From Salinicola corii (GTDB lineage: Bacteria; Pseudomonadota; Gammaproteobacteria; Pseudomonadales; Halomonadaceae), in assembly GCF_008298015.1 (NCBI RefSeq), contig NZ_VTPX01000001.1:434001-498000 (forward strand): DNA of 64,000 nucleotides, written 5' to 3'. A program made the position numbers and the translations under genes. Shown piece by piece: positions 1 to 64,000 of this stretch (position 1 is its first letter; every line of letters begins with the position of its first letter). The notes beneath the pieces were generated by a model that worked only from the letters and a program-made list of their open reading frames with translations, made no database searches and was not told where the DNA came from.

Positions 1-996
1 CGGCAGTACGCGGAAGACCACGGCATGATCGCCCATGAAATGGTTCCAGGAATTGGGCAGGTGAAGGATGCGCAGCGAGCCCATGTCCGCATTGGGTATA
101 TGGCCCATCAGCTTGTTGCAGCCCGGCTTGCCATCCATGGTCATCGAGACGATGCCGTCGATCAGCGGCGTACGGGTGAGGCGATTGCGCTTGCCGAATC
201 GGGCCAGCTGCCACGGTACCTCGCAGGTGGTCCAGTCGGCCTGCTTGCGGGCGACCAGATCTCGGTACTCGCCGGTGGAGCGGGGGTCGTTGGTATCGTC
301 GAATTCGATCAGCGAGTTGAGCAGTTCGGGATGGGCGCCGTTGCAGTGGTAGCACTCGCGATTGTTCTCGATCACCAGCTTCCAGTTACAGCGCTCGACG
401 ATGTTGGACTCCACCGCGACCTTGACGTTGTCCATCTCGTGGGGCGAGAGATAGTGCTCCAGCGAGACCAGGAAGTCGTCGATCGGCTCCGGGTCCTCGC
501 TCAGGTTGATGAACACGAAGCCGCCAGCGCTCTTCACCGCCACGGGCTTGAGGCCATAGGCGCTCATGTCGAACTCGGTACCCATATCGCTGCCGGCGAA
601 CAGCAGCCGGCCGTCGAGTTCGTAGGTCCACTGATGGTAGGGGCAGACCAGCTTGGCCACCTTGCCCTTGTCCTTGAGACACAGGCGCGAGCCGCGGTGG
701 CGACAGACGTTGTGAAAGGCGTGAATCTTGTTTTCGGCACCGCGTAGAACGATGATCGAGTTGCTACCCACCTCGAGCTTGAAGTAGTTGCCCTTGGCGG
801 GAATCTCGCAGCTCATGCCGGCGAACAGCCACTGCTTCTCGAAGATCTCCTCCATGTCGACCTGGAACAGCCGCGGGTCGTTGTAGAAGGGCTGGGGCAG
901 TGAATAGGTCGGGTCACGCTGATCCAGCATATCCGCCACGGCCTTGCGGGTCGCGCTGAGAGCGTCATCCAGGCTGTCGCGTGGAAGTGGTGACAT
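1..996 (-). CDS. gbcA: Glycine betaine monooxygenase, Rieske oxygenase subunit (3' end outside window)
   Basis: Oxygenase that, with the GbcB reductase, removes one methyl group from glycine betaine to give dimethylglycine and formaldehyde. The ATG at 996 opens an uninterrupted frame of 332 codons that runs off the left edge, so roughly the last 100 residues of a family protein of about 430 are missing. A Rieske [2Fe-2S] site is visible as CRH at residues 98-100 and CPYH at 118-121. The mononuclear iron region shows NNRECYHCNGAH, giving His217 and His222. It is divergent from gbcB, which encodes the matching reductase. This pairing and the downstream fdhA, sox and purU genes make the substrate assignment firm; a related stachydrine or carnitine oxygenase is the main alternative. 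Confidence 0.93.
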   Translation of the reverse strand, partial: MSPLPRDSLDDALSATRKAVADMLDQRDPTYSLPQPFYNDPRLFQVDMEEIFEKQWLFAGMSCEIPAKGNYFKLEVGSNSIIVLRGAENKIHAFHNVCRHRGSRLCLKDKGKVAKLVCPYHQWTYELDGRLLFAGSDMGTEFDMSAYGLKPVAVKSAGGFVFINLSEDPEPIDDFLVSLEHYLSPHEMDNVKVAVESNIVERCNWKLVIENNRECYHCNGAHPELLNSLIEFDDTNDPRSTGEYRDLVARKQADWTTCEVPWQLARFGKRNRLTRTPLIDGIVSMTMDGKPGCNKLMGHIPNADMGSLRILHLPNSWNHFMGDHAVVFRVLP

Positions 997-1435
997 GGTC
1001 GCATCCTCATCGATGACTGAGTGGGTCTTTCCCGAACACGTCCGCGGGAACGACCAGGTGAATGGCATAGGACGGTGGCGATTGCATGCTACCGATCCGA
1101 CTTTCGGCGAGTGTCGCTCAGGTGCTGGCGATGAAATTGTCCATCCGCGACATTCGTCGATGCCAGGCCGACCGCCGGGCACAAATGCTCACCGGTAAGT
1201 CACCCGTCGATACCTTGGTGCCGATGACGCTGCGCGGGTGTCTCGGCGGGTCAATTTTCGTGCCGGAATCGAGGTTTTGGCGGCACCTGGGGGTGGTTGG
1301 CATGCCTGTGTCGTTGATAGGCAAGTCGGTCCGCTTCGGCGTGCGCAGAATCCGCTGAGGATAGTAATTCACCGGAAGCGGCTATGCGGATCGGCGTTCT
1401 CGCCCTGGCCATTTCCCCGATCGAGTGCGGTGACG
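997..1435. promoter_or_regulatory. Divergent gbcA/gbcB control region
   Basis: Non-coding stretch of 439 bases between two divergent genes, so it must hold both promoters. Reading frames here look like chance. It contains TGTCGC on the plus strand at 1112-1117 and the same hexamer on the minus strand (GCGACA at 1147-1152). The same hexamer recurs as direct repeats upstream of soxB. In Pseudomonas the gbc and sox genes share an AraC-family activator (GbdR), so a shared motif is plausible, but assigning it to a particular protein is inference. No clear -35/-10 pair could be fixed by eye. Confidence 0.5.
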
Positions 1436-2536
1436 ATGCAATTCTTCAATCCGGTCAATACGCAAACCTGGACCAACGGCCGACATCAGGTGCGGTGCGT
1501 CAAGGTCATTCAGGAAACCTGGAACGTGCGAACGTTCTGTTTCATGGCCGACCAGCCGGTGATGTTCTTCTTCAAGCCGGGGCAGTTCGTCACGCTGGAA
1601 CTGGAGATCGCCGGTCAGCCGGTGATGCGTTCCTACACGATTTCCAGTTCACCCTCGATCCCCTACAGCTTCTCGATCACGGTCAAGCGTTTGTCTGGCG
1701 GGCAGGTCTCCAACTGGCTTCACGACAATCTCAAGGTCGGCGACCCGATGGTGGTTCACGGGCCGGTCGGGGATTTCAATGTCATCGATCACCCGGCGGA
1801 GAAAGTGATGATGCTCTCGGGGGGCGTCGGGATCACGCCGCTGATGTCGATGACGCGCTGGTTCTTCGATACCAATGCCGCCGTCGACCTGGAGTTCATC
1901 CATTGCGCTCAGGCCCCCAACGACATCATCTACCACCGTGAACTGGTGCACATGTTTTCGCGGCTGCCGGAGTTCCGTCTGCATATCGTGTGCGAGCGCA
2001 GCGACGAGCTTAGCCAGGCCTGGTCCGGTTTCCGGGGCTATCTGACAAGGCAGATGCTGACCTTGATGGCGCCGGACTATCTCGAGCGGGAGGTATTCTG
2101 CTGCGGACCGACGCCATTCATGAAAGCAGTGCGCCAGGTGCTGCTGGAAGATGGCTTCGATATGTCGCACTACCATCAGGAGTCTTTCGGTGCGACACCG
2201 TTGAGCGTCCAGGAAGACGTGCTGGAACTGGCCGAGCAAGCGGAGGCCGACGCGGAAGAAGTGGACACGGCCGATCTGATGCCAGTCGAATTCACTGGCA
2301 GCGGCAAGAGTATTCGCGTCAGCGAGAACGATACCATTCACTCGGCGGCGGCCAAGCTGGGGCTGCATATTCCCAAGGCCTGCGGGATGGGGATCTGCGG
2401 TACCTGTCGTGTGATGAAGCTCGAGGGCGAGGTCGAGATGGAGCACAACGGCGGCATCACCGAGGAGGACGAAGCCGAGGGCTTCATCCTGTCATGCTGT
2501 TCGAAGCCGCGGGGAAAAGTCGTCATCGATTTCTGA
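1436..2536 (+). CDS. gbcB: Glycine betaine monooxygenase, ferredoxin reductase subunit
   Basis: Electron-transfer partner of GbcA, passing electrons from NAD(P)H through FAD and a [2Fe-2S] cluster. The frame is open from further upstream, but the ATG at 1436 (start MQFFNPVN) gives 366 residues, the usual family length, and the extra upstream part has no family-like sequence. Domains in order: FAD-binding barrel with RSYT at 65-68; NAD-binding part with GGVGITP at 129-135 and CCGPTPFM near 222-229; acidic linker about 255-283; C-terminal plant-type ferredoxin with Cys316, Cys321, Cys324 and Cys354 or 355. There is no strong Shine-Dalgarno before the ATG. Divergent from gbcA. Confidence 0.93.
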   Translation: MQFFNPVNTQTWTNGRHQVRCVKVIQETWNVRTFCFMADQPVMFFFKPGQFVTLELEIAGQPVMRSYTISSSPSIPYSFSITVKRLSGGQVSNWLHDNLKVGDPMVVHGPVGDFNVIDHPAEKVMMLSGGVGITPLMSMTRWFFDTNAAVDLEFIHCAQAPNDIIYHRELVHMFSRLPEFRLHIVCERSDELSQAWSGFRGYLTRQMLTLMAPDYLEREVFCCGPTPFMKAVRQVLLEDGFDMSHYHQESFGATPLSVQEDVLELAEQAEADAEEVDTADLMPVEFTGSGKSIRVSENDTIHSAAAKLGLHIPKACGMGICGTCRVMKLEGEVEMEHNGGITEEDEAEGFILSCCSKPRGKVVIDF

Positions 2537-2726
2537 GCGACGAGCAAAGAGCTGCAAGTGTTAGACCTTTGGACCTGGCGGCTGTCGTCGCAGCGTCATT
2601 CGGTGGCGTGACGAGACCGTTTCACCATCGATGTAACTCCTAGTCTGGTTTCGCGCCTTCTTTCGATGTCGTCGCCAGAGCGGCACGACGCAAGGCATTC
2701 CGAGACCAGACCCAGGAGTTCACACC

Positions 2727-3920
2727 ATGTCTTCACCCGCCAATCGAGGCGTCGTCTTTCGCGGCGCCGGCAAGGTCGCCGTCGAGAGCATCCCTTTCCC
2801 TGAGCTGGCGCTCGGCAGCCGCCAGTGCCATCACGGCGTCATCCTCAAGATTCTGACCACCAACATCTGCGGCAGCGACCAGCACATGGTGCGTGGCCGA
2901 ACTACGGCGCCGGAAGGGCTGGTGCTCGGCCACGAGATCACCGGCGAGGTGATCGAGTGTGGCCGTGACGTCGAGTTCATCAAGAAGGGCGACATCGTCT
3001 CGGTGCCGTTCAACGTCGCCTGCGGCCGCTGCCGCAACTGCAAACGCGGCGATACCCATATCTGCCTGCACGTCAACGGTGACCGCGCCGGTGGCGCCTA
3101 CGGCTATGTTGATATGGGCGGTTGGGTCGGCGGTCAGGCCGAGTACGTGATGGTGCCCTATGCCGATTTCCAACTGCTCGTCTTTCCCGACAAGGAGCAG
3201 GCGATGGAGAAGATCCTCGACCTCACCATGCTCTCGGACATCTTTCCCACCGGCTTCCACGGCTGCGTGACCGCCGGTGTCCAGCCGGGTTCGACGGTCT
3301 ATATCGCCGGTGCAGGTCCGGTGGGGCTGGCCGCTGCCGTCTCCGCCCAGCTGTTGGGCGCGGCCTGCGTGATCGTCGGCGACATGAATGACAAGCGCCT
3401 CGACCAGGCGCGCAGCTTCGGCTGCGAAGGGCTGGATCTCAAGCAGGACGCCAGCATGTCGGAATTGATCGAGTCGGTGCTGGGCGTGCCGGAGGTGGAT
3501 GCCGCGGTCGATGCGGTAGGCTTCGAAGCCAACTGCCATGGTCACAACCATTCCCATGAGCAGCCGGCGACGGTGCTCAACGCCACCATGGAGATCACCC
3601 AGGCCGGCGGCCGGGTCGGCATCCCGGGACTCTACGTCACCGAAGATCCGGGCGCCGAGAGCGAAGATGCCAAGCACGGCAACATCTCGATGAAGTTCGG
3701 CCTCGGCTGGGCCAAGGCGATGTCGTTCCACACCGGCCAGACGCCGGCCATGCGCTATCAGCGCCAGCTGATGCAGGCGATCCTTCACGACAGGGTCCAG
3801 ATCGGCAAGGCGGTGAACGTGCAGACCATCTCGCTGGATGAGGCGCCCCAGGGTTACGCCGACTTCGACGGCGGCGCGGCCAAGAAATTCGTGATCGATC
3901 CGCACGGCGTACTTCGATAA
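2727..3920 (+). CDS. fdhA: Glutathione-independent formaldehyde dehydrogenase
   Basis: Zinc- and NAD-dependent enzyme of the medium-chain dehydrogenase family oxidising formaldehyde to formate without glutathione, here most likely clearing the formaldehyde released by betaine and sarcosine demethylation. The 397-residue length matches the Pseudomonas enzyme. Catalytic zinc ligands are Cys48 (NICGSD) and His69-Glu70 (GHE); the structural zinc site is Cys99, Cys102, Cys105 and Cys113. A Rossmann GAGPVGLAAA motif lies near residue 200. An AGGAG Shine-Dalgarno stands a few bases before the ATG. It follows gbcB by 190 bases, so it may have its own promoter. Confidence 0.92.
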   Translation: MSSPANRGVVFRGAGKVAVESIPFPELALGSRQCHHGVILKILTTNICGSDQHMVRGRTTAPEGLVLGHEITGEVIECGRDVEFIKKGDIVSVPFNVACGRCRNCKRGDTHICLHVNGDRAGGAYGYVDMGGWVGGQAEYVMVPYADFQLLVFPDKEQAMEKILDLTMLSDIFPTGFHGCVTAGVQPGSTVYIAGAGPVGLAAAVSAQLLGAACVIVGDMNDKRLDQARSFGCEGLDLKQDASMSELIESVLGVPEVDAAVDAVGFEANCHGHNHSHEQPATVLNATMEITQAGGRVGIPGLYVTEDPGAESEDAKHGNISMKFGLGWAKAMSFHTGQTPAMRYQRQLMQAILHDRVQIGKAVNVQTISLDEAPQGYADFDGGAAKKFVIDPHGVLR

Positions 3921-3971
3921 CAGAAAACAGGGTGCTACTTCCTTCAGCTTCGGGCACCCGAGTAAAAGAGT

Positions 3972-4008
3972 AATGGGCCACGAATCCCAAGGGAATGCGT
4001 GGCCCATT
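3972..4008. terminator. Possible bidirectional hairpin between fdhA and convergent small gene
   Basis: A perfect 11-bp inverted repeat (AATGGGCCACG at 3972-3982, CGTGGCCCATT at 3998-4008) with a 15-base loop lies between the convergent ends of fdhA and the small secreted protein gene. There is no clean T run on either strand, so it may be a weak terminator or an RNA 3' end stabiliser. Confidence 0.45.
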
Positions 4009-4141
4009 GATGTGAAAAAAGCCTACTATCGAGTGTTTCTGATGATGATGATTGCAATGACTCGAGCGAAATATCCGGAAATCACGGCTCGATATCGGTC
4101 GAGAACTATCGGTTTCTTCGCGCCCCAATCCGGATTCCTGT

Positions 4142-4468
4142 TCAACCTCCGTTGACGGCCGTGAGAGCCGAGCTGGCGGCTGCGCTCTGGCCCTGGGCGG
4201 AAAGCGTGCCGGTACCGGACATGACCATCGTGCTTCGGTGCGTGCTCTCGGCTACCTGCTGGAGAGCATTATTCGCCGCGTCGCTGTGACCACTGACGGT
4301 CGCGTTGGCATTGTGGCTTCCCCCTGTCGACGCATCAGCGCCACTCATGAGTGCGCTCAGCATCTCGCGATTTTTCTCGAAGGCGGCCTCTGCCATGGCG
4401 CTATTGGCCTGAGCGGAAAGCGGTAGTACAAAGGCCAGTGCGAGCGCGGAGAGGATTTGAATTTTCAT
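4142..4468 (-). CDS. Small secreted protein of unknown function
   Basis: A 108-residue protein that I do not recognise. The first 21 residues form a clear Sec signal peptide (Lys-Ile start, hydrophobic core, cleavage near AQA-N), so it is probably periplasmic or secreted. The mature part is rich in Ala, Ser, Gly, Asn and Thr, has no cysteine, and looks low in complexity towards the C terminus. A GGAG Shine-Dalgarno stands about 10 bases upstream of the ATG. It has no obvious operon partner: it converges on fdhA and is divergent from tag. Signal peptide, ribosome site and coding-like composition support a real gene; the function is unknown. Confidence 0.6.
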   Translation of the reverse strand: MKIQILSALALAFVLPLSAQANSAMAEAAFEKNREMLSALMSGADASTGGSHNANATVSGHSDAANNALQQVAESTHRSTMVMSGTGTLSAQGQSAAASSALTAVNGG

Positions 4469-4778
4469 GATAAGGCAACTCCATTGTCATCGGTTGACGT
4501 TGGTCGTCTGATCCAACTGATGATGAAGTTACCTGTGAGATAAACGGTGATTCATCACGAAAACGTGATAGATCGTTTTTTCAGTGTATTTTTCGACGCA
4601 ATGCCTGAAATGGATCCGTTCAGGCCTTGTCGATGGTGTGGTGAGCGTCAATATCGGTAGGTGGCCTCTGTGCGAGGGCGTGATTTCCGTAACCGCTGAC
4701 TCAGACTCGGAGCAACTTAAATCCCTCGCGCGGGGGTGTCACAATTGACTCACTTCCCGCCACCGACGAGACCCGAGC
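4469..4778. promoter_or_regulatory. Divergent intergenic region upstream of tag and the small secreted gene
   Basis: This 310-base stretch carries the two divergent promoters. A short inverted repeat, ATCACG-AAAA-CGTGAT at 4554-4569, is followed by a T-rich stretch on the plus strand; it could be an operator or a weak hairpin. Nothing else was recognised and no small gene is supported. Confidence 0.35.
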
Positions 4779-5369
4779 ATGACCGAGCCAAATCCCGACC
4801 TACTGCGCTGCGCCTGGGCACGAAGTCACCCGTTGAATGCCGAGTACCACGACGAGGAGTGGGGCGTGCCGGAATACGATAGCCGCGCGCTGTGGGAAAA
4901 GCTGATCCTGGACGGCTTCCAGGCGGGGCTCTCCTGGCTCACCATTCTCAAGAAGCGCGACGCCTTTCGCGAGGCGTTCGAGGGCTTCGATCCCGAGCGT
5001 ATCGCCCGATACGATGAGCGTGACGTCGAGCGTCTGATGGGCAACGCCGGCATCATCCGCTCCCGCGCCAAGATCGAGGCGACGATCGGCAATGCGCGTG
5101 CCTATCTCGCCATACGCGATAACGGCGAAGACTTCTCCGAGTTCCTGTGGGGCATGGTGGGGGGACGGCCGATCCAGGACTCTATCGGCAGCGACGGTTC
5201 GGTTCCCACCCAGACGCCGCTCTCTGTAGATATCTCCAAGGCGCTCAAGAAACGTGGCTTCAAGTTCGTGGGCCCCGTGATCGTCTACGCCTGGATGCAG
5301 GCGGTGGGCATGGTCAACGACCATGCCGAGACGTGCCATCGCCGCAAGCCGGTGGCGGCGATGGGCTGA
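4779..5369 (+). CDS. tag: DNA-3-methyladenine glycosylase I
   Basis: Base-excision repair enzyme that removes 3-methyladenine from alkylated DNA in the cytoplasm. The 196-residue length and sequence fit the Tag family closely: RCAW at 10-13, YHDEEWG at 23-29, WEKLILDGFQAGLSW at 39-53 with Glu40 in the position of the conserved family glutamate, and the zinc site Cys11, His24, His182 and Cys186 (NDHAETCHRR near the end). It stands alone between the betaine genes and the convergent sugar cassette, so it is probably transcribed from its own promoter. No odd features were seen. Confidence 0.95.
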   Translation: MTEPNPDLLRCAWARSHPLNAEYHDEEWGVPEYDSRALWEKLILDGFQAGLSWLTILKKRDAFREAFEGFDPERIARYDERDVERLMGNAGIIRSRAKIEATIGNARAYLAIRDNGEDFSEFLWGMVGGRPIQDSIGSDGSVPTQTPLSVDISKALKKRGFKFVGPVIVYAWMQAVGMVNDHAETCHRRKPVAAMG

Positions 5370-5405
5370 TCGCCGGATGCTTGGCGCGGGCGCCTCGTCT
5401 CGCGC

Positions 5406-6962
5406 TCAGTCCAGGCGTCCACCGAACAGATCGCGAAACGCGGCATAGCGTCTCTCGTGGAGCTCCCTGGCTGCCGCATCGGGTTCGAGCACACCTTCGT
5501 TGGGCGCAAGTTTACGAGCAACGGCCAGTAGATCCCCGTCCCGCCGAGATGCCATGGCGGCTACCGCGGCGCCCAGCAGCACGGGTTCCGGCGCTTCCGA
5601 CAGCACCACGCGACAGTCGGTGCCGTCGGCGTAGAGCTTGCGCAGCAGCGGGGAACGATTGTGGCCACCGCTGAGATGGAGGGTGTCGATGGCGTAGCCG
5701 TTGGCGTTCATGCGCTCGATGATGGCGCGTGTCCCGTAGACCAGCGCCGTCACTGCGGCCCAGTACACCTTGATGAAAGTCTCTCTGGGCGACTCCAGCG
5801 TGAGGCCGACGATGGCGCCGCGGATCTCGGGGTCGGCCAGCGGCGAACGATTGCCGATGAAGTCCGGGCGAACGTGCAGGTCCGGGGCCGGATCGCCTTC
5901 TGCCAGCCGGTCCAGCAGCAGGTCCGAAAGCGCGCCGTGGGGATCGTCGCCGAACTCGCGGCCCGCGCCGAACAGGGCGACGATATGGTCCAGCAGAGCG
6001 CCGGTCAGGCTCTGGCCACCTTCGTTGGCGGTGAACCCGTCGCACAGGGCACCAGGGTAGGGGCCCCACACGCCGGGAACTTCACGACGCTCCGGCTGGG
6101 CGCCGATATGGCAGGTCGAGGTGCCGGCGATGACCGCCAGCCGATGCGCCGAGTGGGCGTCGAGGCTGCGCCCCAGCGTACCCATGGCGCCGGCGTAGGC
6201 GTCGATCATGCCGACGGCGAAGAGACAGTCGGTGGTGAGTCCGAGTTCGGCCGCAGCCGCCTCGGTCAGTCGCCCCAGCGGCTCGCCCACGGCAGCGGCG
6301 CGATCGGGAAGCGCGGCGCGCTCGAGCACGTCCGTCATGTCGATCTGGGCGAGGAACTCCCGATCCCAGCCGCGATTCGGCCGTGGGTCGAAGGTCCACT
6401 TGCAGGCCAGGGTGCAGACCGAGCGGCGATCGATTCCGGTGCAGTGATAGCCCAGCCAGTCGCCGAGGTCACCGGCGTAACCGATGCTGTCGTATAGCGC
6501 CGGTCGATTGCGCTTGAGCCACATGAGTTTGGGCATCTGCATCTCCGGCGACATCACGCCGCCGAGATTGGCGAGCGGGGCGGCCCCGGTGGCGGTACAG
6601 ATCGCGGCTTCTGCCGTGGCCCGGTGATCCATCCAGACGATGATGTTCCAGCGCTCGTCGCCAGGCGATAGTGCCAGTGGTTCATGCTGGCGGTCGAGCA
6701 GGACCAGCGAGCAGGTTGCGCTCACCGACAGGCCCTTGACCCTGGCCGGCTCGATACCCGCCTGGTCGACGGCGCGACGGGTGGCGTCGCAGACGGCTCG
6801 CCAGATATCGGTGGTGCTCTGCTCGACGTGGTGTTCGAGGGGGCGGTGAATGGCGATCGGCGCTTTCGCCTCGCCCAGCAGTTCACCGCGGTCGTCGAAG
6901 ACCCCGACGCGGGCGCTGCCGGTGCCGATGTCGACGCCCAATGAATAGTGTGTCTCGGTCAT
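5406..6962 (-). CDS. FGGY-family pentulose kinase
   Basis: Cytoplasmic carbohydrate kinase, probably phosphorylating a pentulose such as D-ribulose. The ATG at 6962 gives 518 residues beginning MTETHYSLGVDIGTGSARVG, the ATP-binding phosphate 1 motif of FGGY kinases. The frame is open further upstream, but that part overlaps the permease gene and has no matching sequence. WMDHRA near 115-120 and the C-terminal SGGHNRSPL motif are also typical. It is the last gene of a minus-strand unit (binding protein, ATPase, two permeases, kinase), 11 bases after the permease. The context supports uptake of a free pentose, pentitol or ketose followed by phosphorylation; the exact sugar cannot be read from sequence. 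Confidence 0.88.
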   Translation of the reverse strand: MTETHYSLGVDIGTGSARVGVFDDRGELLGEAKAPIAIHRPLEHHVEQSTTDIWRAVCDATRRAVDQAGIEPARVKGLSVSATCSLVLLDRQHEPLALSPGDERWNIIVWMDHRATAEAAICTATGAAPLANLGGVMSPEMQMPKLMWLKRNRPALYDSIGYAGDLGDWLGYHCTGIDRRSVCTLACKWTFDPRPNRGWDREFLAQIDMTDVLERAALPDRAAAVGEPLGRLTEAAAAELGLTTDCLFAVGMIDAYAGAMGTLGRSLDAHSAHRLAVIAGTSTCHIGAQPERREVPGVWGPYPGALCDGFTANEGGQSLTGALLDHIVALFGAGREFGDDPHGALSDLLLDRLAEGDPAPDLHVRPDFIGNRSPLADPEIRGAIVGLTLESPRETFIKVYWAAVTALVYGTRAIIERMNANGYAIDTLHLSGGHNRSPLLRKLYADGTDCRVVLSEAPEPVLLGAAVAAMASRRDGDLLAVARKLAPNEGVLEPDAAARELHERRYAAFRDLFGGRLD

Positions 6963-6973
6963 GGTCGGCCTGT

Positions 6974-7957
6974 TCAAGAGCGTTTGAGAAAGGGCATGCG
7001 CAGTGTCATGACGACGATCAGGAATGCGCCCCACACGGCGGTGGCAAGATGCTGGCTGGCGCCCATCAGGTTCATGCCCGAGGCGATCACCTGAAGGCTC
7101 ATCAGACCCAGCACCAGCGGCAGCACGCGTCCGAAGCCGCCGAACGGATTGGCGCCGGCGAGAAAACAGGCCAGGACCGTGATCAGCAGGTAGCTTTCGC
7201 CATGGCCCACGCGTACCGAATTGAAGCGCGCCAGCATCACCATGCCGGCGATGGCGGCCAGCAACCCGGAGAGGGTGTAGAGCACGATCAGCACGCGCCG
7301 CACGTCGATCCCCGAATATTCGGTGGCACGCAAATTGGAGCCGATCATGTGGATCGAGAATCCGGTACGGGTGAACTGCATGAAGTAGGCGAGCCCGCCC
7401 GCGGACAGCAGGAAGATCAGCATCGGGATGGGGATACCGATCAGGCTGCCGCTGCCGAGCCACTGGAAGCCGGCCGGCATGCCGGAGATACCGCCGCCTC
7501 GGGTCAGGAACTCCCCCAGCCCCTGGAAGAAGATCATCGCGCCCAGCGAGACCAGAATCGGGTGGGCGCCGACCCGCGCGACGATGACGCCGATCAGCAA
7601 GCCGGCCGCGCTGCCCACGCCGAGGCCGGCGGCGATACCCGCGACGATGCCGAGCACGCCGGTATCGCCCAGGGCGTTCTGCACCAGCCAGGCCGTGGTC
7701 AGTCCCGCGATGTTGGCGGTGAACGTCACCGCCAGATTCAGACCGCCGGAGATGATCGGCACGAGCATGGCCAGCGAAAGCAGGCCGAGTTCCGGTAGCT
7801 GCACGGCCATCGAGCGGACGTTGACCGCGCTCAGGAAGCCGGGCGCCATCACGGCGAAGAACGAGACACTCGCCACGAGCAGCAGCGCCATGATGCCGAT
7901 TTCGAGAGACTCGGCACCGGGGCGAAAGGCCCGGCGGGGGGCGGATGCGGCGCTCAT
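6974..7957 (-). CDS. Sugar ABC transporter permease (CUT2/RbsC type), second
   Basis: Inner-membrane permease of a ribose/autoinducer-2 class importer, 327 residues with about eight to ten hydrophobic helices. The family signature region is visible as GAHPILVSLGAMIFFQGLG, and GSNLRATEYSGIDVRRV forms the cytoplasmic loop that contacts the ATPase. A strong AAGGAGG Shine-Dalgarno precedes the ATG, and the start overlaps the stop of the preceding permease (ATGA), so translation is coupled. It presumably forms a heterodimeric channel with the neighbouring permease. Confidence 0.9.
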   Translation of the reverse strand: MSAASAPRRAFRPGAESLEIGIMALLLVASVSFFAVMAPGFLSAVNVRSMAVQLPELGLLSLAMLVPIISGGLNLAVTFTANIAGLTTAWLVQNALGDTGVLGIVAGIAAGLGVGSAAGLLIGVIVARVGAHPILVSLGAMIFFQGLGEFLTRGGGISGMPAGFQWLGSGSLIGIPIPMLIFLLSAGGLAYFMQFTRTGFSIHMIGSNLRATEYSGIDVRRVLIVLYTLSGLLAAIAGMVMLARFNSVRVGHGESYLLITVLACFLAGANPFGGFGRVLPLVLGLMSLQVIASGMNLMGASQHLATAVWGAFLIVVMTLRMPFLKRS

Positions 7958-8946
7958 GGGCGTGCCTCCTTGGAAATCGCGCGACGGGGCAGCAGCTTGT
8001 CGAGATTGCTGCAGGTGATTGCGACGAGAATGATGAAGCCGACGATCATGCGGAAGGCGTAGGGGGTCACGCCGAGCAGGTTGAGCCCGTTCTGCACCAC
8101 CGCCAGCAGCAGCACGCCGAGCAACGCACCGGTCACCGAGCCGCGGCCGCCACCGAGCGTCGCGCCGCCGAGGACCACGGCCGCGAGAATCGGCAGCTCC
8201 TGGCCGATCAGGGCGTTGGGGACCACCTCCTGCACGATGTGGGCCTGCATCAGCCCGGCGACGCCGGCGCAGAGGCCCAGCCAGCCGTAGGCGAAAGCAT
8301 GGATCATTCCCACCCGCACGCCCGAGCGCCTGGCCGCTTCCGGGCTGGAGCCGAAACCGTAGATGGCACGTCCGAATCCAGTCCGGGTGAGAATGAATCC
8401 GGTGGCCAGGCTCATCACGGCCATCACCACGACGGGGAGATAGAGCGTCGCGCTGCCCCGCGAGGCGGGCAGGTCGATCAGGGGAATCGAATAGTAGAGC
8501 CAGTCCGGGATGTCGTAGATCGAGACGCCGCCGGTGAAGACCATCAGCAGCCCGAAGTAGAGGTTGAAGGTGCCGATGGTGACGATGATCGAGACGATGC
8601 GAAAACGGTGGATCAGGAAGGCATTGACCAGGCCGAGCAGACCACCCACGGCCATCGACAGGAGGATGCCGAGCAACCAGTTGCCGCCGCCCATGTGATC
8701 GATCAGTAGCGTCATGACCACGTACTGCACCACCGAGGCCGCCACCGCGAACGAGATGTCGATGCCGCCGGCGATGAGCACCACCACCAGCCCGACGGCG
8801 AAGATCATGTTCACGGACTGGTTGTTGAGCAGGTCGAACAGGTTCTGCGTGGTCAGAAAGGTATCCGTGGTCAGGCCGAGAACGACGCAGAGCGCGACGA
8901 TGATCGCGGCCAGCACGCCCTCGGTGCCGAGGTGCAGTCTAGGCAT
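7954..8946 (-). CDS. Sugar ABC transporter permease (CUT2/RbsC type), first
   Basis: Inner-membrane permease of 330 residues, multi-pass, of the branched-chain/ribose permease family. Typical elements are the N-terminal GIDISFAVAASV region, IVTIGTFNLYFG and the YGFGSSPEAARRSGVRV coupling loop. Its start overlaps the end of the ATPase gene by 8 bases and its stop overlaps the next permease start. Two adjacent, non-identical permeases are the arrangement seen in autoinducer-2 (LsrCD) and rhamnose-type importers rather than in RbsC homodimers. Confidence 0.9.
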   Translation of the reverse strand: MPRLHLGTEGVLAAIIVALCVVLGLTTDTFLTTQNLFDLLNNQSVNMIFAVGLVVVLIAGGIDISFAVAASVVQYVVMTLLIDHMGGGNWLLGILLSMAVGGLLGLVNAFLIHRFRIVSIIVTIGTFNLYFGLLMVFTGGVSIYDIPDWLYYSIPLIDLPASRGSATLYLPVVVMAVMSLATGFILTRTGFGRAIYGFGSSPEAARRSGVRVGMIHAFAYGWLGLCAGVAGLMQAHIVQEVVPNALIGQELPILAAVVLGGATLGGGRGSVTGALLGVLLLAVVQNGLNLLGVTPYAFRMIVGFIILVAITCSNLDKLLPRRAISKEARP

Positions 8947-10429
8947 TGATGATCTCCTCGAGCGATGCCTCGGTGATGGCGTTGGGCGTGAGCTCGCGGC
9001 TGACCCGACCCGCCTTGAGGACCACGACGCGGTCCGAATTCATCCAGATTTCGCCAGCCTCGTCCGAGATGAGAATGATCGACATGCCCTCGTCGGCCAG
9101 TTGCCGGATGATGTCGAAGATGCCCGCCTTGGCGCCGACATCGACGCCCACCGTGGGGCAGTCGAGAATCAGCACCTCAGGCCGGGTCGCCAGCCACTTG
9201 GCCAGCACGATCCGCTGCTGGTTGCCCCCGGAAAGGGAAGAGACCGCGAGTTCGGCGTCGTTGACCTTGGTGCCGAGACGCCGGATCCACTCGGCGGTCA
9301 GCTCGCGAAGGCGCCGCGGGGAGAGGAAACCCCTCGGCTTTTCCAGTTCGTCCAGTACCGTCACGGCGGTATTCATGTTGATCGACTGGTTCTGGACCAG
9401 CCCCAGGTGCAGGCGGTCCTCGGAGACGTGGGCGATGCCGTTGCGGATCGCGTCCCGGTTGGAGCGCAGCGTCAGCGGCTTGCCGTTCTTGAGCAGCTCG
9501 CCGCCGGTGGGACGGTTCATGCCGAACAGCACGTGGGCGAGCTCGGTGCGTCCCGCACCCAGCAGCCCGGTGAGGCCCAGTATCTCGCCGCGATGCAGCG
9601 TCAGCGAAACGTCCTCGAACTCGCCGGTGCGACTCAGGTGGCGCAGCTCGAGCACCGGCTCGCCCGAGCAGGCGGCATGACGCGGGGTGAGCGTCAGCTC
9701 GCGGCCGGTCATCAATTGCGACAGCCGCGTCTGGGTCATGCCCTCGGTTGGATAGGTACCGACCAGGGCGCCGTTGCGCAGCACGGTCACCCGCTGGCAG
9801 ACCGCCAGTACCTCCGACAGCCGATGACTGACGAAGACGATGGAGATGCCCTGCGCCGAGAGCGAGCGCGTGATCTCCAGCAGCGTCTGCACTTCGTTGC
9901 GGGTCAGCGATGCCGTGGGCTCGTCCATGAACACGATTCGAGCACCGGCGCGCAGCACCCGGCAGATGGCGACCAACTGGCGCCGCGCGATGGAGAGATC
10001 CTCGACGCGGGTGTCGGGGTCGAGGGGAACGCCGAGGCGTTCGATCACCTCGCGCGCCTCCTGGCGGGCGGCTCGCCGGGAGAGCGGTCGAAAAGGGCTG
10101 GCCACGTAGTCGTCGAAGACGATGTTCTCGGCAACGCTCAGGTGCGGAAACAGGGCCAGATCCTGCCAGATGACATGGATCCCGAGTGCGCGGGCATGGC
10201 GAGGGGTGATGCGGCTCACGGCTTCGGCGTCGCCGAACGAGAACGCCGCCCCCGCCTCCGGCGTGTAGACCCCGTTGAGTATCTTGATCAGCGTGCTCTT
10301 GCCGCAGCCGTTCTCGCCGGCGAGGCAGAGCACTTCGCCGCGGCGGAGCTCGAAGGAGACGTCATCGAGTACCCGGCTCTGGCCGAACACCTTGCTGACA
10401 CGCTCCGCCCGCAGTGCGATGTCATCCAT
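8939..10429 (-). CDS. Sugar ABC transporter ATPase with two nucleotide-binding domains
   Basis: Cytoplasmic ATPase of 496 residues powering the importer, with two fused ATPase domains as in RbsA/LsrA. The first has a good Walker A (AGENGCGKST, 37-46) and Walker B (IVFMDEPTA) but a degenerate signature (LSIARRQ). The second has the signature LSGGNQQR but a degenerate Walker A (TGLLGAGRTE). This asymmetry is normal for the CUT2 family. GGGAGA precedes the ATG at 10429. It is the second gene of the operon, 72 bases after the binding-protein gene. Confidence 0.92.
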   Translation of the reverse strand: MDDIALRAERVSKVFGQSRVLDDVSFELRRGEVLCLAGENGCGKSTLIKILNGVYTPEAGAAFSFGDAEAVSRITPRHARALGIHVIWQDLALFPHLSVAENIVFDDYVASPFRPLSRRAARQEAREVIERLGVPLDPDTRVEDLSIARRQLVAICRVLRAGARIVFMDEPTASLTRNEVQTLLEITRSLSAQGISIVFVSHRLSEVLAVCQRVTVLRNGALVGTYPTEGMTQTRLSQLMTGRELTLTPRHAACSGEPVLELRHLSRTGEFEDVSLTLHRGEILGLTGLLGAGRTELAHVLFGMNRPTGGELLKNGKPLTLRSNRDAIRNGIAHVSEDRLHLGLVQNQSINMNTAVTVLDELEKPRGFLSPRRLRELTAEWIRRLGTKVNDAELAVSSLSGGNQQRIVLAKWLATRPEVLILDCPTVGVDVGAKAGIFDIIRQLADEGMSIILISDEAGEIWMNSDRVVVLKAGRVSRELTPNAITEASLEEIINA

Positions 10430-10501
10430 CGCTGTCTCTCCCGGAAGGCAAGATGAAAGTCGGCCGCGCGGACATCGCGCGGCTGTGGAGGTCGGATTGC
10501 T

Positions 10502-11494
10502 TCAGAGACCGAGTTCGGCCAGCTCGTCGACCGTCTCCTCGTTCAGCTCCAGCGGCTTGGAGGCGTACAGGGTATGACCGTCGAGACGGACTTCGCCGAG
10601 TACCGGCAGGTCGTCGCCATCGGCGATCTCGCCACCGTCGTAGAGCCTGTCGCCGAGCGCGACGAACGCCTTGCCGGCCTCCAGCGGGCTCCACTGGAAG
10701 CCGCCGGTGATGACGCCTTCATGAACCAGGCGACGACCCTGCCCGGGGGAGAACAGTCCCATGACCTTGATCTCTCCGGCCAGACCGCGCTCCTTGACGG
10801 CCCGGGCGGCACCGATGGTGCCCTGGCTGCCGAAGGACATGATGCCGGCCAGATCGGGATGGGCGCGGATCAGATCCAGGGTGGTATTGCGGCTGTCGTC
10901 GACGCTTTCGGCGACACCGAAGCGATCGGCGGCCTGCTTCATGTCCGGGCAGTTCGCGTCGAGCCATTGAACGGCGGCATCGGCCCAGGCGTTATGGGCG
11001 GGTACGTTGAGTCCGCCGACGTAGACGGCGTAGGAGCCTTCGCAGCCGGTAGTGTCGGCTAGCAGCCGGGCGTGCTCTTCACCCAGTTGCTGGGCGGAGA
11101 TCATCTCGAAGTCGTAGTCGATGTTCTCGGAGTCGGGGCTTTCATGAGTGAGGACGATGATGCCCTGGTCGCGGGCCTTCTTGAGTACCGGCTCCAGCAC
11201 CTCGCGATCATTGGGGACCACGCCGATGACATCCACGCCGCGGGCGATGAGGTCTTCCACCGCACGCACCTGCAGCGCAGGGTCGGCGCTGGTCGGGCCG
11301 ACCATGTAGGCATCGACGCCGAGCTCGTCGCCCATCTCCTCGATGCCTTGCTCCATGGCGTTGAACCAGGGGATCCCGCCGACCTTGGCCACGACCGCGA
11401 TGGTGGGTTTGTCTTGAGCCTGAGCCTGAGCCATGCCGGCACTGCCTATGACGCCCGCGACAACGGTCGCGGCGAGATACGAGTTGCGTTTCAT
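10502..11494 (-). CDS. Periplasmic sugar-binding protein of the ABC importer
   Basis: Solute-binding protein of the LsrB/RbsB fold that delivers the sugar to the permeases. The ATG at 11494 gives 330 residues with a signal peptide of about 24-26 residues (MKRNSYLAATVVAGVIGS then AQAQAQ). The longer open frame upstream lacks coding character. The mature start TIAVVAKVGGIPWFNAMEQGI and the later GIMSFGSQGTIGAARAVKE fit the periplasmic binding protein type 1 family, with closest resemblance by eye to autoinducer-2/rhamnose binding proteins. It is the first gene of the minus-strand cassette and divergent from the LacI regulator, which is likely to control it. Confidence 0.9.
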   Translation of the reverse strand: MKRNSYLAATVVAGVIGSAGMAQAQAQDKPTIAVVAKVGGIPWFNAMEQGIEEMGDELGVDAYMVGPTSADPALQVRAVEDLIARGVDVIGVVPNDREVLEPVLKKARDQGIIVLTHESPDSENIDYDFEMISAQQLGEEHARLLADTTGCEGSYAVYVGGLNVPAHNAWADAAVQWLDANCPDMKQAADRFGVAESVDDSRNTTLDLIRAHPDLAGIMSFGSQGTIGAARAVKERGLAGEIKVMGLFSPGQGRRLVHEGVITGGFQWSPLEAGKAFVALGDRLYDGGEIADGDDLPVLGEVRLDGHTLYASKPLELNEETVDELAELGL

Positions 11495-11791
11495 GATCGG
11501 TTCCCCGTCGTTGGTGGTCCGACAGCGCAGCCGGCTCAGCGGGTGTTTACACAGCGCCTGCGCTCGGTAAGACAGCGTTGAAATCGACCTCGTACGCGAG
11601 CCAGGTCCTTTTTCGGACGATGTCGCCTTGGCCACGCGCCCTGCTCTGGCCTTCCCTCGTCGAATTCGTAAACACCCTTTCAGCGCTTCTGACCAAAGCC
11701 AGTTATGAATGCGCAATCGGTTGTGCAACTATTCGTTTCTGCATCGATCAGGTCAATGCTACTTTTGATCTACCGAAGGGGGAGGGGCCAA
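11495..11791. promoter_or_regulatory. Divergent promoter region of the sugar operon and lacI-type gene, with matching inverted sites
   Basis: GGGTGTTTAC at 11541-11550 recurs as its exact reverse complement, GTAAACACCC, at 11668-11677. LacI-family regulators often bind paired palindromic sites around such divergent promoters, and GTGTTTACAC at the first site is itself a near palindrome. Assignment to the adjacent regulator is inference. Confidence 0.45.
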
Positions 11792-12829
11792 GTGTCGAGC
11801 GAGCCATCCAGAAAGCTGACCATCTACGATCTCGCCAAGCTGGCGAAATCCTCGCCGAGTACTGTCAGTGCCGTCCTGAACGGCACGTGGCAGCGCCGTC
11901 GGATCAGCCGCAAGCTGGCTCGGCGAATCCTCGATCTGGCCGAGCGCGAGGGGTATTCCACCAATATGCAGGCGCGGGCGTTGCGGCGCGATCGTTCCGG
12001 TATTCTCGGCATGATCCTGCCGCTCTACGACAACCGCTACTTCAGCTCGATCGCCCAGATATTCGAGGCCGAGGCTCGCCGGCGCGGAATCTTCACCATC
12101 GTCTCCTGCACCAACCGCGACCCGGATCAGGAGCGCGAGGCGGCCAGGATGATGCTGGCCTATCGCGTCGAACACCTGATATGCACCGGGGCGACGAACC
12201 CGGATGCCATTGCCGAGATGTGCAGTGCCGCAGGTATCGCCAGCCTCAACCTCGATCTGCCCGGCACGGCCGCGCCGTCGGTGATATCCGCCAATCGCGA
12301 GGGCGCGCGCCGCTTGACCGACGCGCTGCTCGACCGGCTCGAGGCGCGGAAGATCGACGCGGCACGCGTGCTGTTCATCGGTGGCCGAGCCGAGGATCAC
12401 AATACCCGGGAACGCATCGAAGGCTTTCGCCAGGCCCGCGAGAGACGCGACCTGGCCACGAAGCCCACGGATATCGTTCCCTGCGATTACGCCGCCGAGA
12501 AGGCCCAGGCAGCGCTTGAGGCTTACGTCGGTCGTGAGGGCCGGTTGCCCGCGGCGATGTTCGTCAACTCCACGATCTCGCTGGAAGGGATCGTGCGCTG
12601 GCTGCGCCTCGGGGGCCACGACATGAACGACATCATCATGGGCTGCTTCGACTGGGATCCGCTGGCGGCAGCCTTCCATCCGCGCCTGATCATGATGCGC
12701 CAGGACGTTTCCACGATGATCGCGCGCCTCTTCGACTGGATCGACACCCCGCCCGAGGATCCGACGATGCGCCTGGAGGTCATGCCGGAGATCATCGGCA
12801 ACTCCGCGGCAGCCCCGGGGCGCGGATAG
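11792..12829 (+). CDS. LacI-family transcriptional regulator
   Basis: DNA-binding sugar-responsive regulator, very likely of the divergent ABC/kinase operon. I chose the GTG at 11792 because GGGGGAGGGG lies just upstream and the protein then begins at the expected place, giving 345 residues. An upstream ATG at 11705 would add 29 residues with no domain. The N-terminal helix-turn-helix is KLTIYDLAKLAKSSPSTVSAVLNG with the hinge helix further on (ISRKLARRILDLAEREGYSTN), followed by a periplasmic-binding-protein-like domain. The turn is a little unusual (SSPSTVSAVLNGTWQRRRIS, with an arginine-rich insertion). Confidence 0.88.
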   Translation: MSSEPSRKLTIYDLAKLAKSSPSTVSAVLNGTWQRRRISRKLARRILDLAEREGYSTNMQARALRRDRSGILGMILPLYDNRYFSSIAQIFEAEARRRGIFTIVSCTNRDPDQEREAARMMLAYRVEHLICTGATNPDAIAEMCSAAGIASLNLDLPGTAAPSVISANREGARRLTDALLDRLEARKIDAARVLFIGGRAEDHNTRERIEGFRQARERRDLATKPTDIVPCDYAAEKAQAALEAYVGREGRLPAAMFVNSTISLEGIVRWLRLGGHDMNDIIMGCFDWDPLAAAFHPRLIMMRQDVSTMIARLFDWIDTPPEDPTMRLEVMPEIIGNSAAAPGRG

Positions 12830-12893
12830 CCTCGCGCGCTCGTCGGTTCGGCGCCGTCCGGACCGCCCCTCGAACGGCAGCGGCGATCCTCTC

Positions 12894-12946
12894 TGTCGCA
12901 AATCGCAATGTCATGTCGCAAACACGCCCGAGCGTGACGTCGCAGA
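12894..12946. promoter_or_regulatory. TGTCGCAAA direct repeats upstream of the sox operon
   Basis: TGTCGCAAA occurs at 12894-12902 and again at 12914-12922, exactly 20 bases apart, with a weaker CGTCGCAGA at 12938-12946. Direct repeats about two helical turns apart are the usual layout for AraC-family activators, and sarcosine/betaine genes are controlled by such an activator (GbdR) in Pseudomonas. The link to that protein is inference. Confidence 0.45.
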
Positions 12947-12988
12947 ACATCATGGCCCCCAGGGTGGACGATACCATCGCGGAAAATC

Positions 12989-13006
12989 ATCGACCCGAGG
13001 GTCGAT
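12989..13006. promoter_or_regulatory. Perfect palindrome in the soxB leader
   Basis: ATCGACCC-GA-GGGTCGAT is a perfect 8-2-8 palindrome that ends 33 bases before the soxB ATG. It could be an operator or an RNA hairpin just upstream of the ribosome site. No T run follows, so termination is unlikely. Confidence 0.4.
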
Positions 13007-13039
13007 ACCGCCGTCCGCCGTGGCGTAGAGAGGGTCCCC

Positions 13040-14290
13040 ATGCAACGTTATTCCGGTTTCAGCCTGGTCAAGCACGCGCTCAGTCATCACGAGAACTGGC
13101 AGCGTCACTGGCGCAATCCCACCCCCAAGAAGCGCTACGACGTGATCATCGTCGGCGGTGGCGGCCACGGTCTGGCGACGGCCTACTACCTCGCCAAGGA
13201 GTTCGGCGTCACCAACGTGGCGGTGGTCGAGAAGGGCTGGCTGGGCGGTGGCAATACCGCGCGCAACACCACCATCGTACGCTCCAACTACCTGTGGGAC
13301 GAGGCGGCGCAGCTCTACAACCACTCCCTCGACCTGTGGAAGGGGCTGTCGCAGGATCTCAACTACAACGTGATGTTCTCCCAGCGCGGCGTGCTCAACC
13401 TGGCGCACACCCTGCAGGACATGCGCGACGTGCAGCGCCGGGTCAATGCCAACCGCCTCAACGGCATCGACAGCGAGGTGGTGACCCCCGAGCAGATCAA
13501 GGAGATCGAGCCGGCGCTGGATACCTCCAAGCGCGCGCGTTACCCGATCATGGGTGCCTCGTGGCAGAAGAGCGCCGGGGTCGCGCGCCACGACGCGGTG
13601 GCCTGGGGCTTCGCCCGCGGTGCCGATGCGCTGGGCGTCGACCTTCTGCAGAACACCGAGGTGACCGGCTTCAAGATCCGCGACGGCCAGATCCACGGCG
13701 TGCACACCAACCGTGGCGATATCGAAGCGCAGACGGTGGGCTGCGTGGCCGCGGGCAACTCCGGCGTGCTGGCCAAGATGGCCGGGATCAAGCTGCCGCT
13801 GGAGTCGCATCCGCTGCAGGCGCTGGTCTCCGAGCCGCTCAAGCCGATCCTCAATACCGTCACCATGTCCAACCACGTGCACGGCTACGTCAGCCAGTCC
13901 GACAAGGGCGACCTGGTGATCGGGGCGGGGATCGACGGCTATCTCGGTTACGGTCAGCGCGGCAGTTATCCGACGATCGAGCACACCCTGCAGGCGATCG
14001 TCGAGATGTTCCCGATGTTCTCGCGGGTACGCATGAACCGGCAGTGGGGCGGCATCGTCGATACCTGCCCCGACGCCTGCCCGATCCTGTCCAAGACCCA
14101 GGTCAAGGGACTCTATTTCAACTGCGGCTGGGGCACCGGCGGCTTCAAGGCCACCCCCGGTTCCGGGCACGTTTTCGCAGCCAGTCTGGCAAAAGGGGAA
14201 ATGCACCCCATCGCGGCGCCGTTCTCCATCGACCGGTTCCATACCGGCGCCTTGATCGATGAACACGGCGCCGCCGGCGTGGCGCACTGA
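13040..14290 (+). CDS. soxB: Sarcosine oxidase beta subunit
   Basis: Flavin subunit of heterotetrameric sarcosine oxidase, which demethylates sarcosine to glycine while passing the methyl group to tetrahydrofolate and reducing oxygen to peroxide. It has 416 residues. The dinucleotide-binding motif is [18 protein letters not shown] near 35-52, followed by [17 protein letters not shown]. His184 in ARHDAVAWG is in the region that carries covalent FMN in the family; this alignment is from memory. AGAGAGGG precedes the ATG. First gene of the soxBDAG operon, with purU directly after. Confidence 0.95.
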
Positions 14291-14302
14291 GGAGAGCACA
14301 CC

Positions 14303-14692
14303 ATGTTTCATATCTTCTGTCCCTACTGCCAGGAGTACCGCGAGGAAGAGGAGTTTCATCCCAGCGGTCAGGCACACATCGAACGGCCGGCCGAACCCGC
14401 CAGCGTGAGCGACGAGGCGTGGGGCGACTACCTGTTCTTACGTGACAACCCGCGCGGCATCCACCACGAGATGTGGGTGCACCGGCTGGGCTGTCGCAAG
14501 TTCTTCAATATCACCCGCGACACCGCGAGCTACGAGATTCTCGAGACCTATCGCATGGGCGAGCAGCCGAGCATCACCGCCGCCAGCGCCGAAGTGCGCC
14601 GCGAGCAGGGCGTGCAGACCGCCGATGGCGGCTGGCAGACCGTCGGCGCCCGGCCCGAGAACAGCCGGCTCAACGAGGAGACGCCGTCATGA
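14303..14692 (+). CDS. soxD: Sarcosine oxidase delta subunit
   Basis: Small zinc-binding subunit of the heterotetrameric enzyme, 129 residues. FCPYCQEYREEEEFH at the N terminus and HRLGCRKFFNITRDT further on supply the cysteines and histidine of the zinc site. The C-terminal part (about residues 90-129) is charged and probably flexible. AGGAGA stands before the ATG and the stop overlaps the soxA start as ATGA, which points to coupled translation. Confidence 0.93.
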   Translation: MFHIFCPYCQEYREEEEFHPSGQAHIERPAEPASVSDEAWGDYLFLRDNPRGIHHEMWVHRLGCRKFFNITRDTASYEILETYRMGEQPSITAASAEVRREQGVQTADGGWQTVGARPENSRLNEETPS

Positions 14693-17600
14693 CCCAGTCC
14701 AACCGTCTCAATCAGGGCGGGCGCATCGACCGCTCGCGGCGGCTGTCGTTCACCTTCAACGGCCAGCAATACATGGGCTTCGCCGGGGATACCCTGGCCT
14801 CGGCGCTGCTGGCCAACGGCGTGGATATCGTCAACCGCAGCTTCAAGTATTCGCGTCCACGCGGGATCACCGCCGCCGGGCCGGAGGAGCCCAACGCCAT
14901 CGTCCAGCTCGGCGCCTCAGAGGCCGCCCAGGTGCCCAACGTGCGCGCCACCCAGCAGGCCCTGTACGACGGTCTGGTGGCACGCGGTACCAACGGCTGG
15001 CCGAACGTGCAGCGCGATGTCATGAGCTGGGTCGGCAAGCTGGGCGGCGGTTTCATGCCGCCGGGCTTCTACTACAAGACGTTCATGGCCCCGGCCTCGA
15101 TGTGGATGACCTACGAGAAGTTCATCCGCAAGGGTGCCGGCCTCGGCCGCGCGCCCACCGAAGCCGACCCGGATATCTACGACCACTTCAATCAGCACTG
15201 CGACGTGCTGGTGATCGGTGCCGGCCCCGCCGGGCTTGCCGCCGCGCTCTCCGCTGCGCGTGCCGGCGCGCGGGTGATCCTGTGCGACGAACAGGAAGAG
15301 ATGGGCGGTTCGCTGCTCGACAGCCGTGAAGCGATCGACGGCGCCCCGGCCAGCGCCTGGGCCGAACAGGTTGTCTCCGAACTCGCCGGTCTGGCCAACG
15401 TCACGCTGCTGCCGCGTACCACCGCCAACGGCTATCACGACCACAACTTCGTCACCCTGCACGAGCGGCGCACCGAGCACCTCGCCGATACCGCCGCGGG
15501 CGCCGGGCGCGAGGGCGAAGTGCGCGCGCGGCTGCACCGGGTGCGTGCCGGCCGCGTGGTACTGGCCAGCGGCAGCCACGAGCGCCCGCTGGTCTACGCC
15601 AACAACGACGTGCCCGGCAACCTGGTGGCGGGGGCGATCTCTGTCTATATCCGCCGCTATGGCGTGGTACCCGGGCAGCGCCTGGTGCTCTCCACCAACA
15701 ACGACCACGCCTATCGCGCGGCGCTGGACTGGCAGGAGGCCGGCCGCGAGGTGGTCGCGGTGGTCGACTCGCGGGCCAAGCCGGATGGCGACCTGGTCAA
15801 GCAGGCCCGCGACGCCGGCATCCGTGTCATCACCGGCAGCGCGGTGATGGAGGCCACCGGCAGCCAGCGTGTCAGTGGTGCCAAGGTGGTGGCGATCGAC
15901 ACCGAGCGCTTCGTGGTGACCGGCAAGGTCGAGACGCTGGAGTGCGATACCATCGCCAGCTCCGGCGGCTACAGCCCGGTGGTCCACCTGGCCTCGCACA
16001 CCGGCAAGCGCCCCCAGTGGCGCGATGACCTGCTCGGCTTCGTGCCCGGCGAGTTCAAGGGGATGCATGTCGCCGGCGGCGCCCACGGCGTCTACGCTCT
16101 CGGCGAGGCCCTGGCCGACGGCGCCGGTGTCGGTGCCGAGGCGGCCCGCGCGGCGGGCTTCAAGGAGGCCGCCGCGATCGCGGTACCCGACGTCGCGGTG
16201 CGCCACGAGTCGCCGATCAGCGCGCTCTATCAGGTGCCTCATGAGAAGCCGCCGCTGCGCGCGCCCAAGCAGTTCGTCGATCTGCAGAACGACGTCACCG
16301 CGGCGGCAGTGGAGCTGGCGACCCGCGAGGGCTTCGAGTCGATCGAGCACGTCAAGCGCTACACCGCGCTGGGCTTCGGCACCGACCAAGGCAAGCTGGG
16401 CAACATCAACGGCATGGCGATCGCCGCGCGCTGCCTCAATCGCTCGATCCCCGAGGTGGGCACCACGGTCTTCCGTCCCAACTACACCCCGGTCAGCTTC
16501 GGCGCCATTGTCGGCCGCCACTGCCGCGAGCTGTTCGATCCCGAGCGCTACACCGCGCTGCACCAGTGGCACGTGGAGAACGGCGCCGAGTTCGAGGATG
16601 TCGGCCAGTGGAAGCGCCCCTGGTATTTTCCACAAAAACGCCGCGCCGGCGGTCAAGAGCGTCTGGAGACGATGCATGAGGCGGTGGCGCGCGAGTGTCT
16701 GGCGGTGCGCCGCGGCGTGGGTATCCTCGACGCCTCGACCCTGGGCAAGATCGACATCCAGGGGCCGGATGCGCGTGAGTTCCTGGGCCGGGTCTACACC
16801 AACAAGTGGGCCAAGCTGGCACCGGGGCGCGTGCGCTACGGGCTGATGTGCAAGGACGACGGCATGCTGATGGACGACGGTACCACCAGTTGCCTGGCCG
16901 AAAACCACTTCCTGATGACCACCACCACCGGCGGCGCCGCCGGCGTGCTGGAGTGGCTGGAGCTGTGGCACCAGACCGAATGGCCGGAGCTGCAGGTCTA
17001 CTTCAACTCGGTCACCGACCACTGGGCGACCATGACTGTGACCGGTCCGGACGCGCGCAAGCTGATGTCGGAAGTGACCGATATCGACCTCGACCGTGAG
17101 CAGTTCAAGTTCATGGACTGGAAGGAGGGCAAGGTCGCCGGCGTCCCGGCGCGGGTGTTCCGTATCTCCTTCACCGGCGAGCTGGCGTTCGAGATCAACG
17201 TCCAGGCCAACTACGCCATGCACGTGTGGAAGGCGCTGTTCGCCCACGGCGAGAAGTACGACCTCACGCCCTACGGCACCGAGACCATGCACGTGCTGCG
17301 TGCCGAGAAGGGGCTGATCATCGCCGGTCAGGACACCGACGGCTCGGTGACCCCGGAGGATCTGGGCATGCACTGGGCGGTGGGTTACGACAAGCCGTTC
17401 TCGTGGATCGGCCAGCGCGCGCTGACGCGTCCGGACACCGCCCGCGAGGATCGCAAGCAGCTGGTGGGGCTCAAGCCCAAGGACCCCAAGGTGGTCCTCG
17501 AGGAGGGGGCGCAGATCGTGCTCGACCCCGAGCAGAAGATCCCCATGACCATGATGGGTCACGTCACCTCGAGCTACTACAGCCCGGTACTGGAGAGCGG

Positions 17601-17742
17601 CTTCGCGCTGGCGGTGCTCAAGGGCGGACGCAACCGGATGGGCGAGACCGTCTATCTGCCGATGTCCGACGGCAGTGTCCACCAGGCCGAAGTCGTGAGT
17701 ACCGTCTTCATCGATCCCAAGGGAGAGCGCCAGAATGTCTGA
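14689..17742 (+). CDS. soxA: Sarcosine oxidase alpha subunit
   Basis: Large subunit of 1017 residues combining an NAD-binding amine oxidase part and a folate-binding part. I start at the ATG overlapping the soxD stop (MTQSNRLNQGGRIDRSRRLS). The open frame reaching 14473 would overlap soxD and lacks family sequence. The N-terminal small domain (about 10-110) has NRSFKYSRPRG; the dinucleotide motif DVLVIGAGPAGLAAALSAA is near 172-190; GSHERPLVYANNDVPGN follows; a GcvT/aminomethyltransferase-like domain spans about 620-1010. This subunit binds NAD+ and tetrahydrofolate in known enzymes. Its end overlaps soxG by 8 bases. Confidence 0.95.
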   Translation: MTQSNRLNQGGRIDRSRRLSFTFNGQQYMGFAGDTLASALLANGVDIVNRSFKYSRPRGITAAGPEEPNAIVQLGASEAAQVPNVRATQQALYDGLVARGTNGWPNVQRDVMSWVGKLGGGFMPPGFYYKTFMAPASMWMTYEKFIRKGAGLGRAPTEADPDIYDHFNQHCDVLVIGAGPAGLAAALSAARAGARVILCDEQEEMGGSLLDSREAIDGAPASAWAEQVVSELAGLANVTLLPRTTANGYHDHNFVTLHERRTEHLADTAAGAGREGEVRARLHRVRAGRVVLASGSHERPLVYANNDVPGNLVAGAISVYIRRYGVVPGQRLVLSTNNDHAYRAALDWQEAGREVVAVVDSRAKPDGDLVKQARDAGIRVITGSAVMEATGSQRVSGAKVVAIDTERFVVTGKVETLECDTIASSGGYSPVVHLASHTGKRPQWRDDLLGFVPGEFKGMHVAGGAHGVYALGEALADGAGVGAEAARAAGFKEAAAIAVPDVAVRHESPISALYQVPHEKPPLRAPKQFVDLQNDVTAAAVELATREGFESIEHVKRYTALGFGTDQGKLGNINGMAIAARCLNRSIPEVGTTVFRPNYTPVSFGAIVGRHCRELFDPERYTALHQWHVENGAEFEDVGQWKRPWYFPQKRRAGGQERLETMHEAVARECLAVRRGVGILDASTLGKIDIQGPDAREFLGRVYTNKWAKLAPGRVRYGLMCKDDGMLMDDGTTSCLAENHFLMTTTTGGAAGVLEWLELWHQTEWPELQVYFNSVTDHWATMTVTGPDARKLMSEVTDIDLDREQFKFMDWKEGKVAGVPARVFRISFTGELAFEINVQANYAMHVWKALFAHGEKYDLTPYGTETMHVLRAEKGLIIAGQDTDGSVTPEDLGMHWAVGYDKPFSWIGQRALTRPDTAREDRKQLVGLKPKDPKVVLEEGAQIVLDPEQKIPMTMMGHVTSSYYSPVLESGFALAVLKGGRNRMGETVYLPMSDGSVHQAEVVSTVFIDPKGERQNV

Positions 17743-18427
17743 AGCCCGTTCCGAAGCCCGTCCTGAAGATAATGGTGGCAACGCTGCCACTTTCGATGCG
17801 CATCCGGGCGCCGACGCCGGTGTCACCCCCGAGTCGCCGCTGCAGTGGAGCCGGGTACAGGGGCGCGTCACCGAGGAAGGTGGCGCCGCCGAGCAGATCC
17901 GAGTGGTCGAACGGCCATTCCTCGGCCATCTGGTGCTGCGCGGTGGGGCCATCACCCTCGACGAGGCGGTGCGCGCCGAACTCGGGGTGAGCCTGCCGGG
18001 CAAGCCGCTGGGGCTGGTGCTCGATGCCGAGGGCAGCCGTTCGGTGCAGTGGGTCTCGCCGGACGAGTGGCTGGTGATCGTGCCCGCCGGCGAGGAGTTC
18101 GAGCTGGAGAACCGACTGCGGGCGAGGCTGGGGGATGCCCACTTCGCCATCGTCAACGTCGGCGGCGGCCAGACCCTGCTGGAGCTCTCCGGCGAGAAGG
18201 CGCGTGAGCTGCTGATGAAGTCGGTCACCTATGATGTGCACGAGCAGGGGCTGCCGGTGGGCAAGGCGGTGGGTACCGTCTTCGCCAAGACCAGCGTGGT
18301 ACTGCGCCGCCCGAGCGAGGCGCGTTTCGAGCTGGTGGTACGGCGCAGCTTCGCCGACTACTGCGTGCGCTGGCTGCTGGACGCCGGACGCGAGTACGGG
18401 CTGCGCGTGGAATCCGCGTCGCCCTGA
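17735..18427 (+). CDS. soxG: Sarcosine oxidase gamma subunit
   Basis: Accessory subunit of the heterotetrameric sarcosine oxidase, 230 residues, with a truncated GcvT-like fold. Recognisable parts are WVSPDEWLVIVPAGEE near 105-120 and the C-terminal RRSFADYCVRWLLDAGREYG. The first 40 residues are acidic and variable. It overlaps soxA by 8 bases, so it is translationally coupled. The assignment rests partly on operon position, because this subunit is poorly conserved. Confidence 0.92.
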   Translation: MSEARSEARPEDNGGNAATFDAHPGADAGVTPESPLQWSRVQGRVTEEGGAAEQIRVVERPFLGHLVLRGGAITLDEAVRAELGVSLPGKPLGLVLDAEGSRSVQWVSPDEWLVIVPAGEEFELENRLRARLGDAHFAIVNVGGGQTLLELSGEKARELLMKSVTYDVHEQGLPVGKAVGTVFAKTSVVLRRPSEARFELVVRRSFADYCVRWLLDAGREYGLRVESASP

Positions 18428-18476
18428 CGATACAAGGCCCCTGCGACAGTAGGGGCCAGGCCTGGCTGGAGCCAAC

Positions 18477-19343
18477 ATGCACTCTGAAAACAACAGCTGG
18501 ATTCTGTCCGCCCAGTGCCCGAGCCGGCTGGGCACGGTGGACGTGGTGACTCGCTTCCTCAAGGAGCAGGGCTGCTATATCACCGAGCTGCACTCCTTCG
18601 ACGACTACCGCGGCGGACAGTTCTTCATCCGCGCGGCCTTTCTCCCCGAGCAGGCCGATTTCGACGGCGGCGACTTCCGCGAGCAGTTCAACGCGCGGGC
18701 GTCGGCGTTCGACATGCACTTCGAGCTGACCCCGCCGGACTACCGCCTGCCGGTGGTGATCATGGTCTCCAAGACCGACCACTGCCTCAACGATCTGCTC
18801 TACCGCTATCGTACCGGGCAGCTAGCGATCGACGTGCGCGCCATCGTCTCCAACCATCCCGACCTGGAGCCGCTGGCAGCATGGCACGGGCTGCCCTATC
18901 ACCATCTGCCGATCACGCCGGAGACCAAGGCGGAGCAGGAGGCGCAGGTGCGCCGGGTGGTGGAGGAGAGTGGGGCCGAGCTAGTGATCCTGGCGCGCTA
19001 CATGCAAGTGTTGTCTCCCGAGCTGTGCCACCACTTCGCTGGCCGCGCGATCAACATCCACCACTCGCTGCTGCCGGGATTCAAGGGGGCCAAGCCCTAC
19101 CACCAGGCCTACGAGAAGGGCGTGAAACTGGTCGGCGCCACTGCCCACTACATTAACGACGACCTCGACGAAGGGCCGATCATCGCCCAGGGTGTCGAGG
19201 CGGTCGACCATGCCCACTATCCGGAGGATCTGGTGGCCCGGGGGCGTGACATCGAGTGCCTGACCCTGGCCCGGGCGGTGCGCTACCACCTGCAGAAGCG
19301 CGTCTTCCTGCACGCCGGAAGAACCGTGGTATTGACGGGATGA
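18477..19343 (+). CDS. purU: Formyltetrahydrofolate deformylase
   Basis: Hydrolyses 10-formyl-tetrahydrofolate to formate and tetrahydrofolate. It recycles the folate loaded with one-carbon units by sarcosine oxidase. It has 288 residues: an ACT-like N-terminal regulatory domain (about 8-85) and a formyltransferase-fold catalytic domain (about 92-285). Asn193 and His195 in AINIHHSLLPGF and Asp231 in NDDLDEGP are the expected catalytic residues. It follows soxG by 49 bases in the same direction, the usual order in this pathway. Confidence 0.95.
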   Translation: MHSENNSWILSAQCPSRLGTVDVVTRFLKEQGCYITELHSFDDYRGGQFFIRAAFLPEQADFDGGDFREQFNARASAFDMHFELTPPDYRLPVVIMVSKTDHCLNDLLYRYRTGQLAIDVRAIVSNHPDLEPLAAWHGLPYHHLPITPETKAEQEAQVRRVVEESGAELVILARYMQVLSPELCHHFAGRAINIHHSLLPGFKGAKPYHQAYEKGVKLVGATAHYINDDLDEGPIIAQGVEAVDHAHYPEDLVARGRDIECLTLARAVRYHLQKRVFLHAGRTVVLTG

Positions 19344-19396
19344 TATGTGTGCCGGCCGCTTGCGTCGATACCGTCTTGCAGACACAATGCGCTCAG

Positions 19397-19535
19397 CACG
19401 GAAGGGGAGTATCCCGCCGCCGGCGCCTCAGGCGCCGCCGGTCGATGATTTCGTCAGCACGGGCCACATTGCCCCGGAATCATCGGTTGCCACGGCCGCT
19501 TAAGGCGCCGCAGGCAGCGGGAGAGACTTTCGGTG
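19397..19535 (+). ncRNA. yybP-ykoY family (manganese) riboswitch
   Basis: The hallmark GAAGGGGAGTA lies at 19401-19411 and GTCGATGATTTCGTCA follows at 19441-19456. The closing stem forms between CACGGAAG (19397-19404) and CTTTCGGTG (19527-19535) with one bulged G, next to GAGAGACTTT. A GC-rich hairpin (GGCGCC-TCA-GGCGCC) fills one arm. It precedes a TerC/Alx gene, a standard target of this class. A competing hairpin, CGGTGA-CGT-TCACCG at 19531-19545, reuses the 3' strand of the closing stem and may form the switch just before the ribosome site; that is inference. Confidence 0.85.
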
Positions 19536-19563
19536 ACGTTCACCGTCTACCGGAGGTTCCTCT

Positions 19564-20565
19564 ATGCACGTACCCGTCTGGGTCTGGCTGGCGACTGTCG
19601 CCGGCATCGCCGCACTCTTCATCTTCGATTTCTGCGCCCATGTGCGTAAGCCCCACGATCCCACCTTCAAGGAAGCGGCCTGGTGGTCGGTCTTCTTCAT
19701 CGCGCTGGCGGTGATCTTCGGTGGCGGTCTGTGGTGGGTCTGGGGCGCGCAGCATGGCGCCGAGTATTTCGCGGGTTTCATCACCGAGAAGAGCCTGTCG
19801 GTCGACAACCTGTTCGTGTTCCTGATCATCATGGCCAAGTTCGCGGTGCCGCGCGCCTACCAGCAGAAGGCGCTGTTGATCGGCATCGTGATTGCACTGA
19901 TCCTGCGCGGCATCTTCATCGCGGTCGGTGCCGCGGCCATCGCACAGTTCAGTTGGGTTTTCTACCTTTTCGGCTTTTTCCTGCTCTATACGGCGATTCA
20001 GCTGGTGCGCGAGGGCGCGGGCGGTCATGACGAGAACGAAGAGTACGAGCCCAACGCCATCGTGCGCTGGATCCAGCAGCGTCTACCGGCCACCGACGAG
20101 TTCGACAGCGACCGCCTGCTGACTGTCAAGAACGGCAAGCGCCTGGTGACGCCGCTGTTCATGGTGGTGGTGGCGCTGGGGATGACCGACGTGCTGTTCG
20201 CACTGGACTCGATCCCGGCGATCTACGGGCTGACCAAGGAGCCCTATATCGTCTTCACCACCAACGCCTTTGCCTTGCTGGGGCTGCTCCAGCTCTATTT
20301 CCTGCTCGGTGGCCTGCTGACCCGGTTGGTCTATCTCAGCCTGGGGCTGTCGTTCATCCTGGCCTTCATCGGCGTCAAGCTGATCATCGAGGCGATGCAT
20401 ACCAACAGCCTGCCGTTCATCAACGGCGGACAGCCGCTGCATCTGGTTCCGGAAATCCCGATCTGGCTATCCATGTCGATCATTCTCGGTACCCTGGTCG
20501 TCACTACCGTTGCCAGCCTGATCAAGAGCCGGAATCTGAAGTCGGCGACGTCTCATCAGAAGTGA
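19564..20565 (+). CDS. TerC/Alx family membrane protein, probable manganese exporter
   Basis: Multi-pass inner-membrane protein of 333 residues with about eight or nine helices. The signature EKSLSVDNLFVF is near residues 78-89 and DVLFALDSIPAI gives the second acidic membrane motif. E. coli Alx, a close family member, lowers cytoplasmic manganese and is controlled by the same riboswitch class found here upstream. A strong GGAGG stands eight bases before the ATG. The last 44 bases overlap the convergent sulfatase-like gene. Tellurite resistance is the historical family name, but metal homeostasis fits better. Confidence 0.92.
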   Translation: MHVPVWVWLATVAGIAALFIFDFCAHVRKPHDPTFKEAAWWSVFFIALAVIFGGGLWWVWGAQHGAEYFAGFITEKSLSVDNLFVFLIIMAKFAVPRAYQQKALLIGIVIALILRGIFIAVGAAAIAQFSWVFYLFGFFLLYTAIQLVREGAGGHDENEEYEPNAIVRWIQQRLPATDEFDSDRLLTVKNGKRLVTPLFMVVVALGMTDVLFALDSIPAIYGLTKEPYIVFTTNAFALLGLLQLYFLLGGLLTRLVYLSLGLSFILAFIGVKLIIEAMHTNSLPFINGGQPLHLVPEIPIWLSMSIILGTLVVTTVASLIKSRNLKSATSHQK

Positions 20566-22201
20566 CGTCGCCGTAGATCCGATGTAGCAGATCCCGCATT
20601 CCCTCCATGGGAATCGCGGCTTGCGGCCCGGGCGGGAACATGCCGGGCCGCAAGCCGTTATCGATGAATCCCCGTAGCAACGCCGGGTCGTCGCTGATGA
20701 CATGCAACGGCACATCCCTGCCGGGAGTGTCGCCGATGATTGCCGGTGCGGCTTGGTGGTCGCCGAGTATCATCATCAGGGCGTGATCGCCGCCGGGCAG
20801 GTTCCGGCCCAGGTAGCGCCGGGCAAAGCCGCTGGCCGCCTGTAGCGAGTAGTCGATGGCCGGGCCGTAGTTTCGGCGCATCGCCTCGGTGTCCTGCCAC
20901 AGCGTGGCGTAGTCCTCGCCCGCGCCTTTCCAGTGATCGAAAACCCGACCGTCGCCGACCGTCGACCAATCCTCGATCATGTCGATGACCGGCGACCACG
21001 GGGCGTGGCTCGACAGCGTCGCCAGCTCGGTAAAGCTCGGCCTGTCGTGACGTGACAGCGCATAATCCTCGACCCGTTGCCAGGTGAACTGATCGGGCAT
21101 GCTGGCCCACCCCATCGAGGGGCCTTGATAGTCCATGCTCCCGGCGGTGTGGATCTCGTCATAGCCGTAGAGGCTGCCCTCGGGCCAATCCCGGGTGATG
21201 CCCGGCATGATGGCGATGGTGGTATGCCCGGTCGCCTTGAAATCGTCGATCAGGGTCGAGTGAGGACTATTGATCATCAGCTCGAACCGCAGCTGCGACG
21301 TGACCGGCAGGCCGCTGGTGAACGTGGCATGATTGAGCCAGGACTGGCCGCCGAGCGTGGCAGCGGTGACGCGTCCGGTGACGACCGACAGGCCGGCGGC
21401 GGCGAGTTGGTGCGCTATCGTCTCGAGGCGTGGCCGAATCTCGGCCTTGAACGGTTTGCGCTCGATGGCGGCGACGCCGTAGGACTCGATGAAGCCCAGA
21501 ATGACATCGGTGTCGGCCAAGCCGGGAAGGGCCTGGCCGTCGGGCGTCGCATAGGCGCGATCGTCGTCGTACAACCGGCGGCCGAACGTCGCCATCGCCT
21601 GGCGTGTCTGCTGGGCTCGCTGCCATTCGAACCTCACGAAGCTGGCAGCGGGATGGCCGAGCCTGGCGATCCAGACCGGAGCGTTGCCCTGGGATACGAC
21701 ATTGACGCCCGCGAGACCGATGCCTCCCGACAAGACCAGCAGCAGCGCCAGCGCGCGTGGTGTGTTGCGGGCGTGAAAACCGCGCAGCAGTCTCACCAGC
21801 AAGAGGCCGGTGGCGAATGAGGCGAGGCCGGCGGCCGATAAGCCTGCGATGGCCAGCGGCAGGCCGAGATTGGTGACGATCAGCTCGACCAGGATGGGAA
21901 TCAGCTTGATGTCGGTATAGAGGTTCAGCGATCGCCCCTGCATGGTTTGCGTCAAGGCGTCGCCGGCGGCCCCGAAGACGATCGCCAGTGCGAAGAGGGC
22001 GACCAGTCCGGACAGCCAGCGTCGCCAGCGCGAGGGGGGCAGCAGGGCCAGTACACCGACGATGAGCGGCACCTCGAGCGCGATCCAGTGTTCCGGCGGA
22101 AACCCCGCCCAGGGAAGCTCCGGTGTCAGCAGCAGGATGTTGAGTAACGAGAGGGCCATCAGCAGGTGCCAGCGAGGCGCCTGGGCAAGGGAAAACATCA
22201 T
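20522..22201 (-). CDS. Membrane-bound sulfatase-fold enzyme (phosphoglycerol transferase-like)
   Basis: 559-residue protein with five or so N-terminal membrane helices (about 1-160) and a large periplasmic alkaline-phosphatase/sulfatase-fold domain (about 230-540). GFIESYGVAA, SWLNHATFTSGLPV (with the threonine/serine region expected for the nucleophile) and ILGDHQAAP near 480 resemble the lipoteichoic acid synthase/OpgB group. It may move phospho-alcohol groups onto periplasmic glycans or lipid headgroups; no substrate can be read. The 3' end overlaps terC by 44 bases on the opposite strand, with no room for a terminator between them. Confidence 0.72.
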   Translation of the reverse strand: MMFSLAQAPRWHLLMALSLLNILLLTPELPWAGFPPEHWIALEVPLIVGVLALLPPSRWRRWLSGLVALFALAIVFGAAGDALTQTMQGRSLNLYTDIKLIPILVELIVTNLGLPLAIAGLSAAGLASFATGLLLVRLLRGFHARNTPRALALLLVLSGGIGLAGVNVVSQGNAPVWIARLGHPAASFVRFEWQRAQQTRQAMATFGRRLYDDDRAYATPDGQALPGLADTDVILGFIESYGVAAIERKPFKAEIRPRLETIAHQLAAAGLSVVTGRVTAATLGGQSWLNHATFTSGLPVTSQLRFELMINSPHSTLIDDFKATGHTTIAIMPGITRDWPEGSLYGYDEIHTAGSMDYQGPSMGWASMPDQFTWQRVEDYALSRHDRPSFTELATLSSHAPWSPVIDMIEDWSTVGDGRVFDHWKGAGEDYATLWQDTEAMRRNYGPAIDYSLQAASGFARRYLGRNLPGGDHALMMILGDHQAAPAIIGDTPGRDVPLHVISDDPALLRGFIDNGLRPGMFPPGPQAAIPMEGMRDLLHRIYGDVTSDETSPTSDSGS

Positions 22202-22388
22202 GGCTCGTCCTTGAGTCGGGTCGGGCGATTCGGCGTCAGCATGGCTTTGACCTGTCGCCGTCGGGTGGGCGTGAATCGAATTCGTTCATCAACCTACGCA
22301 GCGCGCAAGGTTTCGGATGGCACGTTAAACTGAACGACCAGAATGTCGAACCCGAACCGGGCCAACCAGGCGACGAGGACGATCCAAC

Positions 22389-23054
22389 ATGACAGCTGCG
22401 CGCGAGTTGATCATTGAACCATCGAACGGGAGAAAGGCCGATGCCTGTGTCATTCTGCTCCATGGGCTGGGGGCCGATGGTCATGATTTCGAGCCGTTGA
22501 TACCGGCGCTGGCGTTGCCGGATTCGCTGGCCGTGCGGTTCGTGCTGCCCCATGCCCCGCAACTGCCGGTGACGGTCAACGGCGGAATGACGATGTCGGC
22601 ATGGTACGACATTCTTGAGATGAATCTCGGCCGCCGGGTCGATGTCGAGCAGCTACGCGCTTCCGCCGAGCGCGTCCACGGGCTGGTCGACGACCAGATC
22701 GCCGATGGGATCGACAGCCGGCGGATCGTGATCGCTGGCTTCTCGCAGGGGGGCGCGGTGGCCTACGAGGCGGCGCTTTCCTGTGCCCGGCCGCTGGCCG
22801 GGTTGCTGGCGCTGTCGACCTACTTCGCCACCGCCGACAGCATCGATCTGGTCGAGGTCAACCGCCGCCTGCCCATCGAGGTGCATCATGGCTCGGCCGA
22901 TCCCGTCGTCCCCGAATCCCTGGGCCGCGAGGGCGCCGAGAAGGTCGAGTCGCTGGGCTACCCGGTCAACTATCGCAGCTACGAGATGGGACACAGTCTG
23001 TGTCCCGAGCAGGCGCGAGACATCGCCGCCTGGTTGACCACGACACTTCAATGA
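22389..23054 (+). CDS. Carboxylesterase/phospholipase of the alpha/beta-hydrolase fold
   Basis: 221-residue cytoplasmic esterase of the abhydrolase_2 (acyl-protein thioesterase-like) family. HGLGADGHDF at 25-34 forms the oxyanion region, the nucleophile is Ser119 in GFSQGG, and Asp171 (SADPVVP) and His202 (MGHS) complete the triad. Length and motifs match well-characterised bacterial esterases. It is followed by a methyltransferase-like gene after 10 bases, so the two are probably co-transcribed. The physiological ester is unknown. Confidence 0.9.
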   Translation: MTAARELIIEPSNGRKADACVILLHGLGADGHDFEPLIPALALPDSLAVRFVLPHAPQLPVTVNGGMTMSAWYDILEMNLGRRVDVEQLRASAERVHGLVDDQIADGIDSRRIVIAGFSQGGAVAYEAALSCARPLAGLLALSTYFATADSIDLVEVNRRLPIEVHHGSADPVVPESLGREGAEKVESLGYPVNYRSYEMGHSLCPEQARDIAAWLTTTLQ

Positions 23055-23064
23055 CGGGGGCGTC

Positions 23065-23694
23065 ATGAACAGCATGGACAGTCTGGAACCGCGAGGAAGC
23101 GACCGGCGTCTTTTCAGTCCGGCCGCCCAGCGCAATCGAGAGCCGATTCTCGCGGTACTGCGCTCGGTACTACCGAGCACGGGGCGGGTACTGGAACTCG
23201 CCAGCGGCAGTGGCGAGCATGCGGTCTATTTTGCCCGCCACCTGGCCCCGCTGTGCTGGCAGCCGACGGATCCCAGTGAGACCGCGCTGGCCTCGATTGC
23301 TGCCTGGCGGGAGACCGAGGCACTGGATAACCTCGCGGCGCCGGTTCGCCTGGATGTCACGGCTCGTTGGCCGCCGCTGCCGGATCTGGCGGCGGTCGTC
23401 TGTATCAACCTGCTGCATATCTCGCCCTGGGCGGCCAGCGAGGCACTGTTTGCTGCAGCCGGACGTCAGCTTCCCGTGGGTGGCGCGCTGGTGGTCTATG
23501 GCCCTTTTCTGCGCCATGGCGAGCACACCGCGCCCAGCAATGCGGCGTTCGATGAGCAACTGCGGGCGCGTGATCCGCGCTGGGGCATTCGCGATCTCGA
23601 AGCGGTGGAGGGGCTGGCCAGGGACAACGACCTGAAGTGCGAAGCCGTTCACGAGCTGCCGGCGAACAATCTCTGTGTCGTCTGGCGGCGTTGA
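23065..23694 (+). CDS. DUF938 family SAM-dependent methyltransferase-like protein
   Basis: 209-residue protein with a Rossmann methyltransferase fold. VLELASGSGEHAVYFARHL (about 42-60) is the SAM-binding motif I and VVCINLLHISPW lies near the expected motif IV. SPAAQRNREPIL at the N terminus is characteristic of the DUF938 group. No substrate is established for the family. It begins 10 bases after the esterase gene and is likely to be in the same transcript. Confidence 0.85.
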   Translation: MNSMDSLEPRGSDRRLFSPAAQRNREPILAVLRSVLPSTGRVLELASGSGEHAVYFARHLAPLCWQPTDPSETALASIAAWRETEALDNLAAPVRLDVTARWPPLPDLAAVVCINLLHISPWAASEALFAAAGRQLPVGGALVVYGPFLRHGEHTAPSNAAFDEQLRARDPRWGIRDLEAVEGLARDNDLKCEAVHELPANNLCVVWRR

Positions 23695-23796
23695 CGCCCG
23701 AGGCGATTCGGCATCGGGCAGGGAGATGTCGCCGTAGCGAGCCGCAACTCGACTACACTGGATGCAGACCTTCACCGGCCGACAAGGAGTGATGCC

Positions 23797-24036
23797 GTGT
23801 CAGACTTTTCCGAAGAGTTTCGTATGCCCAAGGGGTGCCCCAACTGCGGCAACCATATGATGAAGGTTTCCCAGGCCAAGTCAGCCGATGATCTGGTTTA
23901 CTGCACGTCCTGCAACACGGAAGTCTGCGCCTGGGAGGAGGCCGAGCGGATCCTGGCCGAGACGCCACGCAGCGAATCCGAACAGCTGATCGAGGACGTC
24001 ATGAACAACAAGAAGCCATCAGAAGACGACTATTGA
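23797..24036 (+). CDS. Small zinc-ribbon protein
   Basis: 79-residue acidic protein. CPNCGNHM near residues 14-21 and CTSCNTEVC near 36-44 make a four-cysteine zinc ribbon; the rest is charged and ends in an acidic tail. The GTG start at 23797 is supported by AAGGAG seven bases upstream. I do not know its function; such proteins occur in gammaproteobacteria as conserved hypotheticals. It ends just before a strong hairpin, in a convergent layout with phoH. Confidence 0.75.
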   Translation: MSDFSEEFRMPKGCPNCGNHMMKVSQAKSADDLVYCTSCNTEVCAWEEAERILAETPRSESEQLIEDVMNNKKPSEDDY

Positions 24037-24061
24037 CTGTCATTGGTGGGATATTACCGAT

Positions 24062-24090
24062 AGACGCCCCGGCTTGGCCGGGGCGTCTTG
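24062..24090. terminator. Bidirectional terminator between the zinc-ribbon gene and phoH
   Basis: A perfect 12-bp stem (AGACGCCCCGGC at 24062-24073, GCCGGGGCGTCT at 24077-24088) with a 3-base loop lies between two convergent genes. The T run is short on both strands, but stem strength and position support termination. Confidence 0.75.
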
Positions 24091-24119
24091 CGTTGGATGG
24101 AAGAAGGTCGACAAGGGAG

Positions 24120-25535
24120 TTACAGCAGCTCCTCCGCTGCCAGGGCGAGTCTGGAACGCTCGACGCTTCTCAGCGTGATATGGCCGGCATGGGGCCAGTC
24201 GCGGAAACGTTCCACGACCGCTGCCATGCCGCAGGTGTTGGCCGTCAGGTAGGGCGTGTCGATCTGTCCCACATTGCCCAGACAGACGATCTTGGTATTG
24301 CGTCCGGCGCGCGTCACCAGCGACTTGAGCTGCTTGGGCGTGAAGTTCTGGGCCTCGTCGATGATCAGGAAGGTATCGTTGAGGGTGCGCCCACGCATGA
24401 AGGTGGGAGAGCGGATCTGGACGCGGGAGCCGATCAACTGCCGGGTCGCGCCATCGTTCCAGCTCGACGATCCTTCACGCTCGTCGCGCAGCAGGTTGTC
24501 CATGTTGTCGTGGAAAGCGCCCATCCACGGCGACATCTTCTCTTCCTCGGTGCCCGGCAGGAAGCCGATGTCCTCACCCATCGGAATGGGAGCCCGAGTA
24601 AAGACGATACGCTCGAACTGCTTGCTGTCCAGTGTCTGCTGCAGGGCTGCCGCGAGCGTCATGAAGGTCTTGCCGGTCCCTGCACTGCCCGCCAGGGTGA
24701 GAAAATCAAGGGTCGGATCCATCAACAGGTTGAGAGCGAAGTTTTGTCGGCTGTCGTGGGCATGTACGCCCCAGACGCCACCGTGATGGCGATAGTTGGT
24801 CAACAATTGCAGGCTGGCCTTGCGCGGGCCGTGGCTGCGGACGATGGCCTCGAATTCGGCACCGTTTTCGCTGTCCGATACCAGCATGCCCACATGCCAG
24901 TCTTCGGGAATGCCGCCTTCCAGGTGATAGAAGGTGTGGCCATCGGTCCGTTCGACCATGACCTCGACATCGAGCGATTCCCACAGGCTCCTCCCGTCAC
25001 GGCCGGCATCGGCGTAGACCTTGGCGCCTTCGATCATGGCGTCGAGGTCATCGAACGCCTTGTCGTTGAGATAGTCTTCGACCGGGACGTTGAGCGCGGT
25101 GGCCTTGACTCGCAGATTGATGTCCTTGGTCACCAGCGTGACGGAGGCATCGGGCCTTTCGTCGCGTAGCCGGCAGGTCTCGGCGAGGATGCGGTTGTCG
25201 GGGGAATTTTCCAGCGTCTCCAGCGGCGCCAGATCCTGGTAGCACAGAAAGCGCAGACGGCCGGCGGGGTCACCGGTGACGCGGGGAATGGGAATGCCTT
25301 GCTGGATTTCTTCCGGTGTAACGTGGGCCGTGAGGTCTGAGAGGGTGCGGCTGATCTGTCTTGCCGTTCGCGCGATCTCGCGCATGCCATTCTTGTGTTT
25401 GTCCAGCTCCTCGAGCACCGTCATGGGGATGACGACATCGTGCTCCTCGAAATGGTAAAGGGCTGCTGGGTCGTGGATCAGGACATTGGTGTCCAGTACG
25501 TAGAGCCTGTTCGCTTTCTTGTCGATTCGCACCAT
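24120..25535 (-). CDS. PhoH-family ATPase with N-terminal PIN domain
   Basis: 471-residue protein (ATG at 25535, AGGAG 11 bases upstream; a GTG at 25547 would add four residues). The N terminus is a PIN nuclease domain starting YVLDTNVLIHDP, with acidic residues expected to bind metal. The C-terminal half is a PhoH ATPase with Walker A GSAGTGKT and Walker B FLIIDEAQNFTPKQ. PhoH2-type proteins couple a PIN ribonuclease to an RNA helicase-like ATPase. Cytoplasmic RNA processing is likely, but the target is unknown. Confidence 0.9.
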   Translation of the reverse strand: MVRIDKKANRLYVLDTNVLIHDPAALYHFEEHDVVIPMTVLEELDKHKNGMREIARTARQISRTLSDLTAHVTPEEIQQGIPIPRVTGDPAGRLRFLCYQDLAPLETLENSPDNRILAETCRLRDERPDASVTLVTKDINLRVKATALNVPVEDYLNDKAFDDLDAMIEGAKVYADAGRDGRSLWESLDVEVMVERTDGHTFYHLEGGIPEDWHVGMLVSDSENGAEFEAIVRSHGPRKASLQLLTNYRHHGGVWGVHAHDSRQNFALNLLMDPTLDFLTLAGSAGTGKTFMTLAAALQQTLDSKQFERIVFTRAPIPMGEDIGFLPGTEEEKMSPWMGAFHDNMDNLLRDEREGSSSWNDGATRQLIGSRVQIRSPTFMRGRTLNDTFLIIDEAQNFTPKQLKSLVTRAGRNTKIVCLGNVGQIDTPYLTANTCGMAAVVERFRDWPHAGHITLRSVERSRLALAAEELL

Positions 25536-25860
25536 CGGCAAAAGCACTCCTGTGAGTTCAAGGCTACTCGACCCTGACAGAGTGCGGTGACAGAACGGTG
25601 TCGCCCCGATTCACTCCGTCAGTGCCACTATCGTTCGAACGTAAAGACTGTGTCGGCTTTACCTCTCTGACGGATGAAGTCACCCCCAGAATGGCCTGAT
25701 GTGACCAAAAGTGCTACCCCCATTTGAGGCATTGGGCGCAAAAAACGATTGCATCGTTCACGGAGGTAATGGCGGCCATCGATGAGCCAGCGATCGCCTC
25801 GGGAAGGAGAGCCACAAAAAAGCCCCGCCGTGGCGGGGCTTTGAATGGCAACGACATCGA
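25536..25860. other. Intergenic region between the M23 peptidase gene and phoH
   Basis: Apart from the terminator listed separately, this 325-base stretch should hold the phoH promoter on the minus strand. The part nearest phoH is of lower GC content. No open frame here has coding character, and no repeat was seen. Confidence 0.4.
25815..25842 (-). terminator. Rho-independent terminator of the M23 peptidase gene
   Basis: On the minus strand an 11-bp GC-rich hairpin (AAAGCCCCGCC paired with GGCGGGGCTTT at 25819-25842) runs into six or more T. It begins 19 bases after the peptidase stop codon. Stem, U tract and position all agree. Confidence 0.88.
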
Positions 25861-27537
25861 CTAGGTGTTGTCGTTGGCATCGTCGTTCTTCTTGATGCTG
25901 ACCTGGGCGATCGCCGGTTCGTTGTCGCCGCTCTGATCCAGCTTCGCCAACAGGTTTTCCGATTCGCGCTTGAAGGCAGCGAGGGCATCACCCCGGAGGC
26001 TCTGGGACTCCGGCAGCTTCACTCGCATGGCGTCGACCTGGTGGTTATTCACCAGCACTTCATAGTGCAGGTGAGGGCCCGTGACACGGCCAGTGCTGCC
26101 TGAGAGCGCAATCTCTTCGCCCATCTTGACGTGCTCACCGGGCTTGACCAGTGCCTTGCTGAGATGCAGATAGCGGGTCACGTAGCCGTTGTTGTGGCGA
26201 ATCACGATGTAGCGACCGGCGATCGGATGGTTGACCACCCGTTCGACGATGCCATCCGCCGGAGCATCGACGGGCGTGCCGCTGCGCATGGCGAAGTCGG
26301 TGCCTTTGTGTGGACTGATGCGGCCCGTGACCGGATGATGGCGACGCAGGTTGAACGGTGAACTGATGCGGTAGTTGCCCTGGAAAGGGTAACGATCGAA
26401 CGCGGGGTCGAGACTGTTTCCATCCGGGGTATAGAAATGGTCGTCGGCGCTGTTGCGGACTACCGTCAGGTTCATGCGCTGGCCTTCGTATTCGGCGGCC
26501 AGCACCCTGGAGTCCATGGAGTGGCCGTCGATCATGTCGGACTCGACCAGAACCCGGAACTGATCGCCCGCACGTGCTTCGCGGCGGAAATCGAGCTTTT
26601 TCGAGAGCACGCTGGTGAGTTCGGACACTTCGGCACTGGATAGCCCCGTCGACTGAGCCGAGAGCGCGAAAGAGCCGTTGACCGTGCCGCTGAACATGCG
26701 TTGGGCAGCTTCCCCAGTCTTCTCGATCGGGGAATAGGCGAAGGCGGCCGTCTCGTCGTCACGCTTAATCAGGTAGCCCTCGCGGGGATCTTTCATCACC
26801 CGCAGCGCCAGCAACTGGCCGTTCTCGTCGAGTTTGTAGTCGAAACTATGACCGACCCGCCAGCGCGTGAGGACCTTCTTGTCCGGCACCGTGTTGAGAA
26901 TCTGCATGACGTCGCTATATGCCAGGCCCAGCGTTCGCTCGGCAGTCAGCGCGAAGGAGTCGCCATTCTGAATGGTATAGCTCTGCCATTCAGGGACGTA
27001 GGTCTCGCGGGCAGCGATCTCGTCGCCCAGTTCCGTGTTGCCGGAAGGGTCGAGAGAGTTGTCGAAGGACCAATCTTCGTAAGAGGTACCTCCAATGCTG
27101 TCATCGTCTTCGTCGGTCGCCGAGTAGGTATCGCCCACGGGCAGTTGTACCGCCAGTTTCCTGACACTGGGCTTGACCGCCGGTTTAATGATGGGAGAGA
27201 TCGCCTGCGCTGACTGTTGAGGCGTGTCGTCAGCGTGCGCTTCGGGTACCAGATCGAGGTGCATTATCTCCAAAGGTTCGAGTTGCGCCAGTGGAATCTC
27301 TTTCGATAGATCACCGAGGGAGAAGGAAGTGGAGTCCGTCTCTTTATTAGGTGTCGCTGAATTGACGATCGACTGAGAAATCGTGGTCGTCGTCGCCAGG
27401 GGAATCTGCTTTTGTGCGTCTTCGGTACCACCGAAAACACCAATAATCTTTTGCGTACCCAGCACGGTGACCATGGTGGCGACCGGCAGCAATAACACTT
27501 TGTGCGTGCGGGGCAGCGAATGGAATATTCGCAACAT
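25861..27537 (-). CDS. M23 family murein endopeptidase (MepM-like)
   Basis: 558-residue envelope protein probably cleaving peptidoglycan cross-links. I start at the ATG at 27537 (MLRIFHSLPRTHK); a TTG at 27594 would add 19 residues. A single N-terminal membrane segment (about 12-30) anchors it facing the periplasm. After a long linker comes a LysM/OapA-like region (about 195-280) and a C-terminal LytM domain. His410 and Asp414 (PHKGTD) and His489/His491 (GPHLHYE) are the zinc site. A strong terminator follows. It is alone on this strand and divergent from a LysR gene. Confidence 0.9.
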   Translation of the reverse strand: MLRIFHSLPRTHKVLLLPVATMVTVLGTQKIIGVFGGTEDAQKQIPLATTTTISQSIVNSATPNKETDSTSFSLGDLSKEIPLAQLEPLEIMHLDLVPEAHADDTPQQSAQAISPIIKPAVKPSVRKLAVQLPVGDTYSATDEDDDSIGGTSYEDWSFDNSLDPSGNTELGDEIAARETYVPEWQSYTIQNGDSFALTAERTLGLAYSDVMQILNTVPDKKVLTRWRVGHSFDYKLDENGQLLALRVMKDPREGYLIKRDDETAAFAYSPIEKTGEAAQRMFSGTVNGSFALSAQSTGLSSAEVSELTSVLSKKLDFRREARAGDQFRVLVESDMIDGHSMDSRVLAAEYEGQRMNLTVVRNSADDHFYTPDGNSLDPAFDRYPFQGNYRISSPFNLRRHHPVTGRISPHKGTDFAMRSGTPVDAPADGIVERVVNHPIAGRYIVIRHNNGYVTRYLHLSKALVKPGEHVKMGEEIALSGSTGRVTGPHLHYEVLVNNHQVDAMRVKLPESQSLRGDALAAFKRESENLLAKLDQSGDNEPAIAQVSIKKNDDANDNT

Positions 27538-27993
27538 GAAGATGAAGGCCCAGGTAAAAAAAGATGACAAATTTAAATAAAGGCCGGGGAACAATACCTC
27601 AAGCCAGTATTAATTGCCTAGTCTGTATTTAATTACAGTATTTCATGCCCCGCCATACGGACGGTGGGGTAATGACACGGGGAGCCCCGATGGGTTGCGT
27701 CGAAACGCTCAATGTAAGCTTGTGTAATGTGATGGTGCGCGTTGTTGCACCGATATGGTGCCGTTAAAAGTCTTGTTTTATGGGAAAATATTGCATCGTA
27801 AAACTTTTGTACGGCTTTTATTGATCGATAAGGTTGAGCAGACGGCGTCAACTTCCAAGCCAGCTTGGTGCAGCAAAAGTCGGAGGGGAAACACCGATTT
27901 CTGACGCGGATGGCAAAATGTGGAAATGTAGAGAGCTTGAGTGCAGAGACGAGTCCTCTAGCATCGGATGCGCGGGCCAATGGAGAGAAAGTC
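27538..27993. promoter_or_regulatory. Divergent region between the M23 peptidase and LysR genes
   Basis: 456 bases, AT-richer than the surroundings near the peptidase side. It holds a near palindrome, CTGTATTTAATTACAG at 27623-27638, that may be part of a promoter or operator. Frames in this stretch look accidental. Both divergent promoters must lie here, but none could be assigned with confidence. Confidence 0.35.
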
Positions 27994-28932
27994 GTGCCAA
28001 AAGTGACGTTACTACAGTGGCAGATGCTGGCGGCGGTAGCCGACCACGGTGGGTTTGCCAAGGCGGCTGATGTTGTTCACCGAAGCCCTTCGACGCTCAA
28101 CCATGCGATTCACAAGATCGAGGAACAGCTAGGCGTAGTGCTATTCGAGCCAAAGGGCCGCCAGGTCGTTCTCACCGAAGCCGGTGGGCTCCTGCTGAGA
28201 CGGGCGCGTCAGCTGATCGAGAATGCGGCCTCGCTGGAAGACGTTGCCGAGCGTCTCGCGGGTGGGCTGGAGGCGGAAGTCTCCCTGGCCGTGGATCAGA
28301 TATTTCCGACGGATGCACTCGCGGAGGCGTTGACCCGGTTTTCGGACGCTTTTCCGCACGTGCGTGTCCAATTGCACGAGACCGTTCTCAATGGCGCTGT
28401 AGAGATGTTGTACGAGGGGCGGGCCGATCTCGCCATTTCGGGTATCGACGCCCAGGGCTTCCTGGGGCAACCGGTCGTCGATGTGGCCTTCATTGCGGTC
28501 GCCCATCCTCGGCATCCACTGCATCAGTTACAGCGCGAACTGGATCTGCGGGATCTGGAGCGACATCGGCAGTTGGTGACACGGGACTCTGCGGTCCGCC
28601 ATCGGCTGGATGCCGGTTGGTTGAAGGCCGAGCAGCGATGGACGCTGAGTCATCTGTCTACCACCATCGACATGCTGGAGCGCGGGCTGGGTTTTGCCTG
28701 GGTGCCCGAACCCCGCATCCACGCGGCGTTGCGGGAGGGCCGGTTGAAGGCGTTGCCGCTGCGTGCGGGCGGCGTGCGAAGGGCGTCGCTTCAAATGATC
28801 TACAAAGATGTCGATGGCGCCGGCCCGGCCACGCGTGCTCTGGCCGATGAACTGATGGTGGGCGTGACGTCCACGTGTCCGCGCGATACGTTGCCGCCGG
28901 TGCCCAATTCATCGATGCAGCCGAATGAATGA
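27994..28932 (+). CDS. LysR-family transcriptional regulator
   Basis: 312-residue regulator. The frame is open from 27865, but the GTG at 27994 has GGAGAG just upstream and places the helix-turn-helix (QMLAAVADHGGFAKAADVVH, then SPSTLNHAIHKIEEQLG) at the normal N-terminal position. The substrate-binding domain follows from about residue 90. It is transcribed towards the glutathionyl-hydroquinone reductase gene 146 bases downstream, so control of that gene is possible but unproven. The N-terminal helix differs from the usual wording, yet length and layout are standard. Confidence 0.85.
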   Translation: MPKVTLLQWQMLAAVADHGGFAKAADVVHRSPSTLNHAIHKIEEQLGVVLFEPKGRQVVLTEAGGLLLRRARQLIENAASLEDVAERLAGGLEAEVSLAVDQIFPTDALAEALTRFSDAFPHVRVQLHETVLNGAVEMLYEGRADLAISGIDAQGFLGQPVVDVAFIAVAHPRHPLHQLQRELDLRDLERHRQLVTRDSAVRHRLDAGWLKAEQRWTLSHLSTTIDMLERGLGFAWVPEPRIHAALREGRLKALPLRAGGVRRASLQMIYKDVDGAGPATRALADELMVGVTSTCPRDTLPPVPNSSMQPNE

Positions 28933-29078
28933 GCCGAGTTATTGCGCTCGACCTTCAGCCGCCGGGATCTATGCTGCCATCGGCACGTAGCCAAGCGGTG
29001 CTTGACGCCATCCCGCACTCGTCGTCGGGGGCTTGATGGGTCGGGCGCCGCACGACATTGAATGCACAGGAGAGCGTC

Positions 29079-30083
29079 ATGGGATTGCTGGTCGATGGGA
29101 AATGGCAGGATCGATGGTATGACACCGAGAGCCATGGCGGGGAGTTCGTCCGCGAGTCCGCCAAGCTGCGCGACTGGATCACGCCGACCGGCGCGCCGGG
29201 GCCGAATGGCCAACGGGGGCTGGCGGCGGAGGCCGGGCGCTACCACCTCTACGTGTCGCTGGCGTGTCCGTGGGCACATCGCGCACTGATCATGCGCAAG
29301 CTCAAGGGGCTGGAGGCGCTGGTGGGTGTTTCTCACACCAGTCCATTGATGCTGGGTCAGGGTTGGTCCTATCGAGTCGACGAAGGGTCCAGCGGCGATA
29401 GCCTCAACCATGTCGACTACCATCACCAGCTCTATACCCTGACGGACCCGAACTACACGGGTCGGGTGACGGTCCCGGCGTTATGGGACCGGCGCGAGCG
29501 GCGCATCGTCAACAACGAGTCCGCGGAGATCGTGCGGATGCTGAACACGGCGTTCGACGAACTGACCGGCAGCCGCCTCGATTTCTATCCCGACGATCTG
29601 CGCGACGTCATCGATGCCGTCAACGCCGATGTCTACGACCACGTCAACAACGGCGTCTACAAGGCTGGCTTCGCAACCGAGCAGGCCGTCTACGAAAAGC
29701 ACTTCGCTGCGCTGTTCGACTGCCTCGATCGATTGGAGTCGCGTCTCGACGGGCAGCGTTACCTGGCGGGCGAGTGGCTGACCGAGGCCGATATCCGGCT
29801 GTTCACCACGCTGGTACGCTTCGATGCGGTCTACCATGGCCACTTCAAGTGCAACCGGCAGCGCATCGCGGATTTCCCGAATCTGTCGAATTACCTGCGG
29901 GAACTCTACCAGTGGCCGGGTATCCGGGACACGGTCGACTTCGACCATATCAAGCGCCACTACTACTACAGCCATCCGACGATCAATCCGACCCGCATCG
30001 TGCCTGTCGGGCCAGAGTTGGCGCTGGATGCGCCGCATGATCGTGACCGGCTGACGGGGCGCGGGGTTCGCGGCGGCGAGTGA
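29079..30083 (+). CDS. Glutathionyl-hydroquinone reductase (Xi-class GST)
   Basis: 334-residue cytoplasmic enzyme that reduces glutathionyl-(hydro)quinones using glutathione, as do YqjG and ECM4. The ATG at 29079 has AGGAG upstream; an earlier start at 29058 lacks one. The catalytic cysteine is Cys63 in SLACPWAHRAL. The N-terminal thioredoxin-fold part is followed by a helical GST domain with FDCLDRLESRLDGQRYLAGE. It may protect against quinones. It ends convergent with the YaiI-type gene. Confidence 0.92.
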   Translation: MGLLVDGKWQDRWYDTESHGGEFVRESAKLRDWITPTGAPGPNGQRGLAAEAGRYHLYVSLACPWAHRALIMRKLKGLEALVGVSHTSPLMLGQGWSYRVDEGSSGDSLNHVDYHHQLYTLTDPNYTGRVTVPALWDRRERRIVNNESAEIVRMLNTAFDELTGSRLDFYPDDLRDVIDAVNADVYDHVNNGVYKAGFATEQAVYEKHFAALFDCLDRLESRLDGQRYLAGEWLTEADIRLFTTLVRFDAVYHGHFKCNRQRIADFPNLSNYLRELYQWPGIRDTVDFDHIKRHYYYSHPTINPTRIVPVGPELALDAPHDRDRLTGRGVRGGE

Positions 30084-30138
30084 AGGCTATTGCAGCCGGG
30101 GCCGGGGAGCTGGCGAGTCGTCGTCGGTAGCGAGCCCG

Positions 30139-30609
30139 TTAGACGCGAGCATGGCGCTGCAGCCAGCGGTCCAGCGCGTTGGCGAACGTCCGGCGATCGC
30201 CATCGGTGTAGGCGTTGGGCCCCTGGGTGTGTTCCCCGCTGGCGCGCAGCGTCTCCATGAAATCGCGCATCTGCACGCGCGACCTGATGTTGTCGAGGGT
30301 CAGATTCTCGCCCCGAGTGGTCATGACCATCGCACCCCGCTCGATGACCTCCTGTGCGAGAGGAAGATCGCTAGTGATGACGAGATCGCCGCTCGTGACG
30401 GCGTCGACGATCGCGTTGTCCGCGGCATCGAAGCCATGTGCCACCGTGCGCGACTTGACCCATGGCGACGGCGGCAACGGCAGCGCGTGATTGGCCACCA
30501 TCCAGGTCCGGGTATGGGTGCGCTCTGCGGCGCGAATGATGATGTCGCGGGCAACGCGGGGGCAGGCGTCGGCGTCGATCCACAATGTGGGCTTGGGTGT
30601 CGTCGGCAT
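30139..30609 (-). CDS. YaiI/YqxD family (DUF188) protein
   Basis: 156-residue protein with the N-terminal LWIDADACPRVARDIIIRAA and later TSGDLVITSDLPLAQEVIERGA that define the family, which has a PIN-like nuclease fold. The C terminus MRDFMETLRASGEHTQGPN is also typical. The ATG at 30609 matches the family start; an in-frame ATG at 30642 would add 11 residues and neither has a good ribosome site. The function is unproven; acidic residues suggest a metal-dependent nuclease. Confidence 0.88.
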   Translation of the reverse strand: MPTTPKPTLWIDADACPRVARDIIIRAAERTHTRTWMVANHALPLPPSPWVKSRTVAHGFDAADNAIVDAVTSGDLVITSDLPLAQEVIERGAMVMTTRGENLTLDNIRSRVQMRDFMETLRASGEHTQGPNAYTDGDRRTFANALDRWLQRHARV

Positions 30610-31083
30610 GGCAGTGACGCTCGGCTGGCTGAGGAGGGACATGGCGCGCAGTCTACGGCGTTCGCCGCCAGGCTTCACCCGGCACAACCTCTGCCTGAAG
30701 GGGATCCCGGTAGGATTTTTACGTTCGGGTGGTGAAACGTCTACGCCGATGGTATAGTAGCGCCTCCTCGCATGTGTTGACCCCACCATCCTGCCGATAT
30801 GTCTGTAATCGACGCCATCGACCCGTGAGTCGATGCCCAGCACCGGACGTATCTCGTACATGACGCACGGCTTCGCCGTTTTTCGCGTCCGGATGCAACG
30901 ATGGAGCGCCTAGATCGGTTGACGTATCACGCAACCGGGCGCATCAAGGTCGCCACATACGCTGTCGCTTTCGAATCCGCTGGCGACAAGCGCAATGCCT
31001 GGTGCGACCGGCATTCAGTGGTAATCACGCCACCAATGCCATGACATTTTCGCCGGTGCCTACCGGCCACTCCAAGGTGTGAA
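30610..31083. promoter_or_regulatory. Long leader region upstream of the DEAD-box helicase gene
   Basis: 474 bases between divergent genes with no convincing gene. It has an inverted repeat CATCGAC-CCGTGA-GTCGATG at 30816-30835. Helicase genes of this type often have long 5' leaders that take part in cold or autoregulation, so a structured leader is possible. That is inference from family behaviour, not a recognised RNA. Confidence 0.35.
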
Positions 31084-32805
31084 ATGACCTCGACTGTTAC
31101 TGCTTCGCCTAGCTTTGGCGATCTGGCTCTATTGCCGGAAGTACTGACCGCCCTCGAAACGCTGGGCTACGAAATTCCTTCGCCGATCCAGACGCAGACG
31201 ATTCCTGCGCTGCTGGAAGGCCGCGACATGCTGGGCCAGGCACAGACCGGCACCGGCAAGACCGCAGCGTTCGCGCTGCCACTGCTGAGCCGTCTCGATC
31301 TCGGCCGGCGCGAACCGCAAGTGCTGGTGCTGGCACCGACCCGTGAGCTGGCGCAGCAGGTTGCCGTCTCGTTCTCCAAGTACGGCCAGAACCTGAAAGG
31401 GCTGGAGATCGCCACGCTGTGTGGCGGACAGGACTATCGCGAACAGCTGTCGGCGTTGAAGCGTGGCGCTCAGGTCGTCGTGGGTACACCGGGTCGAATC
31501 ATCGATCACCTTGACCGTGGCAGCCTCAAGCTCGACGGCTTGTCGGCGCTGGTGCTCGACGAAGCCGACGAAATGCTGCGCATGGGCTTCATCGATGACG
31601 TCAAGCGCGTGGTCTCGGACACACCGAAGGATGCTCAGCGGGTCTTCTTCTCGGCGACGCTGCCGAGCGAGATCGAGCGTATCGTCAACCGTTATCTGGT
31701 CGATCCGGTCAAAGTCACGATCGAGTCCAAGGTCAGCACAGGCGAGAACATCGAACAACGCGTCGTGCGTGTCGAAGGCCCCAGCAAGCTGGAAGCCCTG
31801 GCGCGTATCTTCGAAGTCGAGACGGTCGATGCCGCTATCGTGTTCGTGCGCACCCGTGCCGCCTGCACCACGCTGGTCGAGCAGCTCACCGCACGCGGCG
31901 TCAACGCCGCCGGTCTGTCCGGCGATCTCGACCAGAGCCTGCGCGAGCGCACCGTGACCCGCCTCAAGCGTGGCAAGGTCGACGTGCTGGTCGCCACCGA
32001 CGTGGCTGCGCGTGGCCTGGACGTACCGCGGATCACTCACGTGATCAACTACGATCTGCCGCAGGATTCCGAAGCCTACATTCACCGTATCGGCCGTACC
32101 GGCCGTGCGGGCCGCAACGGTGTCGCCATCACCTTTGCCGGCGGTCGCGAAACCCGCAAGGTGCGCTGGGTCGAACAGGCCACCGGTCAGGCCATGACCG
32201 AGATGCCGCTGCCCGACGAGGCCGCCATTCGCGCCCATCGCGACACGCAGTTCAGTGGGCGTCTGCGCGAGATGCTCGAAGCCGGTGGCGATCATCAGCG
32301 CGCGCTGATCGAGAAGCTGGTCGAGGAAGGCCACGATCCGATCGATCTGGCGGCGGCGCTGGCGACGCTGGCGCGTGCCGGCGAAGCGCCGATCGGCCGC
32401 ATCACCAGTTCGCCCTCGCGCCGCGATAGCGGTCGTGACGGTGGCCGCGATGGCGGTAGCCGCGAGCGCGGTGCCCCGCGTCGTCGCGACAGTGCACCGC
32501 GCGAAGGCATGACCCGCTACCGGGTCTCCGTCGGACACAAGGATGGCGTCAAGCCGGGTCAACTGGTCGGTGCGCTGGCCAACGAAGGCGGCATCGAAGG
32601 CGGTCGTATCGGCCGCATCGATATCCGCAACGCTTTCTCCGTGGTCGAGCTGCCGAGCGGACTGCCGTCCTCGATTCTGGCCAAGATGTCACGCGCGCGG
32701 GTCGGCGGACGCTCGCTGGAGATCTCGGAAGACCAGGGCGCGCCCGAGCGTGCACCGCGTCGCCGCACCGATGGCGACGCACCGGTTCGCCGCTCTCACG
32801 CCTGA
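31084..32805 (+). CDS. DEAD-box ATP-dependent RNA helicase (DeaD/CsdA-like)
   Basis: 573-residue RNA helicase for ribosome assembly and RNA unfolding. Q motif and Phe11 precede Walker A AQTGTGKT at 53-60; DEAD is at 159-162, SAT near 195, and the second RecA domain has ARGLDVPRI and HRIGRTGRAG. An Arg/Gly/Asp-rich linker (about 440-475) leads to a DbpA-type RNA-binding domain (YRVSVGHKDGVKPGQLVGAL to the end). AAGGTG precedes the ATG. Strong terminators follow. It could be named deaD or csdA; the short C-terminal tail is less basic than in E. coli DeaD. Confidence 0.93.
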   Translation: MTSTVTASPSFGDLALLPEVLTALETLGYEIPSPIQTQTIPALLEGRDMLGQAQTGTGKTAAFALPLLSRLDLGRREPQVLVLAPTRELAQQVAVSFSKYGQNLKGLEIATLCGGQDYREQLSALKRGAQVVVGTPGRIIDHLDRGSLKLDGLSALVLDEADEMLRMGFIDDVKRVVSDTPKDAQRVFFSATLPSEIERIVNRYLVDPVKVTIESKVSTGENIEQRVVRVEGPSKLEALARIFEVETVDAAIVFVRTRAACTTLVEQLTARGVNAAGLSGDLDQSLRERTVTRLKRGKVDVLVATDVAARGLDVPRITHVINYDLPQDSEAYIHRIGRTGRAGRNGVAITFAGGRETRKVRWVEQATGQAMTEMPLPDEAAIRAHRDTQFSGRLREMLEAGGDHQRALIEKLVEEGHDPIDLAAALATLARAGEAPIGRITSSPSRRDSGRDGGRDGGSRERGAPRRRDSAPREGMTRYRVSVGHKDGVKPGQLVGALANEGGIEGGRIGRIDIRNAFSVVELPSGLPSSILAKMSRARVGGRSLEISEDQGAPERAPRRRTDGDAPVRRSHA

Positions 32806-32821
32806 TCGTCGAACGCCGCGC

Positions 32822-32850
32822 CGCCAGCCGAGCTCGATGCTCCGCTGGCG
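32822..32850 (+). other. Upstream hairpin of a tandem 3' structure after the helicase gene
   Basis: CGCCAGC-C-GAGC pairs with GCTC-C-GCTGGCG around the loop TCGAT, an 11-bp stem with one C-C mismatch. It lies 16 bases after the stop codon and 7 bases before the terminator hairpin, so it may stabilise the 3' end of the mRNA. Confidence 0.55.
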
Positions 32851-32857
32851 TCGAAAG

Positions 32858-32890
32858 AACGCCGCCCACCTCGTGGGCGGCGTTTTTTTT
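32858..32890 (+). terminator. Strong rho-independent terminator of the helicase gene
   Basis: A perfect 12-bp stem (AACGCCGCCCAC at 32858-32869, GTGGGCGGCGTT at 32873-32884), loop CTC, then a run of eight T ending at 32890. Confidence 0.95.
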
Positions 32891-32990
32891 GGGTCCGGTA
32901 GCGTCGCCTCGTCCCCGGGGCGATCCGAGAAGCGATGTCTCCAACCCGTCTCGAGGCAGGACCTAGGTCTGACAGTCGGTGACGGTCTTT

Positions 32991-33001
32991 GTATGCAATA
33001 C
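32991..33001. promoter_or_regulatory. Possible GntR-type operator in the gntR promoter
   Basis: GTAT-GCA-ATAC is an 11-bp palindrome of the kind bound by FCD-type GntR regulators. It lies 65 bases before the start of a gene coding for such a regulator, so autoregulation is possible. Short and unverified. Confidence 0.3.
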
Positions 33002-33066
33002 TCATTATCGCTGAATCGTGGCACGTCCCGATTCAGGTCCACCGAAAACGTGGCGGAATCAGTTCG

Positions 33067-34047
33067 ATGACCAAGACGCTCAAGGATCAACTGTACGAGG
33101 CCCTGCTGCGCAGCATGGCCAGTGGGCATCTGGAGCCCGGCCTGGTGCTGCTCGAGGGCAACATCGCCGATATCTTCGGCATGAGCCGCTCGCCGGTGCG
33201 CCAGACGTTGGGACGGCTGCACGACGAGGGCGCCATCAGCCGTTTCGAAGGACGGGGGTTCCTGGTGGGGCGGGCCCCGGGGAGTGTCGTGCGTCGATCG
33301 CTGACGGCAGCCGATTTCCGGGCCGCGGGCGGCCGCGCCTCCGTCAAGCGAACGGACTCCTGGCGCGCGCTGGCGGAGAGGGTGGAGCACGACGTCGTCC
33401 TCTGCTCGATGAAGGGGCGACTCGAGCTCAACGAATTGCAACTGGCCAAGTCGCTGGGTGTCAGCCGCGCCACCACGTACCGCATCCTTCTGCAGCTGCA
33501 GTCTCTCGGTGTCGTCGAGAAGATCAAGTACAGCAGTTGGAACGTGGTGCCGCTGGACGACGCCCGACTGCATCAGCTCTACGATGCGCGACGCCAACTG
33601 GAGCCGTTCATGATCGCGCGCGCCTGCGAGCGCATCGCCGACAAGTCGATCCAGCGCTATCTGGACCGTCTGGATCAGGCCCAGGCCAGCTACCCCAGAA
33701 TCGAAGCCAGCCAGCTCGATGCGCTGGAGAACGACCTGCACCACGAAGCGCTGGAGCAGGGCGGCAACGCCGAGATCCTGATCATGCTTCAGCGCACGCG
33801 GCCGATCCTGCTGATCAGCAAGCACCTGCTGGGGGGCGCGATCGAACTGCCGCCGGGCGACCCGTTCTTCGCCGCGCATCGGCAGGTCTTCGAAGCGATG
33901 CAGCTGCGGCGTGCCGAGCAGGCCAGCGAAGCGCTTTACCGGCACATCAAGGACTCCGAGGCACTGGTCCAGGAACGTCTGGCCAACTTCCGGCATGCCG
34001 GCGAGCTGCGGGAGCCGGGATACCTGCGTTGGTTGAGCCAGCGCTAG
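33067..34047 (+). CDS. GntR-family regulator with FCD domain and two winged-helix domains
   Basis: 326-residue regulator starting at the ATG at 33067. The first winged helix spans about 8-68 (LEGNIADIFGMSRSPVRQTL). A second DNA-binding-like segment spans about 101-162 (NELQLAKSLGVSRATTYRIL). The ligand-binding FCD-like helical domain follows (about 165-315) with His residues in ENDLHHEAL and AAHRQVFEAM. FCD regulators usually have one DNA-binding domain, so the duplication is unusual. It converges on the sugar-acid operon and probably senses one of its acids. Its stop codon directly touches a partial copy of the palindromic repeat. Confidence 0.85.
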   Translation: MTKTLKDQLYEALLRSMASGHLEPGLVLLEGNIADIFGMSRSPVRQTLGRLHDEGAISRFEGRGFLVGRAPGSVVRRSLTAADFRAAGGRASVKRTDSWRALAERVEHDVVLCSMKGRLELNELQLAKSLGVSRATTYRILLQLQSLGVVEKIKYSSWNVVPLDDARLHQLYDARRQLEPFMIARACERIADKSIQRYLDRLDQAQASYPRIEASQLDALENDLHHEALEQGGNAEILIMLQRTRPILLISKHLLGGAIELPPGDPFFAAHRQVFEAMQLRRAEQASEALYRHIKDSEALVQERLANFRHAGELREPGYLRWLSQR

Positions 34048-34087
34048 GCCATGTCTTGCCGTCGCTCGTCGACTTTTCAGACAGAGC
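34048..34087. repeat. Partial copy of the palindromic MITE-like element
   Basis: This 40-base segment matches one end of the 139-bp element at 48953-49091 (in reverse complement) at 34 of 40 positions and ends in the same TTTTCAGACAGAGC terminus. It starts at the first base after the gntR stop codon. The other half is absent. Confidence 0.65.
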
Positions 34088-34119
34088 CCAGACTCTGGCT
34101 GGGCCGTTGGGCCGTGAAG

Positions 34120-36510
34120 TCAGTCGACCGGCATGCCGTTTCGTCGGCGCAACTCCCGGATCAGCGCGCTGTGATCCAGGTCGCCATCGCCATGTTCCAG
34201 CATGTCGCCGAACAGCGCATCCCCCTGGCGGCTCATGGGAAGGTCGAGTGACAGACGAGCGATCTGCGCCATGGCGGTCTGGGTGTCCTTGTACTGCCAT
34301 TTTGCGGCGCCGCCCGGCACGAAGCTTTCCTCCAGCATGCGCCGACCATGGACATCGAGAACGGTCGAGTCGGCGAAACCGCCCATCAACGCCTGACGCA
34401 CCTGCGCGGGATCGGCCCCGCCGCGTTCCACCAGCAGCAGGGCCTCGGCAACGGTGGCGATGGTGTTGGCCACGATCATCTGGTTGGCAAGCTTGGCGAG
34501 CTGGCCGCTCCCGGCGGGGCCGACGTGGGTCGGGCGGCCGAGGGTCGCCAGCAGCGGGCGATGACGTTCGAAAACCGAAGCCTCGCCGCCGACCATGATC
34601 GCCAGCGTGCCCTCGATGGCGCCGCGCTCGCCGCCGGAGACCGGCGCATCGAGATAGCCGATGCCATGGGGGCTGGCGGCCTCCGCCTGCCCCTTGGCGG
34701 TGTCCACCGGGATCGAGCTCATCACCACCAGGCAACTGCCGGGCCGCATCGCGGCGATGATGCCAGTCTCGCCCAGCAGGATCTCATCGCAGACGGGACC
34801 GGCGCTCAGCATCACGATGACCACATCGGCATCGTGGGCAGCCGCTTCGGGGGATCGGGCCGCGACCACGCCGGCCGCCTGCAGCGGTGTCAGTTTGTCG
34901 GGCGTGCGGTTCCAGGCCTGGACACGATGGCCGACATCCGCCAGGCGGGCCGCCATGGGGGCCCCCATGATGCCGGTTCCGATGAAGCCGATGGTCAGTG
35001 GGCTTTCGCCATGGCGATCTTTTTCGACACTGGGATCTTGCATGAGTCGTTTCCTGAAAGAAGGGGACGCTTCCGGGGCCGGGTCACTCGGCGGGGGGGG
35101 AAGAATCCGGCCAGGGGAGATCAGGTACCGGGGGTCCAGGAGACGCTTCAGGCCGCGCATGATGTCGTACTCGGGCTCGGAGAGCGTCTCCAGGAAGGCG
35201 GCCTGTTTGAACCGCCCGATGCCATGCTCGGCGCTGATGCTGCCGTCGAAGTCGGCGACGATCTCGAACAGGCGCTCCTCCAGCTCGTGCAGCAGCGACG
35301 AGCGCTCATCGGAATCGAGTCCCGGGGGCGGCAGGACGTTGAAGTGCAGGTTGCCGTCGCCGATGTGGCCATAGGCGATGATCGTCGCTTGCGGAGACAA
35401 TGTCTGGATGTCGTCGGCAGCGCGTTGGTGGAATGCCGTCAACGACGAGATCGGCAGCGAGACGTCCGTGCGCAGGTGCTCGCCACGATTGCGCTGGCCC
35501 TCCAGCATGGCTTCTCGGATGCGCCAGAGATTGCCGGCCTGGGCCTCGCTGGTGGCGAGCACGCCATCGGTGAGCTGGCCGGCCGCGAGTCCGCGCTCGA
35601 ACAGGTCCTCGATCATCGTGTCCAGGTCCGCCGGTCCACTGGCGCTGGCTTCCATCAGGACGTAATACGGCGCCGGTGCATCCAGCGGATCGCGTAGATC
35701 GGGGGCGGCCTCCATGGCGAGCTCGAGGCAGGCGCGCGGCACCAGCTCGAAGGCGGTCAGCAGGTCGCAGCAACTGCGTCGCGCCAGCGCGTAGAGCTCG
35801 AGCACGGCAGCCACGCTGGGGCAGGCCAGCAGGGCGCTGCGACTGACCTGGGGCCGGGGGAACAGCTTGAGTACCGCGCCGGTCACGATGCCGAGCGTGC
35901 CCTCCGCACCGATGAAAAGCTGCTTCAGATCGTAGCCCGTGTTGTCCTTGTGCAGCGCCTTCATGCCGTTGTAGATGCGTCCATCCGGCAGTACCACCTC
36001 CAGTCCCAGCACCAGCTGTCTCATCATGCCGTAACGCAGCACGTTGAGGCCGCCGGCGTTGGTCGAGACGTTACCGCCGATCTGGCAGCTACCCTGGGCG
36101 CCCAGCGAGAGTGGAAAATCGCAATCCGCCGCTTCGGCGGCATCCTTGGCCGACTGCAGGACGCAGCCGCCATCCACGCTCATGGTGAAGTTGATGGGGT
36201 CGACATCGCGGATCGCCGCCATTCGCTCAAGACTGACGACGAGCTCCGGCCGTTCGACATCGGGCAAGGCGCCGCCGACCAGCCCGCTGTGGCCGCCCTG
36301 GGGCACCAGTGCGACATCGTGGCGATGGCAGTAGCTCACCACGTCGGCGACCTGGCGCGTCGTCGCCGGGCGTGCCACCGCCAGCGGTTCGGCGCCACGG
36401 TAGCCCGGCCAGTCGACGCAGTAGCGCTCCATGTCGTCGGTATCGGTCAGTAACCCACCCGGGCCCAGCATCGCGGTCAGATCGTCGAGCAGCGTGGCCT
36501 GAATGGTCAT
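34120..36510 (-). CDS. Fused FAD-linked 2-hydroxyacid oxidase and beta-hydroxyacid dehydrogenase
   Basis: One open frame of 796 residues. Residues 1-470 are an FAD_binding_4/FAD-oxidase_C enzyme like D-lactate or D-2-hydroxyglutarate dehydrogenase (VPQGGHSGLVGGALP, IGGNVSTNAGGLNVLRYG, HIGDGNLHFN, SAEHGIGRFK). Residues 505-796 are an NAD(P)-dependent reductase of the GarR/3-hydroxyisobutyrate group (IGFIGTGIMGAPMA, DAPVSGGERGAIEGT, catalytic Lys673 in GSGQLAKLANQ). AGAGGTGA precedes the ATG at 36510. The junction is a run of eight C (35093-35100 on the plus strand as G). One extra C would stop the first enzyme five codons later, and the second has its own ATG and ribosome site. It is either a true fusion or two genes joined by one missing base. 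Confidence 0.75.
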   Translation of the reverse strand: MTIQATLLDDLTAMLGPGGLLTDTDDMERYCVDWPGYRGAEPLAVARPATTRQVADVVSYCHRHDVALVPQGGHSGLVGGALPDVERPELVVSLERMAAIRDVDPINFTMSVDGGCVLQSAKDAAEAADCDFPLSLGAQGSCQIGGNVSTNAGGLNVLRYGMMRQLVLGLEVVLPDGRIYNGMKALHKDNTGYDLKQLFIGAEGTLGIVTGAVLKLFPRPQVSRSALLACPSVAAVLELYALARRSCCDLLTAFELVPRACLELAMEAAPDLRDPLDAPAPYYVLMEASASGPADLDTMIEDLFERGLAAGQLTDGVLATSEAQAGNLWRIREAMLEGQRNRGEHLRTDVSLPISSLTAFHQRAADDIQTLSPQATIIAYGHIGDGNLHFNVLPPPGLDSDERSSLLHELEERLFEIVADFDGSISAEHGIGRFKQAAFLETLSEPEYDIMRGLKRLLDPRYLISPGRILPPPPSDPAPEASPSFRKRLMQDPSVEKDRHGESPLTIGFIGTGIMGAPMAARLADVGHRVQAWNRTPDKLTPLQAAGVVAARSPEAAAHDADVVIVMLSAGPVCDEILLGETGIIAAMRPGSCLVVMSSIPVDTAKGQAEAASPHGIGYLDAPVSGGERGAIEGTLAIMVGGEASVFERHRPLLATLGRPTHVGPAGSGQLAKLANQMIVANTIATVAEALLLVERGGADPAQVRQALMGGFADSTVLDVHGRRMLEESFVPGGAAKWQYKDTQTAMAQIARLSLDLPMSRQGDALFGDMLEHGDGDLDHSALIRELRRRNGMPVD
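35041..35103 (-). other. Homopolymer junction and internal translation start in the fused gene
   Basis: On the minus strand the codons read CTT, eight C, then GCCGAGTGACC. With nine C the frame reads Leu-Pro-Pro-Pro-Ala-Glu-stop, using the TGA at 35084-35086. An ATG at 35043 with AGGAAA eight bases upstream then opens a 307-residue reductase ending at 34120. So a length change in the C run would turn the fusion into two ordinary neighbouring genes. Confidence 0.7.
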
Positions 36511-36562
36511 GAATCACCTCTCGCAACGTTATCGAAACCCCTCGTCCCCGTCGAAACCGGCC

Positions 36563-37819
36563 TCAGCGATACCAGAGAACGACCTGGGGGAAGAGCAGGA
36601 ACAGCACCAGCAGGGCGATCAACGTGAAGTAGAAGGGGAGCAGGCTCTTGACCAGGCTCTCCATGCCGACCTTGCCGACGCCGCAGCCGACGTAGAGCAC
36701 CGTACCCACGGGAGGCGTGATCAGGCCGATCCCCAGGATGAACGACATCAGCACCCCGAAATAGACGGGATCGATGCCCAGCTTGACCACTACTGGCGTC
36801 ATCAGCGGCGCCAGAATCACCATCGCCGGCGTCAGGTCCATGAAGAAGCCGACCACCAGCAGGAAGCCAGACAGGATCAGCAGCAGCAGCAGTTTGTTCT
36901 CGGTAATGGCGGACAGGCTGACCACCAGTTGTTGCGGGATCATGTTGGCGGTGAGCAGCCAGGCGAGAACACTGGCGAAGGCCAGCAGCAGCATCACCAC
37001 GCCGGTCAGTTTGCCGGTGGCGATACAGAGTTCGAAGAAGCGCTTCAGCGTCAGACTGCGGTAGATGAAGAACGAGACCGCGAAGGCGTAGACCAGGGCG
37101 ATCGCCGCGCTTTCCGTCGGGGTGAAGACGCCCGAGAGGATCCCGCCGACGATAATGACCGGCAGCAGCAGTGCCAGCAGCGCTTCCTTCAACGCCGCGA
37201 ACAGCTCCGGTACCGAGAACGGTCGGCCGCGGCCGTTCTTGCGCGACTGGACATAGGTGGTCACCGCCAGCCCCAGCGTGATCAGGATGCCCGGCACGAT
37301 ACCTGCCATGAACAGCTGCGAGATCGAGGTATTGGTGACCACGCCGAACAGGATCATCGGTATCGAGGGCGGGATGATGATGCCGACCACCGACGCGGCC
37401 ACCACGATGGCCGTCGCCAGCGGCGCGCTGTAGCGATGCTGCTTCATCGGCTCGATCATCATGCTGCCGACGGCGGAAGCGTCGGCCACGGCCGAGCCGC
37501 TGATGCCGCCGAAGAACATCGATGTCAGCACCGCGACCTGGCCTAGGCCGCCGGCCACGAATCCGACCAGGGCGCTGGCCAGCCGAACCAGGCGGGTGGC
37601 GATGCCACCGGCGCTCATGACTTCCCCGACCAGGATAAACAGCGGAATGGCCAGAAGCGGGAAGGAGTCCAGGCCATTGACCGCCTGTGCCACGATCGGC
37701 GAGAGCGCGTAGCCGGACTCGAAGAAGATGAACAGGCTGATGGCCGCGAGACCGAACGAGATCGGCATGCCGATGACGATACAGATGGCCAGCCCTATCA
37801 GAATGCTCCATAGAATCAT
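36563..37819 (-). CDS. dctM: TRAP transporter large permease subunit
   Basis: Inner-membrane subunit of a sodium-driven C4-acid/sugar-acid importer, 418 residues with about 12 helices. The ATG at 37819 overlaps the DctQ stop as ATGA; the longer open frame runs through dctQ and is not coding. GGISGSAVADASAVGSMMIEPM and IIPPSIPMILFGV are classic DctM motifs. It belongs to a minus-strand operon (fuconate dehydratase, DctP, DctQ, DctM, fused oxidase), so the cargo is probably an aldonic or related acid. Confidence 0.93.
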   Translation of the reverse strand: MILWSILIGLAICIVIGMPISFGLAAISLFIFFESGYALSPIVAQAVNGLDSFPLLAIPLFILVGEVMSAGGIATRLVRLASALVGFVAGGLGQVAVLTSMFFGGISGSAVADASAVGSMMIEPMKQHRYSAPLATAIVVAASVVGIIIPPSIPMILFGVVTNTSISQLFMAGIVPGILITLGLAVTTYVQSRKNGRGRPFSVPELFAALKEALLALLLPVIIVGGILSGVFTPTESAAIALVYAFAVSFFIYRSLTLKRFFELCIATGKLTGVVMLLLAFASVLAWLLTANMIPQQLVVSLSAITENKLLLLLILSGFLLVVGFFMDLTPAMVILAPLMTPVVVKLGIDPVYFGVLMSFILGIGLITPPVGTVLYVGCGVGKVGMESLVKSLLPFYFTLIALLVLFLLFPQVVLWYR

Positions 37820-38304
37820 GGTGTCTTGCTCCGGAACAGGGAGAACAGGGCGATGGTGTTGGCGATGATCGTCAGGATCGCCATCACCGGCATGGCGCTG
37901 TACAGAAACGTCTGCGGAATGCCCAGCATCGGCGTGGCGCTGGTATAGCCCGAAATGACGTCGTTGAACCCCAGCAGGATGCAGATGCAGACGATGTAGA
38001 TGATGGCGATGCTCAGCAGCACGGCGGCCTTGCGCAGCCCGGCGGGTGCCTTGTCGCGGAAGAAGGTGACCGCCACATGCTCGTTGCCGAGGCTGCCGAC
38101 GCCGGCGCCGAGCAGAACCAACCAGATGAAGAGCACCCGGGAGAGCTCCTCGGCCCAGGTGTAGGAATAGTTGAGGACGAAGCGGCCAAAGACGTTGGCC
38201 GTAACGCAGAACACCACGCCCAGCACGAGTAGCCCGACAGCGATTTCCAGCGTTTGGCGTAGCCAGCCCAGGAAACCCCGGGCGGAAGGCGAGTCGGCAT
38301 TCAT
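37816..38304 (-). CDS. dctQ: TRAP transporter small permease subunit
   Basis: Four-helix inner-membrane protein of 162 residues that partners DctM. I chose the ATG at 38304 because GGAGG lies at proper distance; ATGs at 38307 and 38322 are alternatives. The helix with NYSYTWAEELSRVLFIWLV contains the conserved region of the DctQ family. It ends overlapping dctM, giving coupled translation. Confidence 0.9.
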   Translation of the reverse strand: MNADSPSARGFLGWLRQTLEIAVGLLVLGVVFCVTANVFGRFVLNYSYTWAEELSRVLFIWLVLLGAGVGSLGNEHVAVTFFRDKAPAGLRKAAVLLSIAIIYIVCICILLGFNDVISGYTSATPMLGIPQTFLYSAMPVMAILTIIANTIALFSLFRSKTP

Positions 38305-38366
38305 CATGACCTCCGTGATCACGCAATCGCCGCAGGCGCGAGTCGGCGCCTGCGGCGAACCGGTAC

Positions 38367-39461
38367 TTACTGAGTCTTGGACTCAGCGCGAATACGATCG
38401 ATCAGGTCGCCGCCAATCTTGTCACGCCAGTCGTCGTAGACCGGCGCCAGATCTTCCTGGAAGGTCGCGATCTGCTCTGGCGTCAGTTCGGTGATCTGCA
38501 TGCCCTGATCTTTCAGCTCCTGCTTGATCTGGTCGTTGAGAGTCCGGCTGACCTGACGCTCGTAGTCGCCCATCTGCTTTGCCGCCTCGCGCAGCAGTTG
38601 CTGATAGCTCTCCGGCAGCCGGTTCCAGAAGCGCTCGGACACCAGCGTGATGAACGGCGTGTAGACGTGGTTGGTCTCGGTGGCATACTGCTGCACTTCA
38701 TTGAATTTCGAGGATTCGATGGTGATCCACGGATTCTCCTGACCGTCGACGACTCCCTGCTCCAGCGCGGTGAAGAGCTCGGCGAAGGACATCGGAGTCG
38801 GATTCGCGCCCAGCGTACGCCAGATATCCAGGTGGATCGGGTTTTGCATGGTCCGGACCTTCAGGCCATCCAGGTCCGAGGGGGAGGTCACCGCCTGCTT
38901 GCTGTTGGTCAACTGGCGATAGCCGTTCTCGGCCCAGCCGATGGCGACCAGTCCCTTGGTGGAGGCGTCCTTCAGCATCTGCTGACCGATATCCCCGTCC
39001 AGTACCTTGTCGGCGATTTCCGGTGTCGGGAACAAGAATGGCAGGTCGAAGACGGCGAACTGCGGGAACATGCTGACCATGGGGGAGGTGGACGGCGCGG
39101 TCATCTCCAGCGTGCCGGCCTGGAGGGCACTGACCGACTGCAGGTCGTCGCCCAGCTGCGCGCTATGGAACGCCTGTACCTGGATATGACCGTCACTGCG
39201 TTGCTCGACGATCTTCTTGAAGTACTCCAGGCCGCGATACTGGGCGCTGGACTGGGTCAGGCCGATATTGAACTTGAGGCTGTAATCGTTGCCGTCACCC
39301 TCGACGACATCGCCGGTCACCTCCGGGAATGGCGGCATTTCGGTAGCGGCGGTGGCAGAGAGGCTAGTCAGACCCAGGACCGTTGCCATCACCAGCGTCG
39401 TCAACCGGGAACGGGCACGACTAGGGCGCGGAGTGGTGGGGAAGGATGTGATTGTTGTCAT
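38367..39461 (-). CDS. dctP: TRAP transporter solute-binding protein
   Basis: Periplasmic binding protein of 364 residues. The ATG at 39461 has GGAG six bases upstream; the frame extends further but without family sequence. A signal peptide with a long basic n-region ends near ATA-A (about 43). LFTALEQGVVDGQENPW is the DctP signature with the substrate-contacting Asn/Gln area, and Arg in LKVRTMQNPIHLDIW should bind the carboxylate. The operon suggests L-fuconate or another sugar acid as ligand. Confidence 0.93.
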   Translation of the reverse strand: MTTITSFPTTPRPSRARSRLTTLVMATVLGLTSLSATAATEMPPFPEVTGDVVEGDGNDYSLKFNIGLTQSSAQYRGLEYFKKIVEQRSDGHIQVQAFHSAQLGDDLQSVSALQAGTLEMTAPSTSPMVSMFPQFAVFDLPFLFPTPEIADKVLDGDIGQQMLKDASTKGLVAIGWAENGYRQLTNSKQAVTSPSDLDGLKVRTMQNPIHLDIWRTLGANPTPMSFAELFTALEQGVVDGQENPWITIESSKFNEVQQYATETNHVYTPFITLVSERFWNRLPESYQQLLREAAKQMGDYERQVSRTLNDQIKQELKDQGMQITELTPEQIATFQEDLAPVYDDWRDKIGGDLIDRIRAESKTQ

Positions 39462-39590
39462 CTTCAGCTCCATAGCTTTGGTGGCGCTTCTCGCGTGAGT
39501 GGCATGAATAGCGTGAGTGACTTGCTGCATGGCGACGCCGGTCTCGGCGGCGTCCGAATGCTCTGGGTGGCGGGCGTCCGGTGCCAAGGG

Positions 39591-40889
39591 CTATTGCCAG
39601 GCGCTGCCGCCTGGAAAGCGGTGGGCCTCGAGTGAACTGGCTTTCATGGTGACGCCGTAGCCGGCGGCGTCCGGTATCTGGTAATGCCCGCGATCGATCC
39701 GAACCGGGTCGACGAAGTGCTCGTGCAGGTGGTCGACGTACTCCAGCAGACGACCCTCGAGCGAGCCGGAAACGGCGATGTAATCGAACATGGAGATATG
39801 CTGGGTGTACTCGCATAGGCCCACGCCGCCGCCATGGGGGCAGACCGGGATGTCGTGCTTCGCGGCCATTAGCAGCACCACGATCACCTCGTTGAGTCCG
39901 CCCAGGCGGGCGGCATCCAACTGGCAGAAATCGATCGCGTCTGCCTGGAAGAGCTGCTTGAACATCACCCGGTTATGGCAGTGCTCGCCCGTGGCGACGC
40001 CGATCGGTGCCAGGCGGTGGCGAATCTCGGCATGACCGAGCACGTCGTCCGGACTGGTGGGCTCCTCGATCCAGTGTGGCCGGAACTCGGCCAGCCGACG
40101 CATGTTGGCGATCGCCTCATCGACGTCCCACATCTGATTGGCGTCCATCATCAACAGGCGCTCTTCGCCGATCTCCTCGCGCAGAATCCGGGCCCGTCGT
40201 CGATCTTCCTCGATGTTGCCGCCGACCTTCTGCTTGAAGTGCTCCCAGCCAGCCGCGATCGCCTCCCGGCACAGCGAGCGCATCTTCTCCTCGGAGTAGC
40301 CCAGCCAGCCGGCGGACGTGGTATAGGCGGGATAGCCGTGCTCGCGCATGGAGGCCTCGCGTTCGGCCTTGCCCGCTTCGCGGCGCTTGAGCAGGCCGAT
40401 CGCCTCTTCCGGCGTCAAGGCATCGGTGACGAAGCGGAAATCGAGGCAGCGGACCAGCTCCTCGGGCGTCATGTCGGCCAGCAGCTTCCACACCGGCTTG
40501 CCCTCCCGCTTGGCCCACAGATCCCAGATCGCGTTGATCATCGCCGAGCAGGCCAGATGAATGACACCTTTCTCCGGCCCCAGCCAGCGCAACTGACTGT
40601 CCCCGCTGGTGAGCTCCCGCCAGTACGCGCCCATGTCGGCGGTGATGTCCGCCAGCGAATGTCCCTCCAGGCGCGTCGCCAGCGACTCGACGGCGGTGAC
40701 GCATATCTCGTTGCCGCGTCCGATGGTGAAGGTCAGACCGTGGCCGGTAATACCATCGTCGGCATCGGTGTGCAGAATGACGTAGGTGGCTGAGTAGTCC
40801 GGCGCGGCGTTCATCGCATCCGACCCGTCCAGTTCACGGGAGGTCGGAAAGCGGATGTCCTGAACTTCGACGCGTTGAATCGTGGGCAT
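39591..40889 (-). CDS. L-fuconate dehydratase (enolase superfamily)
   Basis: 432-residue enzyme converting L-fuconate to 2-keto-3-deoxy-L-fuconate. From memory it follows the Xanthomonas FucD sequence closely (RFPTSRELDGSDAMN, SQLRWLGPEKGV, YPAYTTSAGWLGYS, EEPTSPDDVLGHA). The active site is visible: Lys219 and Lys221 (FKQKVGG), metal ligands Asp249, Glu275 and Glu302, and His352 in CPHGGG. It heads the minus-strand TRAP operon and is divergent from a LysR regulator. Activity on related acids such as L-galactonate or D-arabinonate cannot be excluded. Confidence 0.9.
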   Translation of the reverse strand: MPTIQRVEVQDIRFPTSRELDGSDAMNAAPDYSATYVILHTDADDGITGHGLTFTIGRGNEICVTAVESLATRLEGHSLADITADMGAYWRELTSGDSQLRWLGPEKGVIHLACSAMINAIWDLWAKREGKPVWKLLADMTPEELVRCLDFRFVTDALTPEEAIGLLKRREAGKAEREASMREHGYPAYTTSAGWLGYSEEKMRSLCREAIAAGWEHFKQKVGGNIEEDRRRARILREEIGEERLLMMDANQMWDVDEAIANMRRLAEFRPHWIEEPTSPDDVLGHAEIRHRLAPIGVATGEHCHNRVMFKQLFQADAIDFCQLDAARLGGLNEVIVVLLMAAKHDIPVCPHGGGVGLCEYTQHISMFDYIAVSGSLEGRLLEYVDHLHEHFVDPVRIDRGHYQIPDAAGYGVTMKASSLEAHRFPGGSAWQ

Positions 40890-41158
40890 GCCGATGAGCT
40901 TCCTTGCCTGGAGAGGATTGAATGGGGAGTTCGTAGCTTTAACGCCCTTAAATATCGGAAAGGTACAGCCTTTTTTGTCTTCTATTTTTCAAAAATGAAA
41001 AAGATCATTTTTGGATATTGGTCGAAAGTATGGAGCGGATATTCCCGGTTATTCGATAGCCTAATCGGCGCTCGTGATCGGTGGCTAATCGTTTTTTTTG
41101 CAACCCCGATAACCGGGGGTTATTGTCTTTGACCAAAGGATTATGCGGGGTGGTATCG
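40890..41158. promoter_or_regulatory. Divergent promoter region of the fuconate dehydratase and LysR genes, with two palindromes
   Basis: AT-rich relative to its flanks. CAAAAATGA-AAAAGA-TCATTTTTG at 40990-41013 is a perfect 9-bp inverted repeat, and ATAACC-GGG-GGTTAT at 41109-41123 is a second palindrome 35 bases before the lysR start. Either could be an operator for the LysR protein or another regulator. The assignment is inference. Confidence 0.5.
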
Positions 41159-42088
41159 ATGTCCAACGATAGTCGTATTCACGTCAAGGGCTGGTTGCGC
41201 ATCAAGCACCTCGTGCTGCTGGTCACGCTGGACGAGAGTCGCAATCTCCACGCCACGTCGCGCCATATGAACATGAGTCAGCCCGCGGCCAGCAAGATGC
41301 TCAAGGACATCGAGACCTTCTTCGGTATGACGCTTTTCTACCGCCAGCCTCGCCACATGGAAATCACCGATGCCGGACGGTTGCTGGTGCGCTATGCCCG
41401 CAGCATCCTCAACGATACCGACCGCCTGATCGACGATCTCGTCTCGCTGCGGGAGGGCGGTTACGGCAAGCTCGTCATCGGCTCGGTGCCGGGAGCGGCG
41501 CCGCTGTTGCTGCCCAGGGCAATCACCTCGATCAAGGCGCGGCGTCCGCAACTGGCGGTGAGCCTGTTCGAGAACTCCAGCGACCGGCTGCTGGCGGACC
41601 TGGAGTACAAGCGCCTGGACGTGGTGATCGGGCGCGTGACGGAACACGCCCAGCACCACCTGTTCGACTTCATGCCCCTGCAGGCGGAGCCGGTCTCGAT
41701 CGTGGTCAGGGCGGGGCATCCGCTGTGCGAACGCCCCCCGGGGCTGGGCGAGATCGTGCGCTGGCCCTGGGTACTGCATCCCATGAGCAGCCCAATGCGA
41801 GGGTTGTTCGAGGTGGCGCTGGCGGAGTCGGGCGTGGCTTCCCCCCGCAACGTGGTGGAAACCACGTCGACACAGACGACGCTGCAACTGGTGAGCTCAT
41901 CGGACGCCATCGCCCTGCTGCCGACGTCGGTGCTCAAGACCGCGATCTCGGCGGGTAAATTCACCGCGCTGCCGCTGGTGATCGGCGAGCCGCTGGGCTA
42001 TTACGGCGTGCTGACCCGCAAGGGGGAAGAGATATCGGATGTGGTCGGCGAGTTCATCGATACCCTGTTGATGCGCGACGACGCCTGA
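41159..42088 (+). CDS. LysR-family transcriptional regulator of the sugar-acid region
   Basis: 309-residue regulator; the ATG at 41159 puts the helix-turn-helix (RHMNMSQPAASKMLKDIETFFG) at the usual place. The sequence LKHLVLLVTLDESRNLHATS-like start and the ligand domain resemble the GbpR/CbbR-type regulators of sugar genes by eye. It is divergent from the fuconate dehydratase gene and convergent with the FAH gene. It probably activates the dehydratase/TRAP operon. Confidence 0.88.
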   Translation: MSNDSRIHVKGWLRIKHLVLLVTLDESRNLHATSRHMNMSQPAASKMLKDIETFFGMTLFYRQPRHMEITDAGRLLVRYARSILNDTDRLIDDLVSLREGGYGKLVIGSVPGAAPLLLPRAITSIKARRPQLAVSLFENSSDRLLADLEYKRLDVVIGRVTEHAQHHLFDFMPLQAEPVSIVVRAGHPLCERPPGLGEIVRWPWVLHPMSSPMRGLFEVALAESGVASPRNVVETTSTQTTLQLVSSSDAIALLPTSVLKTAISAGKFTALPLVIGEPLGYYGVLTRKGEEISDVVGEFIDTLLMRDDA

Positions 42089-42114
42089 GCGCCGCCGGTC
42101 CGACGACGGCGCTC
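42087..42114. terminator. Possible hairpin between convergent lysR and FAH genes
   Basis: GAGCGCCG (42087-42094) pairs with CGGCGCTC (42107-42114), an 8-bp GC-rich stem that begins within the lysR stop codon, with a 12-base loop. No T run follows, so it is weak evidence for termination. Confidence 0.3.
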
Positions 42115-42153
42115 GCTGCAGTCTTGCGGTGAGCGGGGCGTTCGCGATCGATG

Positions 42154-43353
42154 TCAGCGCTGGCCGAGATGGGCCAGCAGGGCGCGAATACCGAAGGTCC
42201 AGGGTGGTAGCCGATCGCTGCGATCGACCACGTTGGTCAGCGCGCCCAGCCTGGACGTCGAGATCGTCACCCGGTCGCCCACATGATGGGTGAAGCCCTG
42301 GCCCTCGCCGTCCCGGTCCTGGATCGGCGAGAACATGGTGCCAAGGAACAGCATGAAGCCGTCGGGATACTGGTGGTGGGCACCGTAGGTCTGCGCCACC
42401 AGGTCGAGCGGATCGCGGCTGATTTCGCGCATGTCGCTCTCGCCCTCCAGCACGAAGTCGTCGTCCACCCCCTCGATGAGTAGCGAGACCCTGGCGTTGC
42501 GCACGTCGTCGATGCCGAAGTGTTCGTCGAACAGGCGGATGAAGGGGCCGATCGAGCAGGAGGCGTTGTTGTCCTTGGCCTTGCCCAGCAGCAGGGCGCT
42601 GCGGCCCTCGATATCGCGCAGATTGACGTCGTTGCCGAGGGTCGCGCCACGCACCCGGCCCTCGGCGTCCACCGCCAGCACGATCTCCGGCTCCGGATTG
42701 TTCCATTGGGAGGCGGGGTGCAGGCCGACTCGCGCACCGTGGCCGACGGCGGACAGCGGCTGCGCCTTGGAGAACACCTCGGCATCGGGGCCGATGCCCA
42801 CTTCCATGTACTGCGACCAGCCGCCACGGGCTTGCAGCTCGGCCTTCAGCGCCATCGCTTCCTCCGAACCGGGCTCGATCCGCGACAGGTCGCCACCGAT
42901 CAACGCCTGGATCTCCTCGCGCAGCTCGGCGGCACGCTTGAGGTCGCCACCGGCCTGCTCCTCGATCACCCGCTCCAGCAGGCTGACGGCGAAGGTCACG
43001 CCGCAGGCCTTGATCGCCTGCACGTCGCAGGGGGCCAGGAGATAGGGCGCCTGCGGTATATCCGCATGGCTGTTGGCGAGCACTTCGGCCAGGGTGCCGA
43101 CGGTGTCGCCGGGCGCTTCGCGAACGAGCCAGGTCGCGTCGTCGCGTTCCAGCAGGTCGGCCATGGTGGCCACGTGGCGGGAGAGGTCGACCAGCGTATC
43201 GCCGCGCAGCGCCACCGGCGCCGGCCCGGCCCGGCCGCCGGCGCTCTCCAGCCAGACGCGACCCACCAGGAGGGCGCGATCGGCATCGTCGGGCAGGCAA
43301 TGCCCGGCCTGGCGTTGCGGGGAAAGGGAGTCGGGATCGTTGAATGAGGCCAT
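42154..43353 (-). CDS. Fumarylacetoacetate hydrolase-family enzyme
   Basis: 399-residue FAH-fold protein, longer than typical hydrolases and of the length of 2-keto-3-deoxy-sugar-acid dehydratases of the XylX kind. The metal-binding core is visible around SQYMEVGIGPDAEVFSKAQPL, HPASQWNNPEPEI and GNDVNLRDIEGRS. AGGAG precedes the ATG. Last gene of the TctCBA unit, 45 bases after the Ldh-family gene. It may cleave a 2,4-diketo-3-deoxy acid, or dehydrate a 2-keto-3-deoxy acid; the sequence does not decide. Confidence 0.85.
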   Translation of the reverse strand: MASFNDPDSLSPQRQAGHCLPDDADRALLVGRVWLESAGGRAGPAPVALRGDTLVDLSRHVATMADLLERDDATWLVREAPGDTVGTLAEVLANSHADIPQAPYLLAPCDVQAIKACGVTFAVSLLERVIEEQAGGDLKRAAELREEIQALIGGDLSRIEPGSEEAMALKAELQARGGWSQYMEVGIGPDAEVFSKAQPLSAVGHGARVGLHPASQWNNPEPEIVLAVDAEGRVRGATLGNDVNLRDIEGRSALLLGKAKDNNASCSIGPFIRLFDEHFGIDDVRNARVSLLIEGVDDDFVLEGESDMREISRDPLDLVAQTYGAHHQYPDGFMLFLGTMFSPIQDRDGEGQGFTHHVGDRVTISTSRLGALTNVVDRSDRLPPWTFGIRALLAHLGQR

Positions 43354-43398
43354 GTAGCGGTGAGCTCCTGTCGAGTCGAGAGAGAAAGTGGGATTGCT

Positions 43399-44454
43399 TC
43401 AGCCGAAAGCGGTATTGCCCGATAGCGACGAGTCTGCCACGGCCTCGCGCATGGCCTCCACCACGTCCGGTGGTAAGGGGATGCCGTTGTCCAGATAGTC
43501 CCGGCGGCGGGAGAGGCCGGACTGACCCGGCAGGCGCACCGGCCGCTCGGGATCGCGCGGCCGGCTGCCGAGGCAGCGTCTGGCGATGTGGTCGGTCTCG
43601 TCGAGGAAGGAGTCCGTGCCACCGAAACGGGCCGGATCGATCACCATGACCATCACCGACGCTCCCCAGCCCTCCGGGGAGTCCTTGCGTCCGTAGCCGG
43701 AAAGGGCCGACGTCAAGGCTTCGACCATCAGCCCCAGCGCAAAGCCCTTGTGGCCGAAGGCGAGTTCGCCCAGGGGCAGGATGCTCCCCTCCGGGGAGGC
43801 GAAATAGTCCTCGGGATCGTCACTGACCTCGCCGTGGCCGGTGAGAATCGCCGGGTGGCCGAGCCTGTCGCCGGCGGCACGGGTCTTGCCCACGGTGCCG
43901 TTGGTGATCGTCGACATGCTGACGTCGATCAGTAGCGGCTGTTCGCGCCCGGGGATACCGACCGCCAGCGGGTTTGGGGTGTAGACCCGGTCCAGGCCGC
44001 CGAACGGTGCGACCGAGGCGACCGCCGGATCCGAGGTCAATATCAGCGGAACCAGGTTGGCCTCGACCAGCGGTTGCAGGTACGCCGCCAGGCACGCGAT
44101 GTGGTGCGACCGCTTGAGACTGACCATCCCGATCCCGAACGTAGTGGCCGCGTCGCGACAGTGGTCCAGCGCGCGTTGCACCAGGTACGGACCCAGCAGG
44201 TAGTGGCCGTCGAACAGCGCCGCGACCGGGCTGTTCTCCTGGATCTCGAGCCGGCTGTGATCGCCGCAGGCATGGCCCGCCTTGAGATCCTTGAGATAGC
44301 CGTTGGCCAGTTTCACGCCGTGGGTGTGGTGACCGAGCAGGTCGCCCTCGACCAGGATGCGCGCGGTGGTTTCCGCCACATCGGCGCTGGCGCCGTTCTC
44401 GGTGAACAAGGTGAACAGCGTGGCGCGCAGGGTATCGGCGTCGTAGCGTGTCAT
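43399..44454 (-). CDS. Ldh-family (malate/ureidoglycolate-type) NAD(P)-dependent dehydrogenase
   Basis: 351-residue member of the LDH2/MDH2 family, which includes 2,3-diketo-L-gulonate reductase and ureidoglycolate dehydrogenase. GDLLGHHTHGVKL, the catalytic SLKRSHHIACLAAYL and PFGGLDRVYTPNPLAVGIP are family signatures. Its ATG overlaps the TctA stop (ATGA). In this context it could oxidise a 2-keto-3-deoxy acid before cleavage by the neighbouring FAH enzyme, as in the L-fucose route; that role is inference. Confidence 0.9.
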   Translation of the reverse strand: MTRYDADTLRATLFTLFTENGASADVAETTARILVEGDLLGHHTHGVKLANGYLKDLKAGHACGDHSRLEIQENSPVAALFDGHYLLGPYLVQRALDHCRDAATTFGIGMVSLKRSHHIACLAAYLQPLVEANLVPLILTSDPAVASVAPFGGLDRVYTPNPLAVGIPGREQPLLIDVSMSTITNGTVGKTRAAGDRLGHPAILTGHGEVSDDPEDYFASPEGSILPLGELAFGHKGFALGLMVEALTSALSGYGRKDSPEGWGASVMVMVIDPARFGGTDSFLDETDHIARRCLGSRPRDPERPVRLPGQSGLSRRRDYLDNGIPLPPDVVEAMREAVADSSLSGNTAFG

Positions 44455-45968
44455 GAGGACCTCGGTGTCTGGTCGGTTTGCGCCGGGCGGCGCCAGTGTC
44501 GGAATAGGCGAATCAGCGTGGGCAGCGCCCAGATCAGAATGACCAGCGCGCCCAGCGCGGCGCTGATCGGCCGTTCGAAGAAGGCCAGCAGGTCGCCGTT
44601 GGATTTCAGCATCGAACTCATGAAGCTGTTCTCCAGCGTGCCGCCGAGCACCAGGCCCAGGATCGCCGGCGCCATGGGGAAGTCATTGCGGGCCAGCACG
44701 AACGCTACCAGCCCGATGATCAGCATGATCCAGATGTCGGTGATCGAGTTGTTGATGGCGAAGGCGCCGACGATGCAGAAGCTCAGAATCACCGGCATCA
44801 GCAGCTTGCGCGGGGTCAGGATGAACACCTTCGAGGCGCGAATGGCGAGGTAGCCGATCGGCAGCATGATCAGGTTGGCGACGAAGAATACCGTGAACAG
44901 CGCATAGACCTGGCCGCCGCCGTTCATGAAGATCGTCGGCCCCGGGTTCATGCCCTTCATGTAGAGCACGCCGATGACGATGGCGGTGATGGTGTCGCCC
45001 GGTATGCCGAACACCAGCGCCGGTACCCAGGCACCGCTGATGCCGGAGTTGTTGGCGGAGCTGGCATCGACGATGCCCTCGATATGGCCGGTGCCATATT
45101 TCTCCTTCTCCTTGGAGCGACTCTTGCCCAGCGCATAGGCGATCCACGCGGCGATATCCGCACCCGCGCCAGGCAGCGCACCGATCAGCGTGCCCAGCGA
45201 ACTGCCGCGCAGGATGTTGCGCCAGTAGGTCTTGACGTGCCCCGGAGCGTTGGCGAACACGCTGTCCTTGGCCATTACCGGGACGCTGCGCGCTTCGGCC
45301 CGCGAGCCGTAGAACATCATGATCTCGTTGAGCGCAAACATGCCGATCATCACCGGGATGAAATTGATGCCGGCCATCAGGTCGGGCACGCCGAAGGTGA
45401 AGCGCGGCGCGCCGCTCATCATGTCGAGACCGACGGTCGACAGCAGCAGTCCCACGGTCAGCGACAGGAACGCTTTGACCCGGGAACCGATGGCGATGAA
45501 GATCGAGCTGCTCAAGCCCAGCAGGGCGAGCCAGAAGTACTCGAACGAGCTGAAGTTGAGCGCCATTTCGGCCAGCGAGGGGGAGACGAAGACCAGCACC
45601 ATGGTGCCGAACAGCCCGCCGATGACGGAGCAGATCAGGTTGGTGCCCAGCGTTTCCCGGGCGCGGCCCTTCTGGGCGAGACGATAGGACTCACCAACAT
45701 AGGCCGCGGATGCCGGCGTGCCGGGGATATTGAGATAGGTGCCGGGAATGTCGCCGGCGAAGATCGCCATGGCCGAGGTCGCCACGATGGCGGCAATGGC
45801 CGGGGTGGCATCCATGTAGAACGTGATCGGCACCAGCAGAGCCACTGCCATGGTGGCGGTCAGGCCGGGAATGGCGCCCACGAAGAGTCCGAAGACGGCC
45901 GCCGCGACGATGAACAGCATCGTCTGGACGTTGAACACCATTGCCAGGCCTTGCAGAAAGGAGTCCAT
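44451..45968 (-). CDS. tctA: Tripartite tricarboxylate transporter large permease
   Basis: 505-residue inner-membrane protein with about 12 helices. GAIPGLTATMAVALLVPITF and the second repeat GALPGAGADIAAWIAYALGK are the paired glycine/proline motifs of TctA. The ATG at 45968 is preferred over a TTG at 45974. With TctB and TctC it forms a cation-coupled importer of carboxylates. Its stop overlaps the dehydrogenase start. Confidence 0.95.
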   Translation of the reverse strand: MDSFLQGLAMVFNVQTMLFIVAAAVFGLFVGAIPGLTATMAVALLVPITFYMDATPAIAAIVATSAMAIFAGDIPGTYLNIPGTPASAAYVGESYRLAQKGRARETLGTNLICSVIGGLFGTMVLVFVSPSLAEMALNFSSFEYFWLALLGLSSSIFIAIGSRVKAFLSLTVGLLLSTVGLDMMSGAPRFTFGVPDLMAGINFIPVMIGMFALNEIMMFYGSRAEARSVPVMAKDSVFANAPGHVKTYWRNILRGSSLGTLIGALPGAGADIAAWIAYALGKSRSKEKEKYGTGHIEGIVDASSANNSGISGAWVPALVFGIPGDTITAIVIGVLYMKGMNPGPTIFMNGGGQVYALFTVFFVANLIMLPIGYLAIRASKVFILTPRKLLMPVILSFCIVGAFAINNSITDIWIMLIIGLVAFVLARNDFPMAPAILGLVLGGTLENSFMSSMLKSNGDLLAFFERPISAALGALVILIWALPTLIRLFRHWRRPAQTDQTPRSS

Positions 45969-45982
45969 GAGCAATCACCAGG

Positions 45983-46456
45983 CTAGGGTAGGATTTGAGA
46001 CAGCAGGGTGCCTTCCGGCAGCGGGATCAGCAGATAGCGTGAGAACAGCAGATAGATCGCCGCCGCGACGACCAGCGACACGACCAGCGAGAGCCACGGC
46101 CTGGCGCCGCGCAGCAGCATCAGGATCAGCATGCTCACCGCCATGCACAATGGGGCGCCCAGCCACTCGCTGGCGAGGATGTAAAAGACGATCAGCGCGC
46201 AGGGCAGCAGCGAGATCAGCAGGCCGCGGTAGTCGTATCGCGGCGTCTGGGAGCGGGGGCCGGCGAACGCGATCCTGAGTTGGCCTATCCGGGTCAGCGC
46301 CAGCACCAGTCCGCCGATCACCATTCCCCCGCCGATCAGCGAGGGGAACAGCGAGGGGCCGTACTGGAGGGCCGGCATGGTCGGGTAGGTCTGGGCGACG
46401 GCGATGACCACGCCGCCGCCGATCACGAACGCCAGTCCGAGCAGGAAGTCTCTCAT
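45983..46456 (-). CDS. tctB: Tripartite tricarboxylate transporter small permease
   Basis: 157-residue protein with four membrane helices, the usual topology of TctB. TMPALQYGPSLFPSLIGGGMV near the N terminus is the conserved loop. It lies 14 bases before tctA and 28 after tctC. Confidence 0.9.
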   Translation of the reverse strand: MRDFLLGLAFVIGGGVVIAVAQTYPTMPALQYGPSLFPSLIGGGMVIGGLVLALTRIGQLRIAFAGPRSQTPRYDYRGLLISLLPCALIVFYILASEWLGAPLCMAVSMLILMLLRGARPWLSLVVSLVVAAAIYLLFSRYLLIPLPEGTLLSQILP

Positions 46457-46484
46457 GAGGTCGTCTCCCGTTCGGATCGCTGGA

Positions 46485-47462
46485 TCACTTGGCCAGTCCC
46501 ACCTGCTCGACGATCTTGCCGAAGCGCTTGTCCTGCTCGGCCATGAGCTTGCCGAAATCTTCCGCCCCGCGCCATTCGGTACCGAAGCCCTGCTTGGCCA
46601 TGAAGTTCTGGTAGGTGTCGCTGTTGTAGGCGTCCTCGATCGCCGTCTCCAGGGTCTCGACGACCGCCGGGTCCATGCCTTTGGGGCCGGCGATGCCGCG
46701 CCATTCGCCGATGGTGTAGTCGGTGCCGAGTGCCTCCTTCAGGGTGGGCACGTCGGGGAAGCTATCGAGCCGCTCCGGCGCCATGATCGCCAGGCTCTTG
46801 GCCTTGCCGGCTTCGATCATCGAGCGCCCTTCGGGAACCGAGCTGGGCACGATATCGATGCTGCCCGCGGCCATCTCGGTCATCGCCGGCGCGGCGCCCT
46901 GGCTGGGAATCCAGGAGACACGATCGGCTTCCAGGCCCTGGTCGAGCAGGAAACCGGCGAAGGCCAGGTGCCACACGCCGCCCTGACCGGTACCGGAGGC
47001 GGTGTAGGTTCGCGCGGGCTCGGCCTTGATCTGGTCGACCAGCGTCTGGACGGAGTCGAAGGGGCCGTCGGCGGCCACCTGAATACCGGCGTAGTCGTAG
47101 TTGATCTGGGCGATGGGGGTGTAGTCCTCGTAGGTCAGCTGCGTCAGCCCCTGCCAGTGCATCATGTTGATCTCGCCGGTGATCAGACCGAGCGTGTAGC
47201 CATCGGGCTTCGCCATGGCCATGGCGGTGTGTCCCACCACGCCGCTGCCGCCGGTTCGGTTGACCACGTTGACGGTCTGGCCCAACTGCTCTTCCAGGGC
47301 AGCGGCGATGGTTCGCGCGGTCGCATCGGTCCCGCCGCCAGCCGCCCAGGGGACGATCAGCGTGATCGGTTTTTCGGGGTAGTCGGCCAGCGCCGGCAGC
47401 GGCAGCAGCAGTGACAATCCCAGTAATCCAGCGAGATGACGCTTGTTGATTGAGGTCTTCAT
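46485..47462 (-). CDS. tctC: Tripartite tricarboxylate transporter binding protein
   Basis: 325-residue periplasmic binding protein with a signal peptide ending near ALA-D26 or 27. YPEKPITLIVPWAAGGGTDATAR, split by the usual loop, is the Bug/TctC signature, and QLGQTVNVVNRTGGSGVVG follows. AAGGAG precedes the ATG. First gene of the minus-strand operon TctCBA-Ldh-FAH; divergent from the AraD1-type gene. Confidence 0.95.
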   Translation of the reverse strand: MKTSINKRHLAGLLGLSLLLPLPALADYPEKPITLIVPWAAGGGTDATARTIAAALEEQLGQTVNVVNRTGGSGVVGHTAMAMAKPDGYTLGLITGEINMMHWQGLTQLTYEDYTPIAQINYDYAGIQVAADGPFDSVQTLVDQIKAEPARTYTASGTGQGGVWHLAFAGFLLDQGLEADRVSWIPSQGAAPAMTEMAAGSIDIVPSSVPEGRSMIEAGKAKSLAIMAPERLDSFPDVPTLKEALGTDYTIGEWRGIAGPKGMDPAVVETLETAIEDAYNSDTYQNFMAKQGFGTEWRGAEDFGKLMAEQDKRFGKIVEQVGLAK

Positions 47463-47944
47463 GGCGTGTCTCCTTGGGGAGGGGTGTTGTTGGTGTTTTG
47501 AATTTCTACCGTCACGGAATCGACTTGGCGCCCACTGAAGCTATGATTTATGACTATTGGGTGCAATAAACGTATTGGCTAGACATTGGTATAACGAGCG
47601 TAAATCGGCGCCGCGTCATGGGTCTGACTATGGCACCGAATCACGATCCGAGGAGTCCGTGATTATCTCCGTTTTTCAATACCATCGATCAAAAACCCGG
47701 TGACGGAACGGCAGCGATCAAGGGGCTCCACCATGCAGATTACGCCGGTTGGCGACGGACGTATTTGCTCCGAAAGTCTATGTTGTACTTATTTTTTATA
47801 TGTTCAACATAGTGGAGAGATGATAAATGGTGGTCGCTGTATCGCGGCGGCATGGGTCCGTACGGCAACGTGCGAGGCGTTCTGCCATGGCCGCCGCAAG
47901 GCCGTTGGCGACAGTGACCGATGATCGATGCAAGGAGAATGCCG
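47463..47944. promoter_or_regulatory. Divergent promoter region of tctC and the AraD1-type gene, with an operator-like palindrome
   Basis: 482 bases without a gene. TATGTT-C-AACATA at 47799-47811 is a perfect 13-bp palindrome, embedded in a wider inverted repeat CTATGTTG (47778-47785) and CAACATAG (47805-47812). Nearer tctC, CAATA-AACG-TATTG lies at 47574-47587. A GntR- or LacI-type regulator could bind; none is encoded directly here. Confidence 0.45.
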
Positions 47945-48952
47945 ATGCGCCTGATTCAGTGCCTGAACGATGACCGCCTGACCGTGGCGGTGGTCATCGA
48001 CGAACATGAAGTCCAGGTCGTCGATGGCGACGAGGGCGTCTACGGACTGGCCAGGCGCGCCATCGCCGACGGCACGCCATTGACCGCCGTGGTCGAAGCC
48101 GCGCTGACCGAAACCCGGCTAGACTATGCCCGGCTGATCGAGGAGCGCCGTCTGTTGCCGCCGCTTACCCATCCCGACCCGGCGCACTGTCTGGTGACCG
48201 GGACCGGGTTGACGCACCTTGGCAGCGCCGATACGCGCTCGGCGATGCACGCCGCCGCCATGCAGCCGTCCGACAAGGTCGACGAAAGCGAGTTGACCGA
48301 TTCGATGCGCATGTTCCGCATGGGCGTGGAAGCCGGCAAGCCGAGAGCGGGCGAGGTGGGGCCGCAGCCGGAGTGGTTCTACAAGGGAGACGGCGACTGC
48401 GTGGTCGCGCCGGAGAGCGAGATCCCCAGTCCGTCGTTCGCCCAGGATGCCGGGGAGGAGCCGGAGCTGGCCGGCCTCTACGTCGTCGGCAGGGACGGCC
48501 AGCCTTGGCGGGTCGGCTATGCGATCGGCAATGAATTCTCCGACCATGTCACCGAGCGCTTCAATTACCTGTGGCTGGCGCACTCCAAGCTGCGTGCCTG
48601 CAGCTTCGGGCCGGAACTCTTCGTCGGCGAGCTGCCGGCAAACCTGGAAGGCACCAGCCGTATCGTCCGCGACGGCCGTACCTTGTGGGAAAAGCCGTTC
48701 CTGACTGGCGAGGGCAACATGGCCCACAGTCTCGCCAATCTCGAGCATCACCACTTCAAGTATCGCAATTTCCGCCGCCCGGGGGATGTCCACGTGCACT
48801 TCTTCGGGACCGCGACGCTGAGCTTTGCCGACAAGATCGTCGCCGAACCGGGTGACCGCTACGAGATCGACCTGCCGGCGCTGGGCCGCCCCCTGCGCAA
48901 CGTGCTCGGCAGCGAGGACGATTTCGGTTACTCGGCCGCCAAGGCGCTCTAA
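47945..48952 (+). CDS. AraD1/GguC family protein (FAH fold)
   Basis: 335-residue FAH-fold protein of the AraD1/GguC group; the listed frame starts at the ATG at 47945 or, in frame, at 47921 upstream (343 residues). The later ATG has AAGGAG seven or so bases before it. MRLIQCLNDD, VTGTGLTHLGSADTRSAMHA and EFSDHVTERFNYLWLAHSKLR are distinctive for the group. Members are proposed as 2-keto-3-deoxy-L-arabonate dehydratases, and the next gene is an aldonate dehydratase, which fits such a route. The stop codon directly abuts the palindromic element. Confidence 0.88.
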   Translation: MRLIQCLNDDRLTVAVVIDEHEVQVVDGDEGVYGLARRAIADGTPLTAVVEAALTETRLDYARLIEERRLLPPLTHPDPAHCLVTGTGLTHLGSADTRSAMHAAAMQPSDKVDESELTDSMRMFRMGVEAGKPRAGEVGPQPEWFYKGDGDCVVAPESEIPSPSFAQDAGEEPELAGLYVVGRDGQPWRVGYAIGNEFSDHVTERFNYLWLAHSKLRACSFGPELFVGELPANLEGTSRIVRDGRTLWEKPFLTGEGNMAHSLANLEHHHFKYRNFRRPGDVHVHFFGTATLSFADKIVAEPGDRYEIDLPALGRPLRNVLGSEDDFGYSAAKAL

Positions 48953-49091
48953 GCTCTGTCTGAAAAATCGGCGAGCGATGGCCAGAAAAGGCAAAAATTG
49001 ACGAAGAAGCGGAGTTTACGAGGTGTAAATGAGCATTTTGAGTCAATTTTTAACGCCTTATGGGCGAGCGCAGGCATTTTTCAGACAGAGC
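48953..49091. mobile_element. 139-bp palindromic MITE-like element
   Basis: Begins at the first base after the AraD1-type stop codon. The ends are a perfect 16-bp inverted repeat, GCTCTGTCTGAAAAAT and ATTTTTCAGACAGAGC. Inside, AAAAATTGAC recurs inverted as GTCAATTTTT, and TTTAC-GAGGT-GTAAA marks the centre. The whole is one long imperfect palindrome with no coding capacity. A half copy sits at 34048-34087. TAA occurs near both flanks, but a target duplication is not proven. It probably belongs to a repeat family of this genome. Confidence 0.75.
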
Positions 49092-49226
49092 GTAACCCCT
49101 TCGTGACAACACGACGTATCGACCGGCCGCCAAGGTTACCGTCCCGTCGTCGAGTCACCCATGCATGACGGCGTTCCGGCTGCCCGATCCCTGGCCGCCG
49201 GATCCGCCCGTTCTGGAGTCCTGATC

Positions 49227-51026
49227 ATGAGCGAACGTCCCCGCCGAACCGCCGACCAACTGCGTTCGCGCTGGTGGTTCGACAACCCCGACCACGCCGG
49301 TACCACGGCGCTCTGCCTGGAGCGCTACATGAACTACGGCATCACGCTGGAAGAGCTCTCCTCCGGCAAGCCGATCATCGGCATTGCCCAGTCCGGCTCC
49401 GACCTGACGCCGTGCAACCGGCATCACATCCAACTGGTGGAGCGGGTCAAGGCCGGCATCCGCGCGGCGGGCGGCGTTCCGTTCGAGTTCCCGCTGCACC
49501 CGATCCACGAGAACGTGCGTCGGCCGACGGCTGCACTGGACCGCAATCTGGCCTACCTGGGGCTGGTCGAGGTGTTGCATGGCTATCCGCTCGATGGCGT
49601 GCTGCTGACCACCGGCTGCGACAAGACCACGCCGGCCTGCCTGATGGCCGCCGCCACCGCCGATATCCCCGCGATCGTGCTCTCCGGCGGGCCGATGCTC
49701 AACGGCTGGCGCGGCAAGGAGCGGGTCGGTTCCGGCACCATCGTGTGGGAGTTGCGCAAGCGCCTCGCCACCGGCGAGATCGACTACCCCGAGTTCCTGG
49801 CTCGAATCGCGGATTCGGCCCCTTCGGTGGGACACTGCAATACCATGGGGACGGCCTCGACCATGAACTCCATGGCCGAGGCGCTGGGCATGAGCCTGCC
49901 CGGCTCGGCGATGATCCCCGCACCCTACAAGGAGCGGCCGATGGTCGCCTACGCCACCGGCGCGCGCATCGTCGAGATGGTGTGGGAGGATCTGCGTCCG
50001 AGCGACATCCTCACCCGGGAAGCGTTCGAGAACGCCATCGTCGTCTGCTCCGCGCTGGGCGGCTCCAGCAATGCACCGGTCCACATCAACGCCATCGCCC
50101 GGCACGCCGGGATCGAACTCACCAACGATGACTGGCAGCGCCTCGGGCACGCGATACCGCTGCTCGCCAACGTGATGCCGGCGGGTGCCTATCTCGGCGA
50201 AGAGTTCTTCCGGGCGGGCGGGGTGCCGGCGGTGGTTCACGAACTGCTCACGGCAGGGCGGCTCCACGGCGATGCGCTGACCGTCAACGGCCAGACGCTG
50301 CACGCCAACTGCTTCGGCCAGGAGACGCAGGACGAGGACGTCATCCTGCGCTATGACCACCCGCTGGTGGAGTCGGCGGGTTTCCTCAACCTCAAGGGGA
50401 ATCTGTTCGACTCCGCGCTGATGAAGACCAGCGTGATCTCGGATGACTTCCGTCGTCGTTATCTCTCCAACCCCGGCGATCTCGACGCATTCGAGGGCAA
50501 GGTCGCCGTCTTCGATGGCTCGGAGGATTACCACGCGCGCATCGACGACCCGGCGCTCGAGATCGATGCGAACACCATCCTGGTGATGCGCGGTGCCGGT
50601 CCGGTGGGGCATCCCGGGGGGGCCGAGGTGGTCAACATGCAACCGCCGGAAGCGTTGATCAAGCAGGGCATCGACTCGCTGCCGTGCCTGGGCGATGGCC
50701 GCCAGTCGGGGACCTCCGGCTCACCCTCGATTCTCAACGCCTCGCCGGAAGCCTCGACCGGTGGCGGGCTGGCGCTGCTGGAAACCGGTGACAGGATCCG
50801 TATCGATCTCAAGCGTGGCGAAGCCAATCTGCTGATCGACGACGAGGAGTTGGCGGCGCGACGCGCCAGGCTCGAGGCCAGCGGCGGTTATCCCTATCGC
50901 GATCATCAGACCCCATGGCAGGAGATCCAGCGCTCGATGGTCGAACAGCTCGACCGCGGCATGACCCTGGCGCCGGCAACCAAGTACCGGGCCATCGCCT
51001 GGGATCTACCGCGGGATAATCACTGA
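49227..51026 (+). CDS. IlvD/Edd-family sugar-acid dehydratase (arabonate/xylonate type)
   Basis: 599-residue iron-sulfur dehydratase. The ATG at 49227 has GGAG upstream; the frame opens earlier at 49161. Cluster cysteines are Cys63 ([10 protein letters not shown]), Cys131 (TTGCDKTTP, with the adjacent Lys133 that is often carbamylated) and Cys204 ([13 protein letters not shown]). Sequence style ([20 protein letters not shown]) is that of the L-arabonate/D-xylonate dehydratases rather than of IlvD or Edd proper. It follows the AraD1-type gene and the palindromic element, which lies between them. Confidence 0.9.
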
Positions 51027-51059
51027 CGAGCTACGAGCTACGAGCTACGAGCTACGAGC
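51026..51059. repeat. 7-bp tandem repeat (ACGAGCT, 4.9 copies)
   Basis: Starts at the last base of the dehydratase stop codon. Four perfect ACGAGCT units (51026-51053) and a partial fifth (51054-51059). Lies between convergent genes; copy number may vary between strains. Confidence 0.9.
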
Positions 51060-51122
51060 GAGGGCCGGCTTTGGGCACTTCAACAGATCTCCAGACAGGC
51101 GCCGCCATCGAGCAGTACGCGA

Positions 51123-51503
51123 TCAGGCGTACTGCATCCCGCCATTGCCGAACGACCAGTTGTGCCGATCGGTTTCGAGCAGGTTGATGAAAACATCTTC
51201 CTGCCTGAGGCCGGGGGCCGTGGTGAGGTATTCCGTCAGACGTTGATAGAGTGCCCGTTTCTGAGTCTCGCTCCGTGTATCGTTGCAGGTGATCTGGATA
51301 ATCACCAGTTCCTGACTTCTCGAGATGCCCAGATAGTCGGGGCTGCAGTCGAACTCTTCGTCGGCATGTTGGTGAAGCAGGATGAAACGATCATTTTCGG
51401 GGACATTGAAGGTGTCACGCAGGGCCCTGTAAACACCTTCACGGATGGCTTGCAGATCGTTGTCGCTTTTCCCCTGGCGCAGTGAGATACGAACTAACGG
51501 CAT
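51123..51503 (-). CDS. Tautomerase family protein
   Basis: 126-residue protein of the tautomerase (4-OT/MIF-like) superfamily. I start at the ATG at 51503 because GGAG precedes it and Pro2, the catalytic base of the family, then follows the initiator Met (MPLVRISLRQGKS). Earlier frame extends to 51524. NVPENDRFILLHQHADEEF and the C-terminal SFGNGGMQYA are typical of the larger tautomerases. Divergent from a LysR regulator, which is likely to control it. Substrate unknown. Confidence 0.88.
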   Translation of the reverse strand: MPLVRISLRQGKSDNDLQAIREGVYRALRDTFNVPENDRFILLHQHADEEFDCSPDYLGISRSQELVIIQITCNDTRSETQKRALYQRLTEYLTTAPGLRQEDVFINLLETDRHNWSFGNGGMQYA

Positions 51504-51563
51504 GTCAGTCTCCGGATAGAACATCGTGATAGTTGACGCTAGATACGTTAGCGCCTCACTGTT

Positions 51564-51611
51564 ATCCCGAATATCAAAACTTTTTGGATATGTGATCCAC
51601 TAAATCGGGAT
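51564..51611. promoter_or_regulatory. Inverted repeat in the tautomerase/LysR divergent promoter
   Basis: ATCCCGA (51564-51570) and TCGGGAT (51605-51611) form a 7-bp inverted repeat with centres about 41 bases apart; the right arm overlaps the ribosome-site region of lysR. Such a spread repeat is compatible with LysR binding, which is inference. Confidence 0.3.
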
Positions 51612-51617
51612 TCATGT

Positions 51618-52505
51618 ATGCGCCAGACTACGTTTGACCCGGATGTGTTGCGTGGCTTCGTGCTGGGCATCGAGCTCGGGAGCTTTGCCAAGGCCGCTGC
51701 GCGTCTGAATCGGTCAACATCGGCTGTTAGTGCCCAACTGAAGCGACTCGAAGAGCAGGTGGGCACGCCACTGGTTCACAGGGTAGGGCGTGGCATGGTG
51801 ATGACCGAACAGGGCGAGGTCATGCTGAGCTATGCGCGGCGACTGCTGGATCTCAACGACGAGGCGGCGGCTGCCGTTTGCGGTGAACAACTGGAGGGGC
51901 GTGTCCGCCTCGGCTTGCAGGAGGATTTCGGCGAGCGCCTGCTACCGGGTGTGTTGGGTCGTTTCGCCCGGGCGCATCCAAAATTGCATATCGAGGTACG
52001 TGTCGCCAGTAATATGCGGCTGAAGGAAGATGTCTCCCTTGGCAAATTGGATCTGGCGCTGGTCTGGAAAGCCGCTAGCGAGTCCTTGAGTGCCGAAACC
52101 CTGGCTAGCGTACCAATGAAGTGGATCGGGTCGGTTTCGTTTCAACCGCTCCAGGCCCTGGACGACCCGTTGCCGCTGGTAGTTCTGGAAGCACCCTGCA
52201 TGCTTCGCCAGATGGCGATCGATGCCCTGGACCGTGCCGGTATCGCATGGCGTATCGCCTTCAGTAGTGCCAGTTTGGGCGCCACATGGGCTGCCATCAC
52301 GGCGGAATTGGGAATCGGTATCCGAACACCGCTGTGCTTGCCAGCACAGGTTCGTGCCTTGAATGCGCAGGAAGCCGGATTGCCCGAGCTGCCCGGATTG
52401 GAGCTGTCGCTTTATCATGCCGAGACAGCACCGTCTCTCGCCGTAACGCGGTTGGGTCAGATCATTCGGCAGCACGTGGCCGAGTTAGTGCCCGCTCAAT
52501 GCTAA
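51618..52505 (+). CDS. LysR-family transcriptional regulator next to tautomerase gene
   Basis: 295-residue regulator with the helix-turn-helix LGSFAKAAARLNRSTSAVSA and QLKRLEEQVGTPLVHR at the N terminus and a short ligand-binding domain. Start at the ATG at 51618. Divergent from the tautomerase gene by 114 bases. Convergent with the Nudix gene. Confidence 0.9.
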   Translation: MRQTTFDPDVLRGFVLGIELGSFAKAAARLNRSTSAVSAQLKRLEEQVGTPLVHRVGRGMVMTEQGEVMLSYARRLLDLNDEAAAAVCGEQLEGRVRLGLQEDFGERLLPGVLGRFARAHPKLHIEVRVASNMRLKEDVSLGKLDLALVWKAASESLSAETLASVPMKWIGSVSFQPLQALDDPLPLVVLEAPCMLRQMAIDALDRAGIAWRIAFSSASLGATWAAITAELGIGIRTPLCLPAQVRALNAQEAGLPELPGLELSLYHAETAPSLAVTRLGQIIRQHVAELVPAQC

Positions 52506-52646
52506 GGGATCATGCAGCACTCCCTCGTGAAAGAGTGAAAAGGTCGGTGTACCGAGATACCGCGTGACTCTGTAAGCAATGGAGGAGCGCTTGAATACCC
52601 CGCAAGCCTGAGATGGGGTTATGTGATAGACGTTTCCGGCTTTCGC

Positions 52647-53096
52647 TTATAGCACAGCAGCCATCTTGACCACTTCAACCACATCAAGGCTCAACGCCAA
52701 GTCTTGAAATTCTAGACTTTCTATCGGAAACCACCGTGCGTCCAGGGCGTCATCGCCGGCCACGGGGTCGCCAGATACCCACTGACACAATACAGCGATA
52801 AGAACAAAGTGTTGCTGAATATGGCCAGCGCGATCATGATCGAATACATCTACGGCGGTAAAGGTCTTTACAACGTTTGCCTGGACGCCCGTTTCCTCGT
52901 GAAGCTCACGTAATGCTGCGTTTTCAACCGTTTCACCAAAATCTATTTTTCCTCCCGGGAAACCCCAGTGATTGGCGTCCGGTGGGTTCCTGCGTCGCAC
53001 TAATAATACATTTCCGTTCTTAATGACCGCTGCTATTGTTGCCGGTATAGGGTGATTCAAAGGTGGCGTTTCTGGTTGGGATAAGCTCTTTTCCAT
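52647..53096 (-). CDS. Nudix hydrolase
   Basis: 149-residue Nudix-fold hydrolase. The Nudix box is complete: GGKIDFGETVENAALRELHEETGV is the region, with GxxxxxE, REL and EExG in the right spacing (split here for length). The ATG at 53096 has GAGAG upstream; a TTG at 53159 would add 21 residues. Resembles ADP-ribose/8-oxo-dGTP type enzymes; substrate unknown. Lies downstream of a LysR gene in the same direction. Confidence 0.88.
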   Translation of the reverse strand: MEKSLSQPETPPLNHPIPATIAAVIKNGNVLLVRRRNPPDANHWGFPGGKIDFGETVENAALRELHEETGVQANVVKTFTAVDVFDHDRAGHIQQHFVLIAVLCQWVSGDPVAGDDALDARWFPIESLEFQDLALSLDVVEVVKMAAVL

Positions 53097-53223
53097 TGGT
53101 TGGCTCTCGGGTAACAGGAGAAGAGTGGTTAAATTTTTCTTGTCCACCTTTCCTGACAATTAGTCAAAAGGTCGTGCTCCATGATATGCACTAGCGTCAA
53201 TGAACCAGTTTTCATGACAGAAG

Positions 53224-54126
53224 TTAAAGGTCTTGGCGTGCCCGCAATTGCTGCTCTACGATATCTACGAACGCACGTGTTCGTGTCGAAATGCTTTGCC
53301 TATTCGGATGGATTGCGACGATTTCCAGCGGTGCCGGCTGAAGGTCGAGCGCAAATTCGACGAGATCACCTGCCGCGATACTTTCCTTGCAAAATTCATA
53401 CGGAATGATCGCGAACCCGATCCCGGCGCGGGCACCGGCGATGAGCATCAAGCTACTGTCAACGCGATAGCGAGTCGGTACATCCAGCGCGATAGTTCGA
53501 CCTTCCACATCGATGAAATGCCAGGGGTTCGCCTGTAGCGCCGTCAGCGTCGAGATACAGGGTAAATGACTGAGTTCCTGTACCGAAGCGGGCCGGCCAT
53601 GATCGGCAACGACCGAAGGTGCGGCGACCACGGCGCTGCGCATGCTGACCAGTGGGCGAACCACCATGCCGCTATCGGACAGCTTGCCTCGGTGATAGCA
53701 GATCGAGACATCCACATCCCTTCTGATTGGATCGAGTGGCGCCATGCTGGTGATACAGTCGATGGCGATGTCCGGGTGGTCGGCCACGAAAGTGGCGATA
53801 CTTTCATCGAGCCATTTGACGCCAAATTCGGAAGGAATGGCGACGGTAACCCTACCGCTAAGGCTGCCATGTTGACCCTTCATCTCATGCTCGACTTCCT
53901 CCAAATCGCCAATGATGCTTTCTGATAGATGATATAGACGTTGGCCCTCGGCGGTAAGGCGCAAATGTCGTGTATTTCTCATTACTAACTGATGAGACAG
54001 TTGATTTTCCAACTGATCGAGGTGGCGTGCCACCGTTGACTTGGGAATGTCCAATGCCTTTGAGGCCGCCAGGATAGAACCTTGCTTGGCGATGGCGACA
54101 AAGACTTTTAAGTAATCGAGATTCAT
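53224..54126 (-). CDS. LysR-family regulator divergent from aceE
   Basis: 300-residue regulator. Helix-turn-helix: QGSILAASKALDIPKSTVAR then HLDQLENQLSHQLVMRNTRHL. The ligand domain includes PSEFGVKWLDESIATFVADHP. It is divergent from aceE by 137 bases, so it is the best candidate regulator of the pyruvate dehydrogenase genes, in place of the usual GntR-type PdhR. Its sequence is less GC-rich than the neighbours at the left. Confidence 0.9.
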   Translation of the reverse strand: MNLDYLKVFVAIAKQGSILAASKALDIPKSTVARHLDQLENQLSHQLVMRNTRHLRLTAEGQRLYHLSESIIGDLEEVEHEMKGQHGSLSGRVTVAIPSEFGVKWLDESIATFVADHPDIAIDCITSMAPLDPIRRDVDVSICYHRGKLSDSGMVVRPLVSMRSAVVAAPSVVADHGRPASVQELSHLPCISTLTALQANPWHFIDVEGRTIALDVPTRYRVDSSLMLIAGARAGIGFAIIPYEFCKESIAAGDLVEFALDLQPAPLEIVAIHPNRQSISTRTRAFVDIVEQQLRARQDL

Positions 54127-54263
54127 AGGCTCAAATCCGGGAAAGTGTTTCCAATCTTACTGCGTTGCCAGCATCGAGGTGCAATATTAGGGTTTTCGAG
54201 GAGTAGGCGGCCGGCCTCTTGTATAGCTTCATCGATCTTATCTTTTGAAAGAGGCACGACATT

Positions 54264-56960
54264 ATGAGCGATGTTGTCAGCAACATTGTCGATGCGGATC
54301 CTATTGAAACACGTGAATGGCTGGATGCTTTGTCATCGTTGACTCATTGTGAAGGCCAAGATCGGGCGCGTTTCATGATTCACCGGTTACTCGAGGCGGC
54401 CGACAAAAGCGGTGTGTCGTTCGAGGGCGGGTTCGTGACGCACCACCGTAACACTATCGCTCCTCATGAAGAGCCAGATTACCCTGGAGACTTGGCATTG
54501 GAGCGAAAGATTCGCTCGTCAGTCCGTTGGAATGGTGTGGCCATGGTGGTGCGTGCCAATGCGAAAGATAAGAGCCTCGGTGGCCATCTGGCCAGCTACA
54601 TGTCGAGTTGTACGCTCTACGAAGTCGGCTTCAACCACTTCTTCCGTGCCGCATCGGAAAGCTTTGCTGGCGATCTTATCTATTTCCAGGGCCACATTAC
54701 GCCGGGTATCTACGCACGCTCCTTCCTCGAGGGGCGTCTGACCGAGGACCAGATGGACTGCTTCCGGCAGGAGGTTGGGGGCAGGGGGCTGTCGTCTTAC
54801 CCACACCCCTACCTGATGCCGGATTATTGGCAGTTTTCGACGGTGTCGATGGGACTCGGGCCAATCCAGGCAATCTATCAGGCACGCCTGATGAAATACA
54901 TGGATAACCGCGGGCTGCAGCCACTCCAGCAACGCAAGGTCTGGGCTTTTCTTGGCGATGGTGAATGCGACGAGCCGGAAACGTTGGGTGCACTCAACGT
55001 GGCGAGCCGGGAGCGCCTGGATAACTTGATCTTCGTGATCAACTGTAATCTGCAGCGTCTCGACGGGCCGGTTCGCGGCAACGGTAGCGTGATGAGTGAG
55101 CTGGAGCGGACCTTTCGTGGCGCCGGCTGGAATGTGTTCAAGGTTGTCTGGGGTAGTGCCTGGGACCGCTTGCTGAACGACGATCACACCGGCCTTTTGC
55201 AGCGGCGCATGGACGAAGCCGTCGATGGCGAATACCAGAACTTCAAGGCACAAGGCGGGGCCTACACCCGCGAGCATTTCTTCGGCAAGTACGATGAGCT
55301 GGCGGAGCAGGTCGCCTCTCTGTCGGACGAGGAAATCCAGGGGCTCATCCGCGGCGGACACGATCCGGTGAAGGTCCATGCCGCCTATCGTGCCGCCATG
55401 GACGCTGACAATGGCCGGCCCACCGTGATTCTGGCGCATACCGTGAAGGGTTATGGCATGGGCAGCGAGCACGGTGAGGCGGATATGGAAGCTCATAACA
55501 TCAAGACCATGACGGCTGAGGGCTTGAGGCAGCTTCGCGACCGTTTTCAGGTACCGGTTACCGACGAGCAATTGCAGGACGGTGGCATGCCGTACTATCA
55601 GCCGGCGACGGACTCGCCCGAAATGCGCTATCTACAGGGATGTCGCGAGCGTCTGCATGGTTTTCAGCCCGCGCGGCGCACTAATCACGAGACGCTGCCG
55701 ATCCCCACGCTTGAGGACAAGCCATTCGCTGCTCAACTGAAAGGCACCGGTGAACGCGAGGTCTCGACCACCATGGCCTTCGTGCGTGTGCTGAGTGGCT
55801 TGACCAAATTCAAGCCATTGCGTGAGAGGATCGTGCCGATCGTTCCCGATGAGGCACGGACCTTCGGCATGGAGGGCATGTTTCGCCAGCTGGGTATCTA
55901 TTCGCCGGAAGGCCAGAAATACGAGCCGGCCGATGCCGGACAGATCATGTTCTATCGCGAAGACCGGACTGGTCAGATCCTCGAGGAAGGCATCACGGAG
56001 TCCGGCGCCATGTCGTCGTGGATTGCGGCGGCGACTGCACATGCGAACCACGGCACGATGTTGGTCCCCTTTTACGTCTTTTACGCGATGTTCGGCTTCC
56101 AGCGTGTCGGCGATCTCGCCTGGGCCGCCGGCGACATGATGTGCCGGGGCTTCATGGTAGGCGGCACGGCGGGGCGGACTACCATCAACGGTGAGGGGCT
56201 GCAGCACCAGGATGGCCATAGTCACCTGTTCGCTTCGGTCATTCCCAACTGCCGTACTTACGATCCTACTTATGCTCATGAAGTCGCGGTCATCGTGCGC
56301 CATGGCCTGCAGGAGATGTACGAGCGAGGCAAGGACATCTTCTTCTATTTGACGGTGATGAACGAGAACTACCCGCACCCGGCCATGCCCGACGACTGTG
56401 AAGAGGGCATCGTGCGTGGCATGTACCTGTTGCATCCAGGGGAAACCGACGATGGCAAGCCCAAGCCACGGGCTCAGTTGCTGGGTAGCGGCGCGATTCT
56501 TCGCGAGGTCGAGGCGGCGGCCGAGATACTTCGCGAGTCACATGGCGTGATCGCCGACGTGTGGAGTGTGACCAGCTTCAACGAGCTGCGTCGCGAGGCG
56601 CTTGACTATGATCGCCGGCGCTTTCTTGCTCCGGGCGAGCGTCAGGAGAGGCCTTGGGTAATGCGCCAGTTGGCCGATCGTCAAGGTCCTGTGGTCGCGG
56701 CCACCGATTCCATTCGTCTGTATGCCGATCAGATTCGTGCTTGGGTACCGAGTGACTTTCATGTTCTGGGCACCGATGGTTTCGGACGTTCCGACACGCG
56801 CGAGGCGCTGCGCCGCTTCTTCGAGGTAGACCGCTATCACGTAGTGACGATGGCGCTTTGGGCATTGGCCGAACGTGGTGAGATAGCGCCGCACGTCGTT
56901 TCCGATGCCATGACGCATTACGGCATCGATCCTGCCGCGCCTAACCCGCTTGATAATTGA
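54264..56960 (+). CDS. aceE: Pyruvate dehydrogenase E1 component (homodimeric)
   Basis: 898-residue thiamine-diphosphate enzyme that decarboxylates pyruvate and passes the acetyl group to E2. The TPP fold motif is GDGECDEPETLGAL with VINCNLQRLDGPVRGN about 30 residues on (about 230-285). DYWQFSTVSMGLGP and AGRTTINGEGLQHQDGHS are family landmarks. GAGG stands upstream of the ATG. Followed 61 bases later by aceF; no lpd is present in the cluster. It is slightly longer than E. coli AceE. Confidence 0.95.
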   Translation: MSDVVSNIVDADPIETREWLDALSSLTHCEGQDRARFMIHRLLEAADKSGVSFEGGFVTHHRNTIAPHEEPDYPGDLALERKIRSSVRWNGVAMVVRANAKDKSLGGHLASYMSSCTLYEVGFNHFFRAASESFAGDLIYFQGHITPGIYARSFLEGRLTEDQMDCFRQEVGGRGLSSYPHPYLMPDYWQFSTVSMGLGPIQAIYQARLMKYMDNRGLQPLQQRKVWAFLGDGECDEPETLGALNVASRERLDNLIFVINCNLQRLDGPVRGNGSVMSELERTFRGAGWNVFKVVWGSAWDRLLNDDHTGLLQRRMDEAVDGEYQNFKAQGGAYTREHFFGKYDELAEQVASLSDEEIQGLIRGGHDPVKVHAAYRAAMDADNGRPTVILAHTVKGYGMGSEHGEADMEAHNIKTMTAEGLRQLRDRFQVPVTDEQLQDGGMPYYQPATDSPEMRYLQGCRERLHGFQPARRTNHETLPIPTLEDKPFAAQLKGTGEREVSTTMAFVRVLSGLTKFKPLRERIVPIVPDEARTFGMEGMFRQLGIYSPEGQKYEPADAGQIMFYREDRTGQILEEGITESGAMSSWIAAATAHANHGTMLVPFYVFYAMFGFQRVGDLAWAAGDMMCRGFMVGGTAGRTTINGEGLQHQDGHSHLFASVIPNCRTYDPTYAHEVAVIVRHGLQEMYERGKDIFFYLTVMNENYPHPAMPDDCEEGIVRGMYLLHPGETDDGKPKPRAQLLGSGAILREVEAAAEILRESHGVIADVWSVTSFNELRREALDYDRRRFLAPGERQERPWVMRQLADRQGPVVAATDSIRLYADQIRAWVPSDFHVLGTDGFGRSDTREALRRFFEVDRYHVVTMALWALAERGEIAPHVVSDAMTHYGIDPAAPNPLDN

Positions 56961-57021
56961 AGCGTGACTGAGCATGAGCCCACGTGACGTGAAAGCGGAT
57001 TAAAGGACGAGGAGCACTACA

Positions 57022-58410
57022 GTGCGTAAGGCAATGATACGGGTACCGGACATCGGCGGCAGCGAGAACGTGCCAGTTATCGAACTGGCGATCAGCGAAG
57101 GCGACGAGATCGACGTGGAAGATACGTTGATCACGCTGGAATCCGACAAGGCCTCCATGGAAGTGCCCAGCCCCTACAAGGGCAAGATGGTCGAAGTCTC
57201 GGTCAAAGAAGGAGATAGCGTCTCCGAAGGAGACCTAATCGGTACCATGGAAGTTGCCGATGCAGGGGACGACGCGGAAGACGCCGACGAGACGCTAGCG
57301 GAAGGCGAGTCTGAGAGTGTCGCGCTGCCTGCGGAAGCCAAGAAGTCAGCCAAGAAAGCTAATGCCGGTCAGAAAGACGCCAGTCAGCAAACGACCAGCG
57401 CTACCAAGTCGGAGCCGTCTGCCAAGGAGCCTGCGGGCGAGCCGCGCCCCGAGGCACGCCACAAGCACGGCGACGACAAAACGGTGGGAGCTCATGTGCA
57501 TGCCGGCCCGGCGGTGCGCATGCTGGCGCGCGAGCTGGGCGTCGACCTGGCCCAAGTCACACCCACTGGGCCCAAGAATCGTGTGCTGAAGGAAGACGTG
57601 CAAGGCTACGTCAAAAACGCCCTTCAGCAGCGCGCCAGTGGTGCCGGAAGCTCGGCCGCGCCGAGTGGCGGTGCGGGTATCCCGGCGGTGCCGGACATCG
57701 ACTTCAGCCAGTTCGGCGAGGTCGAGGAAAAGCCCATAGGTCGCCTGATGAAAGCGGGCGCGGCCAACCTGCATCGCAGTTGGCTCAACGTACCGCACGT
57801 GACTCAGTTCGACGAGGCGGACATCACCGAGCTCGAAGCCTTCCGCAAGTCGATGGAGGACGAGGCCGCCAAGCAGAATGCCAAGCTCACGCCGCTGCCG
57901 TTCATGATCAAGGCCTGTGCTTACGCCTTGCAGAAGTTCCCGCAGTTCAACGTCAGCTTGAAGAGCGACGGTGAAACGCTGGTGCAGAAGCACTACGTGC
58001 ACATCGGTATCGCCGTGGACACGCCGGACGGGTTGATGGTGCCGGTGATCCGCAACGCCGACCAGAAATCGTTGATCGACCTGGCCAAGGAATCGGTCGA
58101 ACTAGCCGGCAAGGCGCAGTCGAAGAAGCTCAAGCGCGAGGAGATGAGCGGTGGTTGCTTCACCATCTCCAGCCTGGGTTCCATCGGCGGCACCGCCTTC
58201 ACGCCCATCGTCAACGCCCCGGAAGTCGCCATCCTCGGCGTTTCCAAGGTGCAGACGAAACCGGTGTGGGGCGGCGCCGAGTTTGCCCCAAGGCTGATGA
58301 TGCCGCTGTCGTTGTCCTACGATCACCGAGCGGTCAACGGTGCCGACGCGGCTCGCTTCACGGCCTTTTTGGCCCGGGCTCTGAGCGATATAAGAACGCT
58401 TTTGCTGTGA
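57022..58410 (+). CDS. aceF: Pyruvate dehydrogenase E2 (dihydrolipoamide acetyltransferase)
   Basis: 462-residue E2 with one lipoyl domain (about 4-80, lipoyl Lys43 in ESDKASM), an acidic/Ala-rich linker (about 82-150), a peripheral subunit-binding domain (AGPAVRMLARELGVDLAQV, about 163-200) and the catalytic domain ending in SYDHRAVNGADAARF with His435. Asn replaces the Asp of E. coli AceF in the HRxxDG motif, as in some related E2p. GTG start with AGGAG eight bases upstream. The single lipoyl domain is fewer than the two or three common in gammaproteobacteria. Confidence 0.94.
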   Translation: MRKAMIRVPDIGGSENVPVIELAISEGDEIDVEDTLITLESDKASMEVPSPYKGKMVEVSVKEGDSVSEGDLIGTMEVADAGDDAEDADETLAEGESESVALPAEAKKSAKKANAGQKDASQQTTSATKSEPSAKEPAGEPRPEARHKHGDDKTVGAHVHAGPAVRMLARELGVDLAQVTPTGPKNRVLKEDVQGYVKNALQQRASGAGSSAAPSGGAGIPAVPDIDFSQFGEVEEKPIGRLMKAGAANLHRSWLNVPHVTQFDEADITELEAFRKSMEDEAAKQNAKLTPLPFMIKACAYALQKFPQFNVSLKSDGETLVQKHYVHIGIAVDTPDGLMVPVIRNADQKSLIDLAKESVELAGKAQSKKLKREEMSGGCFTISSLGSIGGTAFTPIVNAPEVAILGVSKVQTKPVWGGAEFAPRLMMPLSLSYDHRAVNGADAARFTAFLARALSDIRTLLL

Positions 58411-58490
58411 CTTCGTCTCTTGTTTCCCAGGACTAGCTCATCCCAGACAGTTGTTGAACAAACAACCTCCCGTTGGCAGTGTGTCTAGCG

Positions 58491-58620
58491 TGCTTGACGG
58501 GGTGCCGGGCGACCGGCTGAGAGATGCAGGTCCGTGAGCCGGACTAGCGCATTAACCCGTTGAACCTGATCCGGCGAATGCCTGCGCGTGCAGGCGGGTA
58601 CTGGCGTAGGGAATCAAGCG
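58491..58620 (+). ncRNA. TPP riboswitch (THI element)
   Basis: The aptamer core is unmistakable: ACGGGGTGCC, GGCTGAGAGATGC, ACCCGTTGAACCTGATC and GCGTAGGGAA in order. The closing stem pairs GCTTGA (58492-58497) with TCAAGC (58614-58619). The loop normally formed by about six bases after CCGG carries an extra hairpin, GCCTGC-GCGT-GCAGGC at 58580-58595. It lies between aceF and tenA and should turn off tenA when thiamine pyrophosphate is plentiful. The expression platform (58621-58690) is not resolved. Confidence 0.95.
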
Positions 58621-58694
58621 GGCCTGTGACAACACATCTGCCTGTCCCTTGTGGCCTGCCTCCTGATCCTACTTGCCAACGACCGGAGACGATC

Positions 58695-59369
58695 ATGGCC
58701 TACAGTTTCGACGATCTCAAAAACGCGTGCGCGGCCGACTGGCAGGCGTATATCCAGCACGATTTCGTGCGCCGTCTAGGCACCGGTACGCTCGAGCCGG
58801 GCGCTTTTCGCTATTATCTCCAGCAGGACTATCTGTTTCTTCAGCATTTCGCGCGGGCGTATGCGCTGGCGATCTATAAAAGCCGCAACATGGCGGATCT
58901 GCGCCAAGCCTTTGACGGTCTCAAGGCCATCGTCGATACCGAGCTGACGCTGCATGTCGACTACTGCCGGCAATGGGGCATCAGTGACCATGACTTGGCT
59001 CGATTACCAGAAGACCGGGCCACCATGGCCTACACGCGCTATGTGCTCGATGCCGGCAATCGGGGTGATTTACTCGATATGCACGTGGCGCTTGCCCCGT
59101 GCCTGGTGGGCTACGGCGAAATCGCCAATATGCTCAACAGCGAGTCCACGACGGTACGCGCCGATAACCCTTACGATGCCTGGATCGCGATATACGAAAG
59201 CGATGCATTCCAAAGCGCCATGCACAGTGAAATCGAATGGCTAGACGAACGACTGGCCGGTGTGACCGAGCAGCGCTTTGAAGAACTCGTGGGTATTTTT
59301 CGAGACGCAACCCTTCTTGAGATCGACTTTTGGCAAATGGGGCTCGACTGGCGATCTCGTAGTCAGTGA
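58695..59369 (+). CDS. tenA: Aminopyrimidine aminohydrolase / thiaminase II
   Basis: 224-residue enzyme of thiamine salvage, releasing the pyrimidine from degraded thiamine. The ATG at 58695 has GGAG seven bases before it; the longer open frame runs back through the riboswitch and is not coding. Asp45 (QQDYLFL), Cys136 (ALAPCLVGY) and the C-terminal LEIDFWQM with the catalytic Glu are the expected site. No other thi gene is near. The riboswitch upstream supports the assignment. Confidence 0.95.
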   Translation: MAYSFDDLKNACAADWQAYIQHDFVRRLGTGTLEPGAFRYYLQQDYLFLQHFARAYALAIYKSRNMADLRQAFDGLKAIVDTELTLHVDYCRQWGISDHDLARLPEDRATMAYTRYVLDAGNRGDLLDMHVALAPCLVGYGEIANMLNSESTTVRADNPYDAWIAIYESDAFQSAMHSEIEWLDERLAGVTEQRFEELVGIFRDATLLEIDFWQMGLDWRSRSQ

Positions 59370-59494
59370 TCAGGCAAGGCTGCGTCATGCATCTGCCGGT
59401 CGATACGCTACTTGCCCTGCGCTGAGATATCGCCAAGCCTGCGTTTCATTCCGCTCGCGGATCTATTCAGCGTTTCCTCGGGAGTCAGATGCTC

Positions 59495-60385
59495 TCAATC
59501 GGCACGAAAGTGCTCTATGAAGGCGCGTAGCAAGCCGAAATCTTGTATCTGTTTGGGAAAATAAAGAAAGAATCCCGGCCGGGTCGGAGTATATTCGGCC
59601 AATACTTGGATCAATGTACCGCGTTGCAATTCGTCTTGGACGCCTCGCTTCAATGACCAACCGATGCCCAAGCCTTGGGCCGCCGCATCCACTACGCTCC
59701 GGAAGTCATTGAAAATCAGCGTGCCGCGCGGCGTCATCGTGAACTCTCTCAGGGCGTCGAAGAACTGCCAATCGGCGACCTTCCCGGAACTGGGTTGCCG
59801 ATAGCGAATGCAGGGGTGGTGCAGAAGGTCTTCCGGTGTGTGTGGGGTCCCATGTCGATGAAGATACTCTGGAGCTGCGACGTAGGCTGTTTCTTCAGCC
59901 GCCGATAAGCGAATGGCGACCATATTGTCCTGCAAATGGTCACCCAGGCGGATGCCCGCATGAAAGCCATTGGCGATGACGTCAGTCAGCCCTTCCTCTA
60001 TCGTCAGATCGAGCTCAATACCTGGATAGGCTGAATGAAAAGCGGCGATTTTGGGGGCCATGATCAGTTGCCAAGCGCGAAAGGGCAAGGTGATCCTCAA
60101 GCGCCCGGAGCGTGCCTTTGCTGCATTGCGAGTATTTTCCAGTGTCTCTCCGAGGGCGCCCAACAGATGGCTGCTGCCTTCGTACAGAGCTCGCCCCGCT
60201 TGGGTAAGTGCGACCGAGCGCGTGCTGCGAGCGAATAGCGGCACGCCGAGGCGTGTCTCGAAAGCCTTCAACTGGTGCGACACTGCGGGTGGATTGACAC
60301 CAAGGACGCGTGCCGCCGCGCGTAGCGACCCTTGATCAGCGATGGTGACGAACGTTTGTAACGCGTGGAGGTCGTTGCGGTCCAT
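59495..60385 (-). CDS. LysR-family regulator divergent from an EamA exporter
   Basis: 296-residue regulator with the helix-turn-helix DQGSLRAAARVLGVNPPAVSH and a standard ligand-binding domain (LRITLPFRAWQLIMAPKIAAF). There is no clear Shine-Dalgarno before the ATG at 60385. Divergent by 97 bases from the EamA gene, which it probably controls. Confidence 0.9.
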   Translation of the reverse strand: MDRNDLHALQTFVTIADQGSLRAAARVLGVNPPAVSHQLKAFETRLGVPLFARSTRSVALTQAGRALYEGSSHLLGALGETLENTRNAAKARSGRLRITLPFRAWQLIMAPKIAAFHSAYPGIELDLTIEEGLTDVIANGFHAGIRLGDHLQDNMVAIRLSAAEETAYVAAPEYLHRHGTPHTPEDLLHHPCIRYRQPSSGKVADWQFFDALREFTMTPRGTLIFNDFRSVVDAAAQGLGIGWSLKRGVQDELQRGTLIQVLAEYTPTRPGFFLYFPKQIQDFGLLRAFIEHFRAD

Positions 60386-60482
60386 TGTTCGATTTTATGA
60401 AACTTTGTGGGTGTATTATGCTCACTATACGAAATTATACTCGCTTGGAACACTAGGGCTCCCTGAAGATAGGAGTCCTAGC

Positions 60483-61424
60483 ATGTTTAGCGTAACAAGT
60501 CGTGATACTTCGACCATGGCGGGCGTCGGTACTATTCTTGCCACTGTCTTCGCCATGGCCCTGGCTGATGCCTTCGTAAAATATGCCAGTGCCGACATGT
60601 CGCTGTGGCAGATATACGTCTTGCGATCATTGCTGGTTGTACCGTTGCTCGCGCTGTTGGTTGGTATGCGCGTTCGAGTTCCAAGGCTTGGCTGGGTCAT
60701 GTTGCGCAGCCTGTCGCTCGCCTTGATGTATCTGGGCATCTACGGCGCTCTGCCGAAGCTGGACCTATCTGTCGTGGCGGCTTCTTTGTATACCGCGCCG
60801 CTCTTTATCACCCTGTTGTCGGCGACCTTCCTTCGCGAGACTATCAACCTACGGCATTGGATAGCGATTCTGATGGGGTTTCTGGGTGTCCTGTTGGTCG
60901 TAAAGCCTGGCGTCTCGGGTTTTACGCCCTATGCGTTAATTCCCGTCGGCGCGGCGTTTCTTTATGCGATTGCTGCGGTCCTGACCCGAGCAAAATGCGA
61001 TGATGTCGAAGCCCCCGTTCTAGCCTTCTGGTTGAATTTAACACTACTGGTTTTTGGGGTGAGCGCTAGCCTTTTCATTGTCTTGCTACAGACGGGGGAG
61101 AGTCATTCTTATCCCTTCCTCTTGGGTTACTGGAGTCAAATGCACAGTGGTGACTGGGTGGTAATCGGTATACTGGCCGCTCTCATGCTCGTCATCAGTA
61201 TTGGCTTGGCCAGGGCCTATCAGTCGCCTCGGACGCATGTGATCGCGACGTTCGATTATGCGTTCTTAATATTCGCGGCGTTCTGGGGATTCATTTTCTT
61301 TGGTGAAGTCCCCGATCTTTGGACGGTGGCGGGCATCGTGTTGATAGCTTCCGCCGGGATGATCGTGCTGCGTGCAGGTGTGATCGCGGTCGAAGCAAAG
61401 GAACCACATCGCCATGGGACCTGA
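60483..61424 (+). CDS. EamA/DMT-family transporter
   Basis: 313-residue membrane protein with about ten helices in two EamA repeats (about 15-145 and 165-300). The ATG at 60483 has AGGAG nine bases upstream; the frame opens earlier. YGALPKLDLSVVAASLYTAP and RAYQSPRTHVIATFDYAFLIFAAFWG are typical of the family. Likely a metabolite or amine exporter; substrate unknown. Divergent from a LysR gene. Confidence 0.9.
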   Translation: MFSVTSRDTSTMAGVGTILATVFAMALADAFVKYASADMSLWQIYVLRSLLVVPLLALLVGMRVRVPRLGWVMLRSLSLALMYLGIYGALPKLDLSVVAASLYTAPLFITLLSATFLRETINLRHWIAILMGFLGVLLVVKPGVSGFTPYALIPVGAAFLYAIAAVLTRAKCDDVEAPVLAFWLNLTLLVFGVSASLFIVLLQTGESHSYPFLLGYWSQMHSGDWVVIGILAALMLVISIGLARAYQSPRTHVIATFDYAFLIFAAFWGFIFFGEVPDLWTVAGIVLIASAGMIVLRAGVIAVEAKEPHRHGT

Positions 61425-61775
61425 ATTCAAGCAATAAGCGGTCCGTACGATAGATGAAGATGTAAGCCACGAGCCCCTGCTGCCTTGGAGGCCATTGACG
61501 CTTGATGATATTTGCTACGTATTCATTCTCAGCTTCAACTAGTCAGCGCGCCGAGCACCACGAAAACGGCGGCTAGCGCTGTCACGGCCGAAAAGCCGCC
61601 GATGGAGTAGACAGGGCCCATCATCACGGATGCGGCCCCGCAGGTGATGACTATCGGCCTCCTGCGCGTTTGTCTTGATCGAAATGGAGTGAATTCTCTA
61701 GGCCAGTTGCTGAAGTTGTTAGAAAGGAATTCAGAAGTTTTCTAGCTCAATTTCGTGCAGAATTGACGCACAAAT
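61425..61775. other. Gap with degraded coding remains
   Basis: 351 bases without an intact gene. The central part on the minus strand still reads as the tail of a membrane transporter (listed separately). The outer parts hold no recognised feature. The AT-rich stretch next to the quinone reductase gene has no clear terminator. Confidence 0.45.
61535..61653 (-). pseudogene. C-terminal remnant of an MFS transporter
   Basis: On the minus strand a frame ending in TGA at 61535-61537 reads IVITCGAASVMMGPVYS and then IGGFSAVTALAAVFVVLGALTS, the look of the last membrane helix and tail of a major facilitator. No start codon or earlier helices are present and the frame loses membrane character upstream of about 61653. 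It resembles in layout the tail of the MFS gene at the right edge. A short chance hydrophobic frame is the alternative. Confidence 0.4.
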
Positions 61776-62780
61776 TTACGGAGTTAAAACGATTTTTCCA
61801 AACTGCGTATTTGATTCCATATAGTCGTGTGCGCTCGCAATGTCGCAAAGTTTGAATTTACTTTTGTCAATAATTGGTGAAATCCTTCCCTCTGATATCT
61901 GCTTGAGAAGCCAAGCCTTACCTTCTTTACGGGCCGTAGGCGTCTGAAACATCTCCGGAGCGGCGTCGTAAGCCCGGATCGTGAGCTGGCGCAGAAGCGC
62001 GGTGCGCAGCGGGTAGGGCGTGGGAGCTGGCGAAAGTAGGCCGTATTCGAAGATCGTCCCGCCAATTGCCGCAGCTCTAGCGAGCGACTCGAGCCCGGGG
62101 CCTGCTACTGGATCGTAGATTAGGCGCGCGCCTTTGCCTTCGGTGAGCTCGACAATACGCTCCACCAGGTCTTCTTCCGAGGTGACGATGACGTGGTCGG
62201 CGCCGGCGGCGAGCAACGTCCCCTTTTTATCGGCTTTGCGCGTCGTAGCAATCGCTTGTGCACCGATAGTATTGACGATCTGGATCGCTGCAAGTCCAGT
62301 GCTGCTGCTGGCAGCGGTGATCAGTACGGTATCGTTCTTATCCAGATGGCCGATTCGTACCAGCGAACCATAGGCAGTCAGGTATGGGGCCCAAATCGCC
62401 GTGCCCTGTTCGTAGCTCAAAGTGTCTGGAATCTCCGACAGCGCGTGGACCGGCAAGATCGCCACATCACCGTAGGCGCCATACATATTGGGCGAGAAAC
62501 TGGGCATGTTGCTGACCCGTTTGCCCAGCCAGTTGGACTCGACGTCAGGGCCGATCGCTTCGACATCGCCAGCGGCCTCGAATCCGATCTGCGCGGGCAG
62601 GTCGGGCTGTATCAGATAGCTGCCCTCGCGCCACATCACCTCAGCGCGGTTTAGTCCGATCGCTTTGACACGGATGCGCACTTCCCCGGCGGCCGGTTCT
62701 GGCAATGGCACAGTCTCCACCTTGAGCACGTCGGAGGGGCCGGTTTCGTGGAAACGAACGATCCTCACGGTTACTGACAT
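61776..62780 (-). CDS. Zinc-independent quinone oxidoreductase (medium-chain dehydrogenase family)
   Basis: 334-residue NADPH-dependent enzyme. The N-terminal GroES-like part (VRFHETGPSDVLKVETVPLP) and nucleotide-binding part (VLITAASSSTGLAAIQIVN, about 152-170) are standard, and the zinc-binding cysteines of alcohol dehydrogenases are absent. The usual AxxGGxG motif is replaced by AASSSTG, a variant seen in a subgroup. GAGGTA precedes the ATG. Downstream of the alpha/beta hydrolase in the same direction (82 bases apart). Confidence 0.9.
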   Translation of the reverse strand: MSVTVRIVRFHETGPSDVLKVETVPLPEPAAGEVRIRVKAIGLNRAEVMWREGSYLIQPDLPAQIGFEAAGDVEAIGPDVESNWLGKRVSNMPSFSPNMYGAYGDVAILPVHALSEIPDTLSYEQGTAIWAPYLTAYGSLVRIGHLDKNDTVLITAASSSTGLAAIQIVNTIGAQAIATTRKADKKGTLLAAGADHVIVTSEEDLVERIVELTEGKGARLIYDPVAGPGLESLARAAAIGGTIFEYGLLSPAPTPYPLRTALLRQLTIRAYDAAPEMFQTPTARKEGKAWLLKQISEGRISPIIDKSKFKLCDIASAHDYMESNTQFGKIVLTP

Positions 62781-62862
62781 CGCAGTCTACCTCGCAATTT
62801 ACAATTTAATGTCTGGTTTGGGGAATAGCTCAATCTGTTCTCAACAATAAGAAGACATTGAA

Positions 62863-63600
62863 TCAAGCCATCTTTTTATTTCCGTGCGCCCAGTGATCTT
62901 CCAAAGCCGCCGCGATCGCTTGAGGACATTGAATGGGCGTGAAATGGCCGCACTCGAGCTTCAAGATGTCAGGTGCGTCAATCGCTTTTTGCAGACGATC
63001 TGCATACTCGACCGGCGTGGTCGAATCGTGCTGGCCCCAAAAGATGAGCGATGGTGCGCTCATTTCGGTCAGCCTCGGCTCCCATTCCGCGCCCACATTA
63101 ACCGCGGACCGGTAGAGCTGGAGGATGCAATGTTTCATGGTGTCGTCGATGCGCGCGACCGTGGCTCGGGCTTCATCGATCGGCACGCCGAATGCTTCGA
63201 GCTGGCGGCTGAACGACTCGATATCCAGCGATCGCATCCAGCGTTCGCCGACTCCAGGCGTCTGCCATATGTGCGCAAATTCGTGCCATTCATAAGCGGC
63301 ACTGACTGGCCCGCTCCCGCCGGCCCAGGTCCGCACCAGATCGGGCCGCAGTGAGGCTACGCGCAACGTGAGGATACAGCCCCAATCGTGGCCGACGAGA
63401 TCAACCGGCTCGCCGATCCTTTCAAGCCGATCGATCAGCCAATCGACGTATTCCTCTTTCGTCGCCTGAAACGACGGGGGCACCGGGCTATCGAAGCCGG
63501 GAAGGGCGAGGGCGATAGAATCCGAACGCTTCAAATGGCGTTGAACGCCCTTCCAAATCCGAAACGTATCGGCAACGCCGTGAACGAATACGGCTGTCAT
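62863..63600 (-). CDS. Alpha/beta-fold hydrolase with aspartate nucleophile
   Basis: 245-residue hydrolase. The nucleophile elbow is VGHDWG with Asp72, not Ser, as in epoxide hydrolases and haloalkane dehalogenases; His219 (LECGHFTP) is the base. HGVADTFRIWKGVQ supplies the oxyanion region. AGGAG precedes the ATG at 63600. It may be transcribed with the quinone reductase gene and the MFS gene. Substrate unknown; the asp-type elbow suggests an ether, epoxide or halide bond rather than an ester. Confidence 0.85.
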   Translation of the reverse strand: MTAVFVHGVADTFRIWKGVQRHLKRSDSIALALPGFDSPVPPSFQATKEEYVDWLIDRLERIGEPVDLVGHDWGCILTLRVASLRPDLVRTWAGGSGPVSAAYEWHEFAHIWQTPGVGERWMRSLDIESFSRQLEAFGVPIDEARATVARIDDTMKHCILQLYRSAVNVGAEWEPRLTEMSAPSLIFWGQHDSTTPVEYADRLQKAIDAPDILKLECGHFTPIQCPQAIAAALEDHWAHGNKKMA

Positions 63601-63706
63601 GAGGTTTCTCCTAGTTCGTGGACTCTCTTAATGGTCCGGTTGTTGCCTTGCTGCGTTGTGCACGAGTCCCGATGCGTGCCGCCACCGGTCTTTCGACGCG
63701 CGGCAT

Positions 63707-64000
63707 TTAGGTGTCGTCGCGTCTTGTTAAGCCAGCCATGGCTAGGCCACCGCAGAGTGCGGCGATGGCGCAATAGCCGATGGGACCGGCCGCGCCGAAC
63801 GTGTTTTCGACGAGGCCGCCGACGGACGCCCCTGCCATCACGGCAACCTGAAACGTCGCGACCAGTAACGCACCGGCGTTCTCTGCGTGATTGAGTGCGG
63901 ACTCGGTCGTCCACGTTTGGATGCTTACCGGGAACGCCCCGAACGCGAATCCCCATAGCGCGATGCCGGTGAGTGCGATCGGAAAAGATGCCGCACCCCC
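63707..64000 (-). CDS. MFS transporter (5' part outside window)
   Basis: Minus-strand frame of 98 codons that enters from the right edge and ends at TAA (63707-63709). It reads GIALWGFAFGAFPVSIQTW, ESALNHAENAGALLVATFQV and GPIGYCAIAALCGGLAMAGL, the last three or so helices of a 12-helix major facilitator, probably of the sugar/drug efflux (AraJ-like) group. The start is outside the window. It lies 106 bases upstream of the hydrolase gene in the same direction. Confidence 0.85.
   Translation of the reverse strand, partial: GGAASFPIALTGIALWGFAFGAFPVSIQTWTTESALNHAENAGALLVATFQVAVMAGASVGGLVENTFGAAGPIGYCAIAALCGGLAMAGLTRRDDT

Follow-up and report, generated by a model that had tools for sequence, protein, structure and literature searches.

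FAD-linked D-2-hydroxyacid dehydrogenases, such as D-2-hydroxyglutarate/D-lactate dehydrogenase and the relatives of GlcD, carry the domain pair FAD_binding_4 and FAD-oxidase_C, while NAD_binding_2 and NAD_binding_11 are found in the family of GarR/tartronate semialdehyde reductase and 3-hydroxyisobutyrate dehydrogenase. In the window, i.e. the whole 64,000-nucleotide stretch of Salinicola corii DNA analysed here, the first pair is common to residues 42-468 and the second to residues 506-786 of one open frame. Compared with the FAD-linked dehydrogenases, only the read-through lengthens this frame, by 325 residues. In passages of PMC3711429 on spurious or private fusions that arise when an indel falls at the upstream gene's end, a one-base difference and adjacent genes are likewise involved. 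As in the frame transitions between adjacent genes described there, the downstream gene of the window keeps its own start and ribosome-binding site; unlike in those transitions, the indel joins two frames and does not break one gene. From the comparisons below, we conclude that the two enzymes are normally encoded by separate genes and that the window very probably lacks one G near the end of the first gene, a loss private to this assembly.

Two enzymes in one open frame

The features of the locus were as follows.

34120..36510, minus strand: joined open frame of 796 aa, running from 36510 to 34120 (ORF list)
35101..36510, minus strand: FAD-linked 2-hydroxyacid dehydrogenase, residues 1-470 (Pfam and solved-structure matches; encoded separately in 17 of 17 same-genus genomes)
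35093..35100, minus strand: eight-C run, at which the window differs by one base from the nearest relative (CCCCGCCCC there; sequence, alignment to relative)
35084..35086, minus strand: TGA, with which the nearest relative ends its first gene and which is out of frame in the window (sequence, alignment to relative)
35050..35055, minus strand: AGGAAA, ribosome-binding-like site of the second gene, the same in the nearest relative (alignment to G002)
34120..35043, minus strand: gene for a GarR-like beta-hydroxyacid dehydrogenase, starting at an ATG of its own (35043; Pfam, TIGR score, relatives, solved-structure matches)
36563..40889, minus strand: DctM, DctQ and DctP (TRAP transporter) and a mandelate-racemase/enolase-like dehydratase, upstream (ORF list, Pfam, relatives)
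32989..34047, plus strand: convergent GntR/FCD-family regulator (ORF as listed, Pfam, relatives)

An earlier note on this DNA had described an FAD oxidase and a GarR-like dehydrogenase with no stop between them, joined at an eight-C run, the second enzyme having its own ATG (35043) and an AGGAAA upstream. All of this was confirmed: the ORF list gave no internal stop in the 796-residue frame (36510-34120, minus strand), eight G were found on the plus strand at 35093-35100 (C8 on the coding strand; sequence and G8 scan), and both the ATG and the AGGAAA were present. Residues ~472-504 corresponded to translated spacer followed by the N-terminus proper to the second enzyme.

In the FAD-linked half, FAD_binding_4 was matched at residues 42-180 (109.5 bits, gathering score 26.4) and FAD-oxidase_C at residues 219-468 (143.5 bits, gathering score 21.2). 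Both Pfam matches exceeded the gathering score and covered nearly the whole domain, which makes this half a member of the FAD-linked 2-hydroxyacid dehydrogenases; the FAD-oxidase_C match spanned profile positions 1-247 of 248, the domain being complete just ahead of the C run. Solved structures matched residues 2-469 (PDB 3pm9) and 14-472 (PDB 6lpn) of the window protein. With a TIGR00387 score of 237.8 (cut-off 567.9), this half fell outside the glycolate oxidase GlcD equivalog.

The GarR-like half contained NAD_binding_2 at residues 506-659 (163.9 bits, gathering score 21) and NAD_binding_11 at residues 667-786 (96.5 bits, gathering score 30) and belongs, with both domains above the gathering score, to the beta-hydroxyacid dehydrogenase (GarR/HIBADH) superfamily. 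PDB 4dll, 1yb4 and 1vpd, of the GarR/HIBADH family, matched the window protein from residue ~491-505 onward. This half differed from 2-hydroxy-3-oxopropionate (tartronate semialdehyde) reductase in scoring below the TIGR01505 equivalog cut-off (279.9 versus 340.75).

There is nothing unusual about either enzyme, and both belong to a conserved TRAP-transporter/sugar-acid operon. The same-strand order was mandelate-racemase/enolase-like dehydratase, DctP, DctQ, DctM, FAD enzyme and, at the end of the set, GarR-like enzyme, with the GntR/FCD regulator convergent to it, and the same gene order was found in all nine Salinicola loci compared. From family knowledge, we take this set to serve sugar-acid uptake and catabolism. 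Further upstream on the minus strand (42154-45974), look-alikes of a fumarylacetoacetase-family protein, an Ldh2-type dehydrogenase and a TctA-type transporter subunit were observed by inspection, and these ORFs are probably a further part of the sugar-acid locus. The regulator at 32989-34047 had a GntR match at residues 32-93 and weaker helix-turn-helix matches at residues ~144-194 (Pfam), which suggests two DNA-binding segments; the TTG start of the listed ORF probably makes it too long.

The junction in Salinicola relatives

Relatives were searched in 117 genomes, including that of the window (G000), of which 17 others were of the same genus; these 17 served for the comparison of the junction. 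In all of them, the FAD gene stopped exactly four residues past ...GRILP. A GarR-like gene with its own ATG lay downstream in 15 of the 17, and was not found in the other two within the ~1.5 kb examined downstream.

The nearest genome, G002, shared ~96% DNA identity with the window over 36.6 kb, and 98% and 97% protein identity in the FAD and GarR-like halves, respectively. Between the CTT in the final codons of the first gene and the next ATG, the two sequences were the same except for one G. The joint read CCCC-G-CCCC in G002 and CCCCCCCC in the window, i.e. a one-base difference across the joint (CTTCCCCGCCCCGCCGAGTGA versus CTTCCCCCCCCGCCGAGTGA, respectively). Since G002 differs by one G only, the base absent from the window is, by this alignment, the G between two C4 runs rather than a ninth C. 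The earlier note had calculated that a ninth C would give Pro-Pro-Pro-Ala-Glu and a stop; the arithmetic was correct, but the extra base in the nearest relative is a G, with which the first gene ends in Leu-Pro-Arg-Pro-Ala-Glu-stop. The comparison of the same locus in relatives, which that note had proposed, thus gave a divided answer: the first gene stopped separately in 17 of 17 genomes, but a nine-C ancestral junction was seen in none of them.

We take the normal layout to be an FAD-linked 2-hydroxyacid dehydrogenase ending in ...GRILP plus four residues, a spacer of ~40 bases with a ribosome-binding site, and then the GarR-like reductase. In this assembly, one G is missing from between the C4 runs in the final codons of the first gene; this shifts the frame past the first gene's stop codon, and the two genes are read as one ORF because the frame of the second is open upstream of its ATG. 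In G002, this frame was indeed open upstream, beyond the first gene's stop. Of the 15 adjacent pairs, 6 (L013, L014, L015, L017, L022 and L025) share this open frame in the same relative position and would likewise be fused by the loss of one base, so that it is unremarkable for such a loss to produce a fused frame.

Consensus error or recent deletion

The reading of the earlier note in which one base is missing from the assembly held in part. A missing base fits the relatives, and we infer that a consensus error is somewhat likelier than a true recent deletion. If the deletion were true, the strain would make an 85-kDa FAD oxidase-GarR chain, and a free GarR-like enzyme could still arise from its own start; the change would be near-neutral, since both domains are complete. 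We consider such a deletion a serious possibility, short of an even chance. It agrees with the complete domain sets (Pfam), with the intact start and ribosome-binding site of the second gene and with an assembly showing no clear excess of frame breaks or C/G runs; against it, the deletion was absent from the 17 same-genus genomes.

The state of the assembly was assessed from gaps, split ORFs and base runs. Alignment of the window to G002 gave 17 gaps in 36.6 kb. Those in genes judged real were one of 12 bases, one of 3 bases and the one-base gap at the joint; the others fell between genes, in shadow ORFs or within a leader that had been over-extended. By this assignment, the gap at the joint was judged to be the only one of the 17 that changes the frame of a real gene. 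The listed ORFs 32543-33070 and 33018-34598 were also touched by gaps, of a single base at 32890 and 32931 and longer at 34048-34095; as these ORFs lie across the helicase and regulator genes in other frames, they were judged to be shadow ORFs. The one-base gap at 39568 was assigned to a leader, as it fell in the first residues of the listed DctP ORF, ahead of the start of the alignment to the relative.

In 400 kb of the window's assembly, 2 of 163 conserved ORFs were split between frames; two relatives had 1 of 149 and 0 of 153. Although this count is blind to shifts in the last few codons, such as that at the joint, it showed no general excess of split genes here. One of the two split ORFs was also split in G002, and the other, in a gene outside the window, came from a one-base difference. 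Internal stops were more frequent here, in 23 of 163 ORFs versus 13 of 149 and 14 of 153 in the controls; when only mid-protein stops were counted, the values were 12 of 161, 8 of 148 and 8 of 153, respectively. These counts are noisy and no weight is placed on them, since the reference sets differ and many of the ORFs concerned had several stops or were shadow ORFs, in GC-rich DNA where starts are placed too far upstream.

C or G runs of at least eight numbered 4 in 400 kb; two relatives had 3 (in 400 kb) and 2 (in 279 kb). C4GC4 was counted 7 times here and 11 and 5 times in the relatives. With no clear excess of C/G runs and no clear depletion of C4GC4, nothing pointed to a systematic artefact of base calling in which C4GC4 is turned into C8. 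Few split ORFs and the lack of a clear excess of C/G runs indicate that the assembly is not grossly error-prone, and these results are compatible with an error as well as with a true deletion. Two other Salinicola draft genomes, described in the part of PMC5518125 consulted, were obtained by Illumina sequencing.

Outside the window, at G000:C11 ~372783-373510, a gene was observed to be split between two frames by a one-base difference in a G-rich stretch. By inspection, it resembled a Crp/FNR-type regulator and was conserved in two relatives, and it is a candidate for a second single-base loss or error.

Changes with respect to G002 were mostly synonymous, with a dN/dS of 0.17 in the FAD half (18 synonymous and 9 non-synonymous changes) and 0.31 in the GarR-like half (11 and 10, respectively). 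Both halves thus look constrained by purifying selection and neither gene appears to be decaying, which fits an error or a very recent event.

A single missing base at a gene end can thus mimic a convincing two-enzyme fusion in a draft genome, and claims of fusion or channelling from the window's record are to be withheld while the joint is unconfirmed. If the deletion is real, the locus would illustrate, on a small scale and in nature, a gene fusion that has just arisen. That such a deletion has already yielded a working 85-kDa bifunctional sugar-acid protein, with the internal start still giving free reductase, seems improbable to us.

Slippage and conserved fusion

Another reading proposed in the earlier note was that slippage at the C run yields the fused protein alongside the two separate ones. 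According to passages of PMC3711429, slip-prone sites are often homopolymers of at least eight, and poly-C/poly-G phase variation has been described; by that measure, the length of the window's C8 makes transcriptional slippage worth considering. The same passages recognise programmed events by the conservation of the slippery site, and here the run was not conserved: the 17 same-genus junctions had interrupted C runs, none of eight or nine, with a G interrupting in the nearest relative (C4-G-C4). Slippage at a nine-C run was therefore rejected, and we regard programmed or phase-variable slippage in general as very unlikely.

Equally improbable is a conserved or selected bifunctional fusion, in which an acid would be channelled from one active site to the other: adjacency of the genes in 15 of 17 same-genus genomes, and in one frame with a single TGA between them in a distant genome, speaks for it, but the stop at the joint in 17 of 17 same-genus genomes led us to reject it, the linker is the spacer DNA of G002 translated through, and the 27 related solved-structure sequences (27 of 27) each matched one half only.

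Nor was the fused frame found elsewhere among the matches listed. The wider searches covered the order with 390 genomes, scoring two matches in each, and the class with 143 (E up to 1e-60); the genome sets overlap. Among the matches listed from the 117, 390 and 143 genomes, an uninterrupted span of both halves was present in the window's own genome only, so that no second genome with the fused frame supports a conserved gene fusion. At least four same-genus genomes (G001, G003, G008 and G015) had matches spanning both halves, each with at least one internal stop; the remaining matches listed covered one half only or had a stop between the halves.

In the distant genome of the class mentioned above (G565:C24:18802-21162), the two adjacent enzymes, separated by the single TGA in one frame, showed 42% identity; their adjacency there indicates that the pairing is older than the genus.
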